Below, one piece after another: positions 1 to 64,000 of a stretch of 64,000 nt of DNA (position 1 is the stretch's first letter; each line of letters opens with the position of its first letter). The translations under genes and the position numbers were made by a program. This DNA is from Candidatus Schekmanbacteria bacterium (GTDB lineage Bacteria > Schekmanbacteria > GWA2-38-11 > J061): positions 62,001-126,000 of the forward strand of contig JACRJM010000014.1 of NCBI GenBank assembly GCA_016219965.1, read 5' to 3'. The notes under the pieces were generated by a model. That model saw only the letters and a program-made list of their open reading frames with translations, was not told the DNA's origin and ran no database searches.

Positions 1-1480
1 CTATAATTCCTGCTGCCATCAGATCTTCATAAACATCTGTATCAGCATTATAGCCAAAGGCATCTTTACCTTCTTTAACCTTCTGAACTACGATTGAGCC
101 TTCAACTCCTGCATTGTTGGATATCTGACGGATAGGCTCTTCAAGTGCCTTCCTTACTATAGCGACGCCTATCTTTTCATCACCTGAGATCTGGAGTTTG
201 TCAAGCGCAGGCAAAGCTCTAAGCAGAGCAATTCCGCCGCCGGGAACTATACCTTCTTCAACGGCAGCTCTTGTTGCGTGCAGTGCATCTTCAACCCTTG
301 CTTTTTTCTCTTTCATCTCGGTCTCAGTTGCGGCACCAACGTTGATGACTGCAACGCCGCCAACCAGCTTTGCAAGCCTTTCCTGGAGCTTTTCCTTATC
401 ATAGTCAGATGTTGACTCTTCAATCTGAGCCTTTATCTGTTTTACTCTTCCCTGGATATTCGACGCATCCCCTTTTCCTTCAATGATAGTCGTGTTGTCC
501 TTATCAATGACTATCTTCTTGCAGGTTCCGAGATCATCCAGACCTACGTTCTCAAGTTTAAGTCCGAGGTCTTCAGCTATTACCTGTCCATTGGTCAAAA
601 TTGCTATATCTTCGAGCATTGCTTTTCTTCTGTCGCCGAAGCCCGGGGCTTTTACAGCGGAGCAGTGCAATGTCCCTCTGAGTTTATTAACTACCAGTGT
701 TGCCAGTGCTTCGCCTTCAACTTCCTCGGATATGATTAAGAACTGCCTGCCGGTCTTTGCTATCTTCTCGAGAAGCGGGAGAAGATCCTTCATGTTGCTG
801 ATTTTCTTTTCATGTATGAGTATATAAGGATCCTCAAGAATGCACTCCATTCTCTCTGCATCAGTCACAAAGTATGGGGAGAGATACCCTCTGTCAAACT
901 GCATACCTTCTACAACTTCGAGTGAGGTTTCCATGCTCTTTGCTTCTTCAACTGTTATAACGCCGTCCTTGCCGACCTTGTCCATTGCTTCAGCAATAAG
1001 ATTTCCTATAGTTGAATCATTGTTTGCTGAAATTGTCCCTACCTGGGCTATTTCTTTCTTGTCCTTGGTGGGCTTGCTCATCTTCTTAAGTTCTTCAACA
1101 ACAACTGCAACAGCCTTTTCTATACCTCTTTTAAGGGCCATCGGATTGGAACCTGCTGTTACGTTCTTCATGCCTTCGCGGAAAATAGCATGCGCAAGGA
1201 CTGTAGCAGTAGTTGTACCGTCACCTGCGATGTCGCTTGTTTTGCTTGCAACTTCACGAACCATCTGTGCGCCCATATTCTCAAATTTATCTTCAAGTTC
1301 GATCTCTTTTGCAACGGTTACTCCGTCTTTGGTTATATTTGGGGAACCAAAGCTTTTATCAAGGACCACGTTTCTTCCCTTTGGTCCAAGAGTTACTGCA
1401 ACTGCTTTTGCAAGAGTGGCACAACCCTTCAGTATCTTTGCTCTCGCTTCTTCGCTAAAAAGTATTTGTTTCGCTCCCAT
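1..1480 (-). CDS. groEL: Chaperonin GroEL (60 kDa), 3' end outside window
   Basis: GroEL forms the double-ring ATP-dependent folding chamber in the cytoplasm. The reading frame runs leftward from ATG 1478-1480 for 493 codons and leaves the window before its stop, so roughly 50 C-terminal residues of a normal ~540-residue protein are missing. The N-terminal region has VTLGPKGRN near residue 30 and the ATPase motif GDGTTT at residues 86-91. A GGGAGG Shine-Dalgarno sequence lies just upstream of the ATG. It is the second gene of a groES-groEL operon, 31 bp after groES. The operon is expected to be heat-inducible through the CIRCE operator upstream of groES. Confidence 0.97.
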
Positions 1481-1511
1481 TTTATATTCGCCTCCCTAAT
1501 AATGTCTGTGA

Positions 1512-1802
1512 TTAGCCTTCAATAATTCCGAGGACATCTTCCTCTCTCATTATGATATAATCTTCACCTTCAACCTTTATTTCATTTCCGGCATACTTGC
1601 TGAAAAGTATCTTGTCGCCAGCTTTCACATCAAGGGCTTTGACCTTACCATCATCCAATATTCTTCCGTTACCTACTGCGATTACCTTCCCCTCTTGCGG
1701 TTTCTCTTTCGCGGTATCCGGGATTATAATACCGCCTTTGGTCTTTTTTTCCTCATCAAGTCTCTGAACAACGATCCTGTCATGCAATGGACGAAATTTC
1801 AT
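1512..1802 (-). CDS. groES: Co-chaperonin GroES (10 kDa)
   Basis: GroES is the heptameric lid of the GroEL chamber. The 96-residue length is normal for the family. The N-terminus ([12 protein letters not shown]) and the mobile-loop region with KGGIIIP around residues 22-28 are typical. AAAGGAGG precedes the ATG. It is the first gene of the groESL operon, and its promoter and HrcA operator lie about 120-170 bp upstream. Confidence 0.97.
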
Positions 1803-1919
1803 ACTAACCCTCCTTTCAAAACAAAAATTATAAATTTAATTAAATTATTAATTACCAACTAATCAGCCAATTTAATTAAGCAAGAAACCTTAAACCCATC
1901 ACCTCCTACCAAGTTGCTT

Positions 1920-1946
1920 TTAGCACTCTCTTAAGTTAAGTGCTAA
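1920..1946 (-). promoter_or_regulatory. CIRCE operator (HrcA binding site)
   Basis: TTAGCACTC, nine bases, then AAGTGCTAA. The left arm is a perfect match to the CIRCE consensus and the right arm has one mismatch (consensus GAGTGCTAA). It sits directly downstream of the predicted groESL -10 box, where a bound HrcA repressor would block transcription. No hrcA gene is in the window. Confidence 0.93.
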
Positions 1947-1947
1947 C

Positions 1948-1975
1948 ACTATAGCTACTGGCAAGAAAAGTTCAA
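1948..1975 (-). promoter_or_regulatory. Predicted sigma-70 type promoter of groESL
   Basis: On the minus strand TTGAAC (1970-1975) is followed after 16 bases by TATAGT (1948-1953). The CIRCE element begins immediately downstream, as expected for HrcA-controlled chaperone operons. Confidence 0.7.
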
Positions 1976-2235
1976 ACAGGTATTTTAGGTAAAATTAGAT
2001 GAAATTTGGCAGTTATTAGTAAAAAATCGCTTATTTGCTTAATATGCTTTTAATATTTGCAAATAACATCTTTTTGAAATCATAATATCCCCAATGAAAC
2101 ATTTTACCAACAAAGCTGATAGCGTCTGTAATGCTCATAAGTTCTTCATCTATATTGACAAATGGGAGTGTTTAAGATAGCTCATTTCATAACAAAGCCC
2201 GTTAGTTATGGGCCGATTCAGGAGAAGTAAATATT
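1976..2235 (+). promoter_or_regulatory. Intergenic stretch before tatA with a possible promoter
   Basis: No gene is visible here. The part near 2031-2066 is AT-rich and contains an 8-bp inverted repeat (TTATTTGC / GCAAATAA). A -35-like TTGACA lies at 2155-2160, but the matching -10 at 17 bp (TAGCTC, 2178-2183) is poor, so the tatA promoter is only tentative. AGGAGAAG stands just before the tatA ATG. Confidence 0.35.
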
Positions 2236-2538
2236 ATGTTCGGCAATATAGGTTTTCAGGAACTGTTAGTTATACTTGTACTTGGCCTTATTGTAATAGG
2301 CCCAAAAAAACTCCCGGAAGTTGCAAGGATGTTAGGCAAGGGGCTAGCAGAATTAAAACGTGCAATGGATGAAGTAAAAGACACTGTCAACGAGGAAGTC
2401 AACAAGGAAACAAAAATTTTCTCTGATGAGATAGCAGACGTAAAAAAAATAGCTGACATGTCCAATCTTAACGAATATCCCTATCCCCCATCCAAGGAAG
2501 CCATAGCAAAGGAAAATGGAAAAGAAAAAAAAGGATGA
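2236..2538 (+). CDS. tatA: Sec-independent translocase subunit TatA/TatB
   Basis: This is the small Tat subunit that forms or lines the twin-arginine pore at the inner membrane. It has the family layout: a short N-terminus ([10 protein letters not shown]), one membrane helix at about residues 9-23, the conserved hinge GPKKLPE, then an amphipathic helix and a charged tail to residue 100. With only one such gene next to tatC, it may serve both the TatA and TatB roles. AGGAGAAG precedes the ATG. The last 23 bp overlap tatC, so the two are translationally coupled. Confidence 0.92.
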
Positions 2539-3256
2539 GACTGCTCCGGGGGAAATGACTTTTCTGGAGCATCTCGAAGAACTCCGCAAAAGAGTAATAC
2601 ATATTCTTATCATGATAATTGCGGGATTTGTAGTTTGTTACATATTCTCAGAACAGTTATTCCATTTTCTGGTAAATCCGGTTTTATCAGCCCTTCCTCA
2701 GGATAAAAAGCTGGTTTTTACAAGCCCCTATCAACCCTTTGCCATTTACATAAAAGTCGCAATGATAATGGGATGTTTTTTCACGTTCCCGGGAATATTG
2801 TATGAAACATGGAAATTCGTTGCACCCGGGCTTTATAAAAATGAAAGGAGATATACACTCCTTTTCCTGACAATGACTATTGTGTTTTTTGTTGGCGGTG
2901 CACTTTTCGGTTATTCCATGGTCTTGCCGTACTGCTATAAATTCCTGATAGGTTATGGCTCAGATTTCACTCCAATGCTGACAATAAATGATGCTCTTTC
3001 CAGCGTGACATGGCTTTTGTTTGCGTTCGGTATGGCTTTCGAGCTTCCGGTTGTCATTTTAATTCTTGCAAAGATGGGAATAGTCTCACTGGAAACACTG
3101 AAAAAAGGGAGATCGTATATCATCCTCCTTATTTTTGTTTTTGCTGCCATAATAACGCCCACGCCGGACCTTGTGACACAAACTGCTGTTGCAATACCGA
3201 TGTATTTACTGTATGAGCTAAGCATCATATTAATCAAATTGTTTATAAGGAAATGA
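2516..3256 (+). CDS. tatC: Sec-independent translocase subunit TatC
   Basis: TatC is the polytopic inner-membrane receptor for twin-arginine signal peptides. The protein is 246 residues, close to the family norm, with the conserved N-terminal [11 protein letters not shown] (about residues 16-26) and six hydrophobic stretches. The ATG lies inside the 3' end of tatA, preceded by AAGGAAA. Its stop overlaps the ATG of the next gene (ATGA). Confidence 0.95.
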
Positions 3257-4968
3257 TGAAAAAAATATTAATAACCACAACCGCGCTATTAATTACGGCT
3301 TCTTTATTAATGTCAGCATGCTCGACAGGGAAACAAAAAGTTTCTTTAACAGACGGTCAGAAAACAGAAAAATCAACCATTGTACAACCTGAAGCTGTAA
3401 CGGATTTTCTTCGTGCTGAGATATATGCAGAGAACGGAGAGAAAGATAAGGCAATAGAGAGCATTATCAGCGCTCTGAAATACGACCCGAAAGCTATCTA
3501 CCTGCATGCCAGGCTGGCCTATCTTTACATGGAAAATGGGAATTTGACCAAGGCGCGTGAAGAAGCTGATAAAGTGGCAGAATCAAACACTGAATCAGAG
3601 GACGCCCTTTTAGCTGCGGCAGAAATATATTCACGCATGGACCAGATGGACAAGTCTGAGGAGGTTTACAGGAGGGTAATCAAACTTTATCCAAAGGACA
3701 TGAGGGCTTATCTTATCTTAGGTTTGATTTACGGGAGCACTAACCAGAATGAAAAAATGGTTGACCTATACAAAGAACTTGTAAAAGAGGTCCCGGACCA
3801 GGCTCTCGGATATTATTATCTTGGCTTAGCTCTTTCAAATATGAAAAAATACGATGAAGCTATTGAGGCTCTTGAAAAAGCTATTCAGTTCAACCCGGAT
3901 TTCGAAGCAGCGCTTTTTAACCTTGCAAAGCTTTATTCGAATATCAACTCTGCTGAAAAGTCAGAAACACTTTTTAAAAAACTCCTTGAACTCAATCCTA
4001 ACAGCACTGCCGTGCAGAAAGCACTTGGCGAGCTTTATATTGATAAGAAGGACTATAAAACCGCCTTGCAGTTTTATCAAAAACTTGAATATTCCCAGCC
4101 TGACGATCCAACAGTGCATTCAACTCTTGGAATGATTTATTACACAATTGGAGATTTCACGAATGCAATCAAATATTTCGGAAATTCTCTAAAACTTAAC
4201 CCCTTTGACAATCAGAGCAGACTTTATCTTATTGCCGCACTCGAAGAATCAAAACAGTTTGAACTGGCTCTTTCCGAGGTGAAAAAAATACTTGATGAAG
4301 ATCCTGATTCAACGACAGCATTGCTTCACGAAAGTCTCATTTACCAGGGGCTTAAGGAATATTCAAAAGCGATTGACGTAGTTAAAAAGGCACGCGAAGC
4401 GGATCCTGACAACAAGAAGCTTGCTTTTTACTTGGGACTTGCACAGTTCAAGGCCGAGCAGTTTGACGAAGCTGAAAAAAGTTTCAAGGAAGCCATTGAA
4501 GGAGACCCCGACAATCCGGACTATCATTTCAATCTGGCAACAGTTTACGAAAAACTCGGAAAATTTGATGACATAGTTTCAGAACTGAGAACTGCCATAA
4601 AGCTTGATGAGGATTTCGCAACTGCCTATAATTACCTTGGTTATCTTTTTGCTGATAAAGGGATAAACCTCGATGAATCAATAAGCCTTGTAAAAAAAGC
4701 ATTGGAAAATGAACCTGACAATGGCTTCTTTTTAGACAGCCTTGCATGGGCTTATTTTAAAAAGGGAAATATAGACGAGGCATTAAAACATATATTGCAG
4801 GCAATAAAAGAAGAACCAGACGATCCGATTATAAATGAACATCTCGGCGATATTTACATGGCAAAGGGAGAAAAGGAGAATGCCATAAAAAGCTGGGAAA
4901 AATCATTGAAAGAGGATCCAAAAAATACAGCAGTTAAAGACAAACTCCATAAAGCGCGGCAAAAATAA
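3253..4968 (+). CDS. TPR-repeat lipoprotein
   Basis: A 571-residue protein with a lipoprotein signal ending in LLMSAC (Cys22), so it is probably anchored to a membrane facing the periplasm. From about residue 45 to the end it consists of repeated TPR units (for example ALGYYYLGLALSNMKKYDEA), at least a dozen. It overlaps the tatC stop by 4 bp and appears co-transcribed with tatAC. TPR lipoproteins of this sort are scaffolds in envelope assembly or secretion, but no specific partner can be deduced. Its stop is 4 bp from the larC stop on the other strand. Confidence 0.85.
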   Translation: MMKKILITTTALLITASLLMSACSTGKQKVSLTDGQKTEKSTIVQPEAVTDFLRAEIYAENGEKDKAIESIISALKYDPKAIYLHARLAYLYMENGNLTKAREEADKVAESNTESEDALLAAAEIYSRMDQMDKSEEVYRRVIKLYPKDMRAYLILGLIYGSTNQNEKMVDLYKELVKEVPDQALGYYYLGLALSNMKKYDEAIEALEKAIQFNPDFEAALFNLAKLYSNINSAEKSETLFKKLLELNPNSTAVQKALGELYIDKKDYKTALQFYQKLEYSQPDDPTVHSTLGMIYYTIGDFTNAIKYFGNSLKLNPFDNQSRLYLIAALEESKQFELALSEVKKILDEDPDSTTALLHESLIYQGLKEYSKAIDVVKKAREADPDNKKLAFYLGLAQFKAEQFDEAEKSFKEAIEGDPDNPDYHFNLATVYEKLGKFDDIVSELRTAIKLDEDFATAYNYLGYLFADKGINLDESISLVKKALENEPDNGFFLDSLAWAYFKKGNIDEALKHILQAIKEEPDDPIINEHLGDIYMAKGEKENAIKSWEKSLKEDPKNTAVKDKLHKARQK

Positions 4969-4972
4969 CCAA

Positions 4973-6175
4973 TTAGCGCTCTTTCCTGATTCCTGCTTTT
5001 TCAATAGCTGATTGAACTTCCCTCATAACTTCAAGGATTGGTTTTTTACTTTTACGGGCAAGCTCCTTAATGTTATCATATTCAGGAGAAATTTTAAGAA
5101 TCTTTCCCGCAGCTGTCCCAAGTTTTATATCTGCCATCCCGAACCTGGTTTTAATTTTCCGTATCTCACGTTGAAGGATTATTCTCGGAACCTCATAATA
5201 TCTTACGCCGAAAGACGTGGTCTCTGTAAGTATGCTCTCGATCAAATCAAGACATTTTTCCTTACCGGATATAACCGAAAGCATAATTGCCGGACGGCTT
5301 TTCTTCATTATTATTGGAGTGAGATATACATCGAGCGCTCCCTTCTCAAAAAGTTTTTCCATTATATACTCAAAACATTGCGGGTTCTGGTCATCGATAT
5401 TGGTTTCTATTATGATGACAGTGTCTTTGTCGTAGTCGCTTCCTGGCGTTGCTTCAGACTCCAGCAGGAAGGCCCTCAGTATATTGGGTGTGGAATGAAG
5501 TTCCTTCTCACCGGCTCCATATCCTATCTTGCTAATAACACCAGAAGGAAATGAAACAAACTCATTGCAAAGAACCTTGACCAGCGCAGCGCCGGTTGGT
5601 GTAGTCAATTCTCCTTCGCTGGTGCCGCTGTAAACAGGTATTCCTTTCAGAAGTTCTGCCGTAGCAGGAGCAGGAACAGGAAGTCTCCCATGTTCCATGT
5701 TGATCATGCCACCACCAAGATTGAGAGGAGAACAGGCAACATCTGTAATGCCAAGATAATGAATACCCGCCGCAACAGTTGTAATGTCAACTATCGAATC
5801 AACCGCGCCTACCTCATGGAAATGCACCTTGTTGCGGGTTGTTCCATGCACCAGAGCCTCGGCATCAGCCAACGCCTTAAATACATCAAGTGCTCTGCTT
5901 ATTATTTTTTTATCGAGAGATGATTTTTTATAGATTGCCTCTATGTCTTTATATGTCCTGTGGTGATGCTGGTGTTTGTGAATGTGGACATCAAATTTAA
6001 GAGCTCTTACCCCCTTCTTACTGACTTCCCTTGTTGAGACCTTAAAGTCATCGAGATTCAGCTTGGAAAGTTCCTTGCGCAAAACATTTATATCAAATCC
6101 AAGGTCAATAAGCGCCCCAGAAAACATATCCCCGCTAATACCAGATGAACAATCGAGAAATAATTTTTCAGCCAT
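4973..6175 (-). CDS. larC: Nickel-pincer cofactor biosynthesis protein LarC
   Basis: LarC inserts nickel into the pyridinium-derived pincer cofactor used by lactate racemase and related LarA-type enzymes. The start (MAEKLFLDCSSGISGDM) and 400-residue length fit the family. A His-rich stretch HIHKHQHHH near residue 70 may help handle the metal. Here the gene is one continuous frame, unlike the frameshifted larC1/larC2 form of lactobacilli. larA, larB and larE are not in the window, so the client enzyme must be elsewhere. It is convergent with the TPR lipoprotein and divergent from cstA. Confidence 0.92.
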   Translation of the reverse strand: MAEKLFLDCSSGISGDMFSGALIDLGFDINVLRKELSKLNLDDFKVSTREVSKKGVRALKFDVHIHKHQHHHRTYKDIEAIYKKSSLDKKIISRALDVFKALADAEALVHGTTRNKVHFHEVGAVDSIVDITTVAAGIHYLGITDVACSPLNLGGGMINMEHGRLPVPAPATAELLKGIPVYSGTSEGELTTPTGAALVKVLCNEFVSFPSGVISKIGYGAGEKELHSTPNILRAFLLESEATPGSDYDKDTVIIIETNIDDQNPQCFEYIMEKLFEKGALDVYLTPIIMKKSRPAIMLSVISGKEKCLDLIESILTETTSFGVRYYEVPRIILQREIRKIKTRFGMADIKLGTAAGKILKISPEYDNIKELARKSKKPILEVMREVQSAIEKAGIRKER

Positions 6176-6335
6176 CTAATTTAAATCCCATAAAATGTTT
6201 TTTAGCAGTCAAAAACCTCATACTCTTATTATTAATAATATCAGTATAAGGTCAATTAATATATTGGAAGAGACTCTCTCAAAAACAAACTCAGCGGTTA
6301 TCATGAATCTATTTCACTGTAACTAACGTTTTTAA

Positions 6336-6393
6336 GTTTGGCAGCTCCCGCGGCAGACACCTGCTGTTCAGTGCCAGAGCGGGACTGCCAAGC
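6336..6393. repeat. Strong intergenic hairpin between larC and cstA
   Basis: The arms 6336-6351 and 6379-6393 pair over 15 bp with a single bulged C (core GGCAGCTCCCGC against GCGGGACTGCC). The loop contains a second small pairing (GGCA / TGCC). No U-tract follows on either strand, so it is not a plain terminator. It lies between divergent genes, upstream of the cstA promoter. Confidence 0.6.
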
Positions 6394-6428
6394 CTATTCA
6401 GTTTCAGAGATGAAATTTTAATTTAGAT

Positions 6429-6457
6429 TTGACATAAACACCCTTCAAGGCTATTTA
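6429..6457 (+). promoter_or_regulatory. Predicted cstA promoter (leaderless transcript)
   Basis: TTGACA (6429-6434), a 17-bp spacer and TATTTA (6452-6457). Transcription from this promoter would start about 7 bases after the -10, at or next to the A of the cstA ATG at 6465. There is no Shine-Dalgarno sequence in between. Confidence 0.6.
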
Positions 6458-6464
6458 ATAGATT

Positions 6465-8387
6465 ATGTTCAAGAAACTTATCTGGCTTTTAATATCATTC
6501 ATTGCGGCTGTGGCAATTGCCATAGTTGCCGGAATATTCAATCCGCAGGAAAAGGTAAATGCCCTCTGGATAGTTGTAGCAACAGGCTGCACCTATGCGA
6601 TCGCCTACAGGTTTTACGCCGCTTTCCTTTCAACTAAAGTCCTTTCAATTAACGAAAAAAATATAACCCCGGCAATGAGAATGAAAGACGGCATAGACTA
6701 CGATCCCACAAACCGCTGGGTTCTTTTTGGACATCATTTTGCGGCAATTGCAGGAGCAGGCCCTTTAATCGGTCCCATGCTTGCCGCGCAGTTCGGCTAC
6801 CTTCCCGGATTCTTATGGATATTGATTGGGGCAACGATGGGTGGGGCTGTCCATGACATGGTCATACTTGTTGCATCGGTAAGAAGGAACGGACGTTCCC
6901 TTGCACAGATAGCAAAGGATGAGATTGGTCCGGTCGGAGGATTTGCCGCATCAATAGCAATACTTTTTATAATAATAGTTGCCCTTGCGGGACTCGGGCT
7001 CGCTGTGGTAAATGCGCTGACACACAGTCCGTGGGGAACTTATACTATAGGCCTTACAATTCCCATAGCGCTTCTTATGGGTATTTACCTTTACCGCATA
7101 AGACCGGGCAAAGTTTCTGAAGTATCAATAATCGGGGTCAGCCTTCTCGTGATCGCAGTCGTTTCAGGGCATTACATCCCGGGCTCTTTCCTTGAGCCTT
7201 TTTTCAATCTCTCAAGGGAAACGCTTGTCATATCAATTGCTGTTTACGGATTTATAGCATCTGTTCTGCCAGTATGGCTTCTGCTTTGCCCAAGGGATTA
7301 TCTTTCAACTTATATGAAAATCGGGACCATATCGCTTCTTGCAATTGGGGTAATCGTAATTGCACCTGATATCCAGATGCCGGCTGTTACGAGATTTGTT
7401 GATGGAGGAGGTCCCATAATTCCCGGTAAACTTTTCCCTTTCATGTTCATTACCATAGCCTGCGGCGCCATCTCAGGATTCCATGCGCTTATATCATCAG
7501 GCACAACACCAAAGATGATAATGTCAGAAAAAGACATAAAATTCATAGGCTACGGGGCAATGCTGGCAGAAGGCTTCGTTTCCGCGATGGCTCTTATAGC
7601 AGCAACGATACTTATTCCCGGCGATTATTTCGCTATCAATACGAAACTCACCTTTGACCAGATTGCCGCGCTCGGCTTTAACGTAGACAAGATAAAAGAA
7701 CTCTCCGCTATGGTACAGACCAATGTGGAGGGGCGCCCGGGCGGTGCAGTGTCGCTGGCAGTCGGAATGGCTTCGATATTTTCCGGGCTTCCCGGCATGA
7801 AATCGCTTATGCCTTACTGGTACAACTTCGCACTTATGTTTGAAGCTCTTTTCATATTAACCACTGTGGACGCAGGAACAAGAGTAGCAAGGTTTCTCAT
7901 ACAGGAGCTTGGAGGTTATATCTACAAACCCCTTGCAAGACATAACTGGATGCCTGGTATTTTAGGGACAAGCTTAGCAGTAGTCGCTTCATGGGGTTAT
8001 CTCATCTCGTCAGGGAATATATCAACAATATGGCCAATGTTCGGAGTTGCTAACCAGCTTCTTGCCGCCATAGCCCTTGGAGTTGGGACAACGCTTATCA
8101 TAAAATCAGGAAAATCAAAGTACGCATGGACAACAGCCGTCCCAATGATATTTATGTTCACCATGACCTTCACCGCTTCCTATGAACTTGTCGGGATGTT
8201 CATGGAAAAGGCGGCAAGTGCGGCATCAGCAGGAGAGGCACTCTCCTTCAAGATAGATGCAGTGCTGGTAACCATGATGGCAGTTCTCGCCGCAGTGTCG
8301 CTTTTTGATATGCTTCATAAATGGTACGGATATTTCTCAGGAAGCAGGGAAATAACAACCAGCGAAGTGATTGAGTGCGCTGACTAG
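6465..8387 (+). CDS. cstA: Carbon starvation protein CstA, pyruvate/peptide transporter family
   Basis: A 640-residue polytopic inner-membrane protein. CstA proteins import pyruvate or peptides under carbon limitation. The conserved family block with LFGHHFAAIAGAGPL and GPMLAAQFGYLPG is near residues 85-115, followed by further membrane segments to residue ~620. The start aligns well with other CstA N-termini, and no closer start has a ribosome site. A diverged fragment of the last ~75 codons is repeated at 10851-11073. Confidence 0.95.
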   Translation: MFKKLIWLLISFIAAVAIAIVAGIFNPQEKVNALWIVVATGCTYAIAYRFYAAFLSTKVLSINEKNITPAMRMKDGIDYDPTNRWVLFGHHFAAIAGAGPLIGPMLAAQFGYLPGFLWILIGATMGGAVHDMVILVASVRRNGRSLAQIAKDEIGPVGGFAASIAILFIIIVALAGLGLAVVNALTHSPWGTYTIGLTIPIALLMGIYLYRIRPGKVSEVSIIGVSLLVIAVVSGHYIPGSFLEPFFNLSRETLVISIAVYGFIASVLPVWLLLCPRDYLSTYMKIGTISLLAIGVIVIAPDIQMPAVTRFVDGGGPIIPGKLFPFMFITIACGAISGFHALISSGTTPKMIMSEKDIKFIGYGAMLAEGFVSAMALIAATILIPGDYFAINTKLTFDQIAALGFNVDKIKELSAMVQTNVEGRPGGAVSLAVGMASIFSGLPGMKSLMPYWYNFALMFEALFILTTVDAGTRVARFLIQELGGYIYKPLARHNWMPGILGTSLAVVASWGYLISSGNISTIWPMFGVANQLLAAIALGVGTTLIIKSGKSKYAWTTAVPMIFMFTMTFTASYELVGMFMEKAASAASAGEALSFKIDAVLVTMMAVLAAVSLFDMLHKWYGYFSGSREITTSEVIECAD

Positions 8388-8517
8388 CACAAGCACAATA
8401 TTTGTTGCTATACTTTGTCAGCAGGCAGCTCGCAATTGCTCACATACAGAAAAAGTATGCTCCGCATTTCTCACCACCTGCTTCCTTGTCTATCATTCAA
8501 ATCTTGCGCTTGAAAAA
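8164..8517 (+). repeat. Left copy of 354-bp direct repeat (cstA 3' end plus downstream)
   Basis: Bases 8164-8517 match 10851-11203 at about 93% identity (24 mismatches and one gap by hand count). It covers the last ~75 codons of cstA and about 130 bp downstream. This is the intact copy. Together with the right copy it brackets the toxin-antitoxin/unknown-protein island. Confidence 0.93.
8402..8512 (+). repeat. Dispersed palindromic repeat, copy 1
   Basis: A 111-bp unit beginning TTGTTGCTATACTTTGTCAG and ending CTTGCGCTTG, with the hairpin CATAC-loop-GTATG in its centre. A near-identical copy lies at 11088-11198 and a more diverged copy (about 70% by eye) on the minus strand at 51057-51167. 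It is read here as an intergenic repeat and not as a gene, although all copies can be translated into similar short peptides. Confidence 0.75.
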
Positions 8518-8624
8518 AGAATTAAAGTACACCGTCTTATTTCTTTACTATCATCTTTCTTATAATTTAAGACAGTTAAAAGAGGTCGTTGTGAGCGAAG
8601 TGTAAAAAAGGGAATGCACTCTTT

Positions 8625-8915
8625 TTATGTGAGTTTCTTTCTGATCCAGGCCGGATTCCTGCGGCAATCTAAAATGGCATAAACCTGTACGGTTTCTATA
8701 TTTACCTTATAATAAATGGCGAAGGGAAATCTTTTGGATAGCAACCGATGATATCCGAAATGGAGGGCGTGAACACCGGCAAAAATATAGAGTGAGTCAA
8801 TATCTGAAAATAGTGATTCGAGAAAGTAACCACCAAGACCTTTTGATTTACGTTCATAAAATTCGAAACCATCGAGTAAATCTTTCTCCGCAGAATCAAG
8901 AAGTTCAATTTTCAT
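8625..8915 (-). CDS. ParE/RelE-superfamily toxin
   Basis: A 96-residue protein with the small ParE/RelE fold pattern: an N-terminal LLDSAEKDLLDGFEFY helix and C-terminal strands RFPFAIYYKV and VYAILDCRRNP. Toxins of this type are either mRNA interferases or gyrase inhibitors, and the subtype is not clear from sequence. The ATG overlaps the 3' end of the antitoxin gene by 4 bp, the usual antitoxin-toxin order. It lies inside the island bracketed by the cstA direct repeats. Confidence 0.85.
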   Translation of the reverse strand: MKIELLDSAEKDLLDGFEFYERKSKGLGGYFLESLFSDIDSLYIFAGVHALHFGYHRLLSKRFPFAIYYKVNIETVQVYAILDCRRNPAWIRKKLT

Positions 8916-9130
8916 TTAATCTGATTTCTGATTCTGTCTTTTGCTTGATCAAAGGATGTAAACTTTGCATTACCTTCGTTTAACTCTTTTTCCCTTCCCT
9001 CTAAAACATCCTTGTGCCAGATTGGTGATTGGATGGCTTCGGGATCTCGACAGAGATCATCCCATAGCTTTTCCATCATTGCTATCTTATCTAAATTTGT
9101 CATTTTATCCAAAGGTAATGAAATATCCAT
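8912..9130 (-). CDS. Addiction-module antitoxin, TIGR02574-like
   Basis: A 72-residue acidic protein with the pattern of the 'putative addiction module component' family: KIAMMEKLWDDL, then SPIWHKDVLEGRE and a C-terminal FDQAKDRIRNQ helix. It would bind and neutralise the downstream ParE/RelE-like toxin and repress the pair. AAAGGAG stands upstream of the ATG at 9128-9130. Confidence 0.82.
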   Translation of the reverse strand: MDISLPLDKMTNLDKIAMMEKLWDDLCRDPEAIQSPIWHKDVLEGREKELNEGNAKFTSFDQAKDRIRNQIK

Positions 9131-9318
9131 ATCATCATTCTCCTTTTAATTATATCTTGTATACTTAAAAATAATTCACATTTCAATTTTTTGCAATTAA
9201 GAACTTTCGGAGCTTTTAAAAGATAGACGGTAAAAGAAAAAGTTAAAACGTATAGATTTCTGAATATAAATATTTTTTCAAAGCACACACTAAATGGGGC
9301 GGTTATTTTTTTATTCGC

Positions 9319-9744
9319 TTAGCCAAGTTTTCTGACGTACGCCGTTGTTCCAGCCACAAGCATTTTATAACCACTACGAGTTTGATAAATTATGACTTGA
9401 GGCATATAAGAATACTTATATTGGTATTTGTAAGATGACTGCTGCCATTTTTGACCGTTTACTAACTTATAGACTGATTCTCCCATCCATCCATTAAATT
9501 CACCATCAATACAACTTTCAATGATATTATCAGCACGTCTCACGGGAATGGAATTGTCAGCTACTGATAAAATGAACCTGCCATTGTCTTCTGTAATTTT
9601 TGCTTGTGGATTATACGCATAGTGATACCAATACTTGTATTGATCTTGAATCCAATATGTGTCGTTTGTCATTTTAAATATTACTTCATCATCGAAACCC
9701 TCAAATTCGCCATCTATTCTTCCTTCATATATAATATGAAACAT
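9319..9744 (-). CDS. Unknown protein with two tandem ~64-residue repeats
   Basis: 141 residues made of two copies of one module. Each copy starts IDGEFxG (about residues 9 and 79), continues with a Lys-Leu/Met-Thr/Val-Asn stretch and a run rich in Tyr, Trp and Lys (QYKYWYHYAY; YKYQYKYSY), and ends in VRR or VRK. The aromatic alternation suggests a small all-beta, possibly SH3-like, module. No signal peptide or membrane segment. It is AT-rich and lies between a toxin-antitoxin pair and a membrane pseudogene in the island. I do not recognise a named family. Confidence 0.65.
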   Translation of the reverse strand: MFHIIYEGRIDGEFEGFDDEVIFKMTNDTYWIQDQYKYWYHYAYNPQAKITEDNGRFILSVADNSIPVRRADNIIESCIDGEFNGWMGESVYKLVNGQKWQQSSYKYQYKYSYMPQVIIYQTRSGYKMLVAGTTAYVRKLG

Positions 9745-9782
9745 TTAAAAACTCCATTTCTTCAAAGGGAACGATTAATTTT

Positions 9783-10490
9783 TTATTCTTCTCGAAACTC
9801 ACCAATATGATTGTCACTAGGATACTTAAACATTGGTTCTATTTTCAGGTCAAGCCCTGGATCATTTGGCGCACATCGCACTATGATGCCACCTTGACCA
9901 CTAGGAGCTTTTCCAATCCCAACACCATTTCCTTGGCCATCATAAAATTTACCTTGAAATTGAATTCTGTCTTCCAATACTTTGACTTGCAAAACAATGT
10001 CCCCTGAATCATCTTTTACTTCTATTGCATTTTTTGAATAGTTTCTATCAAATGTGTTATTTTTATTTACCTTCCACTCATTATTGATGAGTTCTGCAAC
10101 TATAGTTCCCTTTCTATTTCTGATAGTTGTTGAAACCTTCAGCGTACCTTTGTCGGAGATAATAGTTAATGCGTTGTCGCCAAAGATTTTAAATAATGGT
10201 GCACCCTGCTGTCCGCTAAAGGCAAGTATCGCGCCGCTATCACCCAACTCGAGGTTACGAACCGTATTCTCTTGTGCTGAGAATAAAACTTTAGATGGTG
10301 GCTTGATTATCCCTACATATTTCGATTTTGCTTCCTCCTTCGAGGCTCGAATTTCTACAACTGTCTGAACAATTGCACCGACAATCAAAAACACTGAAAT
10401 TAAAATACTTACTCAAATAGGCCATGAATCCTTTTTGTAGAGCCCAATCACGGCTATGGCTAAAGCCAAGATTATGAGCAATATTTTCAT
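9783..10490 (-). pseudogene. Two-TM membrane protein interrupted by an in-frame TGA
   Basis: From ATG 10488-10490 the frame encodes a hydrophobic helix (ILLIILALAIAVIGLY), then KKDSWPI and a TGA at 10413-10415. The same frame then continues without another stop to 9783, through a second hydrophobic helix (ILISVFLIVGAIVQTVVEI) and a ~190-residue beta-rich soluble domain ending near GEFREE. Read through, it is a coherent protein of about 235 residues with an N-terminal hairpin of two membrane helices. The TGA stands where a Trp (TGG) would fit (SWPI-W-VS). Alternatives are a 25-residue upstream peptide followed by a separate 203-residue protein from GTG 10392-10394, or stop-codon readthrough. 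No family is recognised. Confidence 0.6.
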
Positions 10491-10850
10491 TTCATTGTCC
10501 CTCGTTTAACATTTATATATATATTTTTTTTCAATTAGTTTTACCTCTCTCGCAGATAGTCAGTCAAGAAAGAAAAGTCTAAAATAATTACTTAAACTTT
10601 ATTAAAATTAATAATTAAGCATGTATATATTTTATAATAAAAGAATGATAAAGCGTGAAAAAGAAAAAAAGATTATAAGGTTATTAAAGAAGCTTTGACA
10701 GTTGGATGCATATTAAGAATTGTATCCTCCCTTTCTCATAGGAGTTTCAATAAAAAAACCAAATTTTATGACATAAGCTTTTAACATTTTTGTTAAATTA
10801 TCAAGAAAATTGGATTGAAGGCATTAAAAGGGGTGCATCCCCTCTTTTTC
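10491..10850. other. AT-rich intergenic stretch, no gene supported
   Basis: The sequence is strongly AT-rich with no coding frame above about 20 codons. A 17-codon plus-strand frame (start MIKREKEKK) near 10645 has no ribosome site and may be a gene remnant. The stretch ends in a terminator-like palindrome and then directly joins the cstA repeat at 10851. Confidence 0.5.
10826..10849. terminator. Terminator-like palindrome at island right edge
   Basis: AAAAGGGGTGCATCCCCT followed by CTTTTT: a perfect GGGG/CCCC stem with A and T flanks that could work in either direction. It abuts the right-hand cstA repeat. A related but imperfect form (AAAGAGTGCATTCCCTTT on the minus strand) lies near 8607-8630, just after the toxin gene. 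Confidence 0.5.
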
Positions 10851-11073
10851 TGACCTTCACCGCTTCCTATGAACTTGTCGGGATGTTCATGGAAAAGGCG
10901 GCAAGTGCGTCAGCAGCAGGAGAGGCACTCTCCTTTAAGATAGATGCCTACTGGTAACCATGATGGCAGTTCTCGCCGCAGTCTCTCTTTTTGATATGCT
11001 GCACAAGTGGTACGGGTATTTCTCAGGAAGCAGAGAAATAACAACCAGTGAAGTAATCGAGTGCGCAGAATAG
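10851..11073 (+). pseudogene. cstA: Truncated, frameshifted cstA 3' fragment
   Basis: This corresponds to the last ~75 codons of CstA. It lacks the first ~565 codons and has a 1-bp deletion (GATGCAGTGCTGG in the intact gene, GATGCCTACTGG here), so it cannot encode a working transporter. Several differences from the intact copy near the end are synonymous (SEVIECA kept, final Asp to Glu). This suggests it comes from a once-functional diverged cstA and not from decay of a recent duplicate. Confidence 0.9.
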
Positions 11074-11087
11074 CACAAGCGCAATAT

Positions 11088-11198
11088 TTGTTGTTATACT
11101 TTGTCAGCAGGCAGCTCGCAATTGCTCACATACAGAAAAAGTATGCTCCGTATTTCTCACCACCTGCTTTCTCGTCTATCATTCAAATCTTACGTTTG
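11088..11198 (+). repeat. Dispersed palindromic repeat, copy 2
   Basis: The same 111-bp unit as 8402-8512, with six mismatches that are all transitions. It was carried along within the larger direct repeat. Confidence 0.75.
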
Positions 11199-11209
11199 AA
11201 AAATGTTTT

Positions 11210-11365
11210 TCACCTATACAGGGCTCTTAACAACTTATCTGCTTCCGAAAGATCAACGTCAAGGTCGGAGCCTTCGCCTGTTTCGATTTCTTTTTCTCCT
11301 TGAGCAAGAAGCCACAAAAGCTCACGCTCATGTTGAAAATGCTCATATTCTTCTATGTTGATCAT
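11210..11365 (-). pseudogene. Phd/YefM-like antitoxin fragment
   Basis: A 51-codon frame from ATG 11363-11365 with INIEEYEHFQHERELLWLLA, an acidic middle and EADKLLRAL at the end. This resembles the C-terminal half of Phd/YefM-family antitoxins, which carry a similar I(S)xEEYE segment. The N-terminal DNA-binding half is absent, no ribosome site is evident and no toxin gene follows. It starts right where the cstA repeat ends. Confidence 0.5.
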
Positions 11366-11417
11366 TGTAGTAAGAAATAATGTCCTATCTATTTTTTAAT
11401 GTTTATATCACCGTTAA

Positions 11418-11437
11418 TAAAAAATGGGTGCTATCCC
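11418..11437 (-). terminator. Possible terminator of the 11437-11922 gene
   Basis: On the minus strand GGGATAGCACCC is followed by ATTTTTT, overlapping the stop codon of the gene. The stem is only 3-4 bp, so it is weak. Confidence 0.35.
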
Positions 11438-11922
11438 TATTTTCTTTTAAAAAGATTGTGATATAGCTTAAGCTTTGGTGGTGCGGCAAAGCGAAGAAGT
11501 GCTTCAATATTTTTTATTGCTTTTTCTTTTCCTTTTGGGTCGATTATTTTAGAGTATTTTTCAAAAAAAAGACCTTCATGTGTATCTGGTATTTCTGGAG
11601 AGCTATAATATTCATGCCACACCTTATTGAATACTGTGAGTTCTTTGTTTGTTAAGAAAAGCATGAACTCATTTACTGCAATTTTATGCTTAATAAAAGC
11701 ATCCTTAAGGAAGCTTGAGACATTCAAGGCAGGATCAGAATCTAGTTGAAGAGTAGCCAACTCGCTAGCAAAAGCCTCTCTCACCCTCATTCCGGCAAGC
11801 TGCTTAATATCGTACTGAGATCGGATAATAGAAAGTCTATGATTGAGCCAAGAGCCTGTCATAGTTCCTACAATCGCAAAACCGCCAGCAATAAGAGCGA
11901 GGGAATATGGGCTTATATTCAT
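11437..11922 (-). CDS. Unknown single-TM protein
   Basis: 161 residues with one N-terminal membrane helix (about residues 7-25, LALIAGGFAIVGTMTGSWL) followed by a predicted helical soluble domain rich in Lys, Glu and Phe. No family is recognised. It sits in the accessory region between an antitoxin remnant and the Mrr-like nuclease and is as AT-rich as its neighbours. It may be a membrane component of a defence or phage-related locus, but nothing in the sequence proves that. Confidence 0.6.
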   Translation of the reverse strand: MNISPYSLALIAGGFAIVGTMTGSWLNHRLSIIRSQYDIKQLAGMRVREAFASELATLQLDSDPALNVSSFLKDAFIKHKIAVNEFMLFLTNKELTVFNKVWHEYYSSPEIPDTHEGLFFEKYSKIIDPKGKEKAIKNIEALLRFAAPPKLKLYHNLFKRK

Positions 11923-12141
11923 TATTATTCTTTTACCTTTTTGCTGTTAAAGTAAAAGGGCTTAACCATCCCATTTATTACCCTTAAACAATTAAAGGGG
12001 ACGGTTCTCTTTATTTTTCCTCCATCTCTTTTGATGCCTAAATTGCTTCACCTTTTCAGAAATCTTATATGTCGTCGCCATCAACATATTAAATAGAACC
12101 ATTCATCTTATTCTTTTTCTTATCTTTTGTGTTAGTCGAAT

Positions 12142-13464
12142 TCATTGCATTGTTTTATCTCCCCGCCATTGAAAAGCTCTTCGAAATCCCAAGCTTTCAG
12201 CTTTTGCAACAGTTTCAACATAACATTCACTTCTCTCTTCTTCAATTAGTGTTTTGTCATATTGTTGGTCAAATGGTAAGTGGTAAATTTTTTCCCCAGT
12301 TGTTCGAGATACATTACACTTGATTGAGGGATATGGCACAAAAGGGAATTTCTCTTTGATCTTAACTCCTAACGCACTCGCGAATTGCCTTGCTGAATCA
12401 GATAGCTCAGTTGATGTAATAAAACAAGGCATAATCTGTGCAGCTCGTATAGACGAAGGAAATAAATCAAACTGAACACTTTTATCTTTAACTTTTTGTA
12501 TCCAATACATAACTGTTGTACCAAATAACTGATTAATATGCTTTTCATGTATGGTTTTATTCTTAGACCAACACTTGCATTGTACTATTTCAACATTATT
12601 TCCCTTCGTACAAATCAAGTCTCTCCCGAGATCCTCAAATCCCTTAACGATTCCTTGATAGTAAACTTCGAATCCTTCTGATTCATATAGATAGCCAATA
12701 TACCTCTCATAGTCTCTTCCTATTTCCCATGAGGACTTCTTTTTCTCCCAATACCGATCTAATGCTAACTGATATTTCTCTACTGATGATAAGTTTTTGT
12801 ACTCTGCATCGGTCAGCCAAATTCTTGCTGGATCGTCATTATCTCTGATAGATTCCTCTCTTCCGTCTGGCTCTAATATTCGCTTAATGATATCGTCTAA
12901 TTCCTCACCTCTAAAATCTAACAACCAAGGAAACAGGTTTTCATAGTATTGTAGTAAATACTTTGATACTCGATATTCTTTCTCAAGTTTATTTTTCTCT
13001 TTACGCAGCAGTTTGACAGCTTCCGCACCCTTTAGGGCTGGAGGTCTTTTGTTTTCTAGATAGTCTCCAATTTGCTTATCTCGAAGGTCTAAATAGTCAC
13101 CATATGCCTTAGCTAACCATGGGAACCCCAAAGTTTTTTCTTTAAAAATTTTTTTAATCGCTTCACGATCCTGTAATTGTTTTAATTCGAAAAACTTTCT
13201 ATCCTTTTCAATCCTCTCGGCAATATCAGTCAATTGCTTCTCTGATTCTGATTTCTGGATGTCAAATGCCTTTATTTGTTCTTGTAATTCACTTTTTCTT
13301 TTTGAAAGGTACTCATCGATAATCTTCTTGCTGTTTATTTCATTTCGTTGTATCCGCTTATCAATGCTTGCGTTGAAGTCCTGTAGATCTTTTTTTAAGC
13401 GCTCTATTTCTGTAACTTTAACTTCAAAAAGTGCAAGCTTTTGTTGAAATTCATCAAGTGTCAT
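12142..13464 (-). CDS. Mrr-like restriction endonuclease with N-terminal coiled coil
   Basis: A 440-residue protein. Residues ~5-105 are a long charged coiled coil, residues ~110-240 a helical middle, and residues ~245-340 match the Mrr_cat fold: E253 in GRDYERYIG, then D282 in GRDL, then QCK at 295-297 (Q295, K297), the D-(E/Q)xK nuclease core. Mrr-type enzymes cleave modified or foreign DNA. The adjoining downstream-of-promoter gene (13483-13890) has a topoisomerase-type zinc finger often fused to Mrr domains. The pair is likely a small defence module; substrate unknown. Confidence 0.75.
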   Translation of the reverse strand: MTLDEFQQKLALFEVKVTEIERLKKDLQDFNASIDKRIQRNEINSKKIIDEYLSKRKSELQEQIKAFDIQKSESEKQLTDIAERIEKDRKFFELKQLQDREAIKKIFKEKTLGFPWLAKAYGDYLDLRDKQIGDYLENKRPPALKGAEAVKLLRKEKNKLEKEYRVSKYLLQYYENLFPWLLDFRGEELDDIIKRILEPDGREESIRDNDDPARIWLTDAEYKNLSSVEKYQLALDRYWEKKKSSWEIGRDYERYIGYLYESEGFEVYYQGIVKGFEDLGRDLICTKGNNVEIVQCKCWSKNKTIHEKHINQLFGTTVMYWIQKVKDKSVQFDLFPSSIRAAQIMPCFITSTELSDSARQFASALGVKIKEKFPFVPYPSIKCNVSRTTGEKIYHLPFDQQYDKTLIEEERSECYVETVAKAESLGFRRAFQWRGDKTMQ

Positions 13465-13482
13465 GGTTTAATCAGTGCCTTC

Positions 13483-13890
13483 TTAATCCACTGTTATTAA
13501 ATCAAAGGTATTCGCATTTTTATCCGCAACTTTTACAAGATAACGACAGTTAGGATAATTAGGACAACCAAAAATTTTACCATAATAAGCAGTATCTTTT
13601 ACAGCCAAAGTATCTCCGCACTTAGGACAGATATTTATATATTCGCCATTTTCTTCTTTCAATTTTGCCAATGTCTTAAAAAAGCGTTGTTTAATATGGT
13701 TGATTTCCTTCACTAGTACCACCGTTTCTATTGCTTCAACCCGTGTTAGTAAGTTATCAAGTTTTGGACCAAGCTTTTTTATGAGTTTCTCTTGTCGCTT
13801 CCGTTCACAGTAATTAGAAATAAGCAACACAAGGTAAAAGAATACAATGATTCCAATAATGGTAAATATAGTTTTCATAAGTATTGCCAT
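13483..13890 (-). CDS. Membrane protein with topoisomerase-type zinc finger
   Basis: 135 residues: a membrane helix at about residues 7-25, a helical linker, then a four-cysteine finger with Cys88, Cys91, Cys109 and Cys115 (CPKCG ... GCPNYPNCRY), the pattern of zf-C4_Topoisom. Such fingers bind single-stranded or nicked DNA. It is 18 bp upstream of, and co-directional with, the Mrr-like nuclease gene, so the two probably form an operon. The membrane anchor on a DNA-binding finger is unusual. No clear ribosome site for either Met1 or Met5. Confidence 0.65.
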   Translation of the reverse strand: MAILMKTIFTIIGIIVFFYLVLLISNYCERKRQEKLIKKLGPKLDNLLTRVEAIETVVLVKEINHIKQRFFKTLAKLKEENGEYINICPKCGDTLAVKDTAYYGKIFGCPNYPNCRYLVKVADKNANTFDLITVD

Positions 13891-13999
13891 AAAAAAAAAT
13901 TATCCGGCAAACTCGTATAGCGGATTCATTTCCTCTGGTTTGCTTTTTTTTGCATTAGCATTTCAATACGCTTCACAGTTTCCGGAGGTTGTAAGTTGT

Positions 14000-14392
14000 C
14001 TAAATATCCAGATACTCTTTCAAACTTATAATATTTATGCCATCAAATTCTTTCAGATTCAGCATTTTTTTATCTCCAGTAACTATTGCGTCAGCCTTGC
14101 CGCACTGGGAACATTCAAGAATCCTGTTGTCAGGCTCATCATTAAGTATTTTAATCTTCCTTGTTGGATTAACCACTTTGGCAAGCTCTGAAAGGTAAAA
14201 AGCAACATGGCTGACAGCCTCCCTGTCATATTGAAATTTTCTGGAAAGCACGGATAGGACTTCATCAATAATTACCTTAGAAATAATCAGTGAGTCATCA
14301 CAATTAATTATTTTAAGGATTGCCTTCTCAGCTTGTGAGTGTGGAATTACAATTGCAGAAATAAATATATTGGTATCAAAAACCAGTTTCAC
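14000..14392 (-). CDS. PIN-domain toxin (VapC-like, COG1569 type)
   Basis: A 130-residue PIN-domain ribonuclease with the acidic residues expected at the active site: D6 in VFDTNIF, E44 in IIDEVLS, and D101 and D107 in KADAIVTGDKKML. PIN toxins usually cleave tRNA or other structured RNA. Its start overlaps the antitoxin stop by 4 bp, the usual coupling in these pairs. Confidence 0.87.
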   Translation of the reverse strand: MKLVFDTNIFISAIVIPHSQAEKAILKIINCDDSLIISKVIIDEVLSVLSRKFQYDREAVSHVAFYLSELAKVVNPTRKIKILNDEPDNRILECSQCGKADAIVTGDKKMLNLKEFDGINIISLKEYLDI

Positions 14393-14625
14393 TTTTGAAG
14401 GTATTTTTCAAGGTCTTTTTCAGTGAGAATGCCTTTTTGTTTTGCCTTACCACTCCAATAACCTTGAATTTGATAGAAACTTTTTTTGAGTCTTTCCTTT
14501 CTGGCCCTTCTCAAAGCATCCTGAATAACTGCACTCAGGGTCTTCCCTTCCTCTTCTGCTATAAGTTCAATTTCTTGTGCCAAATCAGGTGGAAGTGAGA
14601 TTGTCTTTTTTACTGCTGTTCCCAT
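14389..14625 (-). CDS. Ribbon-helix-helix antitoxin
   Basis: A 78-residue protein starting GTAVKKTISLPPDLAQEIE, a ribbon-helix-helix DNA-binding region, followed by the helix of the RHH fold and a Lys-rich C-terminus that would bind the PIN toxin. The start at 14623-14625 is chosen because GGAG lies 9 bp upstream. An in-frame start 13 codons further up (14664) has no such site. It is expected to repress its own operon. Confidence 0.85.
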   Translation of the reverse strand: MGTAVKKTISLPPDLAQEIELIAEEEGKTLSAVIQDALRRARKERLKKSFYQIQGYWSGKAKQKGILTEKDLEKYLQK

Positions 14626-14683
14626 TTGATTATCTCCAATCACGGTATGAATTATTACTACCACATAATGTCATGCCGGTCAA

Positions 14684-15997
14684 TTAAAACAGATTAAACA
14701 CAATCCCTGACAGCAGTTTCGGATAGAAGAAGGTAGATTTCTGAGGCATCTTCAAACCCTTTTCCGCCACCCTTTTCACTCCATCAGCAGGTGTCGGATT
14801 TAGAAGGAAAGCCGCCTGATAATTACCCTCTTTGAAATGCTTTATTGTAAGCCCGCCTCCCTTAACATACTCGATGTTGGTCTGGTTTTTAAGGCTCTCT
14901 TCATCTATGCCAAGCACCTTCTCAAATATAAGCTTGTGGAGGATTGAGACATCGAGCTCTTTCAATTCAACAGGAAAACCAGGCTCAAAACAGCTGTCAG
15001 CAACAGCCCTTGATTTTAAGCCTGCAATAAAATAGCCTTTCTCACCCTCAAGGGCAACTCCGAAAGAAGGAGTCTCCTTCCCCTTTTCCGCGACAAGCTT
15101 TGAAAGGGTTTCAGCATCAGTTCCCTCTGCAACTGGAGTGATGTTGAAAAGCTCTCCCATTTTTTTAAGCACATTCTTTGAGCTAAAATCTTTAACCGAG
15201 TGAATAAGCCTGTCAATGGGAAGCACCACAAGCCCTTCATCTTCAGTGTTTACGAACATCATGGTCACATAATCGAAAGGTTCATTTCCGTTATTTTTGC
15301 CTGTGCTTTTTCTCATCTCATTCCTGTAGTTCACTGCTGTCTCATAGCGGTGATGACCGTCAGCAATGAAGAGGTTTTTCTCAGCCATGGTTTTACGCAC
15401 CTCTTCAATAACCTCAGGGGAACTTACCTGCCAGAGCCTGTTAACAAGACCACTGGGGTCGATAAAATCAAATACAGGTTTTGAAGGTTTTCCTTTCTCA
15501 AGAAGTCTATCTACCTTTCTTTCTGAATCAGTATAAAGAGAAAAAACCTGACAGAGATTCCCCTTACATGCCCTCATTAAATTAAGCCTGTCTTCCTTGG
15601 GCTTTGCCAGAGTGTTCTCATGAGGAAATATGCTCCCCTTTCCCGGCTCGTCAAGCTTCACAAGAGCTATAAAACCTTTCCTGACCTTTCTTGAACCATC
15701 GGGAAGGGTAAACTCCTGTTCATACAAATAAATAGAGCTTTCTGACTGCTGAGTGATTATCCCTTTATCTACCCATTCTCTAAGGAACGCAGCTGCACGG
15801 GTGTATTTGTTGTTATTTTCGCTGTCTCCCTGATTTTCCTTTCCCAATATGAGCCTTACTACATTGCAGGGATCAAGACGGTATAACGCATCCTGCTCCT
15901 CAGAGTTTATAACATCATATGGCGGGGCTACCACTTTTGAAGGTTCAACCATGCTGCTGTTGTAGACATATCCTTTGAAAGCTTTAATTTCCGGCAT
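14684..15997 (-). CDS. DUF1015 family protein
   Basis: A 437-residue soluble protein with the DUF1015 family start (FKGYVYN ... VVAPPYDVI) and the conserved internal segment LFIADGHHRYETAVNYRNEM near residues 210-230. The His-His-Arg-Tyr motif suggests a catalytic or metal role, but the family has no settled function. It is followed 3 bp upstream on the same strand by the periplasmic-binding lipoprotein gene, so the two may be co-transcribed. Confidence 0.9.
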   Translation of the reverse strand: MPEIKAFKGYVYNSSMVEPSKVVAPPYDVINSEEQDALYRLDPCNVVRLILGKENQGDSENNNKYTRAAAFLREWVDKGIITQQSESSIYLYEQEFTLPDGSRKVRKGFIALVKLDEPGKGSIFPHENTLAKPKEDRLNLMRACKGNLCQVFSLYTDSERKVDRLLEKGKPSKPVFDFIDPSGLVNRLWQVSSPEVIEEVRKTMAEKNLFIADGHHRYETAVNYRNEMRKSTGKNNGNEPFDYVTMMFVNTEDEGLVVLPIDRLIHSVKDFSSKNVLKKMGELFNITPVAEGTDAETLSKLVAEKGKETPSFGVALEGEKGYFIAGLKSRAVADSCFEPGFPVELKELDVSILHKLIFEKVLGIDEESLKNQTNIEYVKGGGLTIKHFKEGNYQAAFLLNPTPADGVKRVAEKGLKMPQKSTFFYPKLLSGIVFNLF

Positions 15998-16000
15998 TTT

Positions 16001-17800
16001 CTATATCTCCACGTTTATCAATTCAAATTTCCCGTTCTTTATCCTTATAAAAAACGGTTCTTTACCTGATTTCCCTTTGTCACCAATAGTAATCGATCCT
16101 GAAATACCCTTGTACTTCTTCAAACCCGAAATACCCTTCCCCATCTCTTCGCGTGTCCTTGTACCTTTTTTTACCTGCTCTGCAATAATTGAAAAGGCAT
16201 CAAAAGCCTGCGCCGCATAAGCATTAGGCATGACCGAAAACATATCCTTGTACTGCTCTATGAATTCCTTCACTTCCTTGTCATTTGACCATGGATAAAA
16301 TGAATCAGTGAACACTGCCCCTTCAAGCAGGTCAGTCTCATCAATGAGATCTAAAAGCTTTTCAGGATTCCCATCAGATGAAATCCGCCCTGAATCCCAT
16401 CCGCTGCTCCCTAAAAGCTGAATCTCTTTTATTCCATTGAATGCAAGCTGCGGGATCATGAGAGAAACCTTATCAAAATCTCCCGGAAGATATATGGCAT
16501 CAAATTTACCACCACCATTAATATAATTCTTAAGCTGCCCTATCTGCTCTGCATAGTCTCCTTCTTTGCCGGAATAACTTATTCTTATCTTAACTTCTCC
16601 TCCCTGCTTCTCAACTTCTCTGGAAAATCCTTGATCAAGTTTCCTGCCGTAATAATCATCAGTGTAAAGTACCGCGAAACTCCGTTTATTTAATTTTTTG
16701 ACAGCATAATCCGCCATATGTATGGCTTCCTGCTCGGGCAGAAGACAATTGCGGAAAATGTAATCAGATATCCCTGTTATGTAATCTGCGTCTGCCGTGG
16801 GCGATATAACCGGGATGCGGTTCTTGTCTGCCGAAGGAGCGCAGGCTTTAAGCGATTGACTCCTTAATGGACCCAATATGGCGATTACCCTGTTGTCCTT
16901 TGCAAGTTCGTCTAATGCTGCAACCGATTTCTGAGGACTCCCTTCTGAATCTTTGAAGATAAGTTCCGCAAGGGATTTACCGGATTTCTCATTATATATC
17001 ACCTGGGCCGTCAATATCCCATTCCTGACGTATTCGCCAAGCCCCTCATATTCACCTGAAAGAGGAATTATACAGCCGATCACCGGAACACTTAGCGCAG
17101 ATTTTTCTGCTTCATCGATTAATTTGCTTAACTCTTCCGCTTTGTCACCTTTCGGGAATTTCTCCTTATATTTTTCAAGTATCTTCCTGCTTCCTCCAAT
17201 ATCACCTTTCAAAACCCTCATTTTACCCAGTGCAAAGAGTGCTTCGTCAGCAGGGAATTTCCCGCCATAGTTGTCAATAACCCTTTCAAGATCAACAGGC
17301 TTTGCCTTTTCCTGAAAAATCTTGCCGGTTTTTCCCCTGAGCTCTGATTCTCCGGCAGAAGTCTCGGTATATTCCAAGGCTGTGACATACTCGCCGGCAG
17401 CCTTGAATATATTGCCTGTCATGGCAGAGACATCTCCCAGAAGTTCAAACTTTTTGGCAAGGATATGATTTTCCGTCCCCTGGATTGGAACCTGTCTTGC
17501 AAGAATCTGTGCCTTTTCAAAATTTCCTTTTTCGAGATAGGCTGAAGAAACGAGAAGCTTCAGTTCATAAAGCCTCTGGTTGCGTGGAAGTTCTGCCTCA
17601 AAACTGCGTAATATCTTCTCTGCTGTTTCAAAGTCGCCTGCGTTTACGGCATTGGCACCCTGATTGTAAAGGACACTCTCCCTTGAAGCAAATATCTGGC
17701 AGGAACTTAGAAATATAAGAAAGACAAGTACTGCGCGTAAAAAAATATTATGTGAAAATGTTTTTTTCATACTAAAGAGAATATTAGAAACATCCCTCAT
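16001..17800 (-). CDS. Periplasmic-binding-protein-like lipoprotein with TPR N-terminus (LpoA/amino-acid BP type)
   Basis: 599 residues. A hydrophobic signal ends in the lipobox-like LSSC (VLVFLIFLSSC), so the protein is likely lipid-anchored. Residues ~40-215 are TPR-like helices, and from ~220 (PVIGCIIPLSGEYEGLGEYV) to the end there is a type I periplasmic-binding fold as in branched-chain amino acid receptors and in LpoA, the activator of penicillin-binding protein 1A. The TPR-plus-PBP order matches LpoA better than a transport receptor, and no ABC transporter genes are nearby. The start may be Met1 (AGG 8 bp upstream) or Met11. Confidence 0.8.
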   Translation of the reverse strand: MRDVSNILFSMKKTFSHNIFLRAVLVFLIFLSSCQIFASRESVLYNQGANAVNAGDFETAEKILRSFEAELPRNQRLYELKLLVSSAYLEKGNFEKAQILARQVPIQGTENHILAKKFELLGDVSAMTGNIFKAAGEYVTALEYTETSAGESELRGKTGKIFQEKAKPVDLERVIDNYGGKFPADEALFALGKMRVLKGDIGGSRKILEKYKEKFPKGDKAEELSKLIDEAEKSALSVPVIGCIIPLSGEYEGLGEYVRNGILTAQVIYNEKSGKSLAELIFKDSEGSPQKSVAALDELAKDNRVIAILGPLRSQSLKACAPSADKNRIPVISPTADADYITGISDYIFRNCLLPEQEAIHMADYAVKKLNKRSFAVLYTDDYYGRKLDQGFSREVEKQGGEVKIRISYSGKEGDYAEQIGQLKNYINGGGKFDAIYLPGDFDKVSLMIPQLAFNGIKEIQLLGSSGWDSGRISSDGNPEKLLDLIDETDLLEGAVFTDSFYPWSNDKEVKEFIEQYKDMFSVMPNAYAAQAFDAFSIIAEQVKKGTRTREEMGKGISGLKKYKGISGSITIGDKGKSGKEPFFIRIKNGKFELINVEI

Positions 17801-17938
17801 TGTTAACCTGCTTTAAAGATGCTCCTAATACATTACAAAACCTTAATATGTCAAGGGTTTTGAGAATGCTTCAATTTGCAGCAATAGGTAAAGTTGAGGT
17901 AATGCCGCTAAGAAAGCTCTGGTCTAAAGTGTCACAAA

Positions 17939-19624
17939 TTATTTTACAATAATTTTCTTCACGGCTATGTTGTTGCTCTCATCAGATTCCGTTATAGTAT
18001 TATCGCTATCACAGAATGCCTTGACATAATAATTTCCTTTAGCTTTTTTGATCTTAAATTTAAAAGTCATTGTCAGGGCTTTCTGTTTATTCAGATTATT
18101 TATTACTTTAGAAACAATAGATTTTTCCCCATCCCCTACTGACAGACTATCGCTGCTTGATAAATATAAACTCAATCTTGATTTATCGCTTTTTACTGTG
18201 CCAATATTTTTTACAGTTATACTAACATTTAATTTTTTGCCCTTCTTGACCGTCTTTTGACACTTGATTGATATCGTCGTCAGATCGGGAAAACTTTCTG
18301 CCACCACACCGGTTTGTGTAATCGTATGCGTAACGCCTTGTACAGAAATAATCGCTGTACGTAAATCCGCGCCTGTGTTTGCAGAAACCGTGTAAGTAAT
18401 CGTTTCACTGCCGATTCCGCTGATAGTGGGGGTTATGACAAGCCACCCTGAATCACTTGAAGCCGTCCAGTCGCAATCATTAGTTGTCGTTATAACCAGA
18501 TTCCCTGTACCGCCGGTATGATCAAATTCTTCATCTGAAACTGATATTGTATAAACACATTGCCCGGACGACTGACCGGAACGAACTGGCCACACGAAGT
18601 TGGAGATCCCCTTATCGTTGAATCCCGAATCGCCATACCACATATTGACATACCAGGAGCTGTCCGTACTGTTTGCATAAGTAGAAGACGACCAGTATTT
18701 GACAGACTGTACATTGCTGAAACCCTGCGAATTAAGCCAATTGGATGTATAATCCTCATTAGCATTTACAAGGCTTTTAAGTTCATTAACATTTGGAAGA
18801 TACCAGTCGTTAAACCCAAGATAATTGCTGCTGTTTAGCGATGCTATATAGTCAAGAGCACCCTGCCATGTTGTTCCAACGGAAAGGTTCCCGTCTTTTG
18901 TCCACATCAATCCGGTGAGATTATCAGTTACGGTACTATCGCCATTATCAGTAAAGCGGGAACTCGGCCATGCTGCACCTGCCTGAATATCTCCATCGTC
19001 TCCTGTTGCATAACTTATTGTCTGCCCTGTCTGCGGAAGAGATATAGTCGAAGACCCGGAGCCGGAACGAACAGGCCAGATATCATAGAAGTTGCCCTTT
19101 CCGCTGCTGCCGACTAAGCCAGTCAACATATGGACATACCATCTATTGTAAGTATCGTATGAATAAGTAGTGGACGTCCAGTAGTAGCTAGGCTGTATAT
19201 TGTTGAAACCCTGTGCAGTAAGCCATGCAGATACAGAAGACTCATTAGCATTGACAAGACTTTTAAGTTCATTAACATTAGGCAGACGCCAGTCATTAAA
19301 CCCAAGATAGCTGCTGCTGTTAAGTGACGCTACATAGTCAAGAGCCCCCTGCCATGTGGCTATATCGGAAAGGTTCGCATCTTTTGTCCACATCAATCCG
19401 GTGAGGTTATCAGTTATGGTTTCATTGCCATTATCGGTAAAGCGGGGACTGGGCCATGCTGTGCCTGTCTGAATATCTCCATCGTCCCCTGTTGCATAAC
19501 TTGTCGTTTGTCCTGTCTGCGGAAGCTCAATTGTTCCTCCTGCTTCTGAAATAGATAAACAGATAAAAGGCATCAGTAAAACAGCAATAATACAAAATAA
19601 TAAAATTGATTTTACTTTTCGCAT
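17939..19624 (-). CDS. Secreted protein: two DUF1566 (Lcl) domains, BACON-like and CARDB-like domains
   Basis: 561 residues with a signal peptide (about 1-27). Two similar DUF1566/Lcl modules follow (about 50-185 and 210-345), each with LTGLMWTKDxNLS, WQGALDYxASLNSS and NDWRLPN/NDWYLPN motifs. Then comes a BACON-type beta domain (about 350-440, with DCDWTASSDSGWL) and a CARDB-like adhesion domain (about 445-561, with NIGTVKSDKSRLSLYLS). Such architectures occur on surface or secreted proteins that bind carbohydrate or matrix. The two Lcl units are internal duplicates, also visible as DNA repeats. Confidence 0.85.
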   Translation of the reverse strand: MRKVKSILLFCIIAVLLMPFICLSISEAGGTIELPQTGQTTSYATGDDGDIQTGTAWPSPRFTDNGNETITDNLTGLMWTKDANLSDIATWQGALDYVASLNSSSYLGFNDWRLPNVNELKSLVNANESSVSAWLTAQGFNNIQPSYYWTSTTYSYDTYNRWYVHMLTGLVGSSGKGNFYDIWPVRSGSGSSTISLPQTGQTISYATGDDGDIQAGAAWPSSRFTDNGDSTVTDNLTGLMWTKDGNLSVGTTWQGALDYIASLNSSNYLGFNDWYLPNVNELKSLVNANEDYTSNWLNSQGFSNVQSVKYWSSSTYANSTDSSWYVNMWYGDSGFNDKGISNFVWPVRSGQSSGQCVYTISVSDEEFDHTGGTGNLVITTTNDCDWTASSDSGWLVITPTISGIGSETITYTVSANTGADLRTAIISVQGVTHTITQTGVVAESFPDLTTISIKCQKTVKKGKKLNVSITVKNIGTVKSDKSRLSLYLSSSDSLSVGDGEKSIVSKVINNLNKQKALTMTFKFKIKKAKGNYYVKAFCDSDNTITESDESNNIAVKKIIVK

Positions 19625-19644
19625 AAAACTATCTCCAGTAAATT

Positions 19645-19739
19645 AACAGGATATGCAGTTTTAAATTCTTTAACGTGAAGGTTGTAATATTGTTACCATT
19701 TTGTGATTTCAAATGAAAAAGTCAATAGCATATCCTGTT
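19645..19739. repeat. 12-bp perfect inverted repeat upstream of the DUF1566 gene
   Basis: AACAGGATATGC at 19645-19656 and GCATATCCTGTT at 19728-19739, separated by 71 bp. It lies between divergent genes. It could be a paired regulator site or the ends of a tiny mobile element; there is no coding capacity inside. Confidence 0.55.
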
Positions 19740-19756
19740 GAAAATAGAAAATCTCA

Positions 19757-19788
19757 TTGCCTTTTAAAAAGCCTTGCCTTTTAAAAAG
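19757..19788 (+). repeat. Two tandem 17-bp units upstream of pyrR
   Basis: TTGCCTTTTAAAAAG occurs twice at a 17-bp step (19757 and 19774). Function unknown; it lies in the expected leader of the pyr operon. No classic PyrR attenuator was identified around it. Confidence 0.5.
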
Positions 19789-19850
19789 ATAGTGTGATAT
19801 TTTGCCTTCGAATTTTTACAGTGTTAACTAGCAAACCCACCAATGATGCG

Positions 19851-20399
19851 ATGACGACTGTGAAAGAGATAGAGATACTAGACGCTGAAGGGCTGAAGAG
19901 AACAATCACCCGGATAACCCATCAGATTTTGGAAAAAAACAAGGGCGCAAAAGATCTTGTTCTTGTTGGGTTAAGGACACGGGGTGTTTTCATTAGCAAC
20001 CGCATAGCACAGTTCATTAAACGGACCGAAAAAATAGCAGTACCGCAGGGAATAATAGACGCCACTCTTTACAGGGACGATATTGGAATTAAAGGACCTA
20101 GCATTGAGCTTAGAAAGACAGAACTGGACTTCCCGCTTGAGGGGAAAACAGTAGTTCTTGTTGATGATGTGCTTTTCACAGGAAGAACCACGAGGGCGGC
20201 GCTTGACGCCATAATGGACATCGGACGGCCCAATTTCATAAGGCTTGCCGTATTGATAGACAGAGGAAACAGGGAACTGCCGATTGAAGCCAATTTTGTT
20301 GGCAGGACTGTGCCGACAACCCGCGAAGAAATGATAAATGTATTGCTTAAGGAAACTGACGGTATAGACAGGGTGCTTCTATGCAGAAAAACGAAGTAA
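19851..20399 (+). CDS. pyrR: Bifunctional PyrR: pyr operon regulator / uracil phosphoribosyltransferase
   Basis: PyrR binds UMP/UTP and pyr mRNA to attenuate transcription, and can make UMP from uracil and PRPP. The protein is 182 residues from ATG 19851 ([17 protein letters not shown]). The PRPP-binding motif [13 protein letters not shown] is near residue 101. An upstream in-frame GTG (19794) would add 19 atypical residues and is not preferred, though no strong ribosome site marks either start. It overlaps pyrB by 19 bp and heads the operon. Confidence 0.92.
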
Positions 20400-21346
20400 T
20401 AGCTTCTTCCGGCACGAGGAAACATTACCTTGGAACTAAAGATCTTTCCAAAGAGGATATAGAGCTTATTCTCAGGACTGCGGAAGCCTTAAAAGAGGTT
20501 TCTACAAGGGACATAAAAAAAGTTCCGGCGCTTCGGGGCAAGACAATAATAAATCTTTTCTTTGAGGCAAGCACGCGGACAAAAACTTCCTTTGAACTTG
20601 CCGCAAAAAGGTTAAGTGCAGATTCCATAAGCATTGCCACCTCCGCAAGCAGTACAACCAAGGGGGAAACACTCAAAGACACTGCAAAAAACCTTGAAGC
20701 GATGAATCCTGATATAATCATAATTAGACATCCTCATTCAGGTGCCCCCCATATGCTTGCAAATTGTCTTAAGCCTTCAATAATAAATGCAGGGGACGGT
20801 TCACATGAACATCCTTCACAGGCAATGATAGACCTCTTTACCATAAAAGAAAAAAAGAAACGCATAGAGGGGCTTAAGGTTTGCATAGTAGGAGATATAA
20901 CTCACAGCCGGGTGGCACGCTCTGATATTTATGCTCTCACCACCATGGGAGCGGAAGTGACTATCGTCGGTCCCCCGACACTCATACCTGTTGAGGCAGA
21001 TAAATTAGGAGTAAATATCTCATATAATTTTGATAAAGTAGTGGCTGAATCGGATGTAATCATTATGCTCAGAATCCAGCTTGAAAGGATGCAGGCAAAT
21101 TTATTCCCTTCATTAAGAGAATACTCAAGGCTTTTTGGCCTTAATCTTGAGCGGCTTAGCAAGGCGAAAAAAGATGTTATGGTAATGCATCCAGGGCCAA
21201 TTAACAGGGGAATAGAGCTTGCCCCTGAAGTTGCCGACGGACCTTATTCAGTCATATTAAACCAGGTAACAAACGGAATAGCAGTGAGAATGGCAATGAT
21301 CTATCTTCTTCTTGGAGGAAAAGGGAAAAGTGGATTTACTGATTAA
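20381..21346 (+). CDS. pyrB: Aspartate carbamoyltransferase, catalytic chain
   Basis: Condenses carbamoyl phosphate with aspartate to carbamoyl-aspartate, the committed pyrimidine step. 321 residues with the carbamoyl-phosphate motif STRTKTSFE near residue 63 and [10 protein letters not shown] near residue 145. Typical family length (about 305-320). No pyrI regulatory-chain gene is present, as expected when PyrR controls the operon. Translationally coupled on both sides. Confidence 0.96.
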
Positions 21347-22616
21347 AGGCGGCCGGGTCATAGACCCTTCACAGGGTTTGGATGGTAAAAAAGATATCCT
21401 TGCATCAGGAGGGAAAATCCGCGAGATCGGAGACAAAATCTCATCCAAAGGAAAAGACATCACAGTCATCGATGCGTCAGGGCTTATCGTATCCCCCGGG
21501 CTTATTGACATGCACACGCACTTGCGGGAGCCGGGACGCGAGGATGAAGAAACCATAGAAACCGCATCTCTTGCAGCAGCAGCGGGAGGCTTTACATCCA
21601 TTGTGGCAATGCCTAACACCGACCCTGTCAATGATAACGGAGCAATCACGGATTTTATCCATAATGAGGCAAAAAAAAGAGCCATAGTCAACGTGTTTTG
21701 TACAGGCTCCATAACAAAAGGAATGAAGCAGGAACAGTTGAGTGAGCTTGGGGAACTGGCGCATGCCGGCTGCGTAGGATTCACTGAAGACGGATACTCT
21801 GTTAAAGACTCGGATATGATGAGAAGGGCAATGGAATATATTAAGATGTTTGATCTTCCCGTAATATCCCACTGTGAAGACAAATCGCTGAGCAGAAACG
21901 GAGTGATGCATGAGGGGTTTATCTCTACAGAGCTCGGTCTTGCAGGCATACCGAGAGAATCCGAAGAAATAATGGCGGCGCACGATATAATCCTGTCTAA
22001 AATGACGGGAGTAAAACTTCACATAACTCATGTCAGTTCTGCCGGGACAGTGGAACTTATAAGAAATGCAAAAAAGAAAGGCTTGACCGTCACAGCCGAC
22101 GCAACACCTCATCATTTCAGCCTGACCGATGAATCAGTGAGAGGTTACGATTCAAACTTCAAGGTTAATCCGCCCTTAAGGGAAAAGAGCGACGTGAAAG
22201 CCATAATTAAAGGGCTAAAAGATGGGACCATCGACGCCATAGCAACCGATCATGCACCGCATCATCTTGCAGAAAAGGACGTGGAATTCAACCTTGCCCC
22301 ATTCGGACTGATAGGCTTGCAGACAGCGCTTCCACTTGCTCTTAAGCTCTATCATGGCGGAGAACTTACCTTAAACGATATAATAAGACTTCTTACAAAA
22401 GCTCCAAGAGAGATACTGAACCTTAAAAAAGGTTCTCTCACTCAGGGAAGTGATGCTGATATAACAATAATAAACCCTGATCTGAAGTTCCGTTTTGAAG
22501 AAAAAGACATAAAATCTTTAAGCAGGAACTCACCTTTCATTGGCTGGGATTTAAAGGGTAAAGCCGTTACAACAATAGTGAGCGGCAAAATAGTATATAA
22601 TTCCGCTAAATGCTGA
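21330..22616 (+). CDS. pyrC: Dihydroorotase
   Basis: Cyclises carbamoyl-aspartate to dihydroorotate. The zinc-binding motif [10 protein letters not shown] and the later TDHAPHH are both present, characteristic of the class I (PyrC/AllB-like) amidohydrolase. The GTG at 21330 is chosen because it yields the usual start ([13 protein letters not shown]) and has GGAGGAAAAGGG just upstream inside pyrB. A TTG at 21312 would add six residues. 428 residues from the GTG. Confidence 0.95.
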
Positions 22617-23416
22617 CCACAATAGTTTCCAACCGCAGGCTTAACGAAACTCAATTCCTTCTCAGGTTGAAGACAGGAGAAAGAATCGCGAATTTGATAC
22701 CGGGGCAGTTTTTCATGTGCCGCATACCGGGAAGTTCAGGGCTTATACTCCGAAGGCCTTTCAGTATAAGCGATGCAAATGTTCAAAGCCTGGAAATCGC
22801 ATACAAGATTACGGGAGCAGGTACATCGGTAATCTCGCAGCTTAAAGAAAAAGACACTTTGGATATTCTCGGCCCATTCGGAAATGGTTTTATCCTTGAG
22901 CACCAGCTAGAAAATGCATTCTTAGTCGCAGGCGGTATAGGTGTCGCACCCTTCCCTTTACTGGCAAAAGTCATCCATAAAAAATGGGGAAAGAAAACAG
23001 ACATAACCCTATTTTACGGAGCCAGAACTTCACATGAACTTGTCCTTAAGGACAAACTTTCAAGTGTGACCGACAAGATATTATTTGCAACTGAAGACGG
23101 ATCAAAAGGGAAGAAGGGATTTGTTACGGACTTACTTTCAGAAAAACTTGGCAAACTTTCCCAAACTGCAAGAGATGAAACAATGATATTTGCAAGCGGA
23201 CCCACAGCTATGCTCAAGGCGGTTGACATAATAGCTCAAAAATGGAATGTGAGATGCCAGATTTCTGTTGAAACAGTCATGGGGTGCGGCTATGGAGTCT
23301 GCCTTGGATGTGTCATGAAGATAAAAGGAAACTGCAATGAAACAAATGGGAAAAAATATAAGCTTGCCTGCAAAGACGGGCCTGTTTTTTACAGCGGACA
23401 ACTTGAATGGGACTAA
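22610..23416 (+). CDS. pyrK: Dihydroorotate dehydrogenase electron-transfer subunit
   Basis: The FAD and [2Fe-2S] partner of class 1B PyrD, passing electrons to NAD+. 268 residues: a ferredoxin-reductase FAD domain (RRPFSIS near residue 48), an NAD domain (VAGGIGVAPFPLL), and the C-terminal cluster motif CGYGVCLGC with a further Cys in KLACKDGP. The ATG overlaps the pyrC stop (ATGCTGA). The presence of pyrK shows an NAD-linked dehydrogenase suited to anaerobes. Confidence 0.95.
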   Translation: MLTTIVSNRRLNETQFLLRLKTGERIANLIPGQFFMCRIPGSSGLILRRPFSISDANVQSLEIAYKITGAGTSVISQLKEKDTLDILGPFGNGFILEHQLENAFLVAGGIGVAPFPLLAKVIHKKWGKKTDITLFYGARTSHELVLKDKLSSVTDKILFATEDGSKGKKGFVTDLLSEKLGKLSQTARDETMIFASGPTAMLKAVDIIAQKWNVRCQISVETVMGCGYGVCLGCVMKIKGNCNETNGKKYKLACKDGPVFYSGQLEWD

Positions 23417-24360
23417 AAAAGAATAAAACTATTGAGACGGCGGCAAGCGCCAAAAGCCTTGAGGTTAAGATATCAGGTATCACTTTTAAAAATCCGGTAA
23501 TCCTCGCTTCAGGAACCTGCGGCTATGGGGAGGAGATATCTCAATTCATTGACCTTAACAGTCTCGGAGGCATAACGACAAAGGGAATCTCTCTGGAGCC
23601 AAAATCCGGCAATTCCCCCGTAAGGATCTGTGAAACTGCATCAGGGATGCTTAACTCCATTGGACTTGAAAACGTAGGTGTAAAAAGATTTATTGCAGAG
23701 AAGATCCCATTCCTTAGAAGATTTAAAACCAATATCATAGTAAACATATTCGGCAACACAATAGAAGAATACGCTCAAACAGCAAAACAGTTGTCAGATG
23801 CCGGCGGGATAGATGCAATTGAAATCAATGCATCGTGCCCGAATGTAAAAAAAGGGGGAATGGAATTCGGGAAAAGCTCTGAAGGGATCACAAGGCTTGT
23901 TGAGAAAGTAAAGGAAGTATCCTGTGTTCCCGTTTTTATCAAGCTTTCTCCAAATGTATCAGATATAGCTGAGCTAGCCAGAGCTGCAGAGTCTGCCGGA
24001 GCAGACGGAGTTTCACTTATCAATACCCTTGTTGGGATGGCAATAGACATTAAGAGGAAAAAGGCTGTACTTTCTACAGCAACTGGAGGACTTTCAGGTC
24101 CTGCTATAAAACCTGTTGCTCTGGCAATGGTATGGAAAGTAAAAAATGCCGTTAAAATCCCCATCATTGGGATGGGAGGAATAATGAACAGCCGGGATGC
24201 CCTGGAATTTATAATTGCAGGTGCAACAGCGATTGAAACAGGAACGGCAAATATGGTAAACCCTTACGCAGTTATAGAGATAATAAAAGGTATGACTCAA
24301 TTTTTAAAAGATGAAAAACTCAGCAGCATAAACATGCTTGCAGGAACGCTTAAAACGTGA
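23407..24360 (+). CDS. pyrD: Dihydroorotate dehydrogenase, class 1B catalytic subunit
   Basis: Oxidises dihydroorotate to orotate using FMN. 317 residues with NPVILASGTCGYG near residue 25, the catalytic loop INASCPNVKKGG (Cys as catalytic base in class 1), and the phosphate-binding GMGGIMNS. Overlaps pyrK by 10 bp and works as a complex with it. Confidence 0.95.
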   Translation: MGLKKNKTIETAASAKSLEVKISGITFKNPVILASGTCGYGEEISQFIDLNSLGGITTKGISLEPKSGNSPVRICETASGMLNSIGLENVGVKRFIAEKIPFLRRFKTNIIVNIFGNTIEEYAQTAKQLSDAGGIDAIEINASCPNVKKGGMEFGKSSEGITRLVEKVKEVSCVPVFIKLSPNVSDIAELARAAESAGADGVSLINTLVGMAIDIKRKKAVLSTATGGLSGPAIKPVALAMVWKVKNAVKIPIIGMGGIMNSRDALEFIIAGATAIETGTANMVNPYAVIEIIKGMTQFLKDEKLSSINMLAGTLKT

Positions 24361-24869
24361 CAGGATTATTTCGCTACATGGAACTTATAACAATTGCCGG
24401 AATTTTAATTTTAGATCAGATTACTAAAGCGGTCATACAGTTTTATATGGTACCCTCCCAAAGCATCAGGGTAATAGAAGGGTTTTTTAATATTACATAT
24501 GTTTTGAATAAGGGAGCAGCATTCGGGATAATGTCACAAATGAATTCATCCCTGAGAACTCCTTTTTTCATAGTAATAACTTTGAGCGCCATTGGTATGC
24601 TTTCTTATCTTATGGCAACAACTGATAAAAAAGAAACAACATTAAGAACAGCATACTCAATGATAATTGCGGGTGCGGCAGGAAATTTTATAGACAGGAT
24701 ATTCCTGGGTGAGGTAAGGGATTTTCTTGATGTATACTGGAAGACTTACCACTGGCCTGCCTTTAACGTCGCAGATTCTGCGATATGCATCGGAACAGGC
24801 TTTTTGATAATGGCGCTTTACTTTGTCAAGGACAACGATAACAAAGAAGGATTGGATAATATCACCTGA
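24357..24869 (+). CDS. lspA: Lipoprotein signal peptidase II
   Basis: Removes signal peptides from prolipoproteins in the inner membrane after Lgt has acted. 170 residues and four membrane helices. Catalytic aspartates are in GNFIDR and FNVADS, with the conserved NKGAAFG between helices. The GTG at 24357 overlaps the pyrD stop. An ATG at 24378 (MELITIAG) is an equally good start. Its place between pyrD and carB is unusual for this gene. Confidence 0.93.
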   Translation: MTGLFRYMELITIAGILILDQITKAVIQFYMVPSQSIRVIEGFFNITYVLNKGAAFGIMSQMNSSLRTPFFIVITLSAIGMLSYLMATTDKKETTLRTAYSMIIAGAAGNFIDRIFLGEVRDFLDVYWKTYHWPAFNVADSAICIGTGFLIMALYFVKDNDNKEGLDNIT

Positions 24870-24894
24870 ACACAGGTATTAAAGAGGGAAAAAA

Positions 24895-27800
24895 TTGCCA
24901 AAAAGAAAAGATATTAAAAGCATCCTGCTCATAGGATCAGGGCCTATTGTCATAGGCCAGGCGTGCGAATTTGACTACTCAGGCACACAAGCATGCAAGG
25001 CATTGAGAGAAGAAGGATATAAGACAATACTTGTAAACAGCAATCCCGCTACTATCATGACTGACCCGGAGATGGCTGATTCCACTTACATCGAGCCCCT
25101 TGATTCAGAAGCTCTCGAAAAGATAATCGCTAAGGAACGCCCGGATGCGCTTTTACCCACCATCGGAGGACAAACAGGACTTAATATTGCAATAGATCTC
25201 CATGAAAAGGGAATCCTGCAGAAATACAATGTTGAACTCATTGGGGCAAACGTAAACGCCATTAAGAAAGCCGAAGACCGGAACCTCTTTAAAAAAGCCA
25301 TGAAGAATATCAATCTCGATATTCCGGCAAGCGGTTATGTGACAACTGAAGAAGGTGCGATGGAAGTAATAAAAGAAATCGGATTTCCTGCCATAATAAG
25401 ACCGTCTTTCACTCTGGGAGGCACCGGGGGGAATGTAGCCTACAATATGGAAGAGTACGTTGAGCATGTGCGGTGGGGCCTGGCAGCAAGCCCTTTCAGC
25501 CAGATTCTGATTGAAGAGTCGCTCATAGGATGGAAAGAATTTGAGCTCGAAGTAATGCGTGATTCAAAAGACAATGTTGTCATAATATGCCCCATAGAAA
25601 ATTTCGACCCCATGGGAATACATACAGGCGACAGCATAACTGTGGCACCGGCACAAACTCTTACAGACAAGGAATATCAGATCCTCAGGGATGCCTCTAT
25701 AAAGATAATAAGGGAAATAGGTGTGGATACGGGAGGTTCCAACATTCAATTTGCGGTGAATCCCAAAGATGGCAGGATGATGGTAATAGAGATGAATCCA
25801 CGGGTCTCAAGGTCGTCTGCGCTTGCGTCCAAGGCAACGGGATTCCCGATTGCAAAGATAGCTGCAAAACTCGCCGTTGGGTTTACTCTTGATGAGATCG
25901 CAAACGACATTACAAAAAAAACCCCTGCATCCTTCGAGCCAACAATAGACTATTGCGTTGTAAAGATCCCTAGATTTACCTTTGAGAAATTTCCACAGGC
26001 AGATCAGACACTCACTACCCAGATGAAATCAGTTGGAGAAGTAATGTCAATCGGACGGAACTTCAAGGAAGCTCTCCAGAAAGCAGTGCGCTCTCTTGAG
26101 ATTGATATTAAATCACTTGAAATCTACGATGAAGCAAAGTCTTTATCAGATGAAATGATTAAAAAAAGAATCCAGTCTACAAACTGGCAGAGACTATGGT
26201 TTATTGCTGAAGCTCTTAGAAGGAATATTTCAGTAAAAGAGATAAACACCCTTTCAAGTATAGACCCCTGGTTTATAAACAACATTAAAGAGATAATAGA
26301 ATTTGAATCACTCTTAAAAAAATCTCTTTCTGCATACAGGAACGAAGTTAATATATTGCTTTCATGTTGTGAAGATTCTTCAAAAGGATGTTCTCAGGAA
26401 AAACCTGCCAAAAACACAATAGATGAAATCTCTTCACTGCTGAGAAAGGCAAAACAACTTGGATTCTCCGATGAATACATTGCTTCAATTCTTAAGGTAG
26501 AACAGATCATGTTTAGAAAGTTAAGAAAGCATCTCGGTGTGGAAGCAACTTACAAGATGGTTGATACCTGTGCCGCAGAGTTTGAGGCATACACTCCTTA
26601 TCTTTATTCCACTTACGAGAGCGAATGTGAAGCAAACCCTACCAACAGGGAAAAAATAATAATACTTGGCGGAGGTCCAAACCGGATAGGACAGGGAATA
26701 GAGTTTGATTACTGCTGTGTCCATGCAGCCCTTGCTTTAAAAGAGGATGGTTTTGAAACAATCATGGTAAACTGCAACCCGGAAACCGTGAGCACAGACT
26801 ATGATACCTCAGACAGGCTTTATTTTGAACCTCTCACGCTTGAAGAAGTACTTAATATAATCGAAAAAGAAAATCCTCTTGGAGTTATAGTGCAATTCGG
26901 AGGACAGACACCGCTTAAACTCTCGACACAGCTTAAAAAAAATGGAGTGAGAATCCTCGGAACTTCTCCTGAAAACATAGACATCGCTGAGAATAGGGAG
27001 AAATTCAAAGTACTTATCACAAGACTTAATCTTCTCCAGCCTCCAAACGGGACTGCAATGACCCTAGAACAGGCTATAAATGAAGCAGAAAAAATAGGAT
27101 ACCCTGTCCTGTTAAGGCCATCTTATGTTCTTGGCGGAAGAGCCATGGAAATTGTTTATGACAAGGGACACCTTGAAAGATATATGAAGTTTGCTTTGCG
27201 GGTCTCCCCTGAACATCCCATACTTATAGACAAATTCCTTGAAGACGCCATAGAAGTTGATGTAGATGCAATTTGCGACGGCAAGGTATGTATAATAGCA
27301 GGTGTCATGGAGCATATAGAAGAAGCAGGTATTCATTCCGGGGACAGCGCCTGCTCCCTTCCCCCCTATTCAATTAGCAAAGAACTTATTGAAGAAATAA
27401 AGGTACAGACAAGAGCGTTAGCCTTTGAGCTTAATGTAATAGGGCTTATAAATATTCAGTTTGCGATTAAAGACCAGAATGTTTACATACTTGAAGTAAA
27501 TCCACGGGCATCGAGGACAATCCCATTTGTAAGTAAAGCAATAGGAATCCCCTTTGCAAAACTTGCAGCAAGGGCTATGGCAGGAAAAACACTTCAGGAA
27601 ATGGGGCTGATATCGGAGACTCATGTCTCCCATATTTCTGTGAAAGAGGCTGTATTCCCATTCATCAAGTTCCCAGGTGTTGATACAATACTGGGACCAG
27701 AAATGAAATCCACCGGAGAGGTAATGGGAATAGATCAGAACTTCGGGAGAGCATTCTATAAGTCTCAGCTTGCAGCAGGCACAAAACTGCCAAAAACAGG

Positions 27801-28200
27801 GACTGTCTTTATAAGTGTAAAAGACAAAGACAAGGAACTTGTTATTCCCATTGCTCAAAAATTGTCACTTCTTGGATTCAATATAATAGCAACTACCGGT
27901 ACTCATAATACTCTGGCTGCCAATGGTGTAAAATCAACACTGGTCAATAAAGTAAAAGAGGGAAGGCCTCATATCGTTGATATCCTAAAGGATGGGAAAA
28001 TTGATATGGTAATAAATACATCATTCGGGAAAGAAACTGTAGAAGATTCATATACCTTAAGAAGGACAACTTTAATAAAAAATATTCCCTATTGTACTAC
28101 AATAGCAGGTGCAGTCGCAGCAGTTACAGGAATTGAATCATTTTTTTCAGGAAGCCTCGATGTAACTTCCCTTCAGGAATATTATAGACATGACAAATAA
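24895..28200 (+). CDS. carB: Carbamoyl-phosphate synthase large chain
   Basis: Makes carbamoyl phosphate from ammonia (supplied by CarA), bicarbonate and ATP. 1101 residues with both ATP-grasp halves: [17 protein letters not shown] at the start and the second-half equivalent [15 protein letters not shown] near residue 590, plus a C-terminal allosteric MGS-like domain. It starts at TTG with AGAGGG upstream. A ~25-residue Cys/Lys/Ser-rich insertion near residue 485-510 explains the extra length over the usual ~1070. carA is not in the window. Confidence 0.96.
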
Positions 28201-28222
28201 AGTCACTTTTATGGACTTTTTC
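28199..28222 (+). terminator. Possible terminator of the pyr operon
   Basis: AAAGTC (28199-28204) pairs with GACTTT (28214-28219), followed by TTC. The stem is short, so confidence is low. Confidence 0.35.
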
Positions 28223-28333
28223 TGTCAATTTGTTAACGTCACAATCCTATAGGTCATCAGTTTTAAAGCCTTTTCATCATATAACTATCTGATATTTAAT
28301 ATTATACTATTCTCACGAAATCTTTCGTGTTAC

Positions 28334-28348
28334 TGGCATGATATTTGC
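28334..28348 (+). promoter_or_regulatory. Sigma-54 type promoter of pilA
   Basis: TGGCATGATATTTGC: the GG (28335-28336) and GC (28347-28348) are separated by exactly 10 bp, matching the -24/-12 consensus TGGCAC-N5-TTGC with one mismatch. It lies 42 bp before the pilA ATG, which also has a strong AAAGGAGGTG ribosome site. Pilin genes in many Gram-negative bacteria use RpoN with the PilR activator; neither gene is in the window. Confidence 0.8.
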
Positions 28349-28389
28349 GATAGTAAATATAACTTTAAAAGAAGAAAGGAGGTGCTGAT

Positions 28390-28842
28390 ATGTTCAGCAA
28401 ACTTAGAGAGAAAAAGGGGTTTACACTTATTGAGTTAATGATTGTTGTAGCCATTATAGGTATACTTGCTGCTATAGCAATACCTAACTTCCTGAAGTTC
28501 CAGGCAAAGGCAAAGCAATCAGAAGCAAAGAACAACCTCTCAGCCATATTTACTGCACAGGTAAGTTATTTTGGTGAGAGAAATGCATTTGCAGCCACTT
28601 TTGCAACCCTTAACTGGGCACCAGAAGGAACAACAAGATATGAATATTTCCTGGCCAGTGGAGAAACAGCGATAGGTACCGGTACTGGCAGTGCAACAGG
28701 TATGACTATGCCGACAGGTGTGGCAGTGGCAACAAATGCTTTCACAGCAGGAGCATCAGGAAACATAGACTCTGATGCCACAGAAGATCAGTGGACTATC
28801 AATGATGTAAAAAATCTCAATAATTCCAATAATGACGTCTGA
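28390..28842 (+). CDS. pilA: Type IV major pilin (PilA-like)
   Basis: A 150-residue prepilin with a short positively charged leader ([10 protein letters not shown]) cleaved before [24 protein letters not shown]. Glu5 of the mature protein is present. The long hydrophobic helix packs into the pilus core. The C-terminal half is Gly/Ala/Thr-rich and lacks cysteines, so there is no disulphide D-region. It is monocistronic: strong terminator 24 bp after the stop. Next gene is an O-antigen-ligase-like protein. Confidence 0.95.
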
Positions 28843-28865
28843 CATTAGTTGAAAAATAAAGTTTA

Positions 28866-28899
28866 AAAAGGGAGGATATCTCAGATATCCTCCCTTTTT
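28866..28899 (+). terminator. Strong rho-independent terminator after pilA
   Basis: GGGAGGATATC, a 3-base loop, GATATCCTCCC and then TTTTTA: an 11-bp perfect stem with a U-tract. It separates the abundant pilA transcript from the gene that starts 19 bp later. Confidence 0.93.
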
Positions 28900-28917
28900 A
28901 TTTTGTGAGTGTCATAG

Positions 28918-30870
28918 ATGAAAAAATATCTTTCTTCTCAAAATTGCACATTCTATCTACTAGCTTCTACAATATTAATCTCACCATTCATTGCAGGTGG
29001 AACTACTTACGCATCTGTTACCGGAATAAGAGCTCTTACGCTCATTGCGCTAATCATTATTGCTTTTAACGAAGACAATAAAAAAGAATCTATAAGTCTT
29101 AATCTTTCAGCATTGAGCTTTTGCATAATGACTTTTTTTTCCCTATTTATAATTTCAACTTTTTTTCTTTCTCCCTCTTTTTATGATTCGCTGCAATTGA
29201 CAATGTGCATTGTTAATTACGGAGGCGTTTACATAATTTGCAGAAACATGCAAAACTACCATGTGAGAAAATACTGGATAGCCTTACTTATCATAGTCAG
29301 TGCATCCTTAGAAGCTGTTTATGGAATCATAAAGTATTTAGCTTTGAATGAACCAAGAGCAGTTGGAAGTTTCTTCAATCCCAATTTCTTTTCGCTCTAT
29401 CTCGGAGTATCTTCTGCAATTATAATCAGCATCCTTTTTTTTAAGAATAGTAATAACTGTCAAATAAGCCATAGAGCGTTAAAAACAATATTCTCAACCT
29501 CATCATCAGTAATTATACTTTTATTCCTTGTTTCTGGGATTATATTTTCTGCTTCAAGAGGGGCGGCAATGGCACTATTGATAACTCTTATTCTGCTTAC
29601 TTTTCTGCGATTTAGATTCAAAGCATTAATAGTACTACCTCTCATATTAGCTATTCTTTTTTTTGTACCCAACCCTCTGAAAACCAGGATTGAAACATCC
29701 TATTCCCATGATTTGTTCGGATTCAGCCGGACAGGAATATGGGAGAGCACATACAGAATGTTCGCCGAAAATCCATGGGGAATAGGTGCCGGAATGTATA
29801 AATACTATTTTCCAAAGTACAATTTCCCTGTCGAAGGAGCTGTTGCAAGGTTTGGCCGCCATGCTGTTACTGCCCATAATGAATATCTTCAGTTTCTGGC
29901 AGAAATGGGAATTCAGGGCCTTTTAATTTTGATCATACTTTTTCTGCTTTTTATTAAAAAATTAAGACCATTCTTTAGCACATGTTTAGGGGGAAAAGGC
30001 TATGGGTTGGAAACAGGTATATTGGGAGGGTTCTTGGTCATCGTTATCCATTGCATGGTCGATTCATCACTTCATGACTATACAGCAGGTATAATGCTTT
30101 CAATACTCGCTGCAATGTTGATTAATGAAGCTGAAACGCTAAGCCCTCCAAAGACATTCAACCTGAAAGTATCTTTTCTCTTCCGGTGGATAATCTCATT
30201 CCCTTTGGTTATTTTAATATTGCTTTCCCTTTTGTTTTGCGGAGGGCAATTTTATAAGGATCAGGGCATTACTTATAATAAAAAATCTCAGTACAAAATC
30301 TCAGAAGAACAATTTACTAAATCCTTATTAATGATGCCCTTTGATTCTGAAACATTCAATGCACGGGCGAATTTATGGTTCAATAAATTTCTGGATTCTA
30401 AAGATGTACACTATCTCGATAAATCGCTTGTTGATGAAAGCACCGCTATTTCGCTTAACAAAATGAACAGTTCTTTTTACTATTATTCAGGCAAAATAAT
30501 CTCCGCTTTTCCCTCTGAAAAGAATTCCAGTTATTATCTGATGAAGGCTCTCACTTTTTTCGAAGCGGCTAAAGAGCTTAGCCCCTATAACCCCTTTTAC
30601 AGTATTGAGATAGTCTCACTATTTGCAAAAGTTGGTGAAACAGAACGTGCTGAAGCAGAGGCTCAAAAACTTCTAAAGATAGAACCTGATTTTCTTCCTG
30701 CGCTGGAATCATTATACTGGCTTTATGAGAAATCTTCTGAAAAAGATAAAAGCGGAAAAATACTTGCTGACATCAAAGAAAAGTTTAATGATTTGAAAAA
30801 CCAGCAAAATCTGTCAGACTATGAAAAATCTTTTTTAAAACTCTCAACTGAGTTGAAGCAAAAACTGTGA
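28918..30870 (+). CDS. O-antigen ligase/Wzy-like membrane protein with C-terminal TPRs
   Basis: 650 residues. About ten membrane helices in residues 10-440, with the large periplasmic loop and the Wzy_C-type region (SASRGAAMALLITL, then TGIWESTYRMFAENPWGIGAG and HNEYLQFLAEMGIQG). After the last helix (~residue 435) comes a soluble TPR-like domain to the end. Such proteins transfer polyprenyl-linked glycans to lipid A core or to proteins. The gene directly follows pilA, so pilin glycosylation is possible. No clear ribosome site at the ATG. Confidence 0.8.
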   Translation: MKKYLSSQNCTFYLLASTILISPFIAGGTTYASVTGIRALTLIALIIIAFNEDNKKESISLNLSALSFCIMTFFSLFIISTFFLSPSFYDSLQLTMCIVNYGGVYIICRNMQNYHVRKYWIALLIIVSASLEAVYGIIKYLALNEPRAVGSFFNPNFFSLYLGVSSAIIISILFFKNSNNCQISHRALKTIFSTSSSVIILLFLVSGIIFSASRGAAMALLITLILLTFLRFRFKALIVLPLILAILFFVPNPLKTRIETSYSHDLFGFSRTGIWESTYRMFAENPWGIGAGMYKYYFPKYNFPVEGAVARFGRHAVTAHNEYLQFLAEMGIQGLLILIILFLLFIKKLRPFFSTCLGGKGYGLETGILGGFLVIVIHCMVDSSLHDYTAGIMLSILAAMLINEAETLSPPKTFNLKVSFLFRWIISFPLVILILLSLLFCGGQFYKDQGITYNKKSQYKISEEQFTKSLLMMPFDSETFNARANLWFNKFLDSKDVHYLDKSLVDESTAISLNKMNSSFYYYSGKIISAFPSEKNSSYYLMKALTFFEAAKELSPYNPFYSIEIVSLFAKVGETERAEAEAQKLLKIEPDFLPALESLYWLYEKSSEKDKSGKILADIKEKFNDLKNQQNLSDYEKSFLKLSTELKQKL

Positions 30871-30871
30871 G

Positions 30872-31738
30872 ATGGATAAACCAATAAAATCATTAGTTGC
30901 AGCATCATTAATAGTCTCAATCTTATTTATCGTTTTCTTCGTCCAGTGCCGCATTGACGAAGTGAAGGGTAATTTCAAGAAATCTGAGGAGCTTGAAATG
31001 CTTCCTCCTGCCTATGTCATTAAAACCATATCTTTGAACCAGACTGCTTTCATAAGCGATATTCTCTGGCTGAGAGTCGTACAGTATATGGGCGATAAAA
31101 AACAGACAGAAAAAGGGTGGTCATGGTTTAGCCATACAATCGATGTTATAACAGACCTTGACCCGGACTTTACACTCGCTTATCAGTTCGCAGGGTTAAT
31201 GTTTACAGTGGTAGCCGGAAAATCAGAGGAGAGTGTGAAAATACTGGAAAAAGGAATAAAAAATACCTCTAATAATTGGTTCCTCTATTTCCTGATTGGA
31301 TATAATTATTTCGAGTTACAGCAGGATTACGGGAAAGCAGCATATTATATCGACAGGGCATCAACGCTTCCCGGCTCTCCTGTGTTTCTTAAGCTTTTTG
31401 CTTCACGCCTTTACAGCAGTGCTGGAAAGCCTGAAAATGGGATAATCTTCGTGAAAAAACTCCTTGAAACAACTGAAGACGAAGATATGAAGGCAAAACT
31501 CGATAAACGTCTCAATCTTTTATACATAGAACGGGATTTGAGCATTCTAAATAATTTGATATCTGACTTTCATTCTACTTATAAAAAATATCCTGAAAGT
31601 ATTGATGACCTTCTCAAAGCAGGCTTGATAAGAGGCATTCCTTCGGATCCCTTCGGAAAACCATACTACATAGATAGCCACGACAATACGGCAAAAAGTC
31701 AAAGCACAACAGAAAGATTGAAAGTATTCAAAAGGTGA
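30872..31738 (+). CDS. TPR protein with N-terminal membrane anchor and pseudopilin-like tail
   Basis: 288 residues: a membrane helix at about residues 8-25, helical TPR-like repeats (DFTLAYQFAGLMF, NWFLYFLIGYNYF), and a C-terminal segment with the GIPSDPFGKPYYID pattern found at the end of type II secretion pseudopilins (GspG-like). It follows the ligase gene by 1 bp and is probably co-expressed with it. Function is not known; the context suggests pilus or surface glycan assembly. Confidence 0.7.
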   Translation: MDKPIKSLVAASLIVSILFIVFFVQCRIDEVKGNFKKSEELEMLPPAYVIKTISLNQTAFISDILWLRVVQYMGDKKQTEKGWSWFSHTIDVITDLDPDFTLAYQFAGLMFTVVAGKSEESVKILEKGIKNTSNNWFLYFLIGYNYFELQQDYGKAAYYIDRASTLPGSPVFLKLFASRLYSSAGKPENGIIFVKKLLETTEDEDMKAKLDKRLNLLYIERDLSILNNLISDFHSTYKKYPESIDDLLKAGLIRGIPSDPFGKPYYIDSHDNTAKSQSTTERLKVFKR

Positions 31739-31749
31739 GTTTATCTCTT

Positions 31750-32169
31750 TCAGTCTTCCTCAGGATATGTATAGGTAATGCTGAAATCATCAACTGATTC
31801 GAGGTAATCATAGACTCTTTTTCCATTTTTTGTAAGCCAGCTGTGACCATCAAGCTTTCCGTCATCTTTCTTCACGGCAAAATGTATTTTCACTTTCATC
31901 CCGTATCTGTTGAGCAAATGGTAAAGAAGAAGAGATTTTCTAAGGCATGACGGAGTAAAAACAAAAAACCGAATTCCAAGTATGGAATCAGTAATCTTCA
32001 ATATCCTCTCTATAACCCTGTCATCCATCTTCTTTTTTTTTCGAGGGGTAAGCAGTTTCAGCAAGCGCGGCAGGCTAAGACTCTTCAACAATAACGGAAG
32101 AGCAAGCACAAGCAGGAATATTTTAAAGAAAAGAATTACATTTGTTATCAGTAATGAGAGGCGGTTCAA
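31750..32169 (-). CDS. Lasso-B2-type (transglutaminase-like) leader peptidase
   Basis: 139 residues. N-terminal hydrophobic segment, then a transglutaminase-like core with the predicted catalytic Cys in SCLRKSLLLYHLL, His in DGHSWL and the following acidic residue in RVYDYLES. This is the pattern of lasso peptide B2 / McjB C-terminal proteases, which remove leader peptides with the help of an RRE (B1) protein. Last gene of a four-gene minus-strand cassette. Seven bp separate it from the radical SAM gene. Confidence 0.85.
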   Translation of the reverse strand: MNRLSLLITNVILFFKIFLLVLALPLLLKSLSLPRLLKLLTPRKKKKMDDRVIERILKITDSILGIRFFVFTPSCLRKSLLLYHLLNRYGMKVKIHFAVKKDDGKLDGHSWLTKNGKRVYDYLESVDDFSITYTYPEED

Positions 32170-32176
32170 TTCGCTC

Positions 32177-33202
32177 TTAATCCCTGTTCCAGGGGTTCTT
32201 GGGGTCTTTCTTCAGCCAATTCAGCTTTCCAAAATACTTTGCACAATAAAAACAGGGGAACCTGTCGAGTGAGCCTACGGATTTACTGCTTATCAGGGAC
32301 ACCCTGTCTTTCTGAAATTCAGCAATCTTGTCTATCAGCATCTTGTGCGCATCAAAAAGGCTCACCTTGGAAAGATTTGCAATTACATCTTTGTTCGCTT
32401 CCCCTCCTGCATATCCTGAAAGCTGGCAGCAGAACATGAGGTTTCCCATGAAATCCACTGTCAGAGAAGACATCCTTAAAGCTCTGCACTGGAACATAAG
32501 CTCGGGAACATCAAAGCCCGGCGAGAGGAAAATGCCGATTGAAAAAACGCCTGCCATTCTTACAATTTCGGCAGCTACACGGGTTTGCTCCTCAGGGGTC
32601 GGAACAAGACCTTCCCTTACATTGCCGGGAGTAGGCTGTATAAAAGCAAAAAAGAGCCTTTCTGCCTTTAGCTTCGATGCAAGCAAAGCCATCTCATCGA
32701 GCTGGTCAATATTCTTGTTACAAATAGTCATCTGAAGGCTGAAAGGGATTTTTTTAAGGAAACACGCGCTGATGGCAGACATGACCCGTTTATATGAGCC
32801 TTTGGCCCTTATTTCGTCGTGCACTTCCTCGCGGGGACTGTCAATGCTGAACGAAAGTCCTTTCAATTTTCCTAAACCGTTCCTTTCGAGGATAGGGAGC
32901 ACGTCGAGGAAATTCCATGCATTTGTAACAACATGGTAAGTGAATCCGTGAGTCACAACTTCTTTTATGATTTTCTCAAACTCAGGATGCAGAGTAGGCT
33001 CTCCGCCTGTGAAGGCTATGTGCTTTATACCGTAGACTTTCGCTTCCTTTAGTATCTTTTTTATAAGTTTAAATGATATGTTCCTGCGGGGAAGCCTCTC
33101 GTCCCTTAAACAATGTTTACAAACAAAATTGCAGCGGTTTGTAAGTTCAATCCCAAGTTCCGTGAGAAAAGCCATGTCATCCGGCATATCAGCACTCCCC
33201 AA
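32177..33202 (-). CDS. Radical SAM protein with C-terminal cysteine-rich (SPASM/twitch-like) region
   Basis: 341 residues. The [4Fe-4S]/SAM motif CNFVCKHC is at about residues 24-31, followed by the GGEPTLHPE motif. C-terminal cysteines (FQCRALRMSS, MFCCQLSG, FPCFYCAKYFG) suggest one or more auxiliary clusters. Peptide-modifying radical SAM enzymes of this type install crosslinks or thioether bonds in RiPPs. Its start overlaps the kinase-like gene by 14 bp, so the two are coupled. Substrate not shown. Confidence 0.85.
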   Translation of the reverse strand: MGSADMPDDMAFLTELGIELTNRCNFVCKHCLRDERLPRRNISFKLIKKILKEAKVYGIKHIAFTGGEPTLHPEFEKIIKEVVTHGFTYHVVTNAWNFLDVLPILERNGLGKLKGLSFSIDSPREEVHDEIRAKGSYKRVMSAISACFLKKIPFSLQMTICNKNIDQLDEMALLASKLKAERLFFAFIQPTPGNVREGLVPTPEEQTRVAAEIVRMAGVFSIGIFLSPGFDVPELMFQCRALRMSSLTVDFMGNLMFCCQLSGYAGGEANKDVIANLSKVSLFDAHKMLIDKIAEFQKDRVSLISSKSVGSLDRFPCFYCAKYFGKLNWLKKDPKNPWNRD

Positions 33203-34190
33203 AAAGTTCTTTTTTTATCATAGAGACTACAGAGTGCGGGCTCTTTATAAGATCAGCTCCGCTTCTCATCCTGTAAGATTTCGATTTCTCCACAATTTTT
33301 TTTAATGCAGCAAGATGCATCGGAGCAATATCTTTGTCCATCATCACAAGCAGACTGCTGGGTATCAATCTTGCCAGAGCCTCGGCCCTGCCAAGCGGAA
33401 TTAGAGCTGACTTTTCTTCTCCTGTTATTTCCGGGAAAAGAATGAATCCCTGCTTTGCTTCAAGGACGAACTGTTCCGGATAAACATCCTCCGCCCTGAA
33501 AGAACGCTTTGGCCCATCCCCGTATTTCCTTGCATTCTTTACCCTCTCAAGCTCCTCAAATCTTTCGGAGATTGCAGGATCTATATGAAAATCCCCTGGC
33601 AGAGACAATATCCTCACATTTTCCCCTTCATCCTTTAAAAGCACTCCATCGTCTGAGAGATACTTGCATCCTTCGCGAAGGAGCGTTATGCACAAAGTCG
33701 ACTTGCCCACCCCTGTATCTCCGGAAATCAGCACGCCCCTGTCTCCAACAGATACACATGAGGCATGGACATAGTATAGCCCTCTGTATCTTAACATCTC
33801 AACAAGCATAATATAAAAAAATATAAAAGAAAAAAATCTTCTTATCTCTATCGTCTTGAGGTTGAGGTAAATATCAGCAATTCCCCTGTCCGGATAGCAA
33901 ACCGCAGCGGAATGGCCGTCAACAAGAATAAGCCTTTCTCCAACTCTATAGCCCGTTAATCTGTCAAAAGCAAAAAGCTGCTCTATCCCATCCAATTCTT
34001 TCATGACTTTTTCAATAGACTCACCATCAGATTTTAAGATTGAAATCCTTATAGAGCCTGCCTTCTCATCAGCCGCTGTTGCAGAGAAAAAACCTATTAT
34101 ATCATCAACAAGACCAATCACATCTTCCTGGTCAGTAGTGACTGTAACCGGATTGCCATAGATCAGATAGGACTTTTCAATCATAGGCAT
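33189..34190 (-). CDS. HPr-kinase-like P-loop protein (RiPP-associated type)
   Basis: 333 residues with Walker A GDTGVGKSTLCIT near residue 157 and a following SDDGVLL strand as in HprK. It has no HPr-phosphorylase N-terminal domain and is not in a PTS context. Proteins of this type accompany PqqD-like and B2-like genes; in paeninodin-type lasso clusters a related kinase phosphorylates the peptide C-terminus. A phosphorylation role here is plausible but unproven. Confidence 0.78.
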   Translation of the reverse strand: MPMIEKSYLIYGNPVTVTTDQEDVIGLVDDIIGFFSATAADEKAGSIRISILKSDGESIEKVMKELDGIEQLFAFDRLTGYRVGERLILVDGHSAAVCYPDRGIADIYLNLKTIEIRRFFSFIFFYIMLVEMLRYRGLYYVHASCVSVGDRGVLISGDTGVGKSTLCITLLREGCKYLSDDGVLLKDEGENVRILSLPGDFHIDPAISERFEELERVKNARKYGDGPKRSFRAEDVYPEQFVLEAKQGFILFPEITGEEKSALIPLGRAEALARLIPSSLLVMMDKDIAPMHLAALKKIVEKSKSYRMRSGADLIKSPHSVVSMIKKELFGEC

Positions 34191-34231
34191 ATTATGAGTT
34201 ATAAAATGAAGTTAAAAAATTTCTAAAAAAA

Positions 34232-34516
34232 TCAAACGGAGGCTTTAAAATTGATAAGTTTATTTCCATTAAGCTCTTCCAGCAGCCTTACGACACTTTT
34301 CATCGCATTCTGGGGAGTTACATCAAACTTGCTGCATATATTTTCGACTATACCATCCACTTTAATCACTCCATCAATAAGACCCCATATGACAAGCGCT
34401 ACTTCATTGAGTCCGTAATAACATTTTGTATTGAGATCAAGAAGAACAGCCTCTTCATCTAATTCAGTGCAAAGGATAGATGGATTCTTAACTGGAATAG
34501 TATTTTTAGTAATCAT
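34232..34516 (-). CDS. PqqD-like RiPP recognition element protein (B1 type)
   Basis: 94 residues with the PqqD pattern: LDEEAVLLDLNTKCYYGLNEVALVIW and a C-terminal helix pair (NAMKSVVRLLEEL). Stand-alone RRE proteins bind the leader of a precursor peptide and present it to the modifying enzymes. First gene of the cassette, transcribed from a likely promoter 22-51 bp upstream. No precursor gene lies between this promoter and the gene, or in the other gaps of the cassette. Confidence 0.85.
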   Translation of the reverse strand: MITKNTIPVKNPSILCTELDEEAVLLDLNTKCYYGLNEVALVIWGLIDGVIKVDGIVENICSKFDVTPQNAMKSVVRLLEELNGNKLINFKASV

Positions 34517-34537
34517 TTTATCATTTCCCTATATCAT

Positions 34538-34567
34538 TTTTTAACAGAATATTCTTTTAACTGTCAA
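34538..34567 (-). promoter_or_regulatory. Predicted promoter of the RiPP-type cassette
   Basis: Minus-strand TTGACA (34562-34567) with TTAAAA 17 bp further (34539-34544), or TAAAAA at 18 bp. A perfect -35 and a mediocre -10. Confidence 0.45.
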
Positions 34568-34672
34568 GGTATAAGGTATGATGATATAGCAGCTTGATAA
34601 ATATGGAAAACTTATTTATTAGTAAAAGACAGCAACTCGTTATTTTCAAAACAACATACAAGGCACGGGGAA

Positions 34673-35803
34673 ATGGATAAAACTGTAAAGGCAATAAAAA
34701 AATTAGTTCAGGAAAACCTTGGAATAAAAAAAGAAGAGAGGGTACTTATTTTCTGCGACATAATATCAGAACATGAAACCCCTAATGACGATGACCGGAG
34801 CAGACGTGCGCAGCTGGCAGAGACTGCCCATAGCATTTTCAAATACATTTCCAAGACAAACGAAACTGTATTCCTGAAATACGAAGCCACAGGTACTCAT
34901 GGAGTCGAACCTCCGGACTATATATGGAAGGAAGCTTTTGGAAGTCATGTTTACGGTTCACTGCGCGACTCAGGGGTCCTTGAAGCATTGCTCAAAAAAA
35001 AGGCAGGAAAGAAACAGATTCTTGAAGCTGAACAGATTGTAATGGAGAGGAGCGATGAAGCAGTTGACGTAGTAATTGCCCTTTCAAACTTCTCGACGAG
35101 CCATACTAAATTCCGCGACCTTGTGACCACCTGTGCCGGTGCACGATATGCAAGCATGCCATTATTTGACCCTGACATGTTTTTGGGACCAATGGATGTT
35201 GACTGGAATGAGGTTCAAAAAAACACAATAAGAATCGCAGAAAAGCTTACAGACGCTGTTTCGGTAAGTATTACTGCACCGAACGGCACTAACCTCTCCA
35301 TAGGATTAAATGGGAGACAGGGAATCGCAGATACCGGGATACTTACGGAAGAAGGGGCATTCGGCAATCTCCCTGCAGGAGAGGCATTCATAGCGCCGCC
35401 TGAATATACCGCCGAAGGATTATTTGTAGCAGAGTGGGGACCGACGAGAAAATTCAAATTCCCTGTGAAATTTGAAATAAAAAAAGGCACTATTTTTATT
35501 CTGCAGGGACTTGATAAATTTGCCTCGGCAATGCGTCAGCAGATAGACATTGAACCCAAATGCGCTGTCCTTGCAGAGCTTGGCATTGGAACAAACCCTA
35601 AAGCGTCAAAACCGGACAATATCCTTGAATCAGAAAAAATACTTGGGACCATTCATATAGCTTTTGGTGATAACATGTCATTCGGAGGAAAAATCAGGAC
35701 AAGTTTTCATCAGGATTTCGTTCTTTTCTCTCCTACTGTCGAGCTTGAATATGCTGACGGAAACAGGGAAATAATCATCAAAGAGGGCAAACTTGTCGGT
35801 TGA
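34673..35803 (+). CDS. Aminopeptidase, M29-like (AmpS/PepS type)
   Basis: A 376-residue soluble protein resembling thermophilic M29 aminopeptidases: N-terminal LGIKKEERVLI and ALSNFSTSHTKFR, then the metal-binding-type segment with EEGAFGNLPAGEAFIAPPE and the C-terminal ELGIGTNPKA...HIAFGDN. The E, E, H and D residues expected as metal ligands are all present. It would cleave N-terminal residues from peptides in the cytoplasm. It overlaps the following Fe-S protein gene by 11 bp. GGGGAA precedes the ATG. Confidence 0.8.
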   Translation: MDKTVKAIKKLVQENLGIKKEERVLIFCDIISEHETPNDDDRSRRAQLAETAHSIFKYISKTNETVFLKYEATGTHGVEPPDYIWKEAFGSHVYGSLRDSGVLEALLKKKAGKKQILEAEQIVMERSDEAVDVVIALSNFSTSHTKFRDLVTTCAGARYASMPLFDPDMFLGPMDVDWNEVQKNTIRIAEKLTDAVSVSITAPNGTNLSIGLNGRQGIADTGILTEEGAFGNLPAGEAFIAPPEYTAEGLFVAEWGPTRKFKFPVKFEIKKGTIFILQGLDKFASAMRQQIDIEPKCAVLAELGIGTNPKASKPDNILESEKILGTIHIAFGDNMSFGGKIRTSFHQDFVLFSPTVELEYADGNREIIIKEGKLVG

Positions 35804-37073
35804 CGGGATACTCAAAGACGCACTTTCAACCTGTGTAAAATGCGGAGCCTGCCAGGCTGTCTGTCCTGTATATGATATCTTAAAAACAGAACGCTCCGTA
35901 GCCCGCGGGAAAATTGCCCTTATTGAGGCATTATCTAAATCTGATCTAGAGCTTTCTGACAGCCTTTACGAGGCCCTGTCGCAGTGCATCCTTTGTACGT
36001 CATGCAGGGAAACATGCTCGGCGAATGTCGAGATTGAAAGGATAATAGCCGGAGCAAGGGAGATCGCGCTCAACAAAAAGGGAATGCCTCCATTAAAAAA
36101 GGCAGTGCTGAAAATCCTGTCAGCAAAAACCTCATCCAAGAATCCGGTTTTTAAAACAGCAGGACTTATTCAGAAGGTTCTCTTGAAAAAAATCCCGACA
36201 ACAAGTGGACTCTTATACAGAGGAATTTTTCTGCCAGGAGAAGAAAAGCTCATACCCGAAATTGCGGCAAAAACTTTTCATCAAAGATTTGAAAACCATG
36301 AGAGCGACAAAAGCCGAAGTGCGTGTTCAGCAATTTTTTTTCAGGGATGTACCATAAATTATATATATCCTCATATCGGGGAAGCGACAGTAAGCGTCAT
36401 ACGAAAAGGAGGGTTTACACCTCTAATTCTTCCGGAACAATTCTGCTGCGGTTTGCCTTCATATTTTTCAGGCGACAGGGAAACTGCTCTAACTCTTGCA
36501 ATGTCGAATCTTGAGCTTTTCTCAAAATATGATTTTGAGTATATCGTCGTAGCCTGTGCAAGCTGCGGAGCGGCTTTTAAAAATATATATCCAATACTCT
36601 TTGAAAAAAACAACGCTATGAAATCCCAGTGGGACAAATTCAAAGAAAGAGTGATTGACATATCACAATTTACAGAAGGACCCGGAAGAAAACAAATTAC
36701 AGAACTGCTGAATAAAAATAACAGAGAGAGAAAACTGAAAGTCACTTATCATGATCCATGCCATCTGAGAAAATCGCAGGAAGTTGTAAATGAGCCGAGA
36801 AAGTTAATCAAGATGCTTTCAAACGTAACTCTTGTTGAGATGGAAGGAAGTGCTGACTGCTGCGGATTTGGCGGAATGTTCAGCCTTGAAAATGAGAAAC
36901 TAAGCTCCGAGATAAACCGCCGCAAGACAGAAAAAATCATGGCAACCGGAGCAGACATGGTGCTCACTGGCTGTCCAGGGTGCATAATGCAGATTAACAG
37001 AGGCCTGGCAAGAGCAGGCGGAAAGCAGAGTGTAAAGCACTGGGTTGAGCTTTTGGATGAAGCGACTGGTTAG
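35793..37073 (+). CDS. (Fe-S)-binding CCG-domain oxidoreductase subunit (GlcF-like)
   Basis: 426 residues. Two ferredoxin-type [4Fe-4S] motifs at the N-terminus (CVKCGACQAVCP and CILCTSCRETC), then two CCG (cysteine-rich) domains (FQGCTINYIYP...CCGLPS and DPCHLRKSQ...CCGFGG) as in glycolate oxidase GlcF and heterodisulphide reductase HdrD. It normally partners a flavoprotein dehydrogenase such as GlcD, which is not in the window. It starts at TTG overlapping the peptidase gene. Confidence 0.87.
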   Translation: MSVDGILKDALSTCVKCGACQAVCPVYDILKTERSVARGKIALIEALSKSDLELSDSLYEALSQCILCTSCRETCSANVEIERIIAGAREIALNKKGMPPLKKAVLKILSAKTSSKNPVFKTAGLIQKVLLKKIPTTSGLLYRGIFLPGEEKLIPEIAAKTFHQRFENHESDKSRSACSAIFFQGCTINYIYPHIGEATVSVIRKGGFTPLILPEQFCCGLPSYFSGDRETALTLAMSNLELFSKYDFEYIVVACASCGAAFKNIYPILFEKNNAMKSQWDKFKERVIDISQFTEGPGRKQITELLNKNNRERKLKVTYHDPCHLRKSQEVVNEPRKLIKMLSNVTLVEMEGSADCCGFGGMFSLENEKLSSEINRRKTEKIMATGADMVLTGCPGCIMQINRGLARAGGKQSVKHWVELLDEATG

Positions 37074-37082
37074 TAAATTACC

Positions 37083-37676
37083 ATGACTATGAGAATAACA
37101 GGCGGAGAAAAGTCCGGCCTAAGACTCAGCACATTTCCCAAGAATATCATTCGCCCCACGCGCGATATGGTAAGGGAGGCAGTGTTCAACACTCTTGGAG
37201 ACACTATTCATGACGCAAGCTTCCTTGATATATTCGCAGGCACAGGAAGCACAGGCATCGAGGCTTTAAGCCGCGGGGCATCCCATTCCACTTTTATAGA
37301 AAGTGAGCGCAGGGCTGTTGAGGTAATAAAGAAGAACCTCGTGATTACAGGCTTTCAAGGACAGTCTCTTATAATGGCGGCTGACTATGTGCATGCATTA
37401 AAGAAACTCTCCTCCCAGAAAATAAAATTTACCATTATATATGTTGACCCTCCCTATCAGTCAGGCTTCTATGACAGATGTATCAGACTGATTGATGAAG
37501 GAGAGCTTCTTATTTCACATGGAATATTAATAGCAGAATCATTCAAAAAAATGGATTTACTGCACAAATTCGGGTATATTGAATTGACACGGGAAAAACT
37601 TTATGGGGAAACAAGAATATCGTATTATATCAATACAAAGGAATTAAACCCTGATATTGTGAGAAAACAATCATGA
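37083..37676 (+). CDS. rsmD: 16S rRNA (guanine966-N2)-methyltransferase
   Basis: 197 residues with the RsmD features: RPTRDMVREAVFNTL near residue 25, SAM-binding LDIFAGTGSTGIEALSRGA, and the catalytic DPPY near residue 122. It methylates G966 of 16S rRNA. It overlaps coaD by 4 bp, a very common pairing in bacteria that supports the call. Confidence 0.95.
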   Translation: MTMRITGGEKSGLRLSTFPKNIIRPTRDMVREAVFNTLGDTIHDASFLDIFAGTGSTGIEALSRGASHSTFIESERRAVEVIKKNLVITGFQGQSLIMAADYVHALKKLSSQKIKFTIIYVDPPYQSGFYDRCIRLIDEGELLISHGILIAESFKKMDLLHKFGYIELTREKLYGETRISYYINTKELNPDIVRKQS

Positions 37677-38170
37677 GACGAATCGCTGTGTATCCCGGAA
37701 CATTCGACCCCATAACCAACGGACATATTGACATAATAGAACGGGGTCATCAGATCTTCGACGAAGTAATAGTCGCAATTGCAAAGAGTGCCGATAAAAA
37801 CCCTCTTTTTTCAGTTGATGAAAGAATGAAGATGATTAATGCAGCAACAAAGAAATTTAAGAATCTCAGGGTAGAATCCTTCGAAGGCCTTCTTATCTCC
37901 TACGTAAGAAACGCAGGGGCCAAGGTAATTATCAGAGGACTGCGCGCCGTAAGCGATTTTGAATATGAGTTCCAGATGGCCATAACAAACAGGAAACTCT
38001 ATGAAGATGTTGATACTGTTTTTCTAATGTCCACTGTGAAATATTCTTATTTGAGTTCAAGCATTGTGAAAGAAGTAGCGCAATACGGCGGCAAAATGGA
38101 CGGTATGGTCCCGACTGTTGTATCGAAGTGCCTGAAAGAGAAATACAGAAACCTGAAAAAAGGATTATGA
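37673..38170 (+). CDS. coaD: Phosphopantetheine adenylyltransferase
   Basis: Transfers AMP to 4'-phosphopantetheine in coenzyme A synthesis. 165 residues with the nucleotidyltransferase HxGH-type motif (PGTFDPITNGH near residue 8), RGLRAVSDFEYE near residue 90 and SSSIVKEVAQYGG. Standard length. Confidence 0.97.
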   Translation: MRRIAVYPGTFDPITNGHIDIIERGHQIFDEVIVAIAKSADKNPLFSVDERMKMINAATKKFKNLRVESFEGLLISYVRNAGAKVIIRGLRAVSDFEYEFQMAITNRKLYEDVDTVFLMSTVKYSYLSSSIVKEVAQYGGKMDGMVPTVVSKCLKEKYRNLKKGL

Positions 38171-38171
38171 A

Positions 38172-38519
38172 ATGTCAATGGACTGTATATTCTGCAAAAT
38201 AATAAAGGGAGAGTTAAAAGCAAAATTCGTATACGAAAACGACAAGGTAGTAGTCATTGAGGACATAAATCCGCAGGCGCCTGTCCATATTCTCATCATA
38301 CCAAGGAAACATATAGCTACTCCAATGGAAATTGAGGATAATGACAAGGATATTTTATCAGCAGTCTTTCAGGCGGCAAAGCATGTGGCAAAGGAAAGGA
38401 AGATTGACAGCTCCGGGTTCCGCACAGTGCTTAACTGCATGGAAGGAGCGGGACAGAGCGTTTTCCATATTCATTTTCATCTGCTCGGCGGAAGACAGAT
38501 GCAGTGGCCGCCCGGTTGA
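38172..38519 (+). CDS. HIT-family nucleotide hydrolase (HinT-like)
   Basis: 115 residues with the histidine triad HIHFHLLGGR near the C-terminus and the family start CIFCKIIKGE. HinT proteins hydrolyse adenosine phosphoramidates and acyl-AMP. It sits 1 bp after coaD in the same operon. A second HIT protein, of another subgroup, is at 52168-52593. Confidence 0.94.
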   Translation: MSMDCIFCKIIKGELKAKFVYENDKVVVIEDINPQAPVHILIIPRKHIATPMEIEDNDKDILSAVFQAAKHVAKERKIDSSGFRTVLNCMEGAGQSVFHIHFHLLGGRQMQWPPG

Positions 38520-38561
38520 GACAAAGATACAAAAAAACAAGAAAGGCGAAAATCTGAAACT

Positions 38562-38870
38562 ATGAAAAAAGAAATGATACTCAAGGAACTTGAGGATATA
38601 GTTTCCAAGCTTTCAATCAGACTCCAGTATGATGATCTGAAAAAAGCTGGAGTGAAGACAAGGGGCGGACTTTGCAGGGTAGGAAGCGAAGAAAGACTCA
38701 TTGTTGACAAGAAGCTTGATACTGATGAAAAAGTTGAAGTCCTCTCAGTGGAACTCTCAAAAGTCAATCTCGACAATGTATTCATACCTCCACGCATAAA
38801 AGTGTTACTTCAAAAAAAATCGGAAACCAATACTGGTACCGACGAAGATACTGCACAGGAAGCAAGATGA
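38562..38870 (+). CDS. Small conserved protein of unknown function
   Basis: 102 residues with RLQYDDLKKAGVKTRGGLCRVGSEERLIVDKKL and a C-terminal VFIPPRIKVLL. This short family recurs in related anaerobes but has no assigned role that I know. No signal peptide. The polar C-terminal tail overlaps the start of the next gene by 4 bp. Confidence 0.75.
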   Translation: MKKEMILKELEDIVSKLSIRLQYDDLKKAGVKTRGGLCRVGSEERLIVDKKLDTDEKVEVLSVELSKVNLDNVFIPPRIKVLLQKKSETNTGTDEDTAQEAR

Positions 38871-39400
38871 ACGATGCTAGTTTAAACGATGGTTCACCAG
38901 CAATTAATCCGGAAAGCAAACAGAAGAAAAAACCGCTGGTTTATGTTCTTGCAGCAGTTCTTATAATCCTTATAGTTGTCTTTGCGACTTCTTATTCATC
39001 TAAAGATTTATTAAAAAAATGCACATTCCAGTTCAAGCATATTGAAATAAACGGGATGGATTTCGGCAGCAACAAAGTCAAAGGTACAATCACGCTATCA
39101 GTAAATAATCCTAACTGGCTCTCTTTGAATGTAAAATCCTTAAAATGCAAAGTTAATATGGGAGACAACACTCTTGTAAAAGGGAACACAACTGACAGCA
39201 TAAATCTTCCGGCACGCACGAAAACAGATATAGAGATTCCTTTCAAGGCGAGCTATGCAAATCTTTCACTGAATGATTTAAAATCCCTATTTCGGGACAA
39301 TGAGAAAGTTTTAGTTACAGGCAAAGCCGTGTTAGAAACCTTTTTTATAAGCTTTCCCGTAACATTTAAAACTGAAAAAGACATCAAGAAGATTCTCTGA
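38867..39400 (+). CDS. LEA14-like (LEA type 2) lipid-facing protein
   Basis: 177 residues: an N-terminal membrane anchor (about 26-42, LVYVLAAVLIILIVVFAT) and a LEA_2/WHy-type beta domain with SVNNPNWLSLNVKSLKCKV and LPARTKTDIEIPFKASY. Bacterial LEA14-like proteins are periplasmic-facing beta sandwiches often linked to desiccation or envelope stress. Convergent with gyrA, only 7 bp from its stop. Confidence 0.82.
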   Translation: MNDASLNDGSPAINPESKQKKKPLVYVLAAVLIILIVVFATSYSSKDLLKKCTFQFKHIEINGMDFGSNKVKGTITLSVNNPNWLSLNVKSLKCKVNMGDNTLVKGNTTDSINLPARTKTDIEIPFKASYANLSLNDLKSLFRDNEKVLVTGKAVLETFFISFPVTFKTEKDIKKIL

Positions 39401-39407
39401 ACTGCTC

Positions 39408-41840
39408 TTAATCTTCCTTACCTATCTTTGCAATGCCGGCAACATGGGAGCTCTTATCAGCATCAATAAGTTTTATTCCCTGCGTGTTTCTGCCTATTAC
39501 TGAAATATCGCTCACTGCCATCCTTATAACTTTTCCGTCGGCAGTAATGATGATTAAGTCATCGTTGTTGCTTACCTGTTTAACACCTACTACACTGCCG
39601 TTCCTGTCTGAGGTCTTGATGGTGATTATCCCTTTTCCACCTCTTGACTGCACTCTGTATTCTTCCACAGGAGTCCGCTTGCCAAAGCCATTTTCAGTAA
39701 CTGTGAGTATTGTGTTCGCATTATCAAGGACCTCCATGGCAATGACAGCATCACCTTTACTGAGTGTGACTGCCTTAACGCCCATGGCATTTCTTCCCAT
39801 AGACCTTACATCTTCCTCGTTAAACCTGATGCTATTGCCGTCTTTAAGCCCTATGAAGATGTCCTTCTTGCCGTCTGTAAGACCGACCGAGACAAGTTCG
39901 TCCCCTTCATCAAGGGAAAGGGCAATAATGCCCCCTGAGCGAGGATGACTGAATGCATCAAGGGTAGTTTTCTTGCAAATCCCATGGCGGGTAAGCATTA
40001 TTATGTAATGCTCAGAATCAAATGTTTTAACCGGAAGCGAAGCGCAGACTTTCTCGTTCGCCTCAAGGTTAAGGAGGTTTACGATCGCCCTTCCCTTGGC
40101 GCTTAAACCCAGTTCAGGAAGCTCATGAACCTTTATCCAGTAAACTTTCCCCTTGGTTGAGAAGAAAAGGATATAATCATGTGTGCTTGCGATGAAGAGG
40201 TACTCAACAAAGTCCTCCTCTCTCGTTGCCATTCCTGTTTTTCCCTTGCCACCCCTTCTCTGACTTCTGTAAACGCTGAGTGCATTCCTCTTGATGTAGC
40301 CATTATGTGAAATCGTAACTACCATTTCTTCTTCTTTAATGAGATCCTCAATGTTTATGTCGCTTGTCTGCTCGATTATCTGCGTACGTCTTGCGTCTGC
40401 ATATTCGTCCTTAACCTCATTAAGCTCCTTACGCACAATATCTCTTACAAGCGCCTCGCTTGAAAGAATGGCTATGTATTCGGATATGGTTTTTAAAAGA
40501 GCCTTGTATTCCTCTATTATCTTTTCACGTTCAAGACCTGTGAGCCTCGAAAGCCTCATCTCGAGTATTTCTTTTGCCTGTATCTCAGAGAGGGGGAATC
40601 TTTTTATAAGGTTCTCTTTAGCCTGCTGAGGGTTTGCAGCTTTCTTTATGATTGCAACAACCTCATCTATGTTCTCTACAGCAGTCTTCAACCCTTCCAA
40701 TATGTGCGCTCTTTCTTCAGCTTTCCTTAAGTCATAGCGCGTCCTCTTTACAACCACCTCTTTCCTGAAATCAATAAAGCACTTGATGACTTCTTTGAGG
40801 TTTAAAACCTTGGGCTCACCGTTAACCATGGCAAGCATGATTATGCCGAATGTAGATTGAAGCTGGGTGTGTTTATAGAGGTTATTAATAACGACCTCAG
40901 GGAATTCGTCACGTTTAAGTTCAATAACTATCCTCATCCCTTCGCGGTCTGATTCATCCCTTATGTCTGATATTCCTTCAATCTTCTTTTCCCTTACAAG
41001 CCCTGCTATAGCTTCGATGAGCCTTGCCTTGTTGACCTGATAGGGTATTTCAGTGATAATTATGCTCGATCTGCCAGACTTTTTCTGTTCCTCAACACTT
41101 ATTACCCCACGCATCAGGACCTTTCCCCTTCCCGTCCTGTATGCTTCTATAATCCCATCCCTGCCATAGATATAGGCGCCTGTCGGAAAATCAGGACCTG
41201 CAACATATTTTAACAGCTCATCAATAGTTGTATCAGGATTCTCAAGGACTGCCAAAGTCGCATCAATAATCTCACCAAGATTGTGCGGAGGGATATTTGT
41301 TGCCATTCCAACTGCAATACCTGCTGAACCATTGATCAGAAGGTTTGGTATACGTGAAGGAAGAACCACTGGTTCAACGAGAGTGTCGTCAAAGTTTGGT
41401 ACAAATTCCACCGTCTCCTTATCAATATCGAGGAGTATATCGTGGGCGATCTTCGCCATACGGACTTCCGTATAACGCATGGCTGCCGCCGAATCCCCGT
41501 CTACGGAACCGAAGTTTCCCTGACCATCAACAAGGGGATAGCGAAGAGAAAAATCCTGCACCATTCTGATCATGGCATCATAGACAGCATTGTCTCCATG
41601 AGGGTGATATTTACCGAGAACTTCTCCGACAATCCTTGCAGATTTTTTATATGGTTTGTTATATTCAAGGCCCAGCCCGTCCATTGCATAGAGAATACGG
41701 CGGTGTACAGGCTTTAACCCATCCCTCACATCAGGAAGCGCCCTACCCACTATTACGCTCATTGCATAATCTATGTAAGAGTTGCGCATCTCATCTTCAA
41801 TGTTTACAGGTATAAGATTAATAGGTAAATCTGAAGCCAT
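39408..41840 (-). CDS. gyrA: DNA gyrase subunit A
   Basis: Introduces negative supercoils with GyrB. 810 residues. The breakage-reunion domain has the active-site Tyr123 in [10 protein letters not shown], and the C-terminal beta-pinwheel carries the GyrA-box QRRGGKG near residue 530. The quinolone-region residue equivalent to E. coli Ser83 is Asn84 here (HGDNAVYD), with Asp88 retained. gyrB is not in the window. Confidence 0.97.
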
Positions 41841-41974
41841 TACTTCTCCTTACTTTTTTATATTTATTTGGACTATTTATAGCTTTTATCATAGTCATTT
41901 TAACAGGAAAAACCATGACTGTCAACGTGATTGAGGAATGGCTAAATTAATAAAAAAACCTGAAATTGATTGAT

Positions 41975-42003
41975 TTGGTTTTTGAAAAATGCAATTGTAT
42001 AAT
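41975..42003 (+). promoter_or_regulatory. Predicted promoter of lgt-metH
   Basis: TTGGTT (41975-41980), a 17-bp spacer and a perfect TATAAT (41998-42003). Transcription would start near 42010, which rules out the longer lgt start at 41966 and supports ATG 42026. Confidence 0.75.
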
Positions 42004-42025
42004 ATTAAAGAAAGGCAGGAATTCT

Positions 42026-42847
42026 ATGTATCCAACACTTTTTGAAATATTCGGCTTTGGCGTAAAAACCTACGGCACAATGATTGCCATAGGTATTGGT
42101 TTTGCCCTTCTTTATATATCAAGACAGACAAAGCGTGAAGGGCTCGATGTCGAAAAATCACTGGACATAACGCTTTATCTTGTTCTTAGCGGTGTAATCG
42201 GAGCCCGCCTTCTCTATGTTCTCCTAAACTTCGGTTATTACAAAAATAACCCATCTGCCATATTCAAGATATGGGAAGGGGGACTGGTTTTTTACGGAGG
42301 ATTTCTCGCAGCCCTTGCAGTCGGCTATTTCATGCTTACTAAAAACAAGATGCCTGTCTGGAAATTCCTTGATATTTTCGCAACAGCTCTTCCGCTTGGA
42401 CATGCTTTTGGAAGAATAGGGTGTTTCTTTGCCGGATGCTGTTACGGGAAACCAACCGATGTCCCATGGGCAATCACATTTACCAACCCTGAATCCCTTG
42501 CCTATCCGGTATTAGGCGAGCATATTCACCCGACACAACTATACGAATCAGCATCAAATCTCATGATTTTTGTAATCTTAAATCTTACGCTTAAAAGAAA
42601 GAAGTTTGACGGACAGAACGCCCTTCTCTACATTGCATTATACGGCACAGCACGATTCATAATAGAATTCTTCAGGGGAGATGAAAGAGGATTCATCTTT
42701 GACAGCGTCATCTCCACATCACAGGGGGTAGCGCTCATAATAGTCCCCATTGTCCTATTCATCCTTATTTTTAAATTAAAGGTTGCCTCCATAATAGAAA
42801 CAGTCCCAAAAAATAAAACGACAAATAAAAATCAAAAGAAAAAATAA
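42026..42847 (+). CDS. lgt: Prolipoprotein diacylglyceryl transferase
   Basis: Attaches diacylglycerol to the lipobox cysteine in the inner membrane, before LspA acts. 273 residues from ATG 42026, chosen because the promoter -10 lies at 41998-42003 and AGGA stands upstream. About seven membrane helices; the Lgt signature HAFGRIGCFFAGCCYGKPT is near residue 130. Next gene metH follows after 17 bp. Confidence 0.95.
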   Translation: MYPTLFEIFGFGVKTYGTMIAIGIGFALLYISRQTKREGLDVEKSLDITLYLVLSGVIGARLLYVLLNFGYYKNNPSAIFKIWEGGLVFYGGFLAALAVGYFMLTKNKMPVWKFLDIFATALPLGHAFGRIGCFFAGCCYGKPTDVPWAITFTNPESLAYPVLGEHIHPTQLYESASNLMIFVILNLTLKRKKFDGQNALLYIALYGTARFIIEFFRGDERGFIFDSVISTSQGVALIIVPIVLFILIFKLKVASIIETVPKNKTTNKNQKKK

Positions 42848-42864
42848 TCACCGGGAAATCAAAC

Positions 42865-45312
42865 ATGACTCAACTGGAAAAGATATTAAAGAAAAGAATC
42901 TTCATTTTTGACGGCGCCACAGGGACAATGCTCCAGGGCAAAGATGTTGATAAAAGCAAACCGCCGGAGATGGTAAACATAGAGCACCCTGAATGGCTTC
43001 AGGAGATCGGGCAAAAATACATTGATGCAGGCTGTGAAGCCCTTGAAACAAATACATTCGGCTCAAGCAGGATAAAGTTCTCCGAGTTTTTCGCTGAAGA
43101 TAAAATCAAAGACAAAATCCATAAAGTGAATTTTGATGGGGTAAAACTCTTAAAAAAGGTTGCAAAGAATAAAGCTCTGATTGCGGCTTCCATAGGACCT
43201 ACGGGCAAACTCATGTATCCTATGGGGGAGCTTACCTTCGATGAAGCAGTGGCGGCTTTCAAAGAACAGATAAAGCCATGCGTTGATGCCGGAGCAGACA
43301 TAATCATCATAGAGACAATGTCAGAGCTCTCAGAGATCAAGGCCGCAATAATCGCAGCAAAGTCTTTGCTCATCAATAAACAAAATAAACCCATAATCGC
43401 GACAATGACCTTCCAGACCAATCTTCGCTCACTCGTTGGTGTAACGCCAGAGATTGCGGCAGTTGTTCTTAGCTCTATGGGGCTATCCGCAATAGGAGCA
43501 AACTGCAGTCTCGGCATAGATGGAATGGTCGAAATCGCAAAACAGATGAAGAGCGTTTCAGTGACACCTCTCATTTGCCAGCCTAATGCAGGCTTACCAC
43601 AGTTGATAGATGGAAAAACCGTTTTCCCTGCGACTCCATCAGAAATGGCAAAGGGGGCAAAGAAGCTTGTATCAGTGGGAGCAAACATTATTGGCGGATG
43701 CTGCGGGACAACGCCGGTGCACTTAAAAGCAATGAAAAAAGCTGTAAAAGGAGTGAAACCCAAGCAAGCAACGGTAATTAACAATCTCCTTGTAGCAAGC
43801 AGGACAAAGCTTGTCGCAATTGGGAGCGGCAATCCTGTTGCAATAATTGGAGAACGGATAAATCCCACGCGCCGCAAAGACCTTTCTGAAAAAGTTCTTG
43901 CTGGAGATTTTTCCATTGTAAGGGAAGATGCCATAAGGCAGGTCGAGGCAGGCGCATCTATCCTTGATATCAACATGGGGATTCCAGGAGCTGATGAGGC
44001 TTATCTTATGAGAATGGCGGTGCTTGAAGCCCAGTCAGCCGTAGATGTGCCTCTTATGATAGATTCATCCAACCCTGAGGCTGTGGAAGCAGGGTTAAAG
44101 GCATTTTCAGGCAAGGCAATAATAAACTCCATAAGCGGAGAAAAGAAAAAGCTAAATACACTTATCCCAATCGCAAGAAAATATGGCGCTGCAATACTGG
44201 CTCTTACAGTTGATGAAACTGGAGTGCCTAAAACAGCAGAGGGAAAACTCGCAATCGCAAGCAAGATTGTAAATTTAGCAGTAAAAGCAGGGATAAGACG
44301 TGAAGACATAATCGTTGACTGCGTTGTCTCCACTGTTGCGGCAGAGCCTGAAGCTGCAATGGAAACACTAAGAGCCATAGGGCTTATAAAGAAAAAGCTT
44401 GGTGTTGCCACGATACTTGGCGTAAGCAATGTTTCCCACGGATTGCCGTCAAGGACCACTATCAATGCCACATTCCTTGCAATGGCCGTAGCTCAGGGGC
44501 TTGATGCAGCGATTGCAAACCCTCTTGATTTGAGGATGAAAGAAGGAATGGCAGTTTCAAAGCTTCTCTCAGGATTCGACAGGGGTGCGAAGGAATACAT
44601 TACCTATGCAATGGCGAACAAGACAGTTTTAAAAACAGAGACACCGGAAAAGAAAACCCTTGAGGCCTTAGAAGTTTGCAAAGACACCCTTGAAGAAAAG
44701 ATAGCAAGGGCAGTTATGGAAGGGAACAAAAGCGATATCATCCCTCTTGTAGAGCAGGCATTGAGCGAAGGTGTAGCTCCTGTTGATGTGAGCAACCGCT
44801 ATCTCATCCCTGCACTTGAAAAAGTTGGCACAAAATTTCAGGACAATGAAATGTTCCTTCCACAGGTACTTATGTCAGCAGAGGTAATCGAAGCAGGATT
44901 TAAAAGAATAAAAAAGGAAATTAAAGCTTCAGAAACGGTAACAGGGAAAAAAATAATCCTTGCCACTGTTAAAGGTGATGTCCACGACATAGGGAAAAAT
45001 ATAGTTTCAACGCTTCTTCAAAACCATGGTTTTAATGTGATTGACCTTGGAAAAAATGTCCCCACTAAAACAATAATAGAAAGAGCAGTAAAGGAAAAAG
45101 CCGACATCATCGGTCTCTCAGCCCTCATGACCACAACCGTCATGGAAATGGAAAAGGTGATAAAGTCATTGAAGGATTTATCCATCAACATACCAGTAGC
45201 CGTAGGCGGCGCAGTCGTAACCCAGAGCTTTGCCGACAAAATCGGCGCCGATGTCTACGCCAAAGACGCCCTTGATGCAGTGAAGAATCTCAAGAAATTT
45301 TTTAAGCTTTGA
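42865..45312 (+). CDS. metH: Cobalamin-dependent methionine synthase, without activation domain
   Basis: Transfers methyl from methyl-tetrahydrofolate to homocysteine. 815 residues: homocysteine domain (~1-300, zinc ligands Cys214, Cys279, Cys280), pterin domain (~325-590, IIGERINPTRR), and cobalamin cap and binding domains (~600-815) with the cobalt ligand His707 in GDVHDIGKN. The C-terminal AdoMet reactivation domain (about 330 residues in E. coli MetH) is absent. Ends 48 bp before an antitoxin gene. Confidence 0.95.
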   Translation: MTQLEKILKKRIFIFDGATGTMLQGKDVDKSKPPEMVNIEHPEWLQEIGQKYIDAGCEALETNTFGSSRIKFSEFFAEDKIKDKIHKVNFDGVKLLKKVAKNKALIAASIGPTGKLMYPMGELTFDEAVAAFKEQIKPCVDAGADIIIIETMSELSEIKAAIIAAKSLLINKQNKPIIATMTFQTNLRSLVGVTPEIAAVVLSSMGLSAIGANCSLGIDGMVEIAKQMKSVSVTPLICQPNAGLPQLIDGKTVFPATPSEMAKGAKKLVSVGANIIGGCCGTTPVHLKAMKKAVKGVKPKQATVINNLLVASRTKLVAIGSGNPVAIIGERINPTRRKDLSEKVLAGDFSIVREDAIRQVEAGASILDINMGIPGADEAYLMRMAVLEAQSAVDVPLMIDSSNPEAVEAGLKAFSGKAIINSISGEKKKLNTLIPIARKYGAAILALTVDETGVPKTAEGKLAIASKIVNLAVKAGIRREDIIVDCVVSTVAAEPEAAMETLRAIGLIKKKLGVATILGVSNVSHGLPSRTTINATFLAMAVAQGLDAAIANPLDLRMKEGMAVSKLLSGFDRGAKEYITYAMANKTVLKTETPEKKTLEALEVCKDTLEEKIARAVMEGNKSDIIPLVEQALSEGVAPVDVSNRYLIPALEKVGTKFQDNEMFLPQVLMSAEVIEAGFKRIKKEIKASETVTGKKIILATVKGDVHDIGKNIVSTLLQNHGFNVIDLGKNVPTKTIIERAVKEKADIIGLSALMTTTVMEMEKVIKSLKDLSINIPVAVGGAVVTQSFADKIGADVYAKDALDAVKNLKKFFKL

Positions 45313-45361
45313 CAGTTAGTTTAGTCATGTGGTAAATCTTATTCTGTAAGGAGGTACTGTC

Positions 45362-45613
45362 ATGCTTAAAGTGATAGATGCTGTTTATGAAAATGGAGTT
45401 TTTAAGCCAACAAAGAAAATAAATTTAAAAAATAAAAAACAGGTTCAATTACAAATAATTTCTGAAGATGACTGGCTGAAAAATTTTGACCGGATACTTA
45501 GAGCAATCCACAGTAAAACTTCAAAATTCTCTCCTGAAGAAATTGAAGCTGATATAGAAGAAGCTATAAAAGAAGTTCGCAAGGCAAAGCGAAATCGTGA
45601 AAGCCGTCGTTGA
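45362..45613 (+). CDS. DUF104 / AF2212-like antitoxin
   Basis: 83 residues: an N-terminal beta segment (IDAVYENGVFKPTKKINL) typical of DUF104 antitoxins that pair with PIN-domain toxins, then an acidic helix (SPEEIEADIEEAI). AAGGAGGTAC precedes the ATG. The toxin that should follow is cut short, so the antitoxin is now an orphan. Confidence 0.85.
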   Translation: MLKVIDAVYENGVFKPTKKINLKNKKQVQLQIISEDDWLKNFDRILRAIHSKTSKFSPEEIEADIEEAIKEVRKAKRNRESRR

Positions 45614-45653
45614 TACAAACATCTGGGTATCATCGCTCTTAGCAGTCCTATAG
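45597..45653 (+). pseudogene. Truncated PIN-domain toxin remnant
   Basis: An 18-residue frame from GTG 45597, overlapping the DUF104 antitoxin by 17 bp in the usual antitoxin-toxin way. It encodes KAVVDTNIWVSSLLAVL, the classic first strand of a PIN domain with the first active-site Asp, then hits TAG. The remaining ~110 codons of a VapC-type toxin are absent. Confidence 0.8.
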
Positions 45654-45691
45654 TCAAGATTGAACAGTTAATTTTGCAAGAGATTGTTCTT

Positions 45692-45805
45692 TCAGCTCCC
45701 CGGATTAAAGCACTGTGGTATTATGCAAGTTGACTGATTCGGTCCTGCCCCTGTATCACTCTTGCAAACTCCAAGCACAGCTTCTTCAGGAACGAGGTGA
45801 AGCAT
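45692..45805 (-). pseudogene. 5'-truncated paralogue of the small Cys peptide gene
   Basis: A 37-codon frame (ATG 45803-45805) matching the last 35 codons of the 47025-47180 peptide. Identical residues include VPEEAVLGVCKSDTG and the three cysteines; only two residues differ (Ala/Ser and Thr/Val). Fourteen further codons differ silently. The 5' part with the YxxPxI leader motif is replaced by unrelated sequence, and there is no ribosome site, so it is probably dead. DNA identity over 105 bp is about 83% and stops at the TGA. Confidence 0.8.
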
Positions 45806-46028
45806 ACAGAAACAGAAAAGAGGTAATTGGAAAATGATAAAGAAATATGTTAAAGATCAGGGACGTGAATATTGCCAAATTTATCGTGCTCAACTCAATC
45901 TATTCGATTGAATTTTTGTTTTCGGGTACCTCGGAGCTTGCTGCGGGGTAATTCATTATCTTAACCAGAAATATTACCTCCTACTAACTGGAAAAACAAT
46001 TAGATGCATAGAATTTTCAAAATTAATT
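45806..46028. other. Intergenic stretch with a GC-rich palindrome
   Basis: No gene is supported. A 22-bp near-palindrome at 45928-45949 (ACCTCGGAGC, TT, GCTGCGGGGT) stands out from the AT-rich surroundings and looks like a single copy of a dispersed repeat. It lies between the truncated peptide gene and the nuclease gene. Confidence 0.45.
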
Positions 46029-46952
46029 TCAATGTATGTCAGGCCAAGAACCTGCAACTCGCTTCAAAGTTACATTTTTAGGCGAATCCCATTTTATCTC
46101 AAATGCAACTATAGGGTGTTGTGAGTTTTCTACCGCTTTCTTTACAGTTGATTCCACTAATTCAGCCACAAGACAGCCAATCACTGGCTTTCCGTTTGCA
46201 AGGTTTTGTATATAAGGACTTGTGAGGTAGCGTGCAATCTGTTCTTCTACGTGGATTGGTTGCGCACGTCCTTGTTTCACCTCAAATATTATTAAACCTT
46301 CTGATACTTTATCTTGAAGCAGAATATCTATTAATCCTGTTTCCACTCGAACTTGGCGGTCTATCACGCGAATCTTTCTTCCTAAAGAATGCTCATCTAA
46401 GTTTTCCATAAGCCATCTTTCTATATCAGCTTCTTCACTAAAACCCGGATATTTTTCTGGATGACCTCTACGACCTTTCCGTGGTGCGTGAATATCAAGA
46501 TATGGCAAACATGCTTTGATTGCTTTCTCAACATAGTCTACAGGCACTTCTATATTGCTTGCATTTCTGTATTTTTCTACTTCAAACGGAATATCTGATT
46601 GCTTTAATACGTGGCGATAGTGTTTTCTGAATAAAACTTTTTTTACATCAGTGCGAGAGTTTGGATTTGTTGGTGAATTTTTATTTAGTACCATCAAACA
46701 TAATTCATTAGGTACTCGCCCAAAGGATAAATATTCCGCACCATCTCCCATTGGTTCACGCTTGCTTGGCTGGGGATGACCATTCTGTATGAGGCTGACT
46801 AATCCATTTTGTAGAGCAATTTCTATTATTTTTATTACCTGCTGTGTAAGTCGCCATTCTTTTGCAACATAAGCATCACCGCCTTGACTTATGAGCAATC
46901 CCCTGTCAACTTGCTCGATTGTTAAGTCGTATTTTTCCCAAATTCTTTTCAT
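46029..46952 (-). CDS. NucS-like PD-(D/E)xK nuclease
   Basis: A protein of about 307 residues. The N-terminal part (to ~170) is unassigned. The C-terminal part is NucS/DUF91-like: E188 in ADIERWLMENL, D219 in GLIDILLQ, and E234/K236 in IIFEVKQGRA, then EEQIARYL. These are the metal-binding and catalytic residues of the endonuclease core. The start at 46950-46952 is chosen for the AGG ribosome site. An upstream ATG (46982) would add ten residues. The gene is bracketed by the two copies of the Cys peptide gene. Confidence 0.75.
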   Translation of the reverse strand: MKRIWEKYDLTIEQVDRGLLISQGGDAYVAKEWRLTQQVIKIIEIALQNGLVSLIQNGHPQPSKREPMGDGAEYLSFGRVPNELCLMVLNKNSPTNPNSRTDVKKVLFRKHYRHVLKQSDIPFEVEKYRNASNIEVPVDYVEKAIKACLPYLDIHAPRKGRRGHPEKYPGFSEEADIERWLMENLDEHSLGRKIRVIDRQVRVETGLIDILLQDKVSEGLIIFEVKQGRAQPIHVEEQIARYLTSPYIQNLANGKPVIGCLVAELVESTVKKAVENSQHPIVAFEIKWDSPKNVTLKRVAGSWPDIH

Positions 46953-47024
46953 ATTGACCTGCCCCAAGTTATTATTTCGCATTTAAAGTAGCATTTTGCA
47001 AAAAGTCAATCAGTGTGCTCTCCA

Positions 47025-47180
47025 TCAACTCCCCGGATTGAAGCACTGTGGTATTATGCAGACAGACTGATTCGGCCCTGAACCAGTGTCGCTTTTGCAT
47101 ACGCCGAGCACTGCTTCTTCAGGTACGAGTTTTACTTGTTTGATGGTTGGTTTCTTGTAAGCGTTCTTTATGTTATCCAT
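47025..47180 (-). CDS. Candidate RiPP precursor peptide with lasso-type leader motif and three cysteines
   Basis: A 51-residue peptide from ATG 47178-47180 with a strong AAAGGAG 7 bp upstream. N-terminal half: lysine-rich with AYKKPTIKQVKLVPEEAVL (Tyr8, Pro11, Ile13), fitting the YxxPx(L/I) leader motif read by B1-type RRE proteins. C-terminal half: GVCKSDTGSGPNQS, VCIIPQC and FNPGS, with Cys28, Cys41 and Cys46. A truncated paralogue at 45692-45805 shows mostly synonymous change, so it is translated. No modifying enzyme is adjacent; the nearest candidate cassette is at 31750-34516. A disulphide peptide or small secreted protein is the alternative. Confidence 0.75.
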   Translation of the reverse strand: MDNIKNAYKKPTIKQVKLVPEEAVLGVCKSDTGSGPNQSVCIIPQCFNPGS

Positions 47181-47247
47181 AATTTTCTCCTTTAGTCTTT
47201 GTCATTCAGAACAACTAAATCTGTGACCCTACACACCTAAAGCTGTC

Positions 47248-47268
47248 ATCCCGCACTTGATGCGGGAT
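47248..47268. repeat. Dispersed hairpin repeat (TGTCATCCC...GGGATCCA type), copy 1
   Basis: ATCCCGCA, a 5-base loop and TGCGGGAT, with flanks TGTC and CCAGAAT. This is the widespread small palindrome seen in many bacterial genomes (the TGTCATTCCCGC type). It follows the 47286-48593 gene on the minus strand and could help terminate it. Confidence 0.7.
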
Positions 47269-47285
47269 CCAGAATCTTTCTTGTT

Positions 47286-48593
47286 TTACTTCTTCTTTGT
47301 CTTAACCTTCTTTGCCGTCACTTTCACCTTCACTGCATCGTGCTGAGTCGGTACTGTATTACTGTCTATATCCTCAAGTTTGTACCAGTAGGTCTTCCCT
47401 GCCTTAACCTTCTTGTCTTTGAATTGATATGATGCACCCTTAGTAGAAGTGCCCTTAGCCTTTATGAGATTCTTGTTAATCTTCTGATATTCTCCGTCCT
47501 CAGACTCACTCCGCAAGATGTTGAAACCGAGGTTGTCAATTTCAGTTCCAGTTTGCCATTTGATGATGACTTTTTTATTTTTCTGGCTAACTTCAAATGA
47601 AGAGAGTTCAATTACAGTGGGATCTCCCACATACTTGATTTCATATATTTTAAAATAACCTGTTGAAAATAATACATCTCCTACAAACAAACTTGTTCCA
47701 TCATTATTAAAAGCAAGAGATATTGGTGTATTGAACCCCGAAGCAAAGATACTTGAGTTGCCATATTCATCTACTTTAAATATTGAACCGCTTCCAGAAG
47801 AGTCGTCTAATCCTCTTGAACCAACAAACAAGAATCTGCCAAAAAAGCTATTTGGGCCAAATGTTAAAGAATATGGATTATCAACATCAGTTGCGAAAGT
47901 TTCTATTGCACCAACTGCGGAAATCCTTACAATCGTATTTGTTCCAAGAGGGACAGAAGATTCAGGAGGATTTTTTAAATCTGCTACAAATAAACTGTCA
48001 TTCCCAAATGAATTACCCGCTTCATCGTATCCGAAAGTCATTCCCATTGGATATTTCAAACTGCCTGGTGTCGTCAAATTTGAAACAGTCCCTGAAGGCT
48101 CTACCTTCAAAATATTTTTTGACCATGAAGACCCAACAAAAAAAGAACCTTGAGATATGAAAGCTCCATTATGATCTCTTGTAAATGAAATTCCAATTGC
48201 ACCTATATCAACATTTGAAATCAAATTGGTAATATTTCCATTATGGTCGATTTCTAAAATGTCATCTCCTCCTGGGCCACTAATTGCATTTAGGAGATAA
48301 AGCTTAATGTCACCATTTGCATCGGGACCAAAAGTTAGCCCACCCACTGAATCGTGTAAGTTTGATACAAAAGTTGATGCTGGCTCATTTATAGGGATTT
48401 TTAATATTGTATCAAATGAACCACTGTATAACTTATTTCCAAACATCCCTTCTCCAAAAGCAAGGGTTCCAGTACCAGAACCATTAAATTCTGCGTATAT
48501 TTTCACTTCAAAATTAGGGTCATTAACTATTACTTGAGCAAAAACGGTTGTTGCGTATAACAAAAAAACAAGTGCTAAACAATATTTACCCAT
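47286..48593 (-). CDS. Secreted beta-propeller-like protein with C-terminal FnIII-like domain
   Basis: 435 residues: a signal peptide ending around FLLYATTVFA, residues ~25-325 a repetitive beta-propeller-like region (repeated GLTFGP, SLTFGP, SLAFNNDG segments, as in NHL/SMP-30 type propellers), and residues ~330-425 a fibronectin-III-like domain (ELSSFEVSQKNKKVIIKWQT, YWYKLEDIDSNT). A Lys-rich tail follows. Exported, likely surface-associated; ligand unknown. GGGGG lies upstream of the ATG. Confidence 0.78.
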   Translation of the reverse strand: MGKYCLALVFLLYATTVFAQVIVNDPNFEVKIYAEFNGSGTGTLAFGEGMFGNKLYSGSFDTILKIPINEPASTFVSNLHDSVGGLTFGPDANGDIKLYLLNAISGPGGDDILEIDHNGNITNLISNVDIGAIGISFTRDHNGAFISQGSFFVGSSWSKNILKVEPSGTVSNLTTPGSLKYPMGMTFGYDEAGNSFGNDSLFVADLKNPPESSVPLGTNTIVRISAVGAIETFATDVDNPYSLTFGPNSFFGRFLFVGSRGLDDSSGSGSIFKVDEYGNSSIFASGFNTPISLAFNNDGTSLFVGDVLFSTGYFKIYEIKYVGDPTVIELSSFEVSQKNKKVIIKWQTGTEIDNLGFNILRSESEDGEYQKINKNLIKAKGTSTKGASYQFKDKKVKAGKTYWYKLEDIDSNTVPTQHDAVKVKVTAKKVKTKKK

Positions 48594-48740
48594 GTTCTAC
48601 CCCCATAAGAAAAACTGAATTTAAGAAAATTTAATAATTAAATGCAAAATAAGTGCCAATTGACAATGCACGCTATAAGCTATTGATTTAAATGTAAACA
48701 GGAAAATATTGTTCCCTTGAGGTTGCTGAGAAACTGTTCA

Positions 48741-48830
48741 ATTCCCCGACAAAGCGAGGGGTGAATGTCCAAAACCCCGACATAATAGGATTCATTTGGC
48801 TAAAATGATGCTGAACAAATTACGGGGTTT
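48741..48830. repeat. Inverted repeats upstream of the 47286-48593 gene
   Basis: ATTCCCC/GGGGTGAAT form a small hairpin at about 48741-48766, and AAACCCCG (48772-48779) pairs with CGGGGTTT (48823-48830) around a 43-base loop. The second pair overlaps the stop of the next gene on the minus strand. Function unknown; resembles ends of a small repeat element. Confidence 0.45.
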
Positions 48831-49056
48831 AAACAGAGAGCTTTTTTTGTTCGGTTTTCTTTTTTCTGCGTAGTATGGCAGCAAGGCTGCGCAAAGCGTC
48901 GTTGACAGACTTCTGATCCGGGAAATATTCAAGAACATCTGCGTCGATCAACACAATATTTGTTCCTGCGGCATATCTTTTTGCATATTTTCCGCGAACG
49001 CCTTTGCTAAAATCATACTCAGGCAACATGTCTTTATCGTTACTCACTTTTTTCAT
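48829..49056 (-). CDS. Small antitoxin-like protein, YDFSKGVRGKYAKRY family (copy A)
   Basis: 75 residues with YDFSKGVRGKYAKRYAAGTN, then VLIDADVLEYFPDQKSVNDALRSL and a basic tail. The combination of a short basic N-terminus and an acidic helix recurs in small proteins next to toxins, but I know of no established function. It lies directly downstream of the MNT/HEPN pair. A 208-bp segment of it (48849-49056) is repeated at 49999-50206 with 16 mismatches (about 92%). Confidence 0.7.
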   Translation of the reverse strand: MKKVSNDKDMLPEYDFSKGVRGKYAKRYAAGTNIVLIDADVLEYFPDQKSVNDALRSLAAILRRKKKTEQKKLSV

Positions 49057-49072
49057 AACACAATGAAAGGGA

Positions 49073-49399
49073 TTAAATCTTTATTTCCATTCCCCTCTTT
49101 TTTATTTCGCCTGAAATAAAATCATTGTCATCATTCAGATAATCACGATAGGGAAAAACAACAGGCTGAATGTCCACTTTAAATTTATTGATTAACATTA
49201 TTAGTTTACTCATTATTTCCAGTCTGTTTTTCTCATTTACTTTCTTGGAAAAAATAGCAACGTCAATATCGCTATCCTTATTATTAAGCCCTTTGGCATA
49301 AGAACCAAACAGGACAGCTTTTTCAACCGGGCAGATTTTATTTACCTCAGTAATATATTCTTTTAAAAGCTTTATGATATTAGTTTTGACTTTAGACAT
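49073..49399 (-). CDS. MNT-type nucleotidyltransferase antitoxin
   Basis: 108 residues with the minimal nucleotidyltransferase motif GSYAKGLNNKDSDIDVAIF (GSxAKG and two Asp) and a third Asp in KVDIQPVVF. In MNT/HEPN pairs this protein AMPylates and silences the HEPN toxin. Its start overlaps the HEPN gene by 28 bp. Confidence 0.88.
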   Translation of the reverse strand: MSKVKTNIIKLLKEYITEVNKICPVEKAVLFGSYAKGLNNKDSDIDVAIFSKKVNEKNRLEIMSKLIMLINKFKVDIQPVVFPYRDYLNDDNDFISGEIKKRGMEIKI

Positions 49400-49764
49400 T
49401 GGTAAAGTTTTTCCGTTTTATTTAATAGTGTTGCACTCTGTGCTTTATCAACCAAAGATGACAATTTCTTTTTATAAGAAGGATATCTCCCCTCTATATA
49501 AAATGCAGTTAAAACAGCAAGAAGTTTTCTCTGAGACTCTGATAAATCTAATTCTAAATTACTTTGAAGATAAACAAGGTTGTGCGAGTAAGAAGATTCT
49601 TTACCAAATTTTTTAATATGAAGAGATTTCAGGATTTTTTCCAATGCCTGTTGGCAGAGGAAAACCGTATAAAGATATCTTCCTCTCGCTTGCATATGAC
49701 GTGCTGTTTCCATGTCATATTCTGCTATATCTAACCAATATTCTATTTTATTTTCAATTTTCAT
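49372..49764 (-). CDS. HEPN-domain toxin (COG2250 type)
   Basis: About 130 residues from ATG 49762-49764 (KIENKIEYWLDIAEYDME), chosen because the upstream frame encodes only hydrophobic, untypical residues. The HEPN helices include GRYLYTVFLCQQALEKILKS near residue 30 and YSHNLVYL. HEPN partners of MNT antitoxins are ribonucleases. The pair lies inside direct repeats of the YDFSKGVRGKY-type gene. Confidence 0.85.
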   Translation of the reverse strand: MKIENKIEYWLDIAEYDMETARHMQARGRYLYTVFLCQQALEKILKSLHIKKFGKESSYSHNLVYLQSNLELDLSESQRKLLAVLTAFYIEGRYPSYKKKLSSLVDKAQSATLLNKTEKLYQCLKSKLIS

Positions 49765-49960
49765 TTGTCTTAGAAAGATCCTAAACAGAACCATCTCAAT
49801 CCTACTGCTTGGTACAATATTTTTCAATGAATTATAAGTTATCACAGCAAAGGATGGGAAGCAATCTAAAGGAAAAAAGTAAATCTTGATTATCAAAAAA
49901 CTATTATAGGTAAGAAAGAATGGTTGAAAGATAAATAGCAATTTCTATATAAAACAGTTC

Positions 49961-50206
49961 TCACCGGCGTGCAGCAGTGCGTCCGTGTGGAACAGCCTGT
50001 TCGGTTTTCTTTTTTCTGCGGAGTATTGTCGCAAGACTGCGCAAAGCGTCGTTGACAGACTTCTGGTCCGGAAAATATTCAAGAACATCTGCATCAATCA
50101 GAACAATATTTGTTCCTGCGGCATATCTTTTTGCATATTTTCCGCGGACACCTTTGCTAAAATCATACTCAGGCAACGTGTCTTTATCTCTACTCACTTT
50201 TTTCAT
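49961..50206 (-). CDS. Small antitoxin-like protein, YDFSKGVRGKYAKRY family (copy B)
   Basis: 81 residues from ATG 50204-50206, the paralogue of 48829-49056. They agree from the start to KKKTEQ and then diverge (AVPHGRTAARR here), exactly where the 208-bp DNA repeat ends at 49999. An upstream TTG would add five residues without a ribosome site. Followed on the minus strand by the HEPN/MNT genes. Confidence 0.7.
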   Translation of the reverse strand: MKKVSRDKDTLPEYDFSKGVRGKYAKRYAAGTNIVLIDADVLEYFPDQKSVNDALRSLATILRRKKKTEQAVPHGRTAARR

Positions 50207-50265
50207 ATTGCTTCTTTTCAATGTCTTATTGCCAGCCTCTTGGTTTTAAGTCTGCACACCGTATT

Positions 50266-50631
50266 TCAATCAATCTCAATTTTCTTTTTAATAAAAGAAA
50301 AAAATCTTCGCACACCAGCAATATCATTGCTAATATCACTTTCCTTCGTATCTTCTTTCCTGCTGCTGCCATTATGGAAATGGTGCGGATAAGTTTTTAT
50401 GCTTCTCCACTTTTTATGAGGAATATTGTCATAACGATAAAATTTATCATCTATGTTTCTTCTGTCCCAGTGATAAGCATATCTTCCTTTGATTTTTTCG
50501 GAAAACCAGATATCTACAAAGGAATTTTCTTTTAGGAAAATTCTGAGTTTGTTATGGACTATCTCAGTCCCTTCAACAATATCAGAAAATTCTATTGATA
50601 TAATTCTTTCAATTGATTGGATATCAGGCAC
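50266..50631 (-). CDS. TumE-family (DUF6516) toxin
   Basis: 121 residues with the DUF6516/TumE pattern: an N-terminal beta segment (HNKLRIFLKENSFVDIWFSEKIKGRYAYHW), FYRYDNIPHKKWRSIKTYPHHFHNGS, and SDISNDI near the end. TumE-type proteins are toxins of Tn3-associated TumE-TumA pairs. The start overlaps the preceding antitoxin stop. Confidence 0.82.
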   Translation of the reverse strand: MPDIQSIERIISIEFSDIVEGTEIVHNKLRIFLKENSFVDIWFSEKIKGRYAYHWDRRNIDDKFYRYDNIPHKKWRSIKTYPHHFHNGSSRKEDTKESDISNDIAGVRRFFSFIKKKIEID

Positions 50632-50906
50632 TAAAGTGAATTTAACGCTTTAAGTATATGATCTTTTTGAGACTCGTAGTAATCAAGCTCCTGATAATCA
50701 GAGAGCACTTCATCTTCTTCAACCAAACCTTCTTTTAATTTTTCATCTAACTCTTCTACGGATTTAACGCCATGCTTCATTGCTATTTTGAATATCTCTA
50801 CTTCAATGCTCCTCAGCTTCTGGCTTAAAAAGGATTTAATGCTTTCTCTCTCCAAATCCTTAGTATCCATCTCAAGGATTTCAGATATTTGTTTAATCGA
50901 TTTCAT
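50631..50906 (-). CDS. Antitoxin partner of TumE-like toxin
   Basis: 91 residues, helical and acidic: KQISEILEMDTKDLERESIKSFL, VKSVEELDEKLKEGLVEEDEV, and YYESQKDHILKAL. The arrangement (first gene, ending on the toxin start) and length fit a TumA-type partner. No clear HTH is seen. Confidence 0.65.
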   Translation of the reverse strand: MKSIKQISEILEMDTKDLERESIKSFLSQKLRSIEVEIFKIAMKHGVKSVEELDEKLKEGLVEEDEVLSDYQELDYYESQKDHILKALNSL

Positions 50907-51004
50907 ATCAACTTTTCTCTTTATTTTAATACTAATTTAGCCTGAAATATTGCACTTATCAATTACTTTTTTATCAAAAGACTATTATAAATAAGGAAAA
51001 ATGG

Positions 51005-51024
51005 ATTCCCTCTTTCGAGGGAAT
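51005..51024. repeat. Dispersed hairpin repeat (TGTCATTCCC type), copy 2
   Basis: ATTCCCTC, loop TTTC, GAGGGAAT, flanked by TGACA and GGATTCC-like sequence. Same family as 47248-47268 but with a different stem sequence. Confidence 0.7.
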
Positions 51025-51056
51025 GACAAAACAAAATCAATGGCAAATTTTTTTGG

Positions 51057-51167
51057 CAAATTCAAGTTTTGTGTGGAAGACGAGGAAGTGGACAGCGAGC
51101 AATACCGGAGTGTACTCTTCTGTACATGAGGATTTGCGAGCTGGTCACTGACGAAGTATAACACCAA
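51057..51167 (-). repeat. Dispersed palindromic repeat, copy 3 (diverged)
   Basis: On the minus strand TTGGTGTTATACTTCGTCAG begins a unit that aligns over its whole length with 8402-8512. The central hairpin is TGTAC-loop-GTACA here against CATAC-loop-GTATG in copies 1 and 2, so the pairing is kept although two base pairs have changed. Confidence 0.7.
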
Positions 51168-51184
51168 AAATTGAATTTGTCTGC

Positions 51185-52171
51185 TTAGCCGCCGATTTCC
51201 GACATAGCCCGCGCAATGGGCCTCCCCAGCGCATCCAGATTCAACTTCTCCGGCTTCGACTGCACGGCATGGAGCAGAAGTTTCTCCAACTCCTCTTCGC
51301 TGTTTCCGTTGGCAATGCGAAGAACAGTCCTCACATCCACCTCATCATCGGAGAAAAGACATTTGCGGAGCCTTCCGTCAGAGGTTAGGCGAAGCTTGTT
51401 GCAGCTTGAACAGAAATGATTTGATATGGGGCTGATAAGCCCTATTTTTCCTTTAGCCCCCTTAAGCCTGTAATAAACAGCAGGGCCATGTCCCGTTGAG
51501 CCTATTTTCTCCAGCGTTCCAAGAGAATTTAAAATTTCAAGCATTTTATCAGTCGGCATATACCTGCTGTCATTCCAAAGGTCTGTTGAACCGATTGGCA
51601 TATACTCGATGAATCTAATATTCAAATCTTCCTTCATTGTCATCATTGCAAAATCTGCGATCTCATCATCATTTAATTCTTTTATTACAACTACGTTAAT
51701 CTTTACAGGTAAAAGACCAACTCTTCTGGCAGCCTCAATCCCTTTAAATACCTTTTCAATATCACCGCCATAGGTTATCTCGCTGTATTTTTTAGGCTTC
51801 AATGAATCAAGACTCACGTTCACGCGCATGATACCCGCTGACTTTAGTCTCTCTGCATAATCCTCAAGGAGGCTTCCATTCGTGGTGAGGCTTAAATCTT
51901 TTATTCCAGGAATCTTCGATATTTTTTCAACAAAGGAGATAAATCCCTTCCTGACTAAAGGCTCTCCTCCTGTAAGACGCACCTTTGATATCCCGAGCTT
52001 CACAGCGGAAGACACAATACGCTCGATCTCCTCGAAGGTAAGTATCTCTGCCTTCTCTTTCTGCTCAAGCCCCCCCTGTTTCATGCAGTAGATACAGCGA
52101 AGGTTACAGCGGTCAGTCACTGATACACGAAGATAATTGATGCTTCTTCCGTGGCTGTCTATTAATTTCAC
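51185..52171 (-). CDS. moaA: GTP 3',8-cyclase (molybdenum cofactor biosynthesis)
   Basis: Radical SAM enzyme for the first Moco step. 328 residues with the N-terminal cluster motif CNLRCIYC near residue 22, a C-terminal cluster (FCSSCNKLRL and KCLF) and the terminal Gly-Gly that is essential in MoaA. Coupled to the HIT gene by a 4-bp overlap. Tungsten/molybdopterin is needed by the AOR gene on the other side of the divergent promoter region. Confidence 0.96.
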   Translation of the reverse strand: MKLIDSHGRSINYLRVSVTDRCNLRCIYCMKQGGLEQKEKAEILTFEEIERIVSSAVKLGISKVRLTGGEPLVRKGFISFVEKISKIPGIKDLSLTTNGSLLEDYAERLKSAGIMRVNVSLDSLKPKKYSEITYGGDIEKVFKGIEAARRVGLLPVKINVVVIKELNDDEIADFAMMTMKEDLNIRFIEYMPIGSTDLWNDSRYMPTDKMLEILNSLGTLEKIGSTGHGPAVYYRLKGAKGKIGLISPISNHFCSSCNKLRLTSDGRLRKCLFSDDEVDVRTVLRIANGNSEEELEKLLLHAVQSKPEKLNLDALGRPIARAMSEIGG

Positions 52172-52593
52172 AGTAAACCCATCCCGTTCCCCGCAATTAT
52201 TTTTTCCTTTAACGCAGAAAGCTCTTCTGCGTCTGCCTGCTTCCTGTCGGGCCTGAAGCGCAAAGGATCATCCTTGAATCGCGGGATTATGTGAAAATGA
52301 ATATGCGGGACTACCTGCCCCGCATGAGTGCCGTTATTCTGAAAAAGATTGAATCCCGCAGCATCAAGTGCATTACAAACCTGTATGCCGACTTTTTTAG
52401 TCGTGACAATCAACTGTGAAAGCACCTCGTCAGGAACATCTATCATGCTGTCATAATGCTTTTTCGGCACAATCAAAGTATGTCCCCTGTTAAGAGGATG
52501 ATTGTCAAGAAATCCGGCGACACTATCATCTTCAAATATAAAATGTCCCGGGCATTCTTTTTTTAATATCTTGCAGAATATGCACTCTTCCAT
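52168..52593 (-). CDS. HIT-family hydrolase (HinT/Ap4A type)
   Basis: 141 residues from ATG 52591-52593, preceded by GGAG. CxxC-type start EECIFCKILKKE and the triad HIHFHIIPR. An upstream in-frame ATG (52635) would add 14 residues with no better ribosome site. It hydrolyses nucleotide phosphoramidates or dinucleoside polyphosphates. Confidence 0.92.
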   Translation of the reverse strand: MEECIFCKILKKECPGHFIFEDDSVAGFLDNHPLNRGHTLIVPKKHYDSMIDVPDEVLSQLIVTTKKVGIQVCNALDAAGFNLFQNNGTHAGQVVPHIHFHIIPRFKDDPLRFRPDRKQADAEELSALKEKIIAGNGMGLL

Positions 52594-52670
52594 TAACTTA
52601 CTCTCCAGCTTCATAAATCTCTTTTCGTCTCTCACTTATTAAAATCAGCCCTGTTTGTCAACGCTCGTTT

Positions 52671-52698
52671 TATCAATGTGTTATCAATGTTATCAATG
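52671..52698 (+). repeat. Three TATCAATG direct repeats upstream of AOR
   Basis: TATCAATG at 52671, 52682 and 52691, spaced 11 and 9 bp. They lie between the divergent HIT/moaA and AOR operons, about 95-120 bp before the AOR ATG. Could be an operator for a metal or redox regulator; function unproven. Confidence 0.5.
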
Positions 52699-52792
52699 AA
52701 AAAACCATAGAGATAAGAATAAGATATGATTGACTTGCTCTTTTTTTTGCTTAATAAATTATCATGATGAAATAAAAATCATGAGGACTACT

Positions 52793-54613
52793 ATGAAATA
52801 CAAAGGCTATACCGGTAACATTCTCAATGTAAACCTCACAGAAGGAAGAATTGAAACAATCCCCTTTCCGGAAAAACTCGCAGAAGATTACATTGGCGGC
52901 GGCGGGGCAGCGGCAAAGCTTATATCCGACAGCTTAGACACCATATCGAGTCCACTTGATGAAAAGAATCCTTTAATATTTATGACAGGTCCTTTGACAG
53001 GCACCATAGTTCCCTGGAGCGGCAGGCATTGCGTAGCAACCATTTCGCCCCTTACCGGATTATGGGGAGAATCATACGCCGGCGGCACCTGGGGAAAGGA
53101 GCTTAAAAGAGCAGGCTTTGACGGTATTGTAATTTCCGGAAAATCTGAAAAGCTTGTTTATCTCAGGATAACAGACTCCAGCGTTACAATTGAAAATGCC
53201 GCACATCTAAAGGGGAAAGATTCATGGGAAACCGATTCCATCATTAAAAAAGAGGCAGGAGAAAAAACAAAAGTCGCTGCCATTGGGGCTGCCGGTGAAA
53301 ACCTTGTACGCTTTGCATCAGTAGTCCATGACGGACCGGCATCGCGAATAGCAGCAAGGTGCGGAGTGGGCGCGGTAATGGGGTCAAAGAACTTAAAGGC
53401 AATTGCTGTTAGCGGTGAAAAGAGGGTCGAAGTGGCAAACAGCGATGCATTGATGAAATCCATAAAAGAAAAACTGCCGGCACTTATTATAAATGACACT
53501 GAGCACCGTGTGGAAAAAGCAAAGTTTGTTTTCTCCAATTTTGTCGCTGATGGAAGGCATGGAGTTAATAACTGGCGTGACGGCGAGCTTGCCGGTTTTG
53601 AAGAAGCCCTTCTCAAAGAAGCTGAGCTTCATGTTCGTCACACAAAGCCCTACTTATGTTCAGGTTGCAGAACAGGCTGTGTTGAATCGAACGTGAAAGA
53701 CGGCATTAGACAGTCTGTCTGGGAATCCTTTGCCCCACTGGGCTCTCAATGCGGTGTAACCGACATGAAGCATATTCAGAAAGCCTACGACATATGCAAC
53801 CAGCAGGGGATAGACTCCATATCTGCTGGAGGTATTATTTCATTCGCCATGGAATGTTTCGAGGAAGGGATAATCACTGAGAAGGACACTGATGGAATAA
53901 ATCTGAGATTCGGCAATGGCAGGGGAATGATAGAAATGCTTAAAAAACTCTGCCAGCGCGAAGGCTTTGGCAATATCCTTGCAGAAGGAACAAAAAGAGC
54001 TGCCTCGCTTATAGGCAGGGGAGCAGAGAAATTAGCCATAGAGGTAAAGGGGCTTGAAGTGCCGGCACATGATCCAAGAACCCATAATTTTCTCGCTTTG
54101 ACTTACGCTACAGACAACCGTGGCGCAAGCCATTTATCCGCATCAAACCCGCATATAGACGGCTCAGACCTCGTAAATTTGCTGGATGTGAGATTCACTG
54201 CAGAAGGCACTGCTGATATGGTTGTAAGAAGACAGAACTATTCGAATATATTAAACTCGCTTGTGCTTTGCATATTCGCTCAGGCAGGTTATGCCCAGTA
54301 TTATTCCCCTACATCATTTGGAGGTATAACTGCAAAGGAAGTTACTGAATGGTTTAATTTAGTCACCGGTGCTGATGCAAGTTTTGAATCGCTTATGTCA
54401 TGCGGCGAGAGGATGTTTAACCTTAAGCATGAGATAAACACGAAGCTTGGATTAACCCCGGATTTAGACACTCTGCCGGAACGTCTTCTGACATTAAAAA
54501 GAGGACAGGGTCCTGCAGCAGACCATCTCCCCCAAATGAAGGAAATGATAGAAGAATATTATCGCATCAGAGGATGGGGTGCATCAGGGAATATGAGAAG
54601 GATGGAAAAATAA
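52793..54613 (+). CDS. Aldehyde ferredoxin oxidoreductase
   Basis: Tungsten-bis-pyranopterin enzyme oxidising aldehydes to acids with ferredoxin. 606 residues from ATG 52793 (MKYKGYTGNILNVNL), chosen for the GAGG ribosome site. Conserved GPLTGTIVPWSGRH near residue 66 and the cluster cysteines in CSGCRTGC near residue 288. A further Cys is in SLVLCIFAQ near residue 490. No small ferredoxin gene is nearby. The neighbouring moaA supplies cofactor precursor. Confidence 0.94.
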   Translation: MKYKGYTGNILNVNLTEGRIETIPFPEKLAEDYIGGGGAAAKLISDSLDTISSPLDEKNPLIFMTGPLTGTIVPWSGRHCVATISPLTGLWGESYAGGTWGKELKRAGFDGIVISGKSEKLVYLRITDSSVTIENAAHLKGKDSWETDSIIKKEAGEKTKVAAIGAAGENLVRFASVVHDGPASRIAARCGVGAVMGSKNLKAIAVSGEKRVEVANSDALMKSIKEKLPALIINDTEHRVEKAKFVFSNFVADGRHGVNNWRDGELAGFEEALLKEAELHVRHTKPYLCSGCRTGCVESNVKDGIRQSVWESFAPLGSQCGVTDMKHIQKAYDICNQQGIDSISAGGIISFAMECFEEGIITEKDTDGINLRFGNGRGMIEMLKKLCQREGFGNILAEGTKRAASLIGRGAEKLAIEVKGLEVPAHDPRTHNFLALTYATDNRGASHLSASNPHIDGSDLVNLLDVRFTAEGTADMVVRRQNYSNILNSLVLCIFAQAGYAQYYSPTSFGGITAKEVTEWFNLVTGADASFESLMSCGERMFNLKHEINTKLGLTPDLDTLPERLLTLKRGQGPAADHLPQMKEMIEEYYRIRGWGASGNMRRMEK

Positions 54614-54633
54614 TTTTTTTGAAAGGGGATAAA

Positions 54634-55005
54634 ATGAAATACCTTAAAAAACTTCCGCTCTACCTTTCCCGTGTACTTATCGCTGCGATATTTCTTATTT
54701 CAGGTGCAGGGAAAATAGCTGACCCGCAGGGGACAATGAAGTACATGGCAGATTACGGCATGCCATTAACCGGGTTCTTTCTGGTGTGTGCTATTATACT
54801 GGAGCTTGGCGGGGGGCTTTTAGTTTTAACCGGTTTCTTTGACAAAATGGGCGCACGTTTTCTGATCCTTTTTCTTATTCCAACTACTCTGATATTTCAT
54901 ACTGACTTTTCACAAAAGATGCAGATAATACAGTTTCTAAAAAACTCAGCTATTATAGGCGGACTCTTCGCATTCCTTTCAAGGGACCCGCATAATGATA
55001 GATAA
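54634..55005 (+). CDS. DoxX-family membrane protein
   Basis: 123 residues from ATG 54634 (MKYLKKLPLYLSR), preceded by AAGGGG. Four membrane helices with the DoxX start RVLIAAIFLISGAGKI and LELGGGLLVLTGF. Family members are small quinone-linked or redox-associated membrane proteins. It follows AOR by 20 bp and may be co-transcribed. Confidence 0.87.
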   Translation: MKYLKKLPLYLSRVLIAAIFLISGAGKIADPQGTMKYMADYGMPLTGFFLVCAIILELGGGLLVLTGFFDKMGARFLILFLIPTTLIFHTDFSQKMQIIQFLKNSAIIGGLFAFLSRDPHNDR

Positions 55006-55024
55006 ATGATAACTAAGGAGAGAT

Positions 55025-55414
55025 ATGCGATACGGAGAAAAAGAAATAGATGAAGCAAAGCTTGAGAAATGGGAAAACCCTGCAACAGACAAAAACTATC
55101 ATATAAAAATAGAATCGCGGGAATTTACATGTTTATGCCCCCGTTCAGGTTATCCTGATTTTGCAACTGTTGCAGTAGATTATATGCCTGATAAATACAT
55201 AGTTGAGTTAAAATCATTTAAGCTTTATCTCAACAAGTACAGAAATGTTTACATATCCCACGAGGAGGTAATAAACAAGATTTTCGACGAACTTGTAGCC
55301 CTCCTCAAGCCGCGGTGGCTTGAGATTACAGGAGACTTTAATCCGCGCGGTAATATAAAAACGATTATAACTGTGAACACTGAATCAAGCCGGAAAAGAA
55401 AAAAAAGGAGATAA
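55025..55414 (+). CDS. queF: NADPH-dependent preQ0 reductase QueF (type I)
   Basis: Reduces 7-cyano-7-deazaguanine to preQ1 for queuosine synthesis. 129 residues with the catalytic Cys in [13 protein letters not shown] and the QueF motif [14 protein letters not shown]. The single-domain length is the type I form. No preQ1 riboswitch was recognised in the short gap upstream. Confidence 0.96.
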
Positions 55415-55420
55415 AAGAAA

Positions 55421-55666
55421 ATGAATCTTATCCTTTATCACATGGATGAATGCCCATACTGCGCAAAAGTAAGGGATGCAATATCAAAGCTCAAAATCAA
55501 AAAACTCATTGAGTACAGGGAAATAGGTAATGAGAAATACAGGGATGAGCTTATAGATTTGACTGATGATTATCAGGTCCCCTGCCTTGTAATAGACGGC
55601 AAGCCTATGCTTGAGTCAGAAGACATAATAATATTCCTTAAGAAAAAGTTTGGCGGCAAGAAATAA
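55421..55666 (+). CDS. Glutaredoxin-like protein
   Basis: 81 residues, a thioredoxin-fold with the redox motif CPYC at residues 11-14 (Cys11, Cys14), VPCLVIDG with the cis-Pro, and ESEDIIIFL at the end. It reduces disulphides using glutathione or a thiol of similar function. Six bp after queF and probably in the same operon. Confidence 0.9.
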   Translation: MNLILYHMDECPYCAKVRDAISKLKIKKLIEYREIGNEKYRDELIDLTDDYQVPCLVIDGKPMLESEDIIIFLKKKFGGKK

Positions 55667-55749
55667 AGTCTCCATTGCAATATTTTCAATAATATTATAG
55701 GGATGTTTATAGTCTATCAGCGAAATTTAAATTACCGGAGGTAATAATT

Positions 55750-56226
55750 ATGGCCAGAGAGGAAGGAAAGACACTCCCTGTTGAAAAACAGAGGGAAATG
55801 CTTATCAATGCTAATGCCATTAAATTTACAGAACTTTATCTCGCACTCACCGAAGCCTATGGCGAAGCGGAAGGCGCAAAGATGTACGAGGAAATTTATG
55901 AAACAAAATTTAAAAAAGGTTCGCAGGGTCCCAAGAGAGACCTTGATGACATCATAAAGGCTGAGCTTTCAATTTTTCCTGTCCTTGGCTGGAAGCTTTG
56001 GGCTGAAAAGAAAATAGAAAACGGAGAAGAGATCTGGTACGAACATCTTGAACATTGTCCCTACCTTACAGTAACAAGGAAAAGAAACCTTCCTGATCCA
56101 TGCCCGATACTTTGCGATTATGATTCCAAGTTTGGTGAAAAATACGGCCTCGGGAAATGGAAAAGAGTAAAACATATCCCTTCAGGCGACAGCGAGTGCA
56201 GTTTCAAGATTACTAAGATTAAATAA
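55750..56226 (+). CDS. Putative L-2-amino-thiazoline-4-carboxylic acid hydrolase-like protein
   Basis: 158 residues. The C-terminal [32 protein letters not shown], with cysteines and acidic residues, resembles the ATC-hydrolase (PF14196) family that opens thiazoline rings to give cysteine. The assignment is from memory of the pattern and is tentative. Strong GGAGGTAATAATT site upstream. It overlaps the DUF255 gene end on the other strand. Confidence 0.6.
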
Positions 56227-58279
56227 TCTTAGCCAGCTCATCAATGCTGTAAACTGGTGGCTTGCAGGATTTTTCATCGCAGAAGTAAAAAGCCATATCT
56301 TTACCGTGTGGCAGTTCTTTATCAACTAAAGAAGGAAGGATTGCTTTATAAGCTTCTTTGCTGTCAGCATTAATAATCCCTGCAAGAGAAGTCTGTGAGT
56401 CACAGCAACCTGAGAGAGATGATATTATTTCTTGAAATGTTCCCCTGTCCTTTAAAACAGCGAAGAGTTCTTTCTTTTTGAAAAAGTAATCGTACAATCC
56501 TCCAAGAAATCCCGGATAAGCCTGCGGAGCAGAATTTAATGAAGGATAAAATGCTTTAAGTGTTTCTTCTGTTTTCCTGCTATCTTCATCTCTCTTACAC
56601 AGGAGGGAGAGATTGACCATAGCTTCAAACATCATCGAGTTGCCTGAAGGCATTGCATTGTCATATGAACTTTTCCCGCGCACTATGACATCTATATTCC
56701 CGGCATCGGTATTGAAAAATCCCCCCTCGTCAGAGTCCCAGAAAAGCTCAATAGCTTTATCTTTGAGCATAATCGCATTGGCCAGCCACGCCGGATCAAA
56801 TGTCGCCCTGTAAAGGGTAATAAAGGAAAGAGCTAATGAAGCATAGTCTTCAAGAAAACCCTTCTGGTATCCTTTCCCATTCCTGTAAATCCTGAATATT
56901 AGGCTGTTGTTTGAAAAACTTTCTGCAAAGAATCTTGCAGCTTTAAGCGCCGGAGTAAGATATTTTTCTGATGAAGTGAGCATATAGGCGCGTGTAAAAG
57001 CTGATATCATTAGACCATTCCAGCTCGTTATACATTTATCATCAGTTGAGGGCCTTACTCTTTTTCTTCTTTCTTTGGCGAGGATATTTTTCCATTCGAT
57101 CAAATTCTCTCTCAATCTCTGAGAGTCTATCTTCCATTTTCTTGCTGCACCATCAATATCCATCCTCATGAAAGGGATGTTTTCCCCTTCTTCAAAGTTG
57201 CCATTCTGTTCAATGCTGAAAATATCGGAGAACACCTCTGCATTCTCACTCCCTAAAAGAGAGCTAATCTCCTTTCTCTTCCAAAGGTAATATTTCCCCT
57301 CAACACCTTCACTGTCTGCATCAAGGGCTGAATAAAAAAGTCCGTGAGAAGAAGTCATCTCATCTGTTACAAAATCAAGTATTTCAATGGCAATGGATTT
57401 AAAGAACTCATCCTTTGATATCCTGTATCCCTCAAAATAGACTGTCGCAAGTAACGCATTATCATAGAGCATCTTCTCGAAATGCGGAGCAAACCATCTC
57501 TCATCAACTGAATAACGATGGAATCCTCCTGCGATATGATCTCTTATCCCTCCCTCTGCCATTTTGCGGAGAGTAAAAAGCGCCATGTCGCGGCAAAACT
57601 GATAATCATTTATTTCTGAAAGTATTTCTGAAAGTTTTATGAGTAACTGAATGTCCATAGGTCTTGGAAATTTTGGAGCATCTCCAAACCCTCCGTGTAC
57701 GCCGTCAAAGGAAAACCTCAGGTTTCTTGCCGCATCATCAAATATATCCTGAGAGATTTTCCCTTCTCTCCCCGATGGCCGCGCCATTTCCTTAAGTCCT
57801 TCAAAAAGCTTCTCGCATGAATCAGCTACTTTTTCAGGATTATTCCTGAAATGTGCCGCAACAGAAATAAGAACACGCTTGAAACCTGGCAATCCTCCCC
57901 TCTCATCAGGAGGAAAATAAGTGCCTCCAAAAAAAGGCTTAAGGTCAGGAGAGAGAAATACTGTCAGCGGCCATCCGCCTCCTCCGGTCATCATCTGTAC
58001 CGCATGCATATAAATTTCATCGATGTCAGGACGTTCCTCCCTGTCAACCTTGATATTTATAAAATTTTCATTCATGACTTTTGCAATATCTTCATTTTCA
58101 AATGATTCTCTTTCCATCACATGGCACCAGTGGCAGGATGAATAACCGATGCTCACAAGTATTGGTTTGTTCTCTCTACGGGCATGCTCCAGAGCTTCAT
58201 CGCACCATGGATACCAGTCCACAGGATTTTCTGCATGCTGTCTCAGATAGGGGCTCTGTTCATTGGCTAATCTGTTCAT
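56219..58279 (-). CDS. Thioredoxin-domain protein DUF255 (YyaL/SPATA20 family)
   Basis: 686 residues from ATG 58277-58279 (AAGGAG upstream). N-terminal thioredoxin-like part with [17 protein letters not shown] and [12 protein letters not shown] (Cys-His-Trp-Cys), then [11 protein letters not shown]; residues ~200-600 form a (alpha/alpha)6-like barrel as in glycosidase/epimerase folds. Function in bacteria is not settled. An upstream TTG would add five residues. Confidence 0.92.
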
Positions 58280-58384
58280 CCCGCTCCTTCTCAATCAATA
58301 AAATAGAACATTAATCTATTTATTGTTTTAAAAAAAACGGATATTAATTCAAGGAGGAGATATAAAAAGATAGGAGATTTTCAG

Positions 58385-61300
58385 CTATTTGCCTTTTACA
58401 AAAATCTTCTTTTCCGCATATTTTGTGGAATCGGCAAAGCTCTCAGCTCTTATGGTCACCGAAGTAAATGACGGAGAAGAAGGCATTTGATATACACCTT
58501 TACTGCTTATTTTTCCCACAGTGCTATCACCACTTTTAATTCCATTAACCTTCCATACTATTTTCTTTTTCTTAGCATTTTTAACAGAGGCATTAAGCTT
58601 CATGGATCCACCTTTTTTAATTTTTATCCTGTCCGGACCATCTATTTTTACTTCTACAGGGATAATTCTGATATTAACTATTTTATAAATTTCCGGATCG
58701 TAAACAGAAACTGCCTTAACCTTAACAACTTTTGGAGTCACAGCCCTTGCAGGCGACTTGTAAATACCCTTGTTGGCATCTATAGTCCCTTCTCCTTCTA
58801 ACATGGTCCATCTGACTCTTTTAAGGTTTATTTTTTTTATCTCAGCTTTGAATCTTTTGGTTTTCCCAAGGATAATACTTACATTATCTGTAGGAATAAT
58901 TTTCATTGAGCCTTTTGGTATTATACTCCCAATCTTAACCTCAGGCGCTTCCACTTCCCCTGAACCGGCAGATTCATCAGACACAAGGCTGAAATTCAAA
59001 TTAACAGCTTTATTTTTCTTGAGGGAAGTTTTTAAAAGCATGTCGATGATAACCAAGGCTTCGCTCTGGGCAGGAACATCAAATCCTGAAAGTAGAATAA
59101 CATATTTTCCGGCTTCGATGAATGACTCGTTATTTACTCCATCAGGCACAGATACAACAGAATAGGAACTAAAAGTGCCAGGCAAAAAAGTCGTAATTTT
59201 AAAATTCGAAGCATCTGCACTTCCACTGTTAACAAGGTGAAGCTTATATCTTAGTGTATCGCCTTTATTTACTTTCTTCCCGTTGACATCTTCAATACTG
59301 ATAAAAGATGAAGAAAGATCTGCCTCCCCTTTTAATATAAACTGAAAATCATTCCCAAAAACTTCATCTGATTCAGTGGACGTGATGGAATATCCGGTAA
59401 ACGTAATTTTGGTACCGTCCGGAATGTCACCTGAAACTTTTACCTTAAACGATAAAACACCATTCCCCTTAATGCCAATATTACCAGGTTCCCACACTAT
59501 TGATTGGTTATCCAGAGAACCAAGATCCGATGCTGATACAAAAGCAACTTCTTCAGGCAAAGGGACAGTTACCCCTACTCCTGTATAAGTCTGAGATGAC
59601 GAATTTGAGTAATAAACATTCAATGTTATTTCACTGTCGCGTCCTGCTGTTGAAGGACCAACAATGTTAACAGAAAGACCCGGCAGAGTAATATTAAAAG
59701 GCTCTGAATATCCTGAAGAACCGTTTGGCCCGGTGGCTGTTGCAAGCAGGTAATCTCCTACAACAAATGAAGACGTGATGTCGAACGTCCATATACCCTT
59801 ATTATTGGGAGCCGCTTCTCCTATGAAACTTATGTTTTCAGGCGCCCCTGAAGAATATCCGAAAATTTCTATCTTTGTACCGCTATCAGCAATACCTCTG
59901 ATATGCAGAATTCCATCTTCGTCTATAGAAGCGCTGATTATTGAAGGACTATCTGTAGGCGGCAAAGGGTCGTTTGGGCTATCATGAACTACTATATCTG
60001 TCTCTTCATTAGAAGAAACAAGATTTTTTGACAATATGTTTCCGCCAGAATAAATATTTATCCCGCTTCCTCCGTTGTATTCAATCTTATTCTCTTCAAT
60101 CTGGTTTGATGATGCTCCTCCTTTTATAATTATCCCGTTGCCGCTGTTACCGATTCCGATGGAACCAGAAGGGTCCGTTCCAATAATATTCCCCGACACT
60201 TTATTGTCCGACGTACCATTCCCGCTTATAGTTATCCCATCTCCATTATTTCCTGAGATAACATTTGAACCTTCAGAATAATCTGCAAAACCGATGATAT
60301 TATCTTTTGGGCCGTCTATTATAGCTATTCCCCCAAAGCCGTTGCCCACAGCCGCAGTGCCGTCAGAAGAAACACCTATGTAATTTCCGGCTACTGCGTT
60401 ATTGTCAGTTCCTGAATCAGCAATAATAATCCCCCAAAAACCATTTCCTGATATTATGTTTCCTGCTGATGCGCCATTCTGAAAAACTGGATCAAAACCT
60501 ATTATGTTGCCGCTGGCACCGTCAGAAATAAAAATACCGGCGTGATCATTGCCTAAAGGATTTTCACCTGTAACATCAACTCCTATATAATTGCCTGCTA
60601 TTATGTTCAGTGATGAATTGGTCCCTCTTAAATAAATTCCTCTTTTATTTCCGGAGAGAACATTCCCTTCGTTTCCATCACCTATACCGTCACCATCTGT
60701 GCCAATAATATTCTGCTGTGGACCATTAATTATATTGATCCCGCTATCACCGTTGCCCAGGTCGTTTTTGCCAGTAACATCTGTCCCAATATAGTTCCCG
60801 CTTACCCTGTTCCTGTCACATCCGGCACCGTATATATCCACACCGAAATTTCCGTTTGCTGAAATAATATTCCTTTCAGCTATATCATCAGAACCATCGC
60901 CATTGGTTCCTATTATGTTGTCACTTGCTCCATCTATTAAAATAACGCCATCATTAGAATTCCCTTTAGCTGTTAAACCTGAAGAATCAGTCCCAATATA
61001 GTTTCCCCATATCCAGTTGTTTTTTGCATTAGTTCCTGAAACATAGACACCATGATCTTGAAAGCTGTGAATGGAAAGCCCGCAGATTTCATTATTTGAA
61101 GAGGAAACCGCAAAGCCGCTGTATTTGCCGGCAAGCAAGCTACCATTAATTTCGACCATTATAATGGCATCACTTTGTGTCGTCCTGTCGGTTACGGTGT
61201 TTTGCGAGGAACCTGGCTGTGAATATCCATCAATGACGGTTCCGCTATCATTGATATTAGGTAGTGGACTCACAATATCTATAATATGAGGACCTTCTCC

Positions 61301-61564
61301 GGAAATATTGAAATTTATCGTATCAGAGATTCCTTGCCCCACTTCATCTGAAATAAAAGACTGTTCATCAGTAGTGAGATCTGAAGCAAGAAGTGTCCCT
61401 TCTGAAAGCTGTATAGCTTCCCTGAGTGTAATGGTTGAATCCCTCCCGCTCCCCTGGGAATTCGAACTTACGGTTATTGTACCTGCATCTGCACTGAATG
61501 CTACAAACAGGAAAACAAGAGGGAAAAAATATAAGCAGTTTTTTATCTTATCCATCCAGATCAT
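58385..61564 (-). CDS. Large secreted parallel beta-helix protein with adhesion-type C-terminal domains
   Basis: 1059 residues. Signal peptide to about residue 27, then a CSLREA-like start (STITLREAIQLSEG) and a long right-handed beta-helix (to ~530) of repeats such as NIIGTDGDG, NVISGN and NYIGTDxTG. Residues ~540-860 hold beta-sandwich domains including one with VPLPEEVAFVS as in DUF11/CARDB domains, and the last ~190 residues are Big-like domains (KMNIRIIPVEVKI to KIFVKGK). Probably a surface adhesin. GAGGA stands upstream of the ATG. Confidence 0.8.
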   Translation of the reverse strand: MIWMDKIKNCLYFFPLVFLFVAFSADAGTITVSSNSQGSGRDSTITLREAIQLSEGTLLASDLTTDEQSFISDEVGQGISDTINFNISGEGPHIIDIVSPLPNINDSGTVIDGYSQPGSSQNTVTDRTTQSDAIIMVEINGSLLAGKYSGFAVSSSNNEICGLSIHSFQDHGVYVSGTNAKNNWIWGNYIGTDSSGLTAKGNSNDGVILIDGASDNIIGTNGDGSDDIAERNIISANGNFGVDIYGAGCDRNRVSGNYIGTDVTGKNDLGNGDSGINIINGPQQNIIGTDGDGIGDGNEGNVLSGNKRGIYLRGTNSSLNIIAGNYIGVDVTGENPLGNDHAGIFISDGASGNIIGFDPVFQNGASAGNIISGNGFWGIIIADSGTDNNAVAGNYIGVSSDGTAAVGNGFGGIAIIDGPKDNIIGFADYSEGSNVISGNNGDGITISGNGTSDNKVSGNIIGTDPSGSIGIGNSGNGIIIKGGASSNQIEENKIEYNGGSGINIYSGGNILSKNLVSSNEETDIVVHDSPNDPLPPTDSPSIISASIDEDGILHIRGIADSGTKIEIFGYSSGAPENISFIGEAAPNNKGIWTFDITSSFVVGDYLLATATGPNGSSGYSEPFNITLPGLSVNIVGPSTAGRDSEITLNVYYSNSSSQTYTGVGVTVPLPEEVAFVSASDLGSLDNQSIVWEPGNIGIKGNGVLSFKVKVSGDIPDGTKITFTGYSITSTESDEVFGNDFQFILKGEADLSSSFISIEDVNGKKVNKGDTLRYKLHLVNSGSADASNFKITTFLPGTFSSYSVVSVPDGVNNESFIEAGKYVILLSGFDVPAQSEALVIIDMLLKTSLKKNKAVNLNFSLVSDESAGSGEVEAPEVKIGSIIPKGSMKIIPTDNVSIILGKTKRFKAEIKKINLKRVRWTMLEGEGTIDANKGIYKSPARAVTPKVVKVKAVSVYDPEIYKIVNIRIIPVEVKIDGPDRIKIKKGGSMKLNASVKNAKKKKIVWKVNGIKSGDSTVGKISSKGVYQMPSSPSFTSVTIRAESFADSTKYAEKKIFVKGK

Positions 61565-61681
61565 AAGATCCTCAGCAGTTATAGTAATTGATACAGCTGA
61601 TAATCAGAAAACTTCGAATTTGATGGATAACTTTATCGACAGGTAGGTAATAAAACTAATATGGTATTCTACTATTTACAT

Positions 61682-62299
61682 TTATACTTTTGAAGCAAGC
61701 CTTACACCCAGATTAAAGGCTTTTTGGAGCTCATCAGGGCGTTCTTTCACTAACCCTCTTTTAAGATTTCCCAAACTCATATGGTCTCCGACAAAAGTAG
61801 TTCTGAAATCATTAAGGTTGGTAACAAGTGCCTGTATCGCCATAACTCCTGAAAAAGCCATGGGGTCTCCCTGGCTAGTAACAACTGCTGTTCTCTTCCC
61901 CGCAATCATGGATTTAACTTCTGCTGACACAATCTTTCCATTATCATCCAATATGGGCTTCATCCGCAAAAGAGGGATCATTCTTGTAAGGAAATTGAGC
62001 ATCGGTGCTGAAAGAGTCCTCATATGAATAGGGGTTCCGAAAACCAGGATGTCTGCTTTTATCAGCTTTTGAAGTATCTCTGCCATGTCATCATCCTGCG
62101 AACATCTCTTTCCTTCATCCTTGTCAGCCTGCTTAAGATGAAATCCACAGCCTGTGCAATAGTTTATATTCTTGTCAATTATATATATTTTTTCAGCAGT
62201 TAGGTCTGTTACGCTTGCAATCCCCTCAAGAATCTTATCAACAAGCGTATCAGTATTGGAACCCTTCCTTGGACTTCCGACTATTGCTACGGCATTCAT
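61682..62299 (-). CDS. NADPH-dependent FMN reductase / flavodoxin-like oxidoreductase
   Basis: 205 residues with the flavodoxin-like FMN-binding start AIVGSPRKGSNTDTLVD, the extra Cys region NYCTGCGFH that occurs in iron-sulphur-flavoprotein relatives, and VFGTPIHMRTLSAPMLNFLTR. It may be an iron-sulphur flavoprotein, though only the CTGC and a later Cys in KRCSQDD are seen. Followed by the rubrerythrin-like gene. Confidence 0.87.
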   Translation of the reverse strand: MNAVAIVGSPRKGSNTDTLVDKILEGIASVTDLTAEKIYIIDKNINYCTGCGFHLKQADKDEGKRCSQDDDMAEILQKLIKADILVFGTPIHMRTLSAPMLNFLTRMIPLLRMKPILDDNGKIVSAEVKSMIAGKRTAVVTSQGDPMAFSGVMAIQALVTNLNDFRTTFVGDHMSLGNLKRGLVKERPDELQKAFNLGVRLASKV

Positions 62300-62316
62300 C
62301 TTTTTGTACTTCTCTC

Positions 62317-62805
62317 CTATTCTCTCACATAGAAATCAAGTTCAAACTCCTCGAAGGGGAGCCCAAGTACGGCCTTTCTCTCTTTTTCGAGTACATTTAT
62401 ATGGGCCTCTTCGTCCGCAATAAGCTGTACAAAGAGGGCATTAATATCAGCATCAGAGCCGTAAACCTTCTGTGCTTTTATGAAATGGTCTTTTTCCCTG
62501 TGCTCATATCCCATCGCAACATCTATGATATGAATTGAATAGGGTTCAAGGGTTAAATTTTTTATTGCTTTGAGCGAGTGGTCTTTAAGCTTGGCGCCAT
62601 CTATTTTTTTACCTATTTTCTTCTCAAACACCTCGCTAAGCATTTTCATATGCCTTTCTTCGTCCCTTGTGACCGCCTTAATGCTTTCACGGGATTGTTC
62701 ACTCAAGTCGCGTTTAAGGCAATGAGTATATAACTCAATTACACGTATTTCATTCTTCATCGCAATAATCAAAGCTTCTGCAAGACTTTTAAATGAGTCG
62801 CTCAT
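62317..62805 (-). CDS. Rubrerythrin-like ferritin-fold protein
   Basis: 162 residues with two di-iron half-motifs: DEERHMK near residue 49 and ADEEAHINVLE near residue 139, plus an upstream Glu in KNEIRVIELY. No C-terminal rubredoxin domain is present. Such proteins reduce peroxide in anaerobes. It is upstream of, and co-directional with, the FMN reductase gene (17 bp). Confidence 0.87.
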   Translation of the reverse strand: MSDSFKSLAEALIIAMKNEIRVIELYTHCLKRDLSEQSRESIKAVTRDEERHMKMLSEVFEKKIGKKIDGAKLKDHSLKAIKNLTLEPYSIHIIDVAMGYEHREKDHFIKAQKVYGSDADINALFVQLIADEEAHINVLEKERKAVLGLPFEEFELDFYVRE

Positions 62806-62971
62806 ACGCTCTCTCCTTTGTTAATTTAAAATCCTTATATCGAAGACTTTTCCCTCTGTCAACCTCATGATAAAAATCTCTTATACATCATACTTTTTTC
62901 AGAGAGCATATCCTTCAAAGCTTGCTGAGATAGAAGCAAGTAAATATAATACTAATGGAGAATGATAAATT

Positions 62972-63880
62972 ATGAATAAACCAATATTTATTACAGGTGC
63001 TACTGGTTATGTAGGTAAATCGATTCTAAAGGCTGGAATTGAAAAAGGTTATTCATTTAAATGCCTTGTGAGAAACCCAGCCAATGAAATATCTCTATGG
63101 AAGTTTCCTAGATGCGAGTTCGCCAATGGCGACATCACAAACAATGAAGAGCTCCCTGAAAAGATGTCAGACTGCTCTGCAGTTATCCACCTTGTAGGAA
63201 TAATAGCTGAAACTGACACAGCTTCATTTGAAGACATTCATTACAGAGGAACGAAGAACATCGTTGATGCTGCGAAGTCTGCCGGAATAACAAGATTTAT
63301 TCATATGAGTGCTCTTGGAGCAAGGGAAAACGGAAAAACCGCATATCATATCTCAAAATGGAAAGCGGAAGAGTATGTGCGGATGAGCGGACTAAATTAC
63401 ACCATATTCAAGCCGTCCGTCATATTTGGAAAGGAAGATAACTTCATAAACCTGTTCATAAAGATTATTAAACTCTCGCCGGTAATACCTGCAATTGGAA
63501 GCGGCAGTCTTGAACCTATATGGGTAGAAGATGTTGCTGCCTGCTTTATTTCAGCGCTCCAAAATCCTCTGACAGAAATGAAGACTATTGAACTAGGCGG
63601 CGGCAAAGTATACAGGCATCCGGAGCTTATTAAACTTATCTGTAAGTCTTTTAACCTCCGAAGGATAGTTTTTCAAATGCCGCATCTTCTGGCGAAGCTG
63701 GCAGCAATTTTTTCTGAAATCGCAATAACAGGAGGACTTCTTACAAGAGACCAATTAATCATGTTAAATGAATCAAACATTGTAAGAAACGAACGACCAG
63801 AAAACGTTTTTAGATTCAGTTTCCGAAGTCTTCAAGATTACCTTGAAGAACTAAGCCATGAAAAAACACTTACAAAATAA
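62972..63880 (+). CDS. Atypical SDR / NDUFA9-like NAD(P)-binding protein
   Basis: 302 residues. N-terminal Rossmann motif GATGYVGKSILKAG at residues 9-22, the conserved HMSALGA, YHISKWKAEEYVR (Tyr-x3-Lys) and PSVIFGKEDNF. This group is related to the complex I NDUFA9 subunit and to NmrA-like sensors; the exact substrate is unknown. Followed by the partial PfpI-like gene. Confidence 0.87.
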   Translation: MNKPIFITGATGYVGKSILKAGIEKGYSFKCLVRNPANEISLWKFPRCEFANGDITNNEELPEKMSDCSAVIHLVGIIAETDTASFEDIHYRGTKNIVDAAKSAGITRFIHMSALGARENGKTAYHISKWKAEEYVRMSGLNYTIFKPSVIFGKEDNFINLFIKIIKLSPVIPAIGSGSLEPIWVEDVAACFISALQNPLTEMKTIELGGGKVYRHPELIKLICKSFNLRRIVFQMPHLLAKLAAIFSEIAITGGLLTRDQLIMLNESNIVRNERPENVFRFSFRSLQDYLEELSHEKTLTK

Positions 63881-63891
63881 GGGAGATAGAT

Positions 63892-64000
63892 ATGAGAATC
63901 CCAATTGCACTTGTAATTGCTTCAATATTATTCCCTATTTTTTTAGCAGGAATAGTTCAGGCAGACAGTAAAAAATCCGTGCTCATGATAATCGCAAGTA
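63892..64000 (+). CDS. Partial gene: exported DJ-1/PfpI-like protein (3' end outside window)
   Basis: 36 codons visible from ATG 63892 with GGGAG upstream. A signal peptide (about residues 1-24, IALVIASILFPIFLAGIVQA) is followed by DSKKSVLMIIAS, the start of a DJ-1/PfpI-type fold. The assignment rests on the first strand only. Confidence 0.55.
   Translation, partial: MRIPIALVIASILFPIFLAGIVQADSKKSVLMIIAS

Follow-up and report, generated by a model that had tools for sequence, protein, structure and literature searches.

The short gene and its immediate surroundings

Within the window, the 64,000-nucleotide stretch of DNA that we analysed, a gene for a 51-residue peptide lies on the reverse strand next to a longer co-directional gene (table 1). 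That the short gene is real, as proposed in the initial annotation, was confirmed by a protein search of the same genome, which returned a paralogue match at E 1.5e-28 and eight full-length copies in all. The AAAGGAG site claimed upstream of it is present, but its spacing is 6 nt and not 7. The Tyr-x-x-Pro-x-Ile motif reported for the N-terminal half occurs as YKKPTI (Y8–I13), and the three cysteines (positions 28, 41 and 46) and the NPGS C-terminus are likewise where they had been described. YxxPx[IL] is also found in 2 of the 213 short ORFs of the window and is therefore weak evidence by itself. The leader reads YxxPxIxxVxLVPEEAVLxxC. No family model claimed the 51-residue peptide in Pfam and NCBIfam searches, and a search of the open-access literature found no description of the precursor family.

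The neighbouring gene, read earlier as encoding a secreted protein, does open with a signal-peptide-like sequence, MGKYCLALVFLLYATTVFAQ. Its 435-residue product gave weak SGL and ScyD/ScyE matches, below the cut-offs. A 34-bp stretch containing an inverted repeat, CCCGCA..TGCGGG, lies between the exoprotein and peptide genes (window 47239-47272) and recurs at several further sites in the genome.

Table 1. Positions of the peptide gene, its parts and the associated genes (window positions, except the last line).
Feature	Position	Strand	Basis or remark
Very likely RiPP precursor gene, 51 aa; reads MDNIKNAYKKPTIKQVKLVPEEAVLGVCKSDTGSGPNQSVCIIPQCFNPGS	47025..47180, stop included	(-)
Predicted leader, residues 1-27, C-terminal end ...LVPEEAVLGV	47100..47180	(-)	cross-phylum conservation; boundary inferred
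YKKPTI (Y8-I13), predicted [Y/W]xxPx[hydrophobic] RRE-binding motif	47142..47159	(-)	consensus from PMC13381572
Predicted core CKSDTGSGPNQSVCIIPQCFNPGS, containing three Cys and ending in Ser	47028..47099	(-)	alignment; paralogue pN/pS
Ribosome-binding site AAAGGAG	47187..47193	(-)	6 nt 5' of ATG
Paralogue fragment without leader (MLHLVPEEAVLGVCKSDTGAGPNQSTCIIPQCFNPGS), probably a remnant	45692..45805	(-)	own-genome protein matches
Co-directional neighbour upstream of the peptide gene; product, 435 aa, predicted to be secreted and of beta-propeller type	47286..48593	(-)	sequence
FNIII-like C-terminal domain with Lys-rich tail	47289..47624	(-)	common to genes beside all full-length copies
Second RiPP-like cassette: lasso B2-family protein, radical SAM, HprK-like protein, PqqD	31750-34516	(-)
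Orthologous cassette: radical SAM, PqqD, HprK-like, signal peptidase	G000:C4:131345-134126

Homologues, paralogues and paired exoprotein genes

Named relatives put the genome of the window close to Candidatus Schekmanbacteria. The peptide has homologues in each of the three related genomes and also beyond them, in 59 of the 396 Nitrospirota genomes, in Aminicenantes and in further phyla (those of G089 and G041 have two genomes apiece in the collection). Loss of the leader motif among homologues had been named as evidence that would speak against a RiPP. Instead, [Y/W]xxP was kept in 59 of 60 precursors, as YxxPx[I/L] in 42 and as WxxP in 11. The aromatic residue stands exactly 20 residues N-terminal of the first core Cys in 57/60 sequences; relative to that Cys, position -3 is Leu in 51/60 and position -1 is A, G, V, T or S in 55/60. 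At least three cysteines occur in 57/60 precursors, with CX3CX2C and C-terminal Cys clusters visible in the alignment. The C-terminal residue is Ser in 59 and Thr in one, while Ser ends 12% of the short ORFs in these loci. Outside Schekmanbacteria the leader is conserved and the core variable. The family thus has the short precursor, conserved leader and distinct core that an RRE-dependent radical SAM RiPP requires. Motif retention, the cassette neighbours described below and the lack of a Pfam or NCBIfam family for the peptide all support the RiPP reading, and the 51-residue gene very likely encodes a RiPP precursor.

We also noticed a divergent relative of the precursor (RVKLNPEQAVLSCC...) near a different radical SAM gene (L108 11918-12118, G003:C136). 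A UPF0489 (PF12640) gene, matching just over the cut-off, adjoins the precursor in an Aminicenantes locus (L057 5628-6461), and a sequence judged by eye to be similar to UPF0489 lies in G003 (L108 5112-6719). PF12640 includes peptide arginases, and these sequence matches suggest Arg-to-ornithine modification in some family members.

Besides the eight full-length copies, protein searches of the genome recovered two leaderless copies, one of them the fragment at window 45692-45805, and two smaller remnants. SD-like sequences precede most of the other copies and are weak at C14:27938 and C3:395191. By sequence, the copies are scattered in the genome and their cores are nearly identical. Preservation of the amino-acid sequence, noted before for a single diverged paralogue, holds over all eight full-length copies, with a mean pS of 0.68 (near saturation) and a pN of 0.08. 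By region, pN was 0.19 for residues 1-17, 0.009 for residues 18-29 and 0.038 for residues 30-51, the core, where pS was 0.77. On these substitution patterns, the precursor family is old and functional and its core is kept under purifying selection. A core kept in this way speaks against an antibiotic arsenal and in favour of a constant role alongside the exoproteins, be it structural, at the surface or cofactor-like.

Each of the eight full-length copies adjoins one of the 27 genes of the 3.6-Mb genome that carry a common C-terminal domain. The gap is at most 14 nt in four cases; the nearest domain-bearing gene is mostly upstream, and downstream for C3:58377 and C3:49524. The domain is predicted to be FNIII-like (pLDDT 82), and a fold search gave generic FNIII matches only. 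The proteins that bear it contain beta-propeller, RCC1, TSP3 or FG-GAP regions and are usually predicted to be secreted. Among loci of the relatives, G002:C4, G002:C43, G002:C26 and G003:C85 show the pairing clearly, whereas it was not seen at some others (L049 and L050 among them), and C25 peptidase genes adjoin precursor copies in G001 and G002. A search for SprA_N, a type IX secretion marker, gave no match, nor did the controls. The unusual feature of the sequence is that every copy in the genome of the window is paired with an exoprotein-type gene sharing the FNIII-like domain while the core is conserved. This suggests a functional link between precursor and exoproteins, with a possible service of the product at the cell surface. 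Over seven pairs, the distances between peptides correlate with those between domains (Mantel r 0.67, p 0.011), so the pairs are partly inherited together, and co-duplication may account for part of the pairing.

Taken further, the same correlation fits an ordinary RiPP, antimicrobial or signal, that would follow the same maturation scheme with a different function, its exoprotein neighbourhood resulting from co-duplication in repeat-rich regions: copies and neighbours share ancestry, and the precursor remnants show gene turnover. Antimicrobial activity is frequent among radical SAM RiPPs. We give this explanation a minority share of our confidence, because the core has not diversified between paralogues despite near-saturated synonymous sites, and because a second, different PqqD/radical SAM cassette (L112) likewise encloses a domain-bearing gene, together with genes for a C25 peptidase and for what may be a precursor.

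Candidate maturation cassettes

In other phyla, the precursor sits with genes for PqqD (RRE), a radical SAM/SPASM enzyme of ~365 aa and an HprK-like kinase, and its loci often also hold an archaeal-type signal peptidase and an NTP-transferase (NTP_transf_5). Co-occurrence with an RRE-type cassette had been proposed as a check, and it was borne out: within 1.5 kb of the precursor, 25 of 27 fetched Nitrospirota loci contain the cassette-type radical SAM and 24 of 27 the HprK-like gene. The orthologous radical SAM of the genome studied here (best E 1e-127, next 1e-23) belongs to a cassette on contig C4 (table 1). In the radical SAM tree, 32 cassette- or precursor-linked sequences, including three from Schekmanbacteria, form one group (support 99/98), and 16 other radical SAMs, several of them on long branches, all fall outside it. 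Three genomes of Schekmanbacteria retain an orthologue of the cassette; G003, which is 70% complete, has precursors, and the orthologous cassette was not found there.

The cassette kinase has a conserved P-loop/Walker A and HPr kinase sequence matches, and its model (pLDDT 92) matched the PEPCK and HprK folds. The signal peptidase scores over the TIGR02228 cut-off, with the Ser, His and Asp of the archaeal type conserved. PF14907 occurs in the G001, G041, G089 and Aminicenantes loci and was not seen in the C4 cassette; ABC proteins were noted, by eye only, near the G001 cassette, and an ABC transporter was likewise not seen in that on C4.

No precursor was found beside the C4 cassette, and the 17 Schekmanbacteria precursor loci hold none of the cassette enzymes within 1.5 kb. 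Partner genes of both kinds, PqqD/RRE and radical SAM, are thus encoded next to the precursor in other phyla and in trans here. Because the C4 cassette is on another contig with no precursor beside it, it probably acts in trans, and on these sequence relationships we consider maturation of the precursors by this cassette likely.

The expectation of an RRE partner stood, in that a probable PqqD/radical SAM partner lies on C4; the PqqD/B2 cassette of the window is an unlikely partner. By sequence this second cassette, whose B2-family protein is over the NF033537 cut-off, is of a different type from the precursor-linked one, and no convincing precursor was found beside it. It lies ~12.5 kb from the peptide gene and has both a PqqD and a B2-family protein, and YxxPxI is a lasso B1 motif (PMC13381572), so that maturation there would make the product a lasso- or B2-processed peptide. 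We regard this as very unlikely: in other phyla the precursor family adjoins the C4-type cassette, the radical SAM of the window cassette is outside the precursor-linked tree group, though on a long branch, seven of the eight full-length copies are not near it, and no lasso cyclase was seen. That the gene encodes an unmodified small protein of exoprotein operons, a chaperone or assembly factor with a merely ancestral leader likeness, would suit a core conservation unusually high for a RiPP and a gene that always accompanies domain-bearing genes in its own genome, but is highly improbable given that the precursors retain [Y/W]xxP, its constant distance to Cys and their terminal Ser, and that three Schekmanbacteria genomes keep the cassette orthologue.

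Two further clusters were observed in this genome. One (L112 7443-16691, G000:C4:210442-219690) encodes a PqqD, a small protein that may be a precursor (with KPKYVQPEVITYTNDDVIKHLGPAQACSTTPCTVSPSGSGF at the C-terminus), an FNIII-tail protein and a radical SAM, with a P-loop protein, a C25 gingipain-like peptidase and an S24-type peptidase. The other (L111 7614-11480, G000:C15) combines PqqD and radical SAM genes with those for an NTP_transf_5 protein and for a small, Tat-signal-like protein of 67 aa.

Known relatives and a proposed role

Linear polyphosphorylated peptides (LPP) of Bacillota are among the closest known systems. Experiments there showed binding of a YxxP precursor by an RRE, its phosphorylation by an HprK-like kinase and its cleavage by a SipW-like peptidase (PMC13381572). 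Our cassette has the clustering of SpI, RRE and HprK-like kinase genes that marks LPP, and both systems have a discrete RRE, a YxxP leader, an archaeal-type signal peptidase I and a frequent location in polysaccharide loci (PMC13381572); the NTP-transferase of LPP has a counterpart at some of our loci. In contrast to LPP, the systems described here occur in Schekmanbacteria and Nitrospirota, have a Cys-rich core and an additional radical SAM/SPASM enzyme, lack the LPP leader consensus YxxPxVLxHQxIxFETxxS, end in Ser and, in the genome of the window, have their precursors in trans. LPP is phosphorylated at core Ser3, and an S3T variant is not phosphorylated (PMC13381572), so the LPP kinase lends no support to the Thr-ending precursor.

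HprK homologues phosphorylate the conserved C-terminal Ser of lasso precursors (PMC9266682, PMC8498205). With these paeninodin/pseudomycoidin-type lasso systems, the family has in common the [Y/W]xxPx[hydrophobic] leader, a discrete RRE, an HprK-like kinase, a near-invariant C-terminal Ser and, at some loci, a nucleotidyltransferase; it differs in having a radical SAM and a Cys-rich core and no B2 in the cassette, and the genes read around the C4 cassette included no lasso macrolactam cyclase (C protein). A SPASM radical SAM with a Cys-rich core is also the mark of sactipeptides and ranthipeptides. The PqqD-like, ScmC/HprK-like and radical SAM/SPASM proteins of SynChlorMet (TIGR04248-TIGR04251) are remote relatives; some Nitrospirota loci of the family resemble that system in holding two radical SAMs, and all scores against the ScmC/D/E/F models were far below the curated cut-offs. 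Prochlorosins (PMC10783134) likewise pair one modifying system (ProcM) with many precursors, but with other enzymes; the present family keeps its core conserved where prochlorosins diversify theirs, and its copies are paired with exoprotein genes.

Taken as a whole, the sequence data are best explained by a RiPP precursor in eight copies that is matured in trans by a single enzyme set on C4, a reading that we hold with considerable confidence. With the LPP enzymes and the lasso kinases as precedents, we infer the chemical steps as follows; export and function are proposals as well. The stand-alone PqqD-type RRE would bind the [Y/W]xxP leader and hand the peptide to the radical SAM/SPASM enzyme, which would modify the Cys-rich core, a thioether or other carbon cross-link being plausible. 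The terminal Ser and the kinase together predict C-terminal Ser phosphorylation as in paeninodin, a step that we rate as plausible; by this analogy, the HprK-like kinase would probably phosphorylate the near-invariant Ser. The archaeal-type (Ser-His-Asp) signal peptidase would remove the leader, and our guess is that it cuts before Cys28, after the small residue 27. The enzymes are encoded once, on C4, and the eight precursor copies would serve as their substrates in trans. Alongside the exoproteins, the product may have an unchanging role in structure, at the surface or as something like a cofactor. A more specific proposal, and a doubtful one, is that the conserved RiPP, once phosphorylated and modified by the radical SAM enzyme, regularly accompanies the FNIII-tail secreted proteins, bound or attached to them, possibly with the C25 gingipain-like proteases encoded beside some copies, and hence would be a part of cell-surface machinery and not a free metabolite.

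The precursor family, which has no Pfam or NCBIfam model, is spread over several mostly uncultured phyla, and its cassette unites radical SAM chemistry with the kinase and signal-peptidase logic lately shown for LPP. Genome mining restricted to enzyme neighbourhoods misses such in-trans precursors. Conserved-core precursors in multiple copies, paired with genes for exoproteins, suggest that a RiPP may have a role other than antibiotic action, and that role becomes testable.
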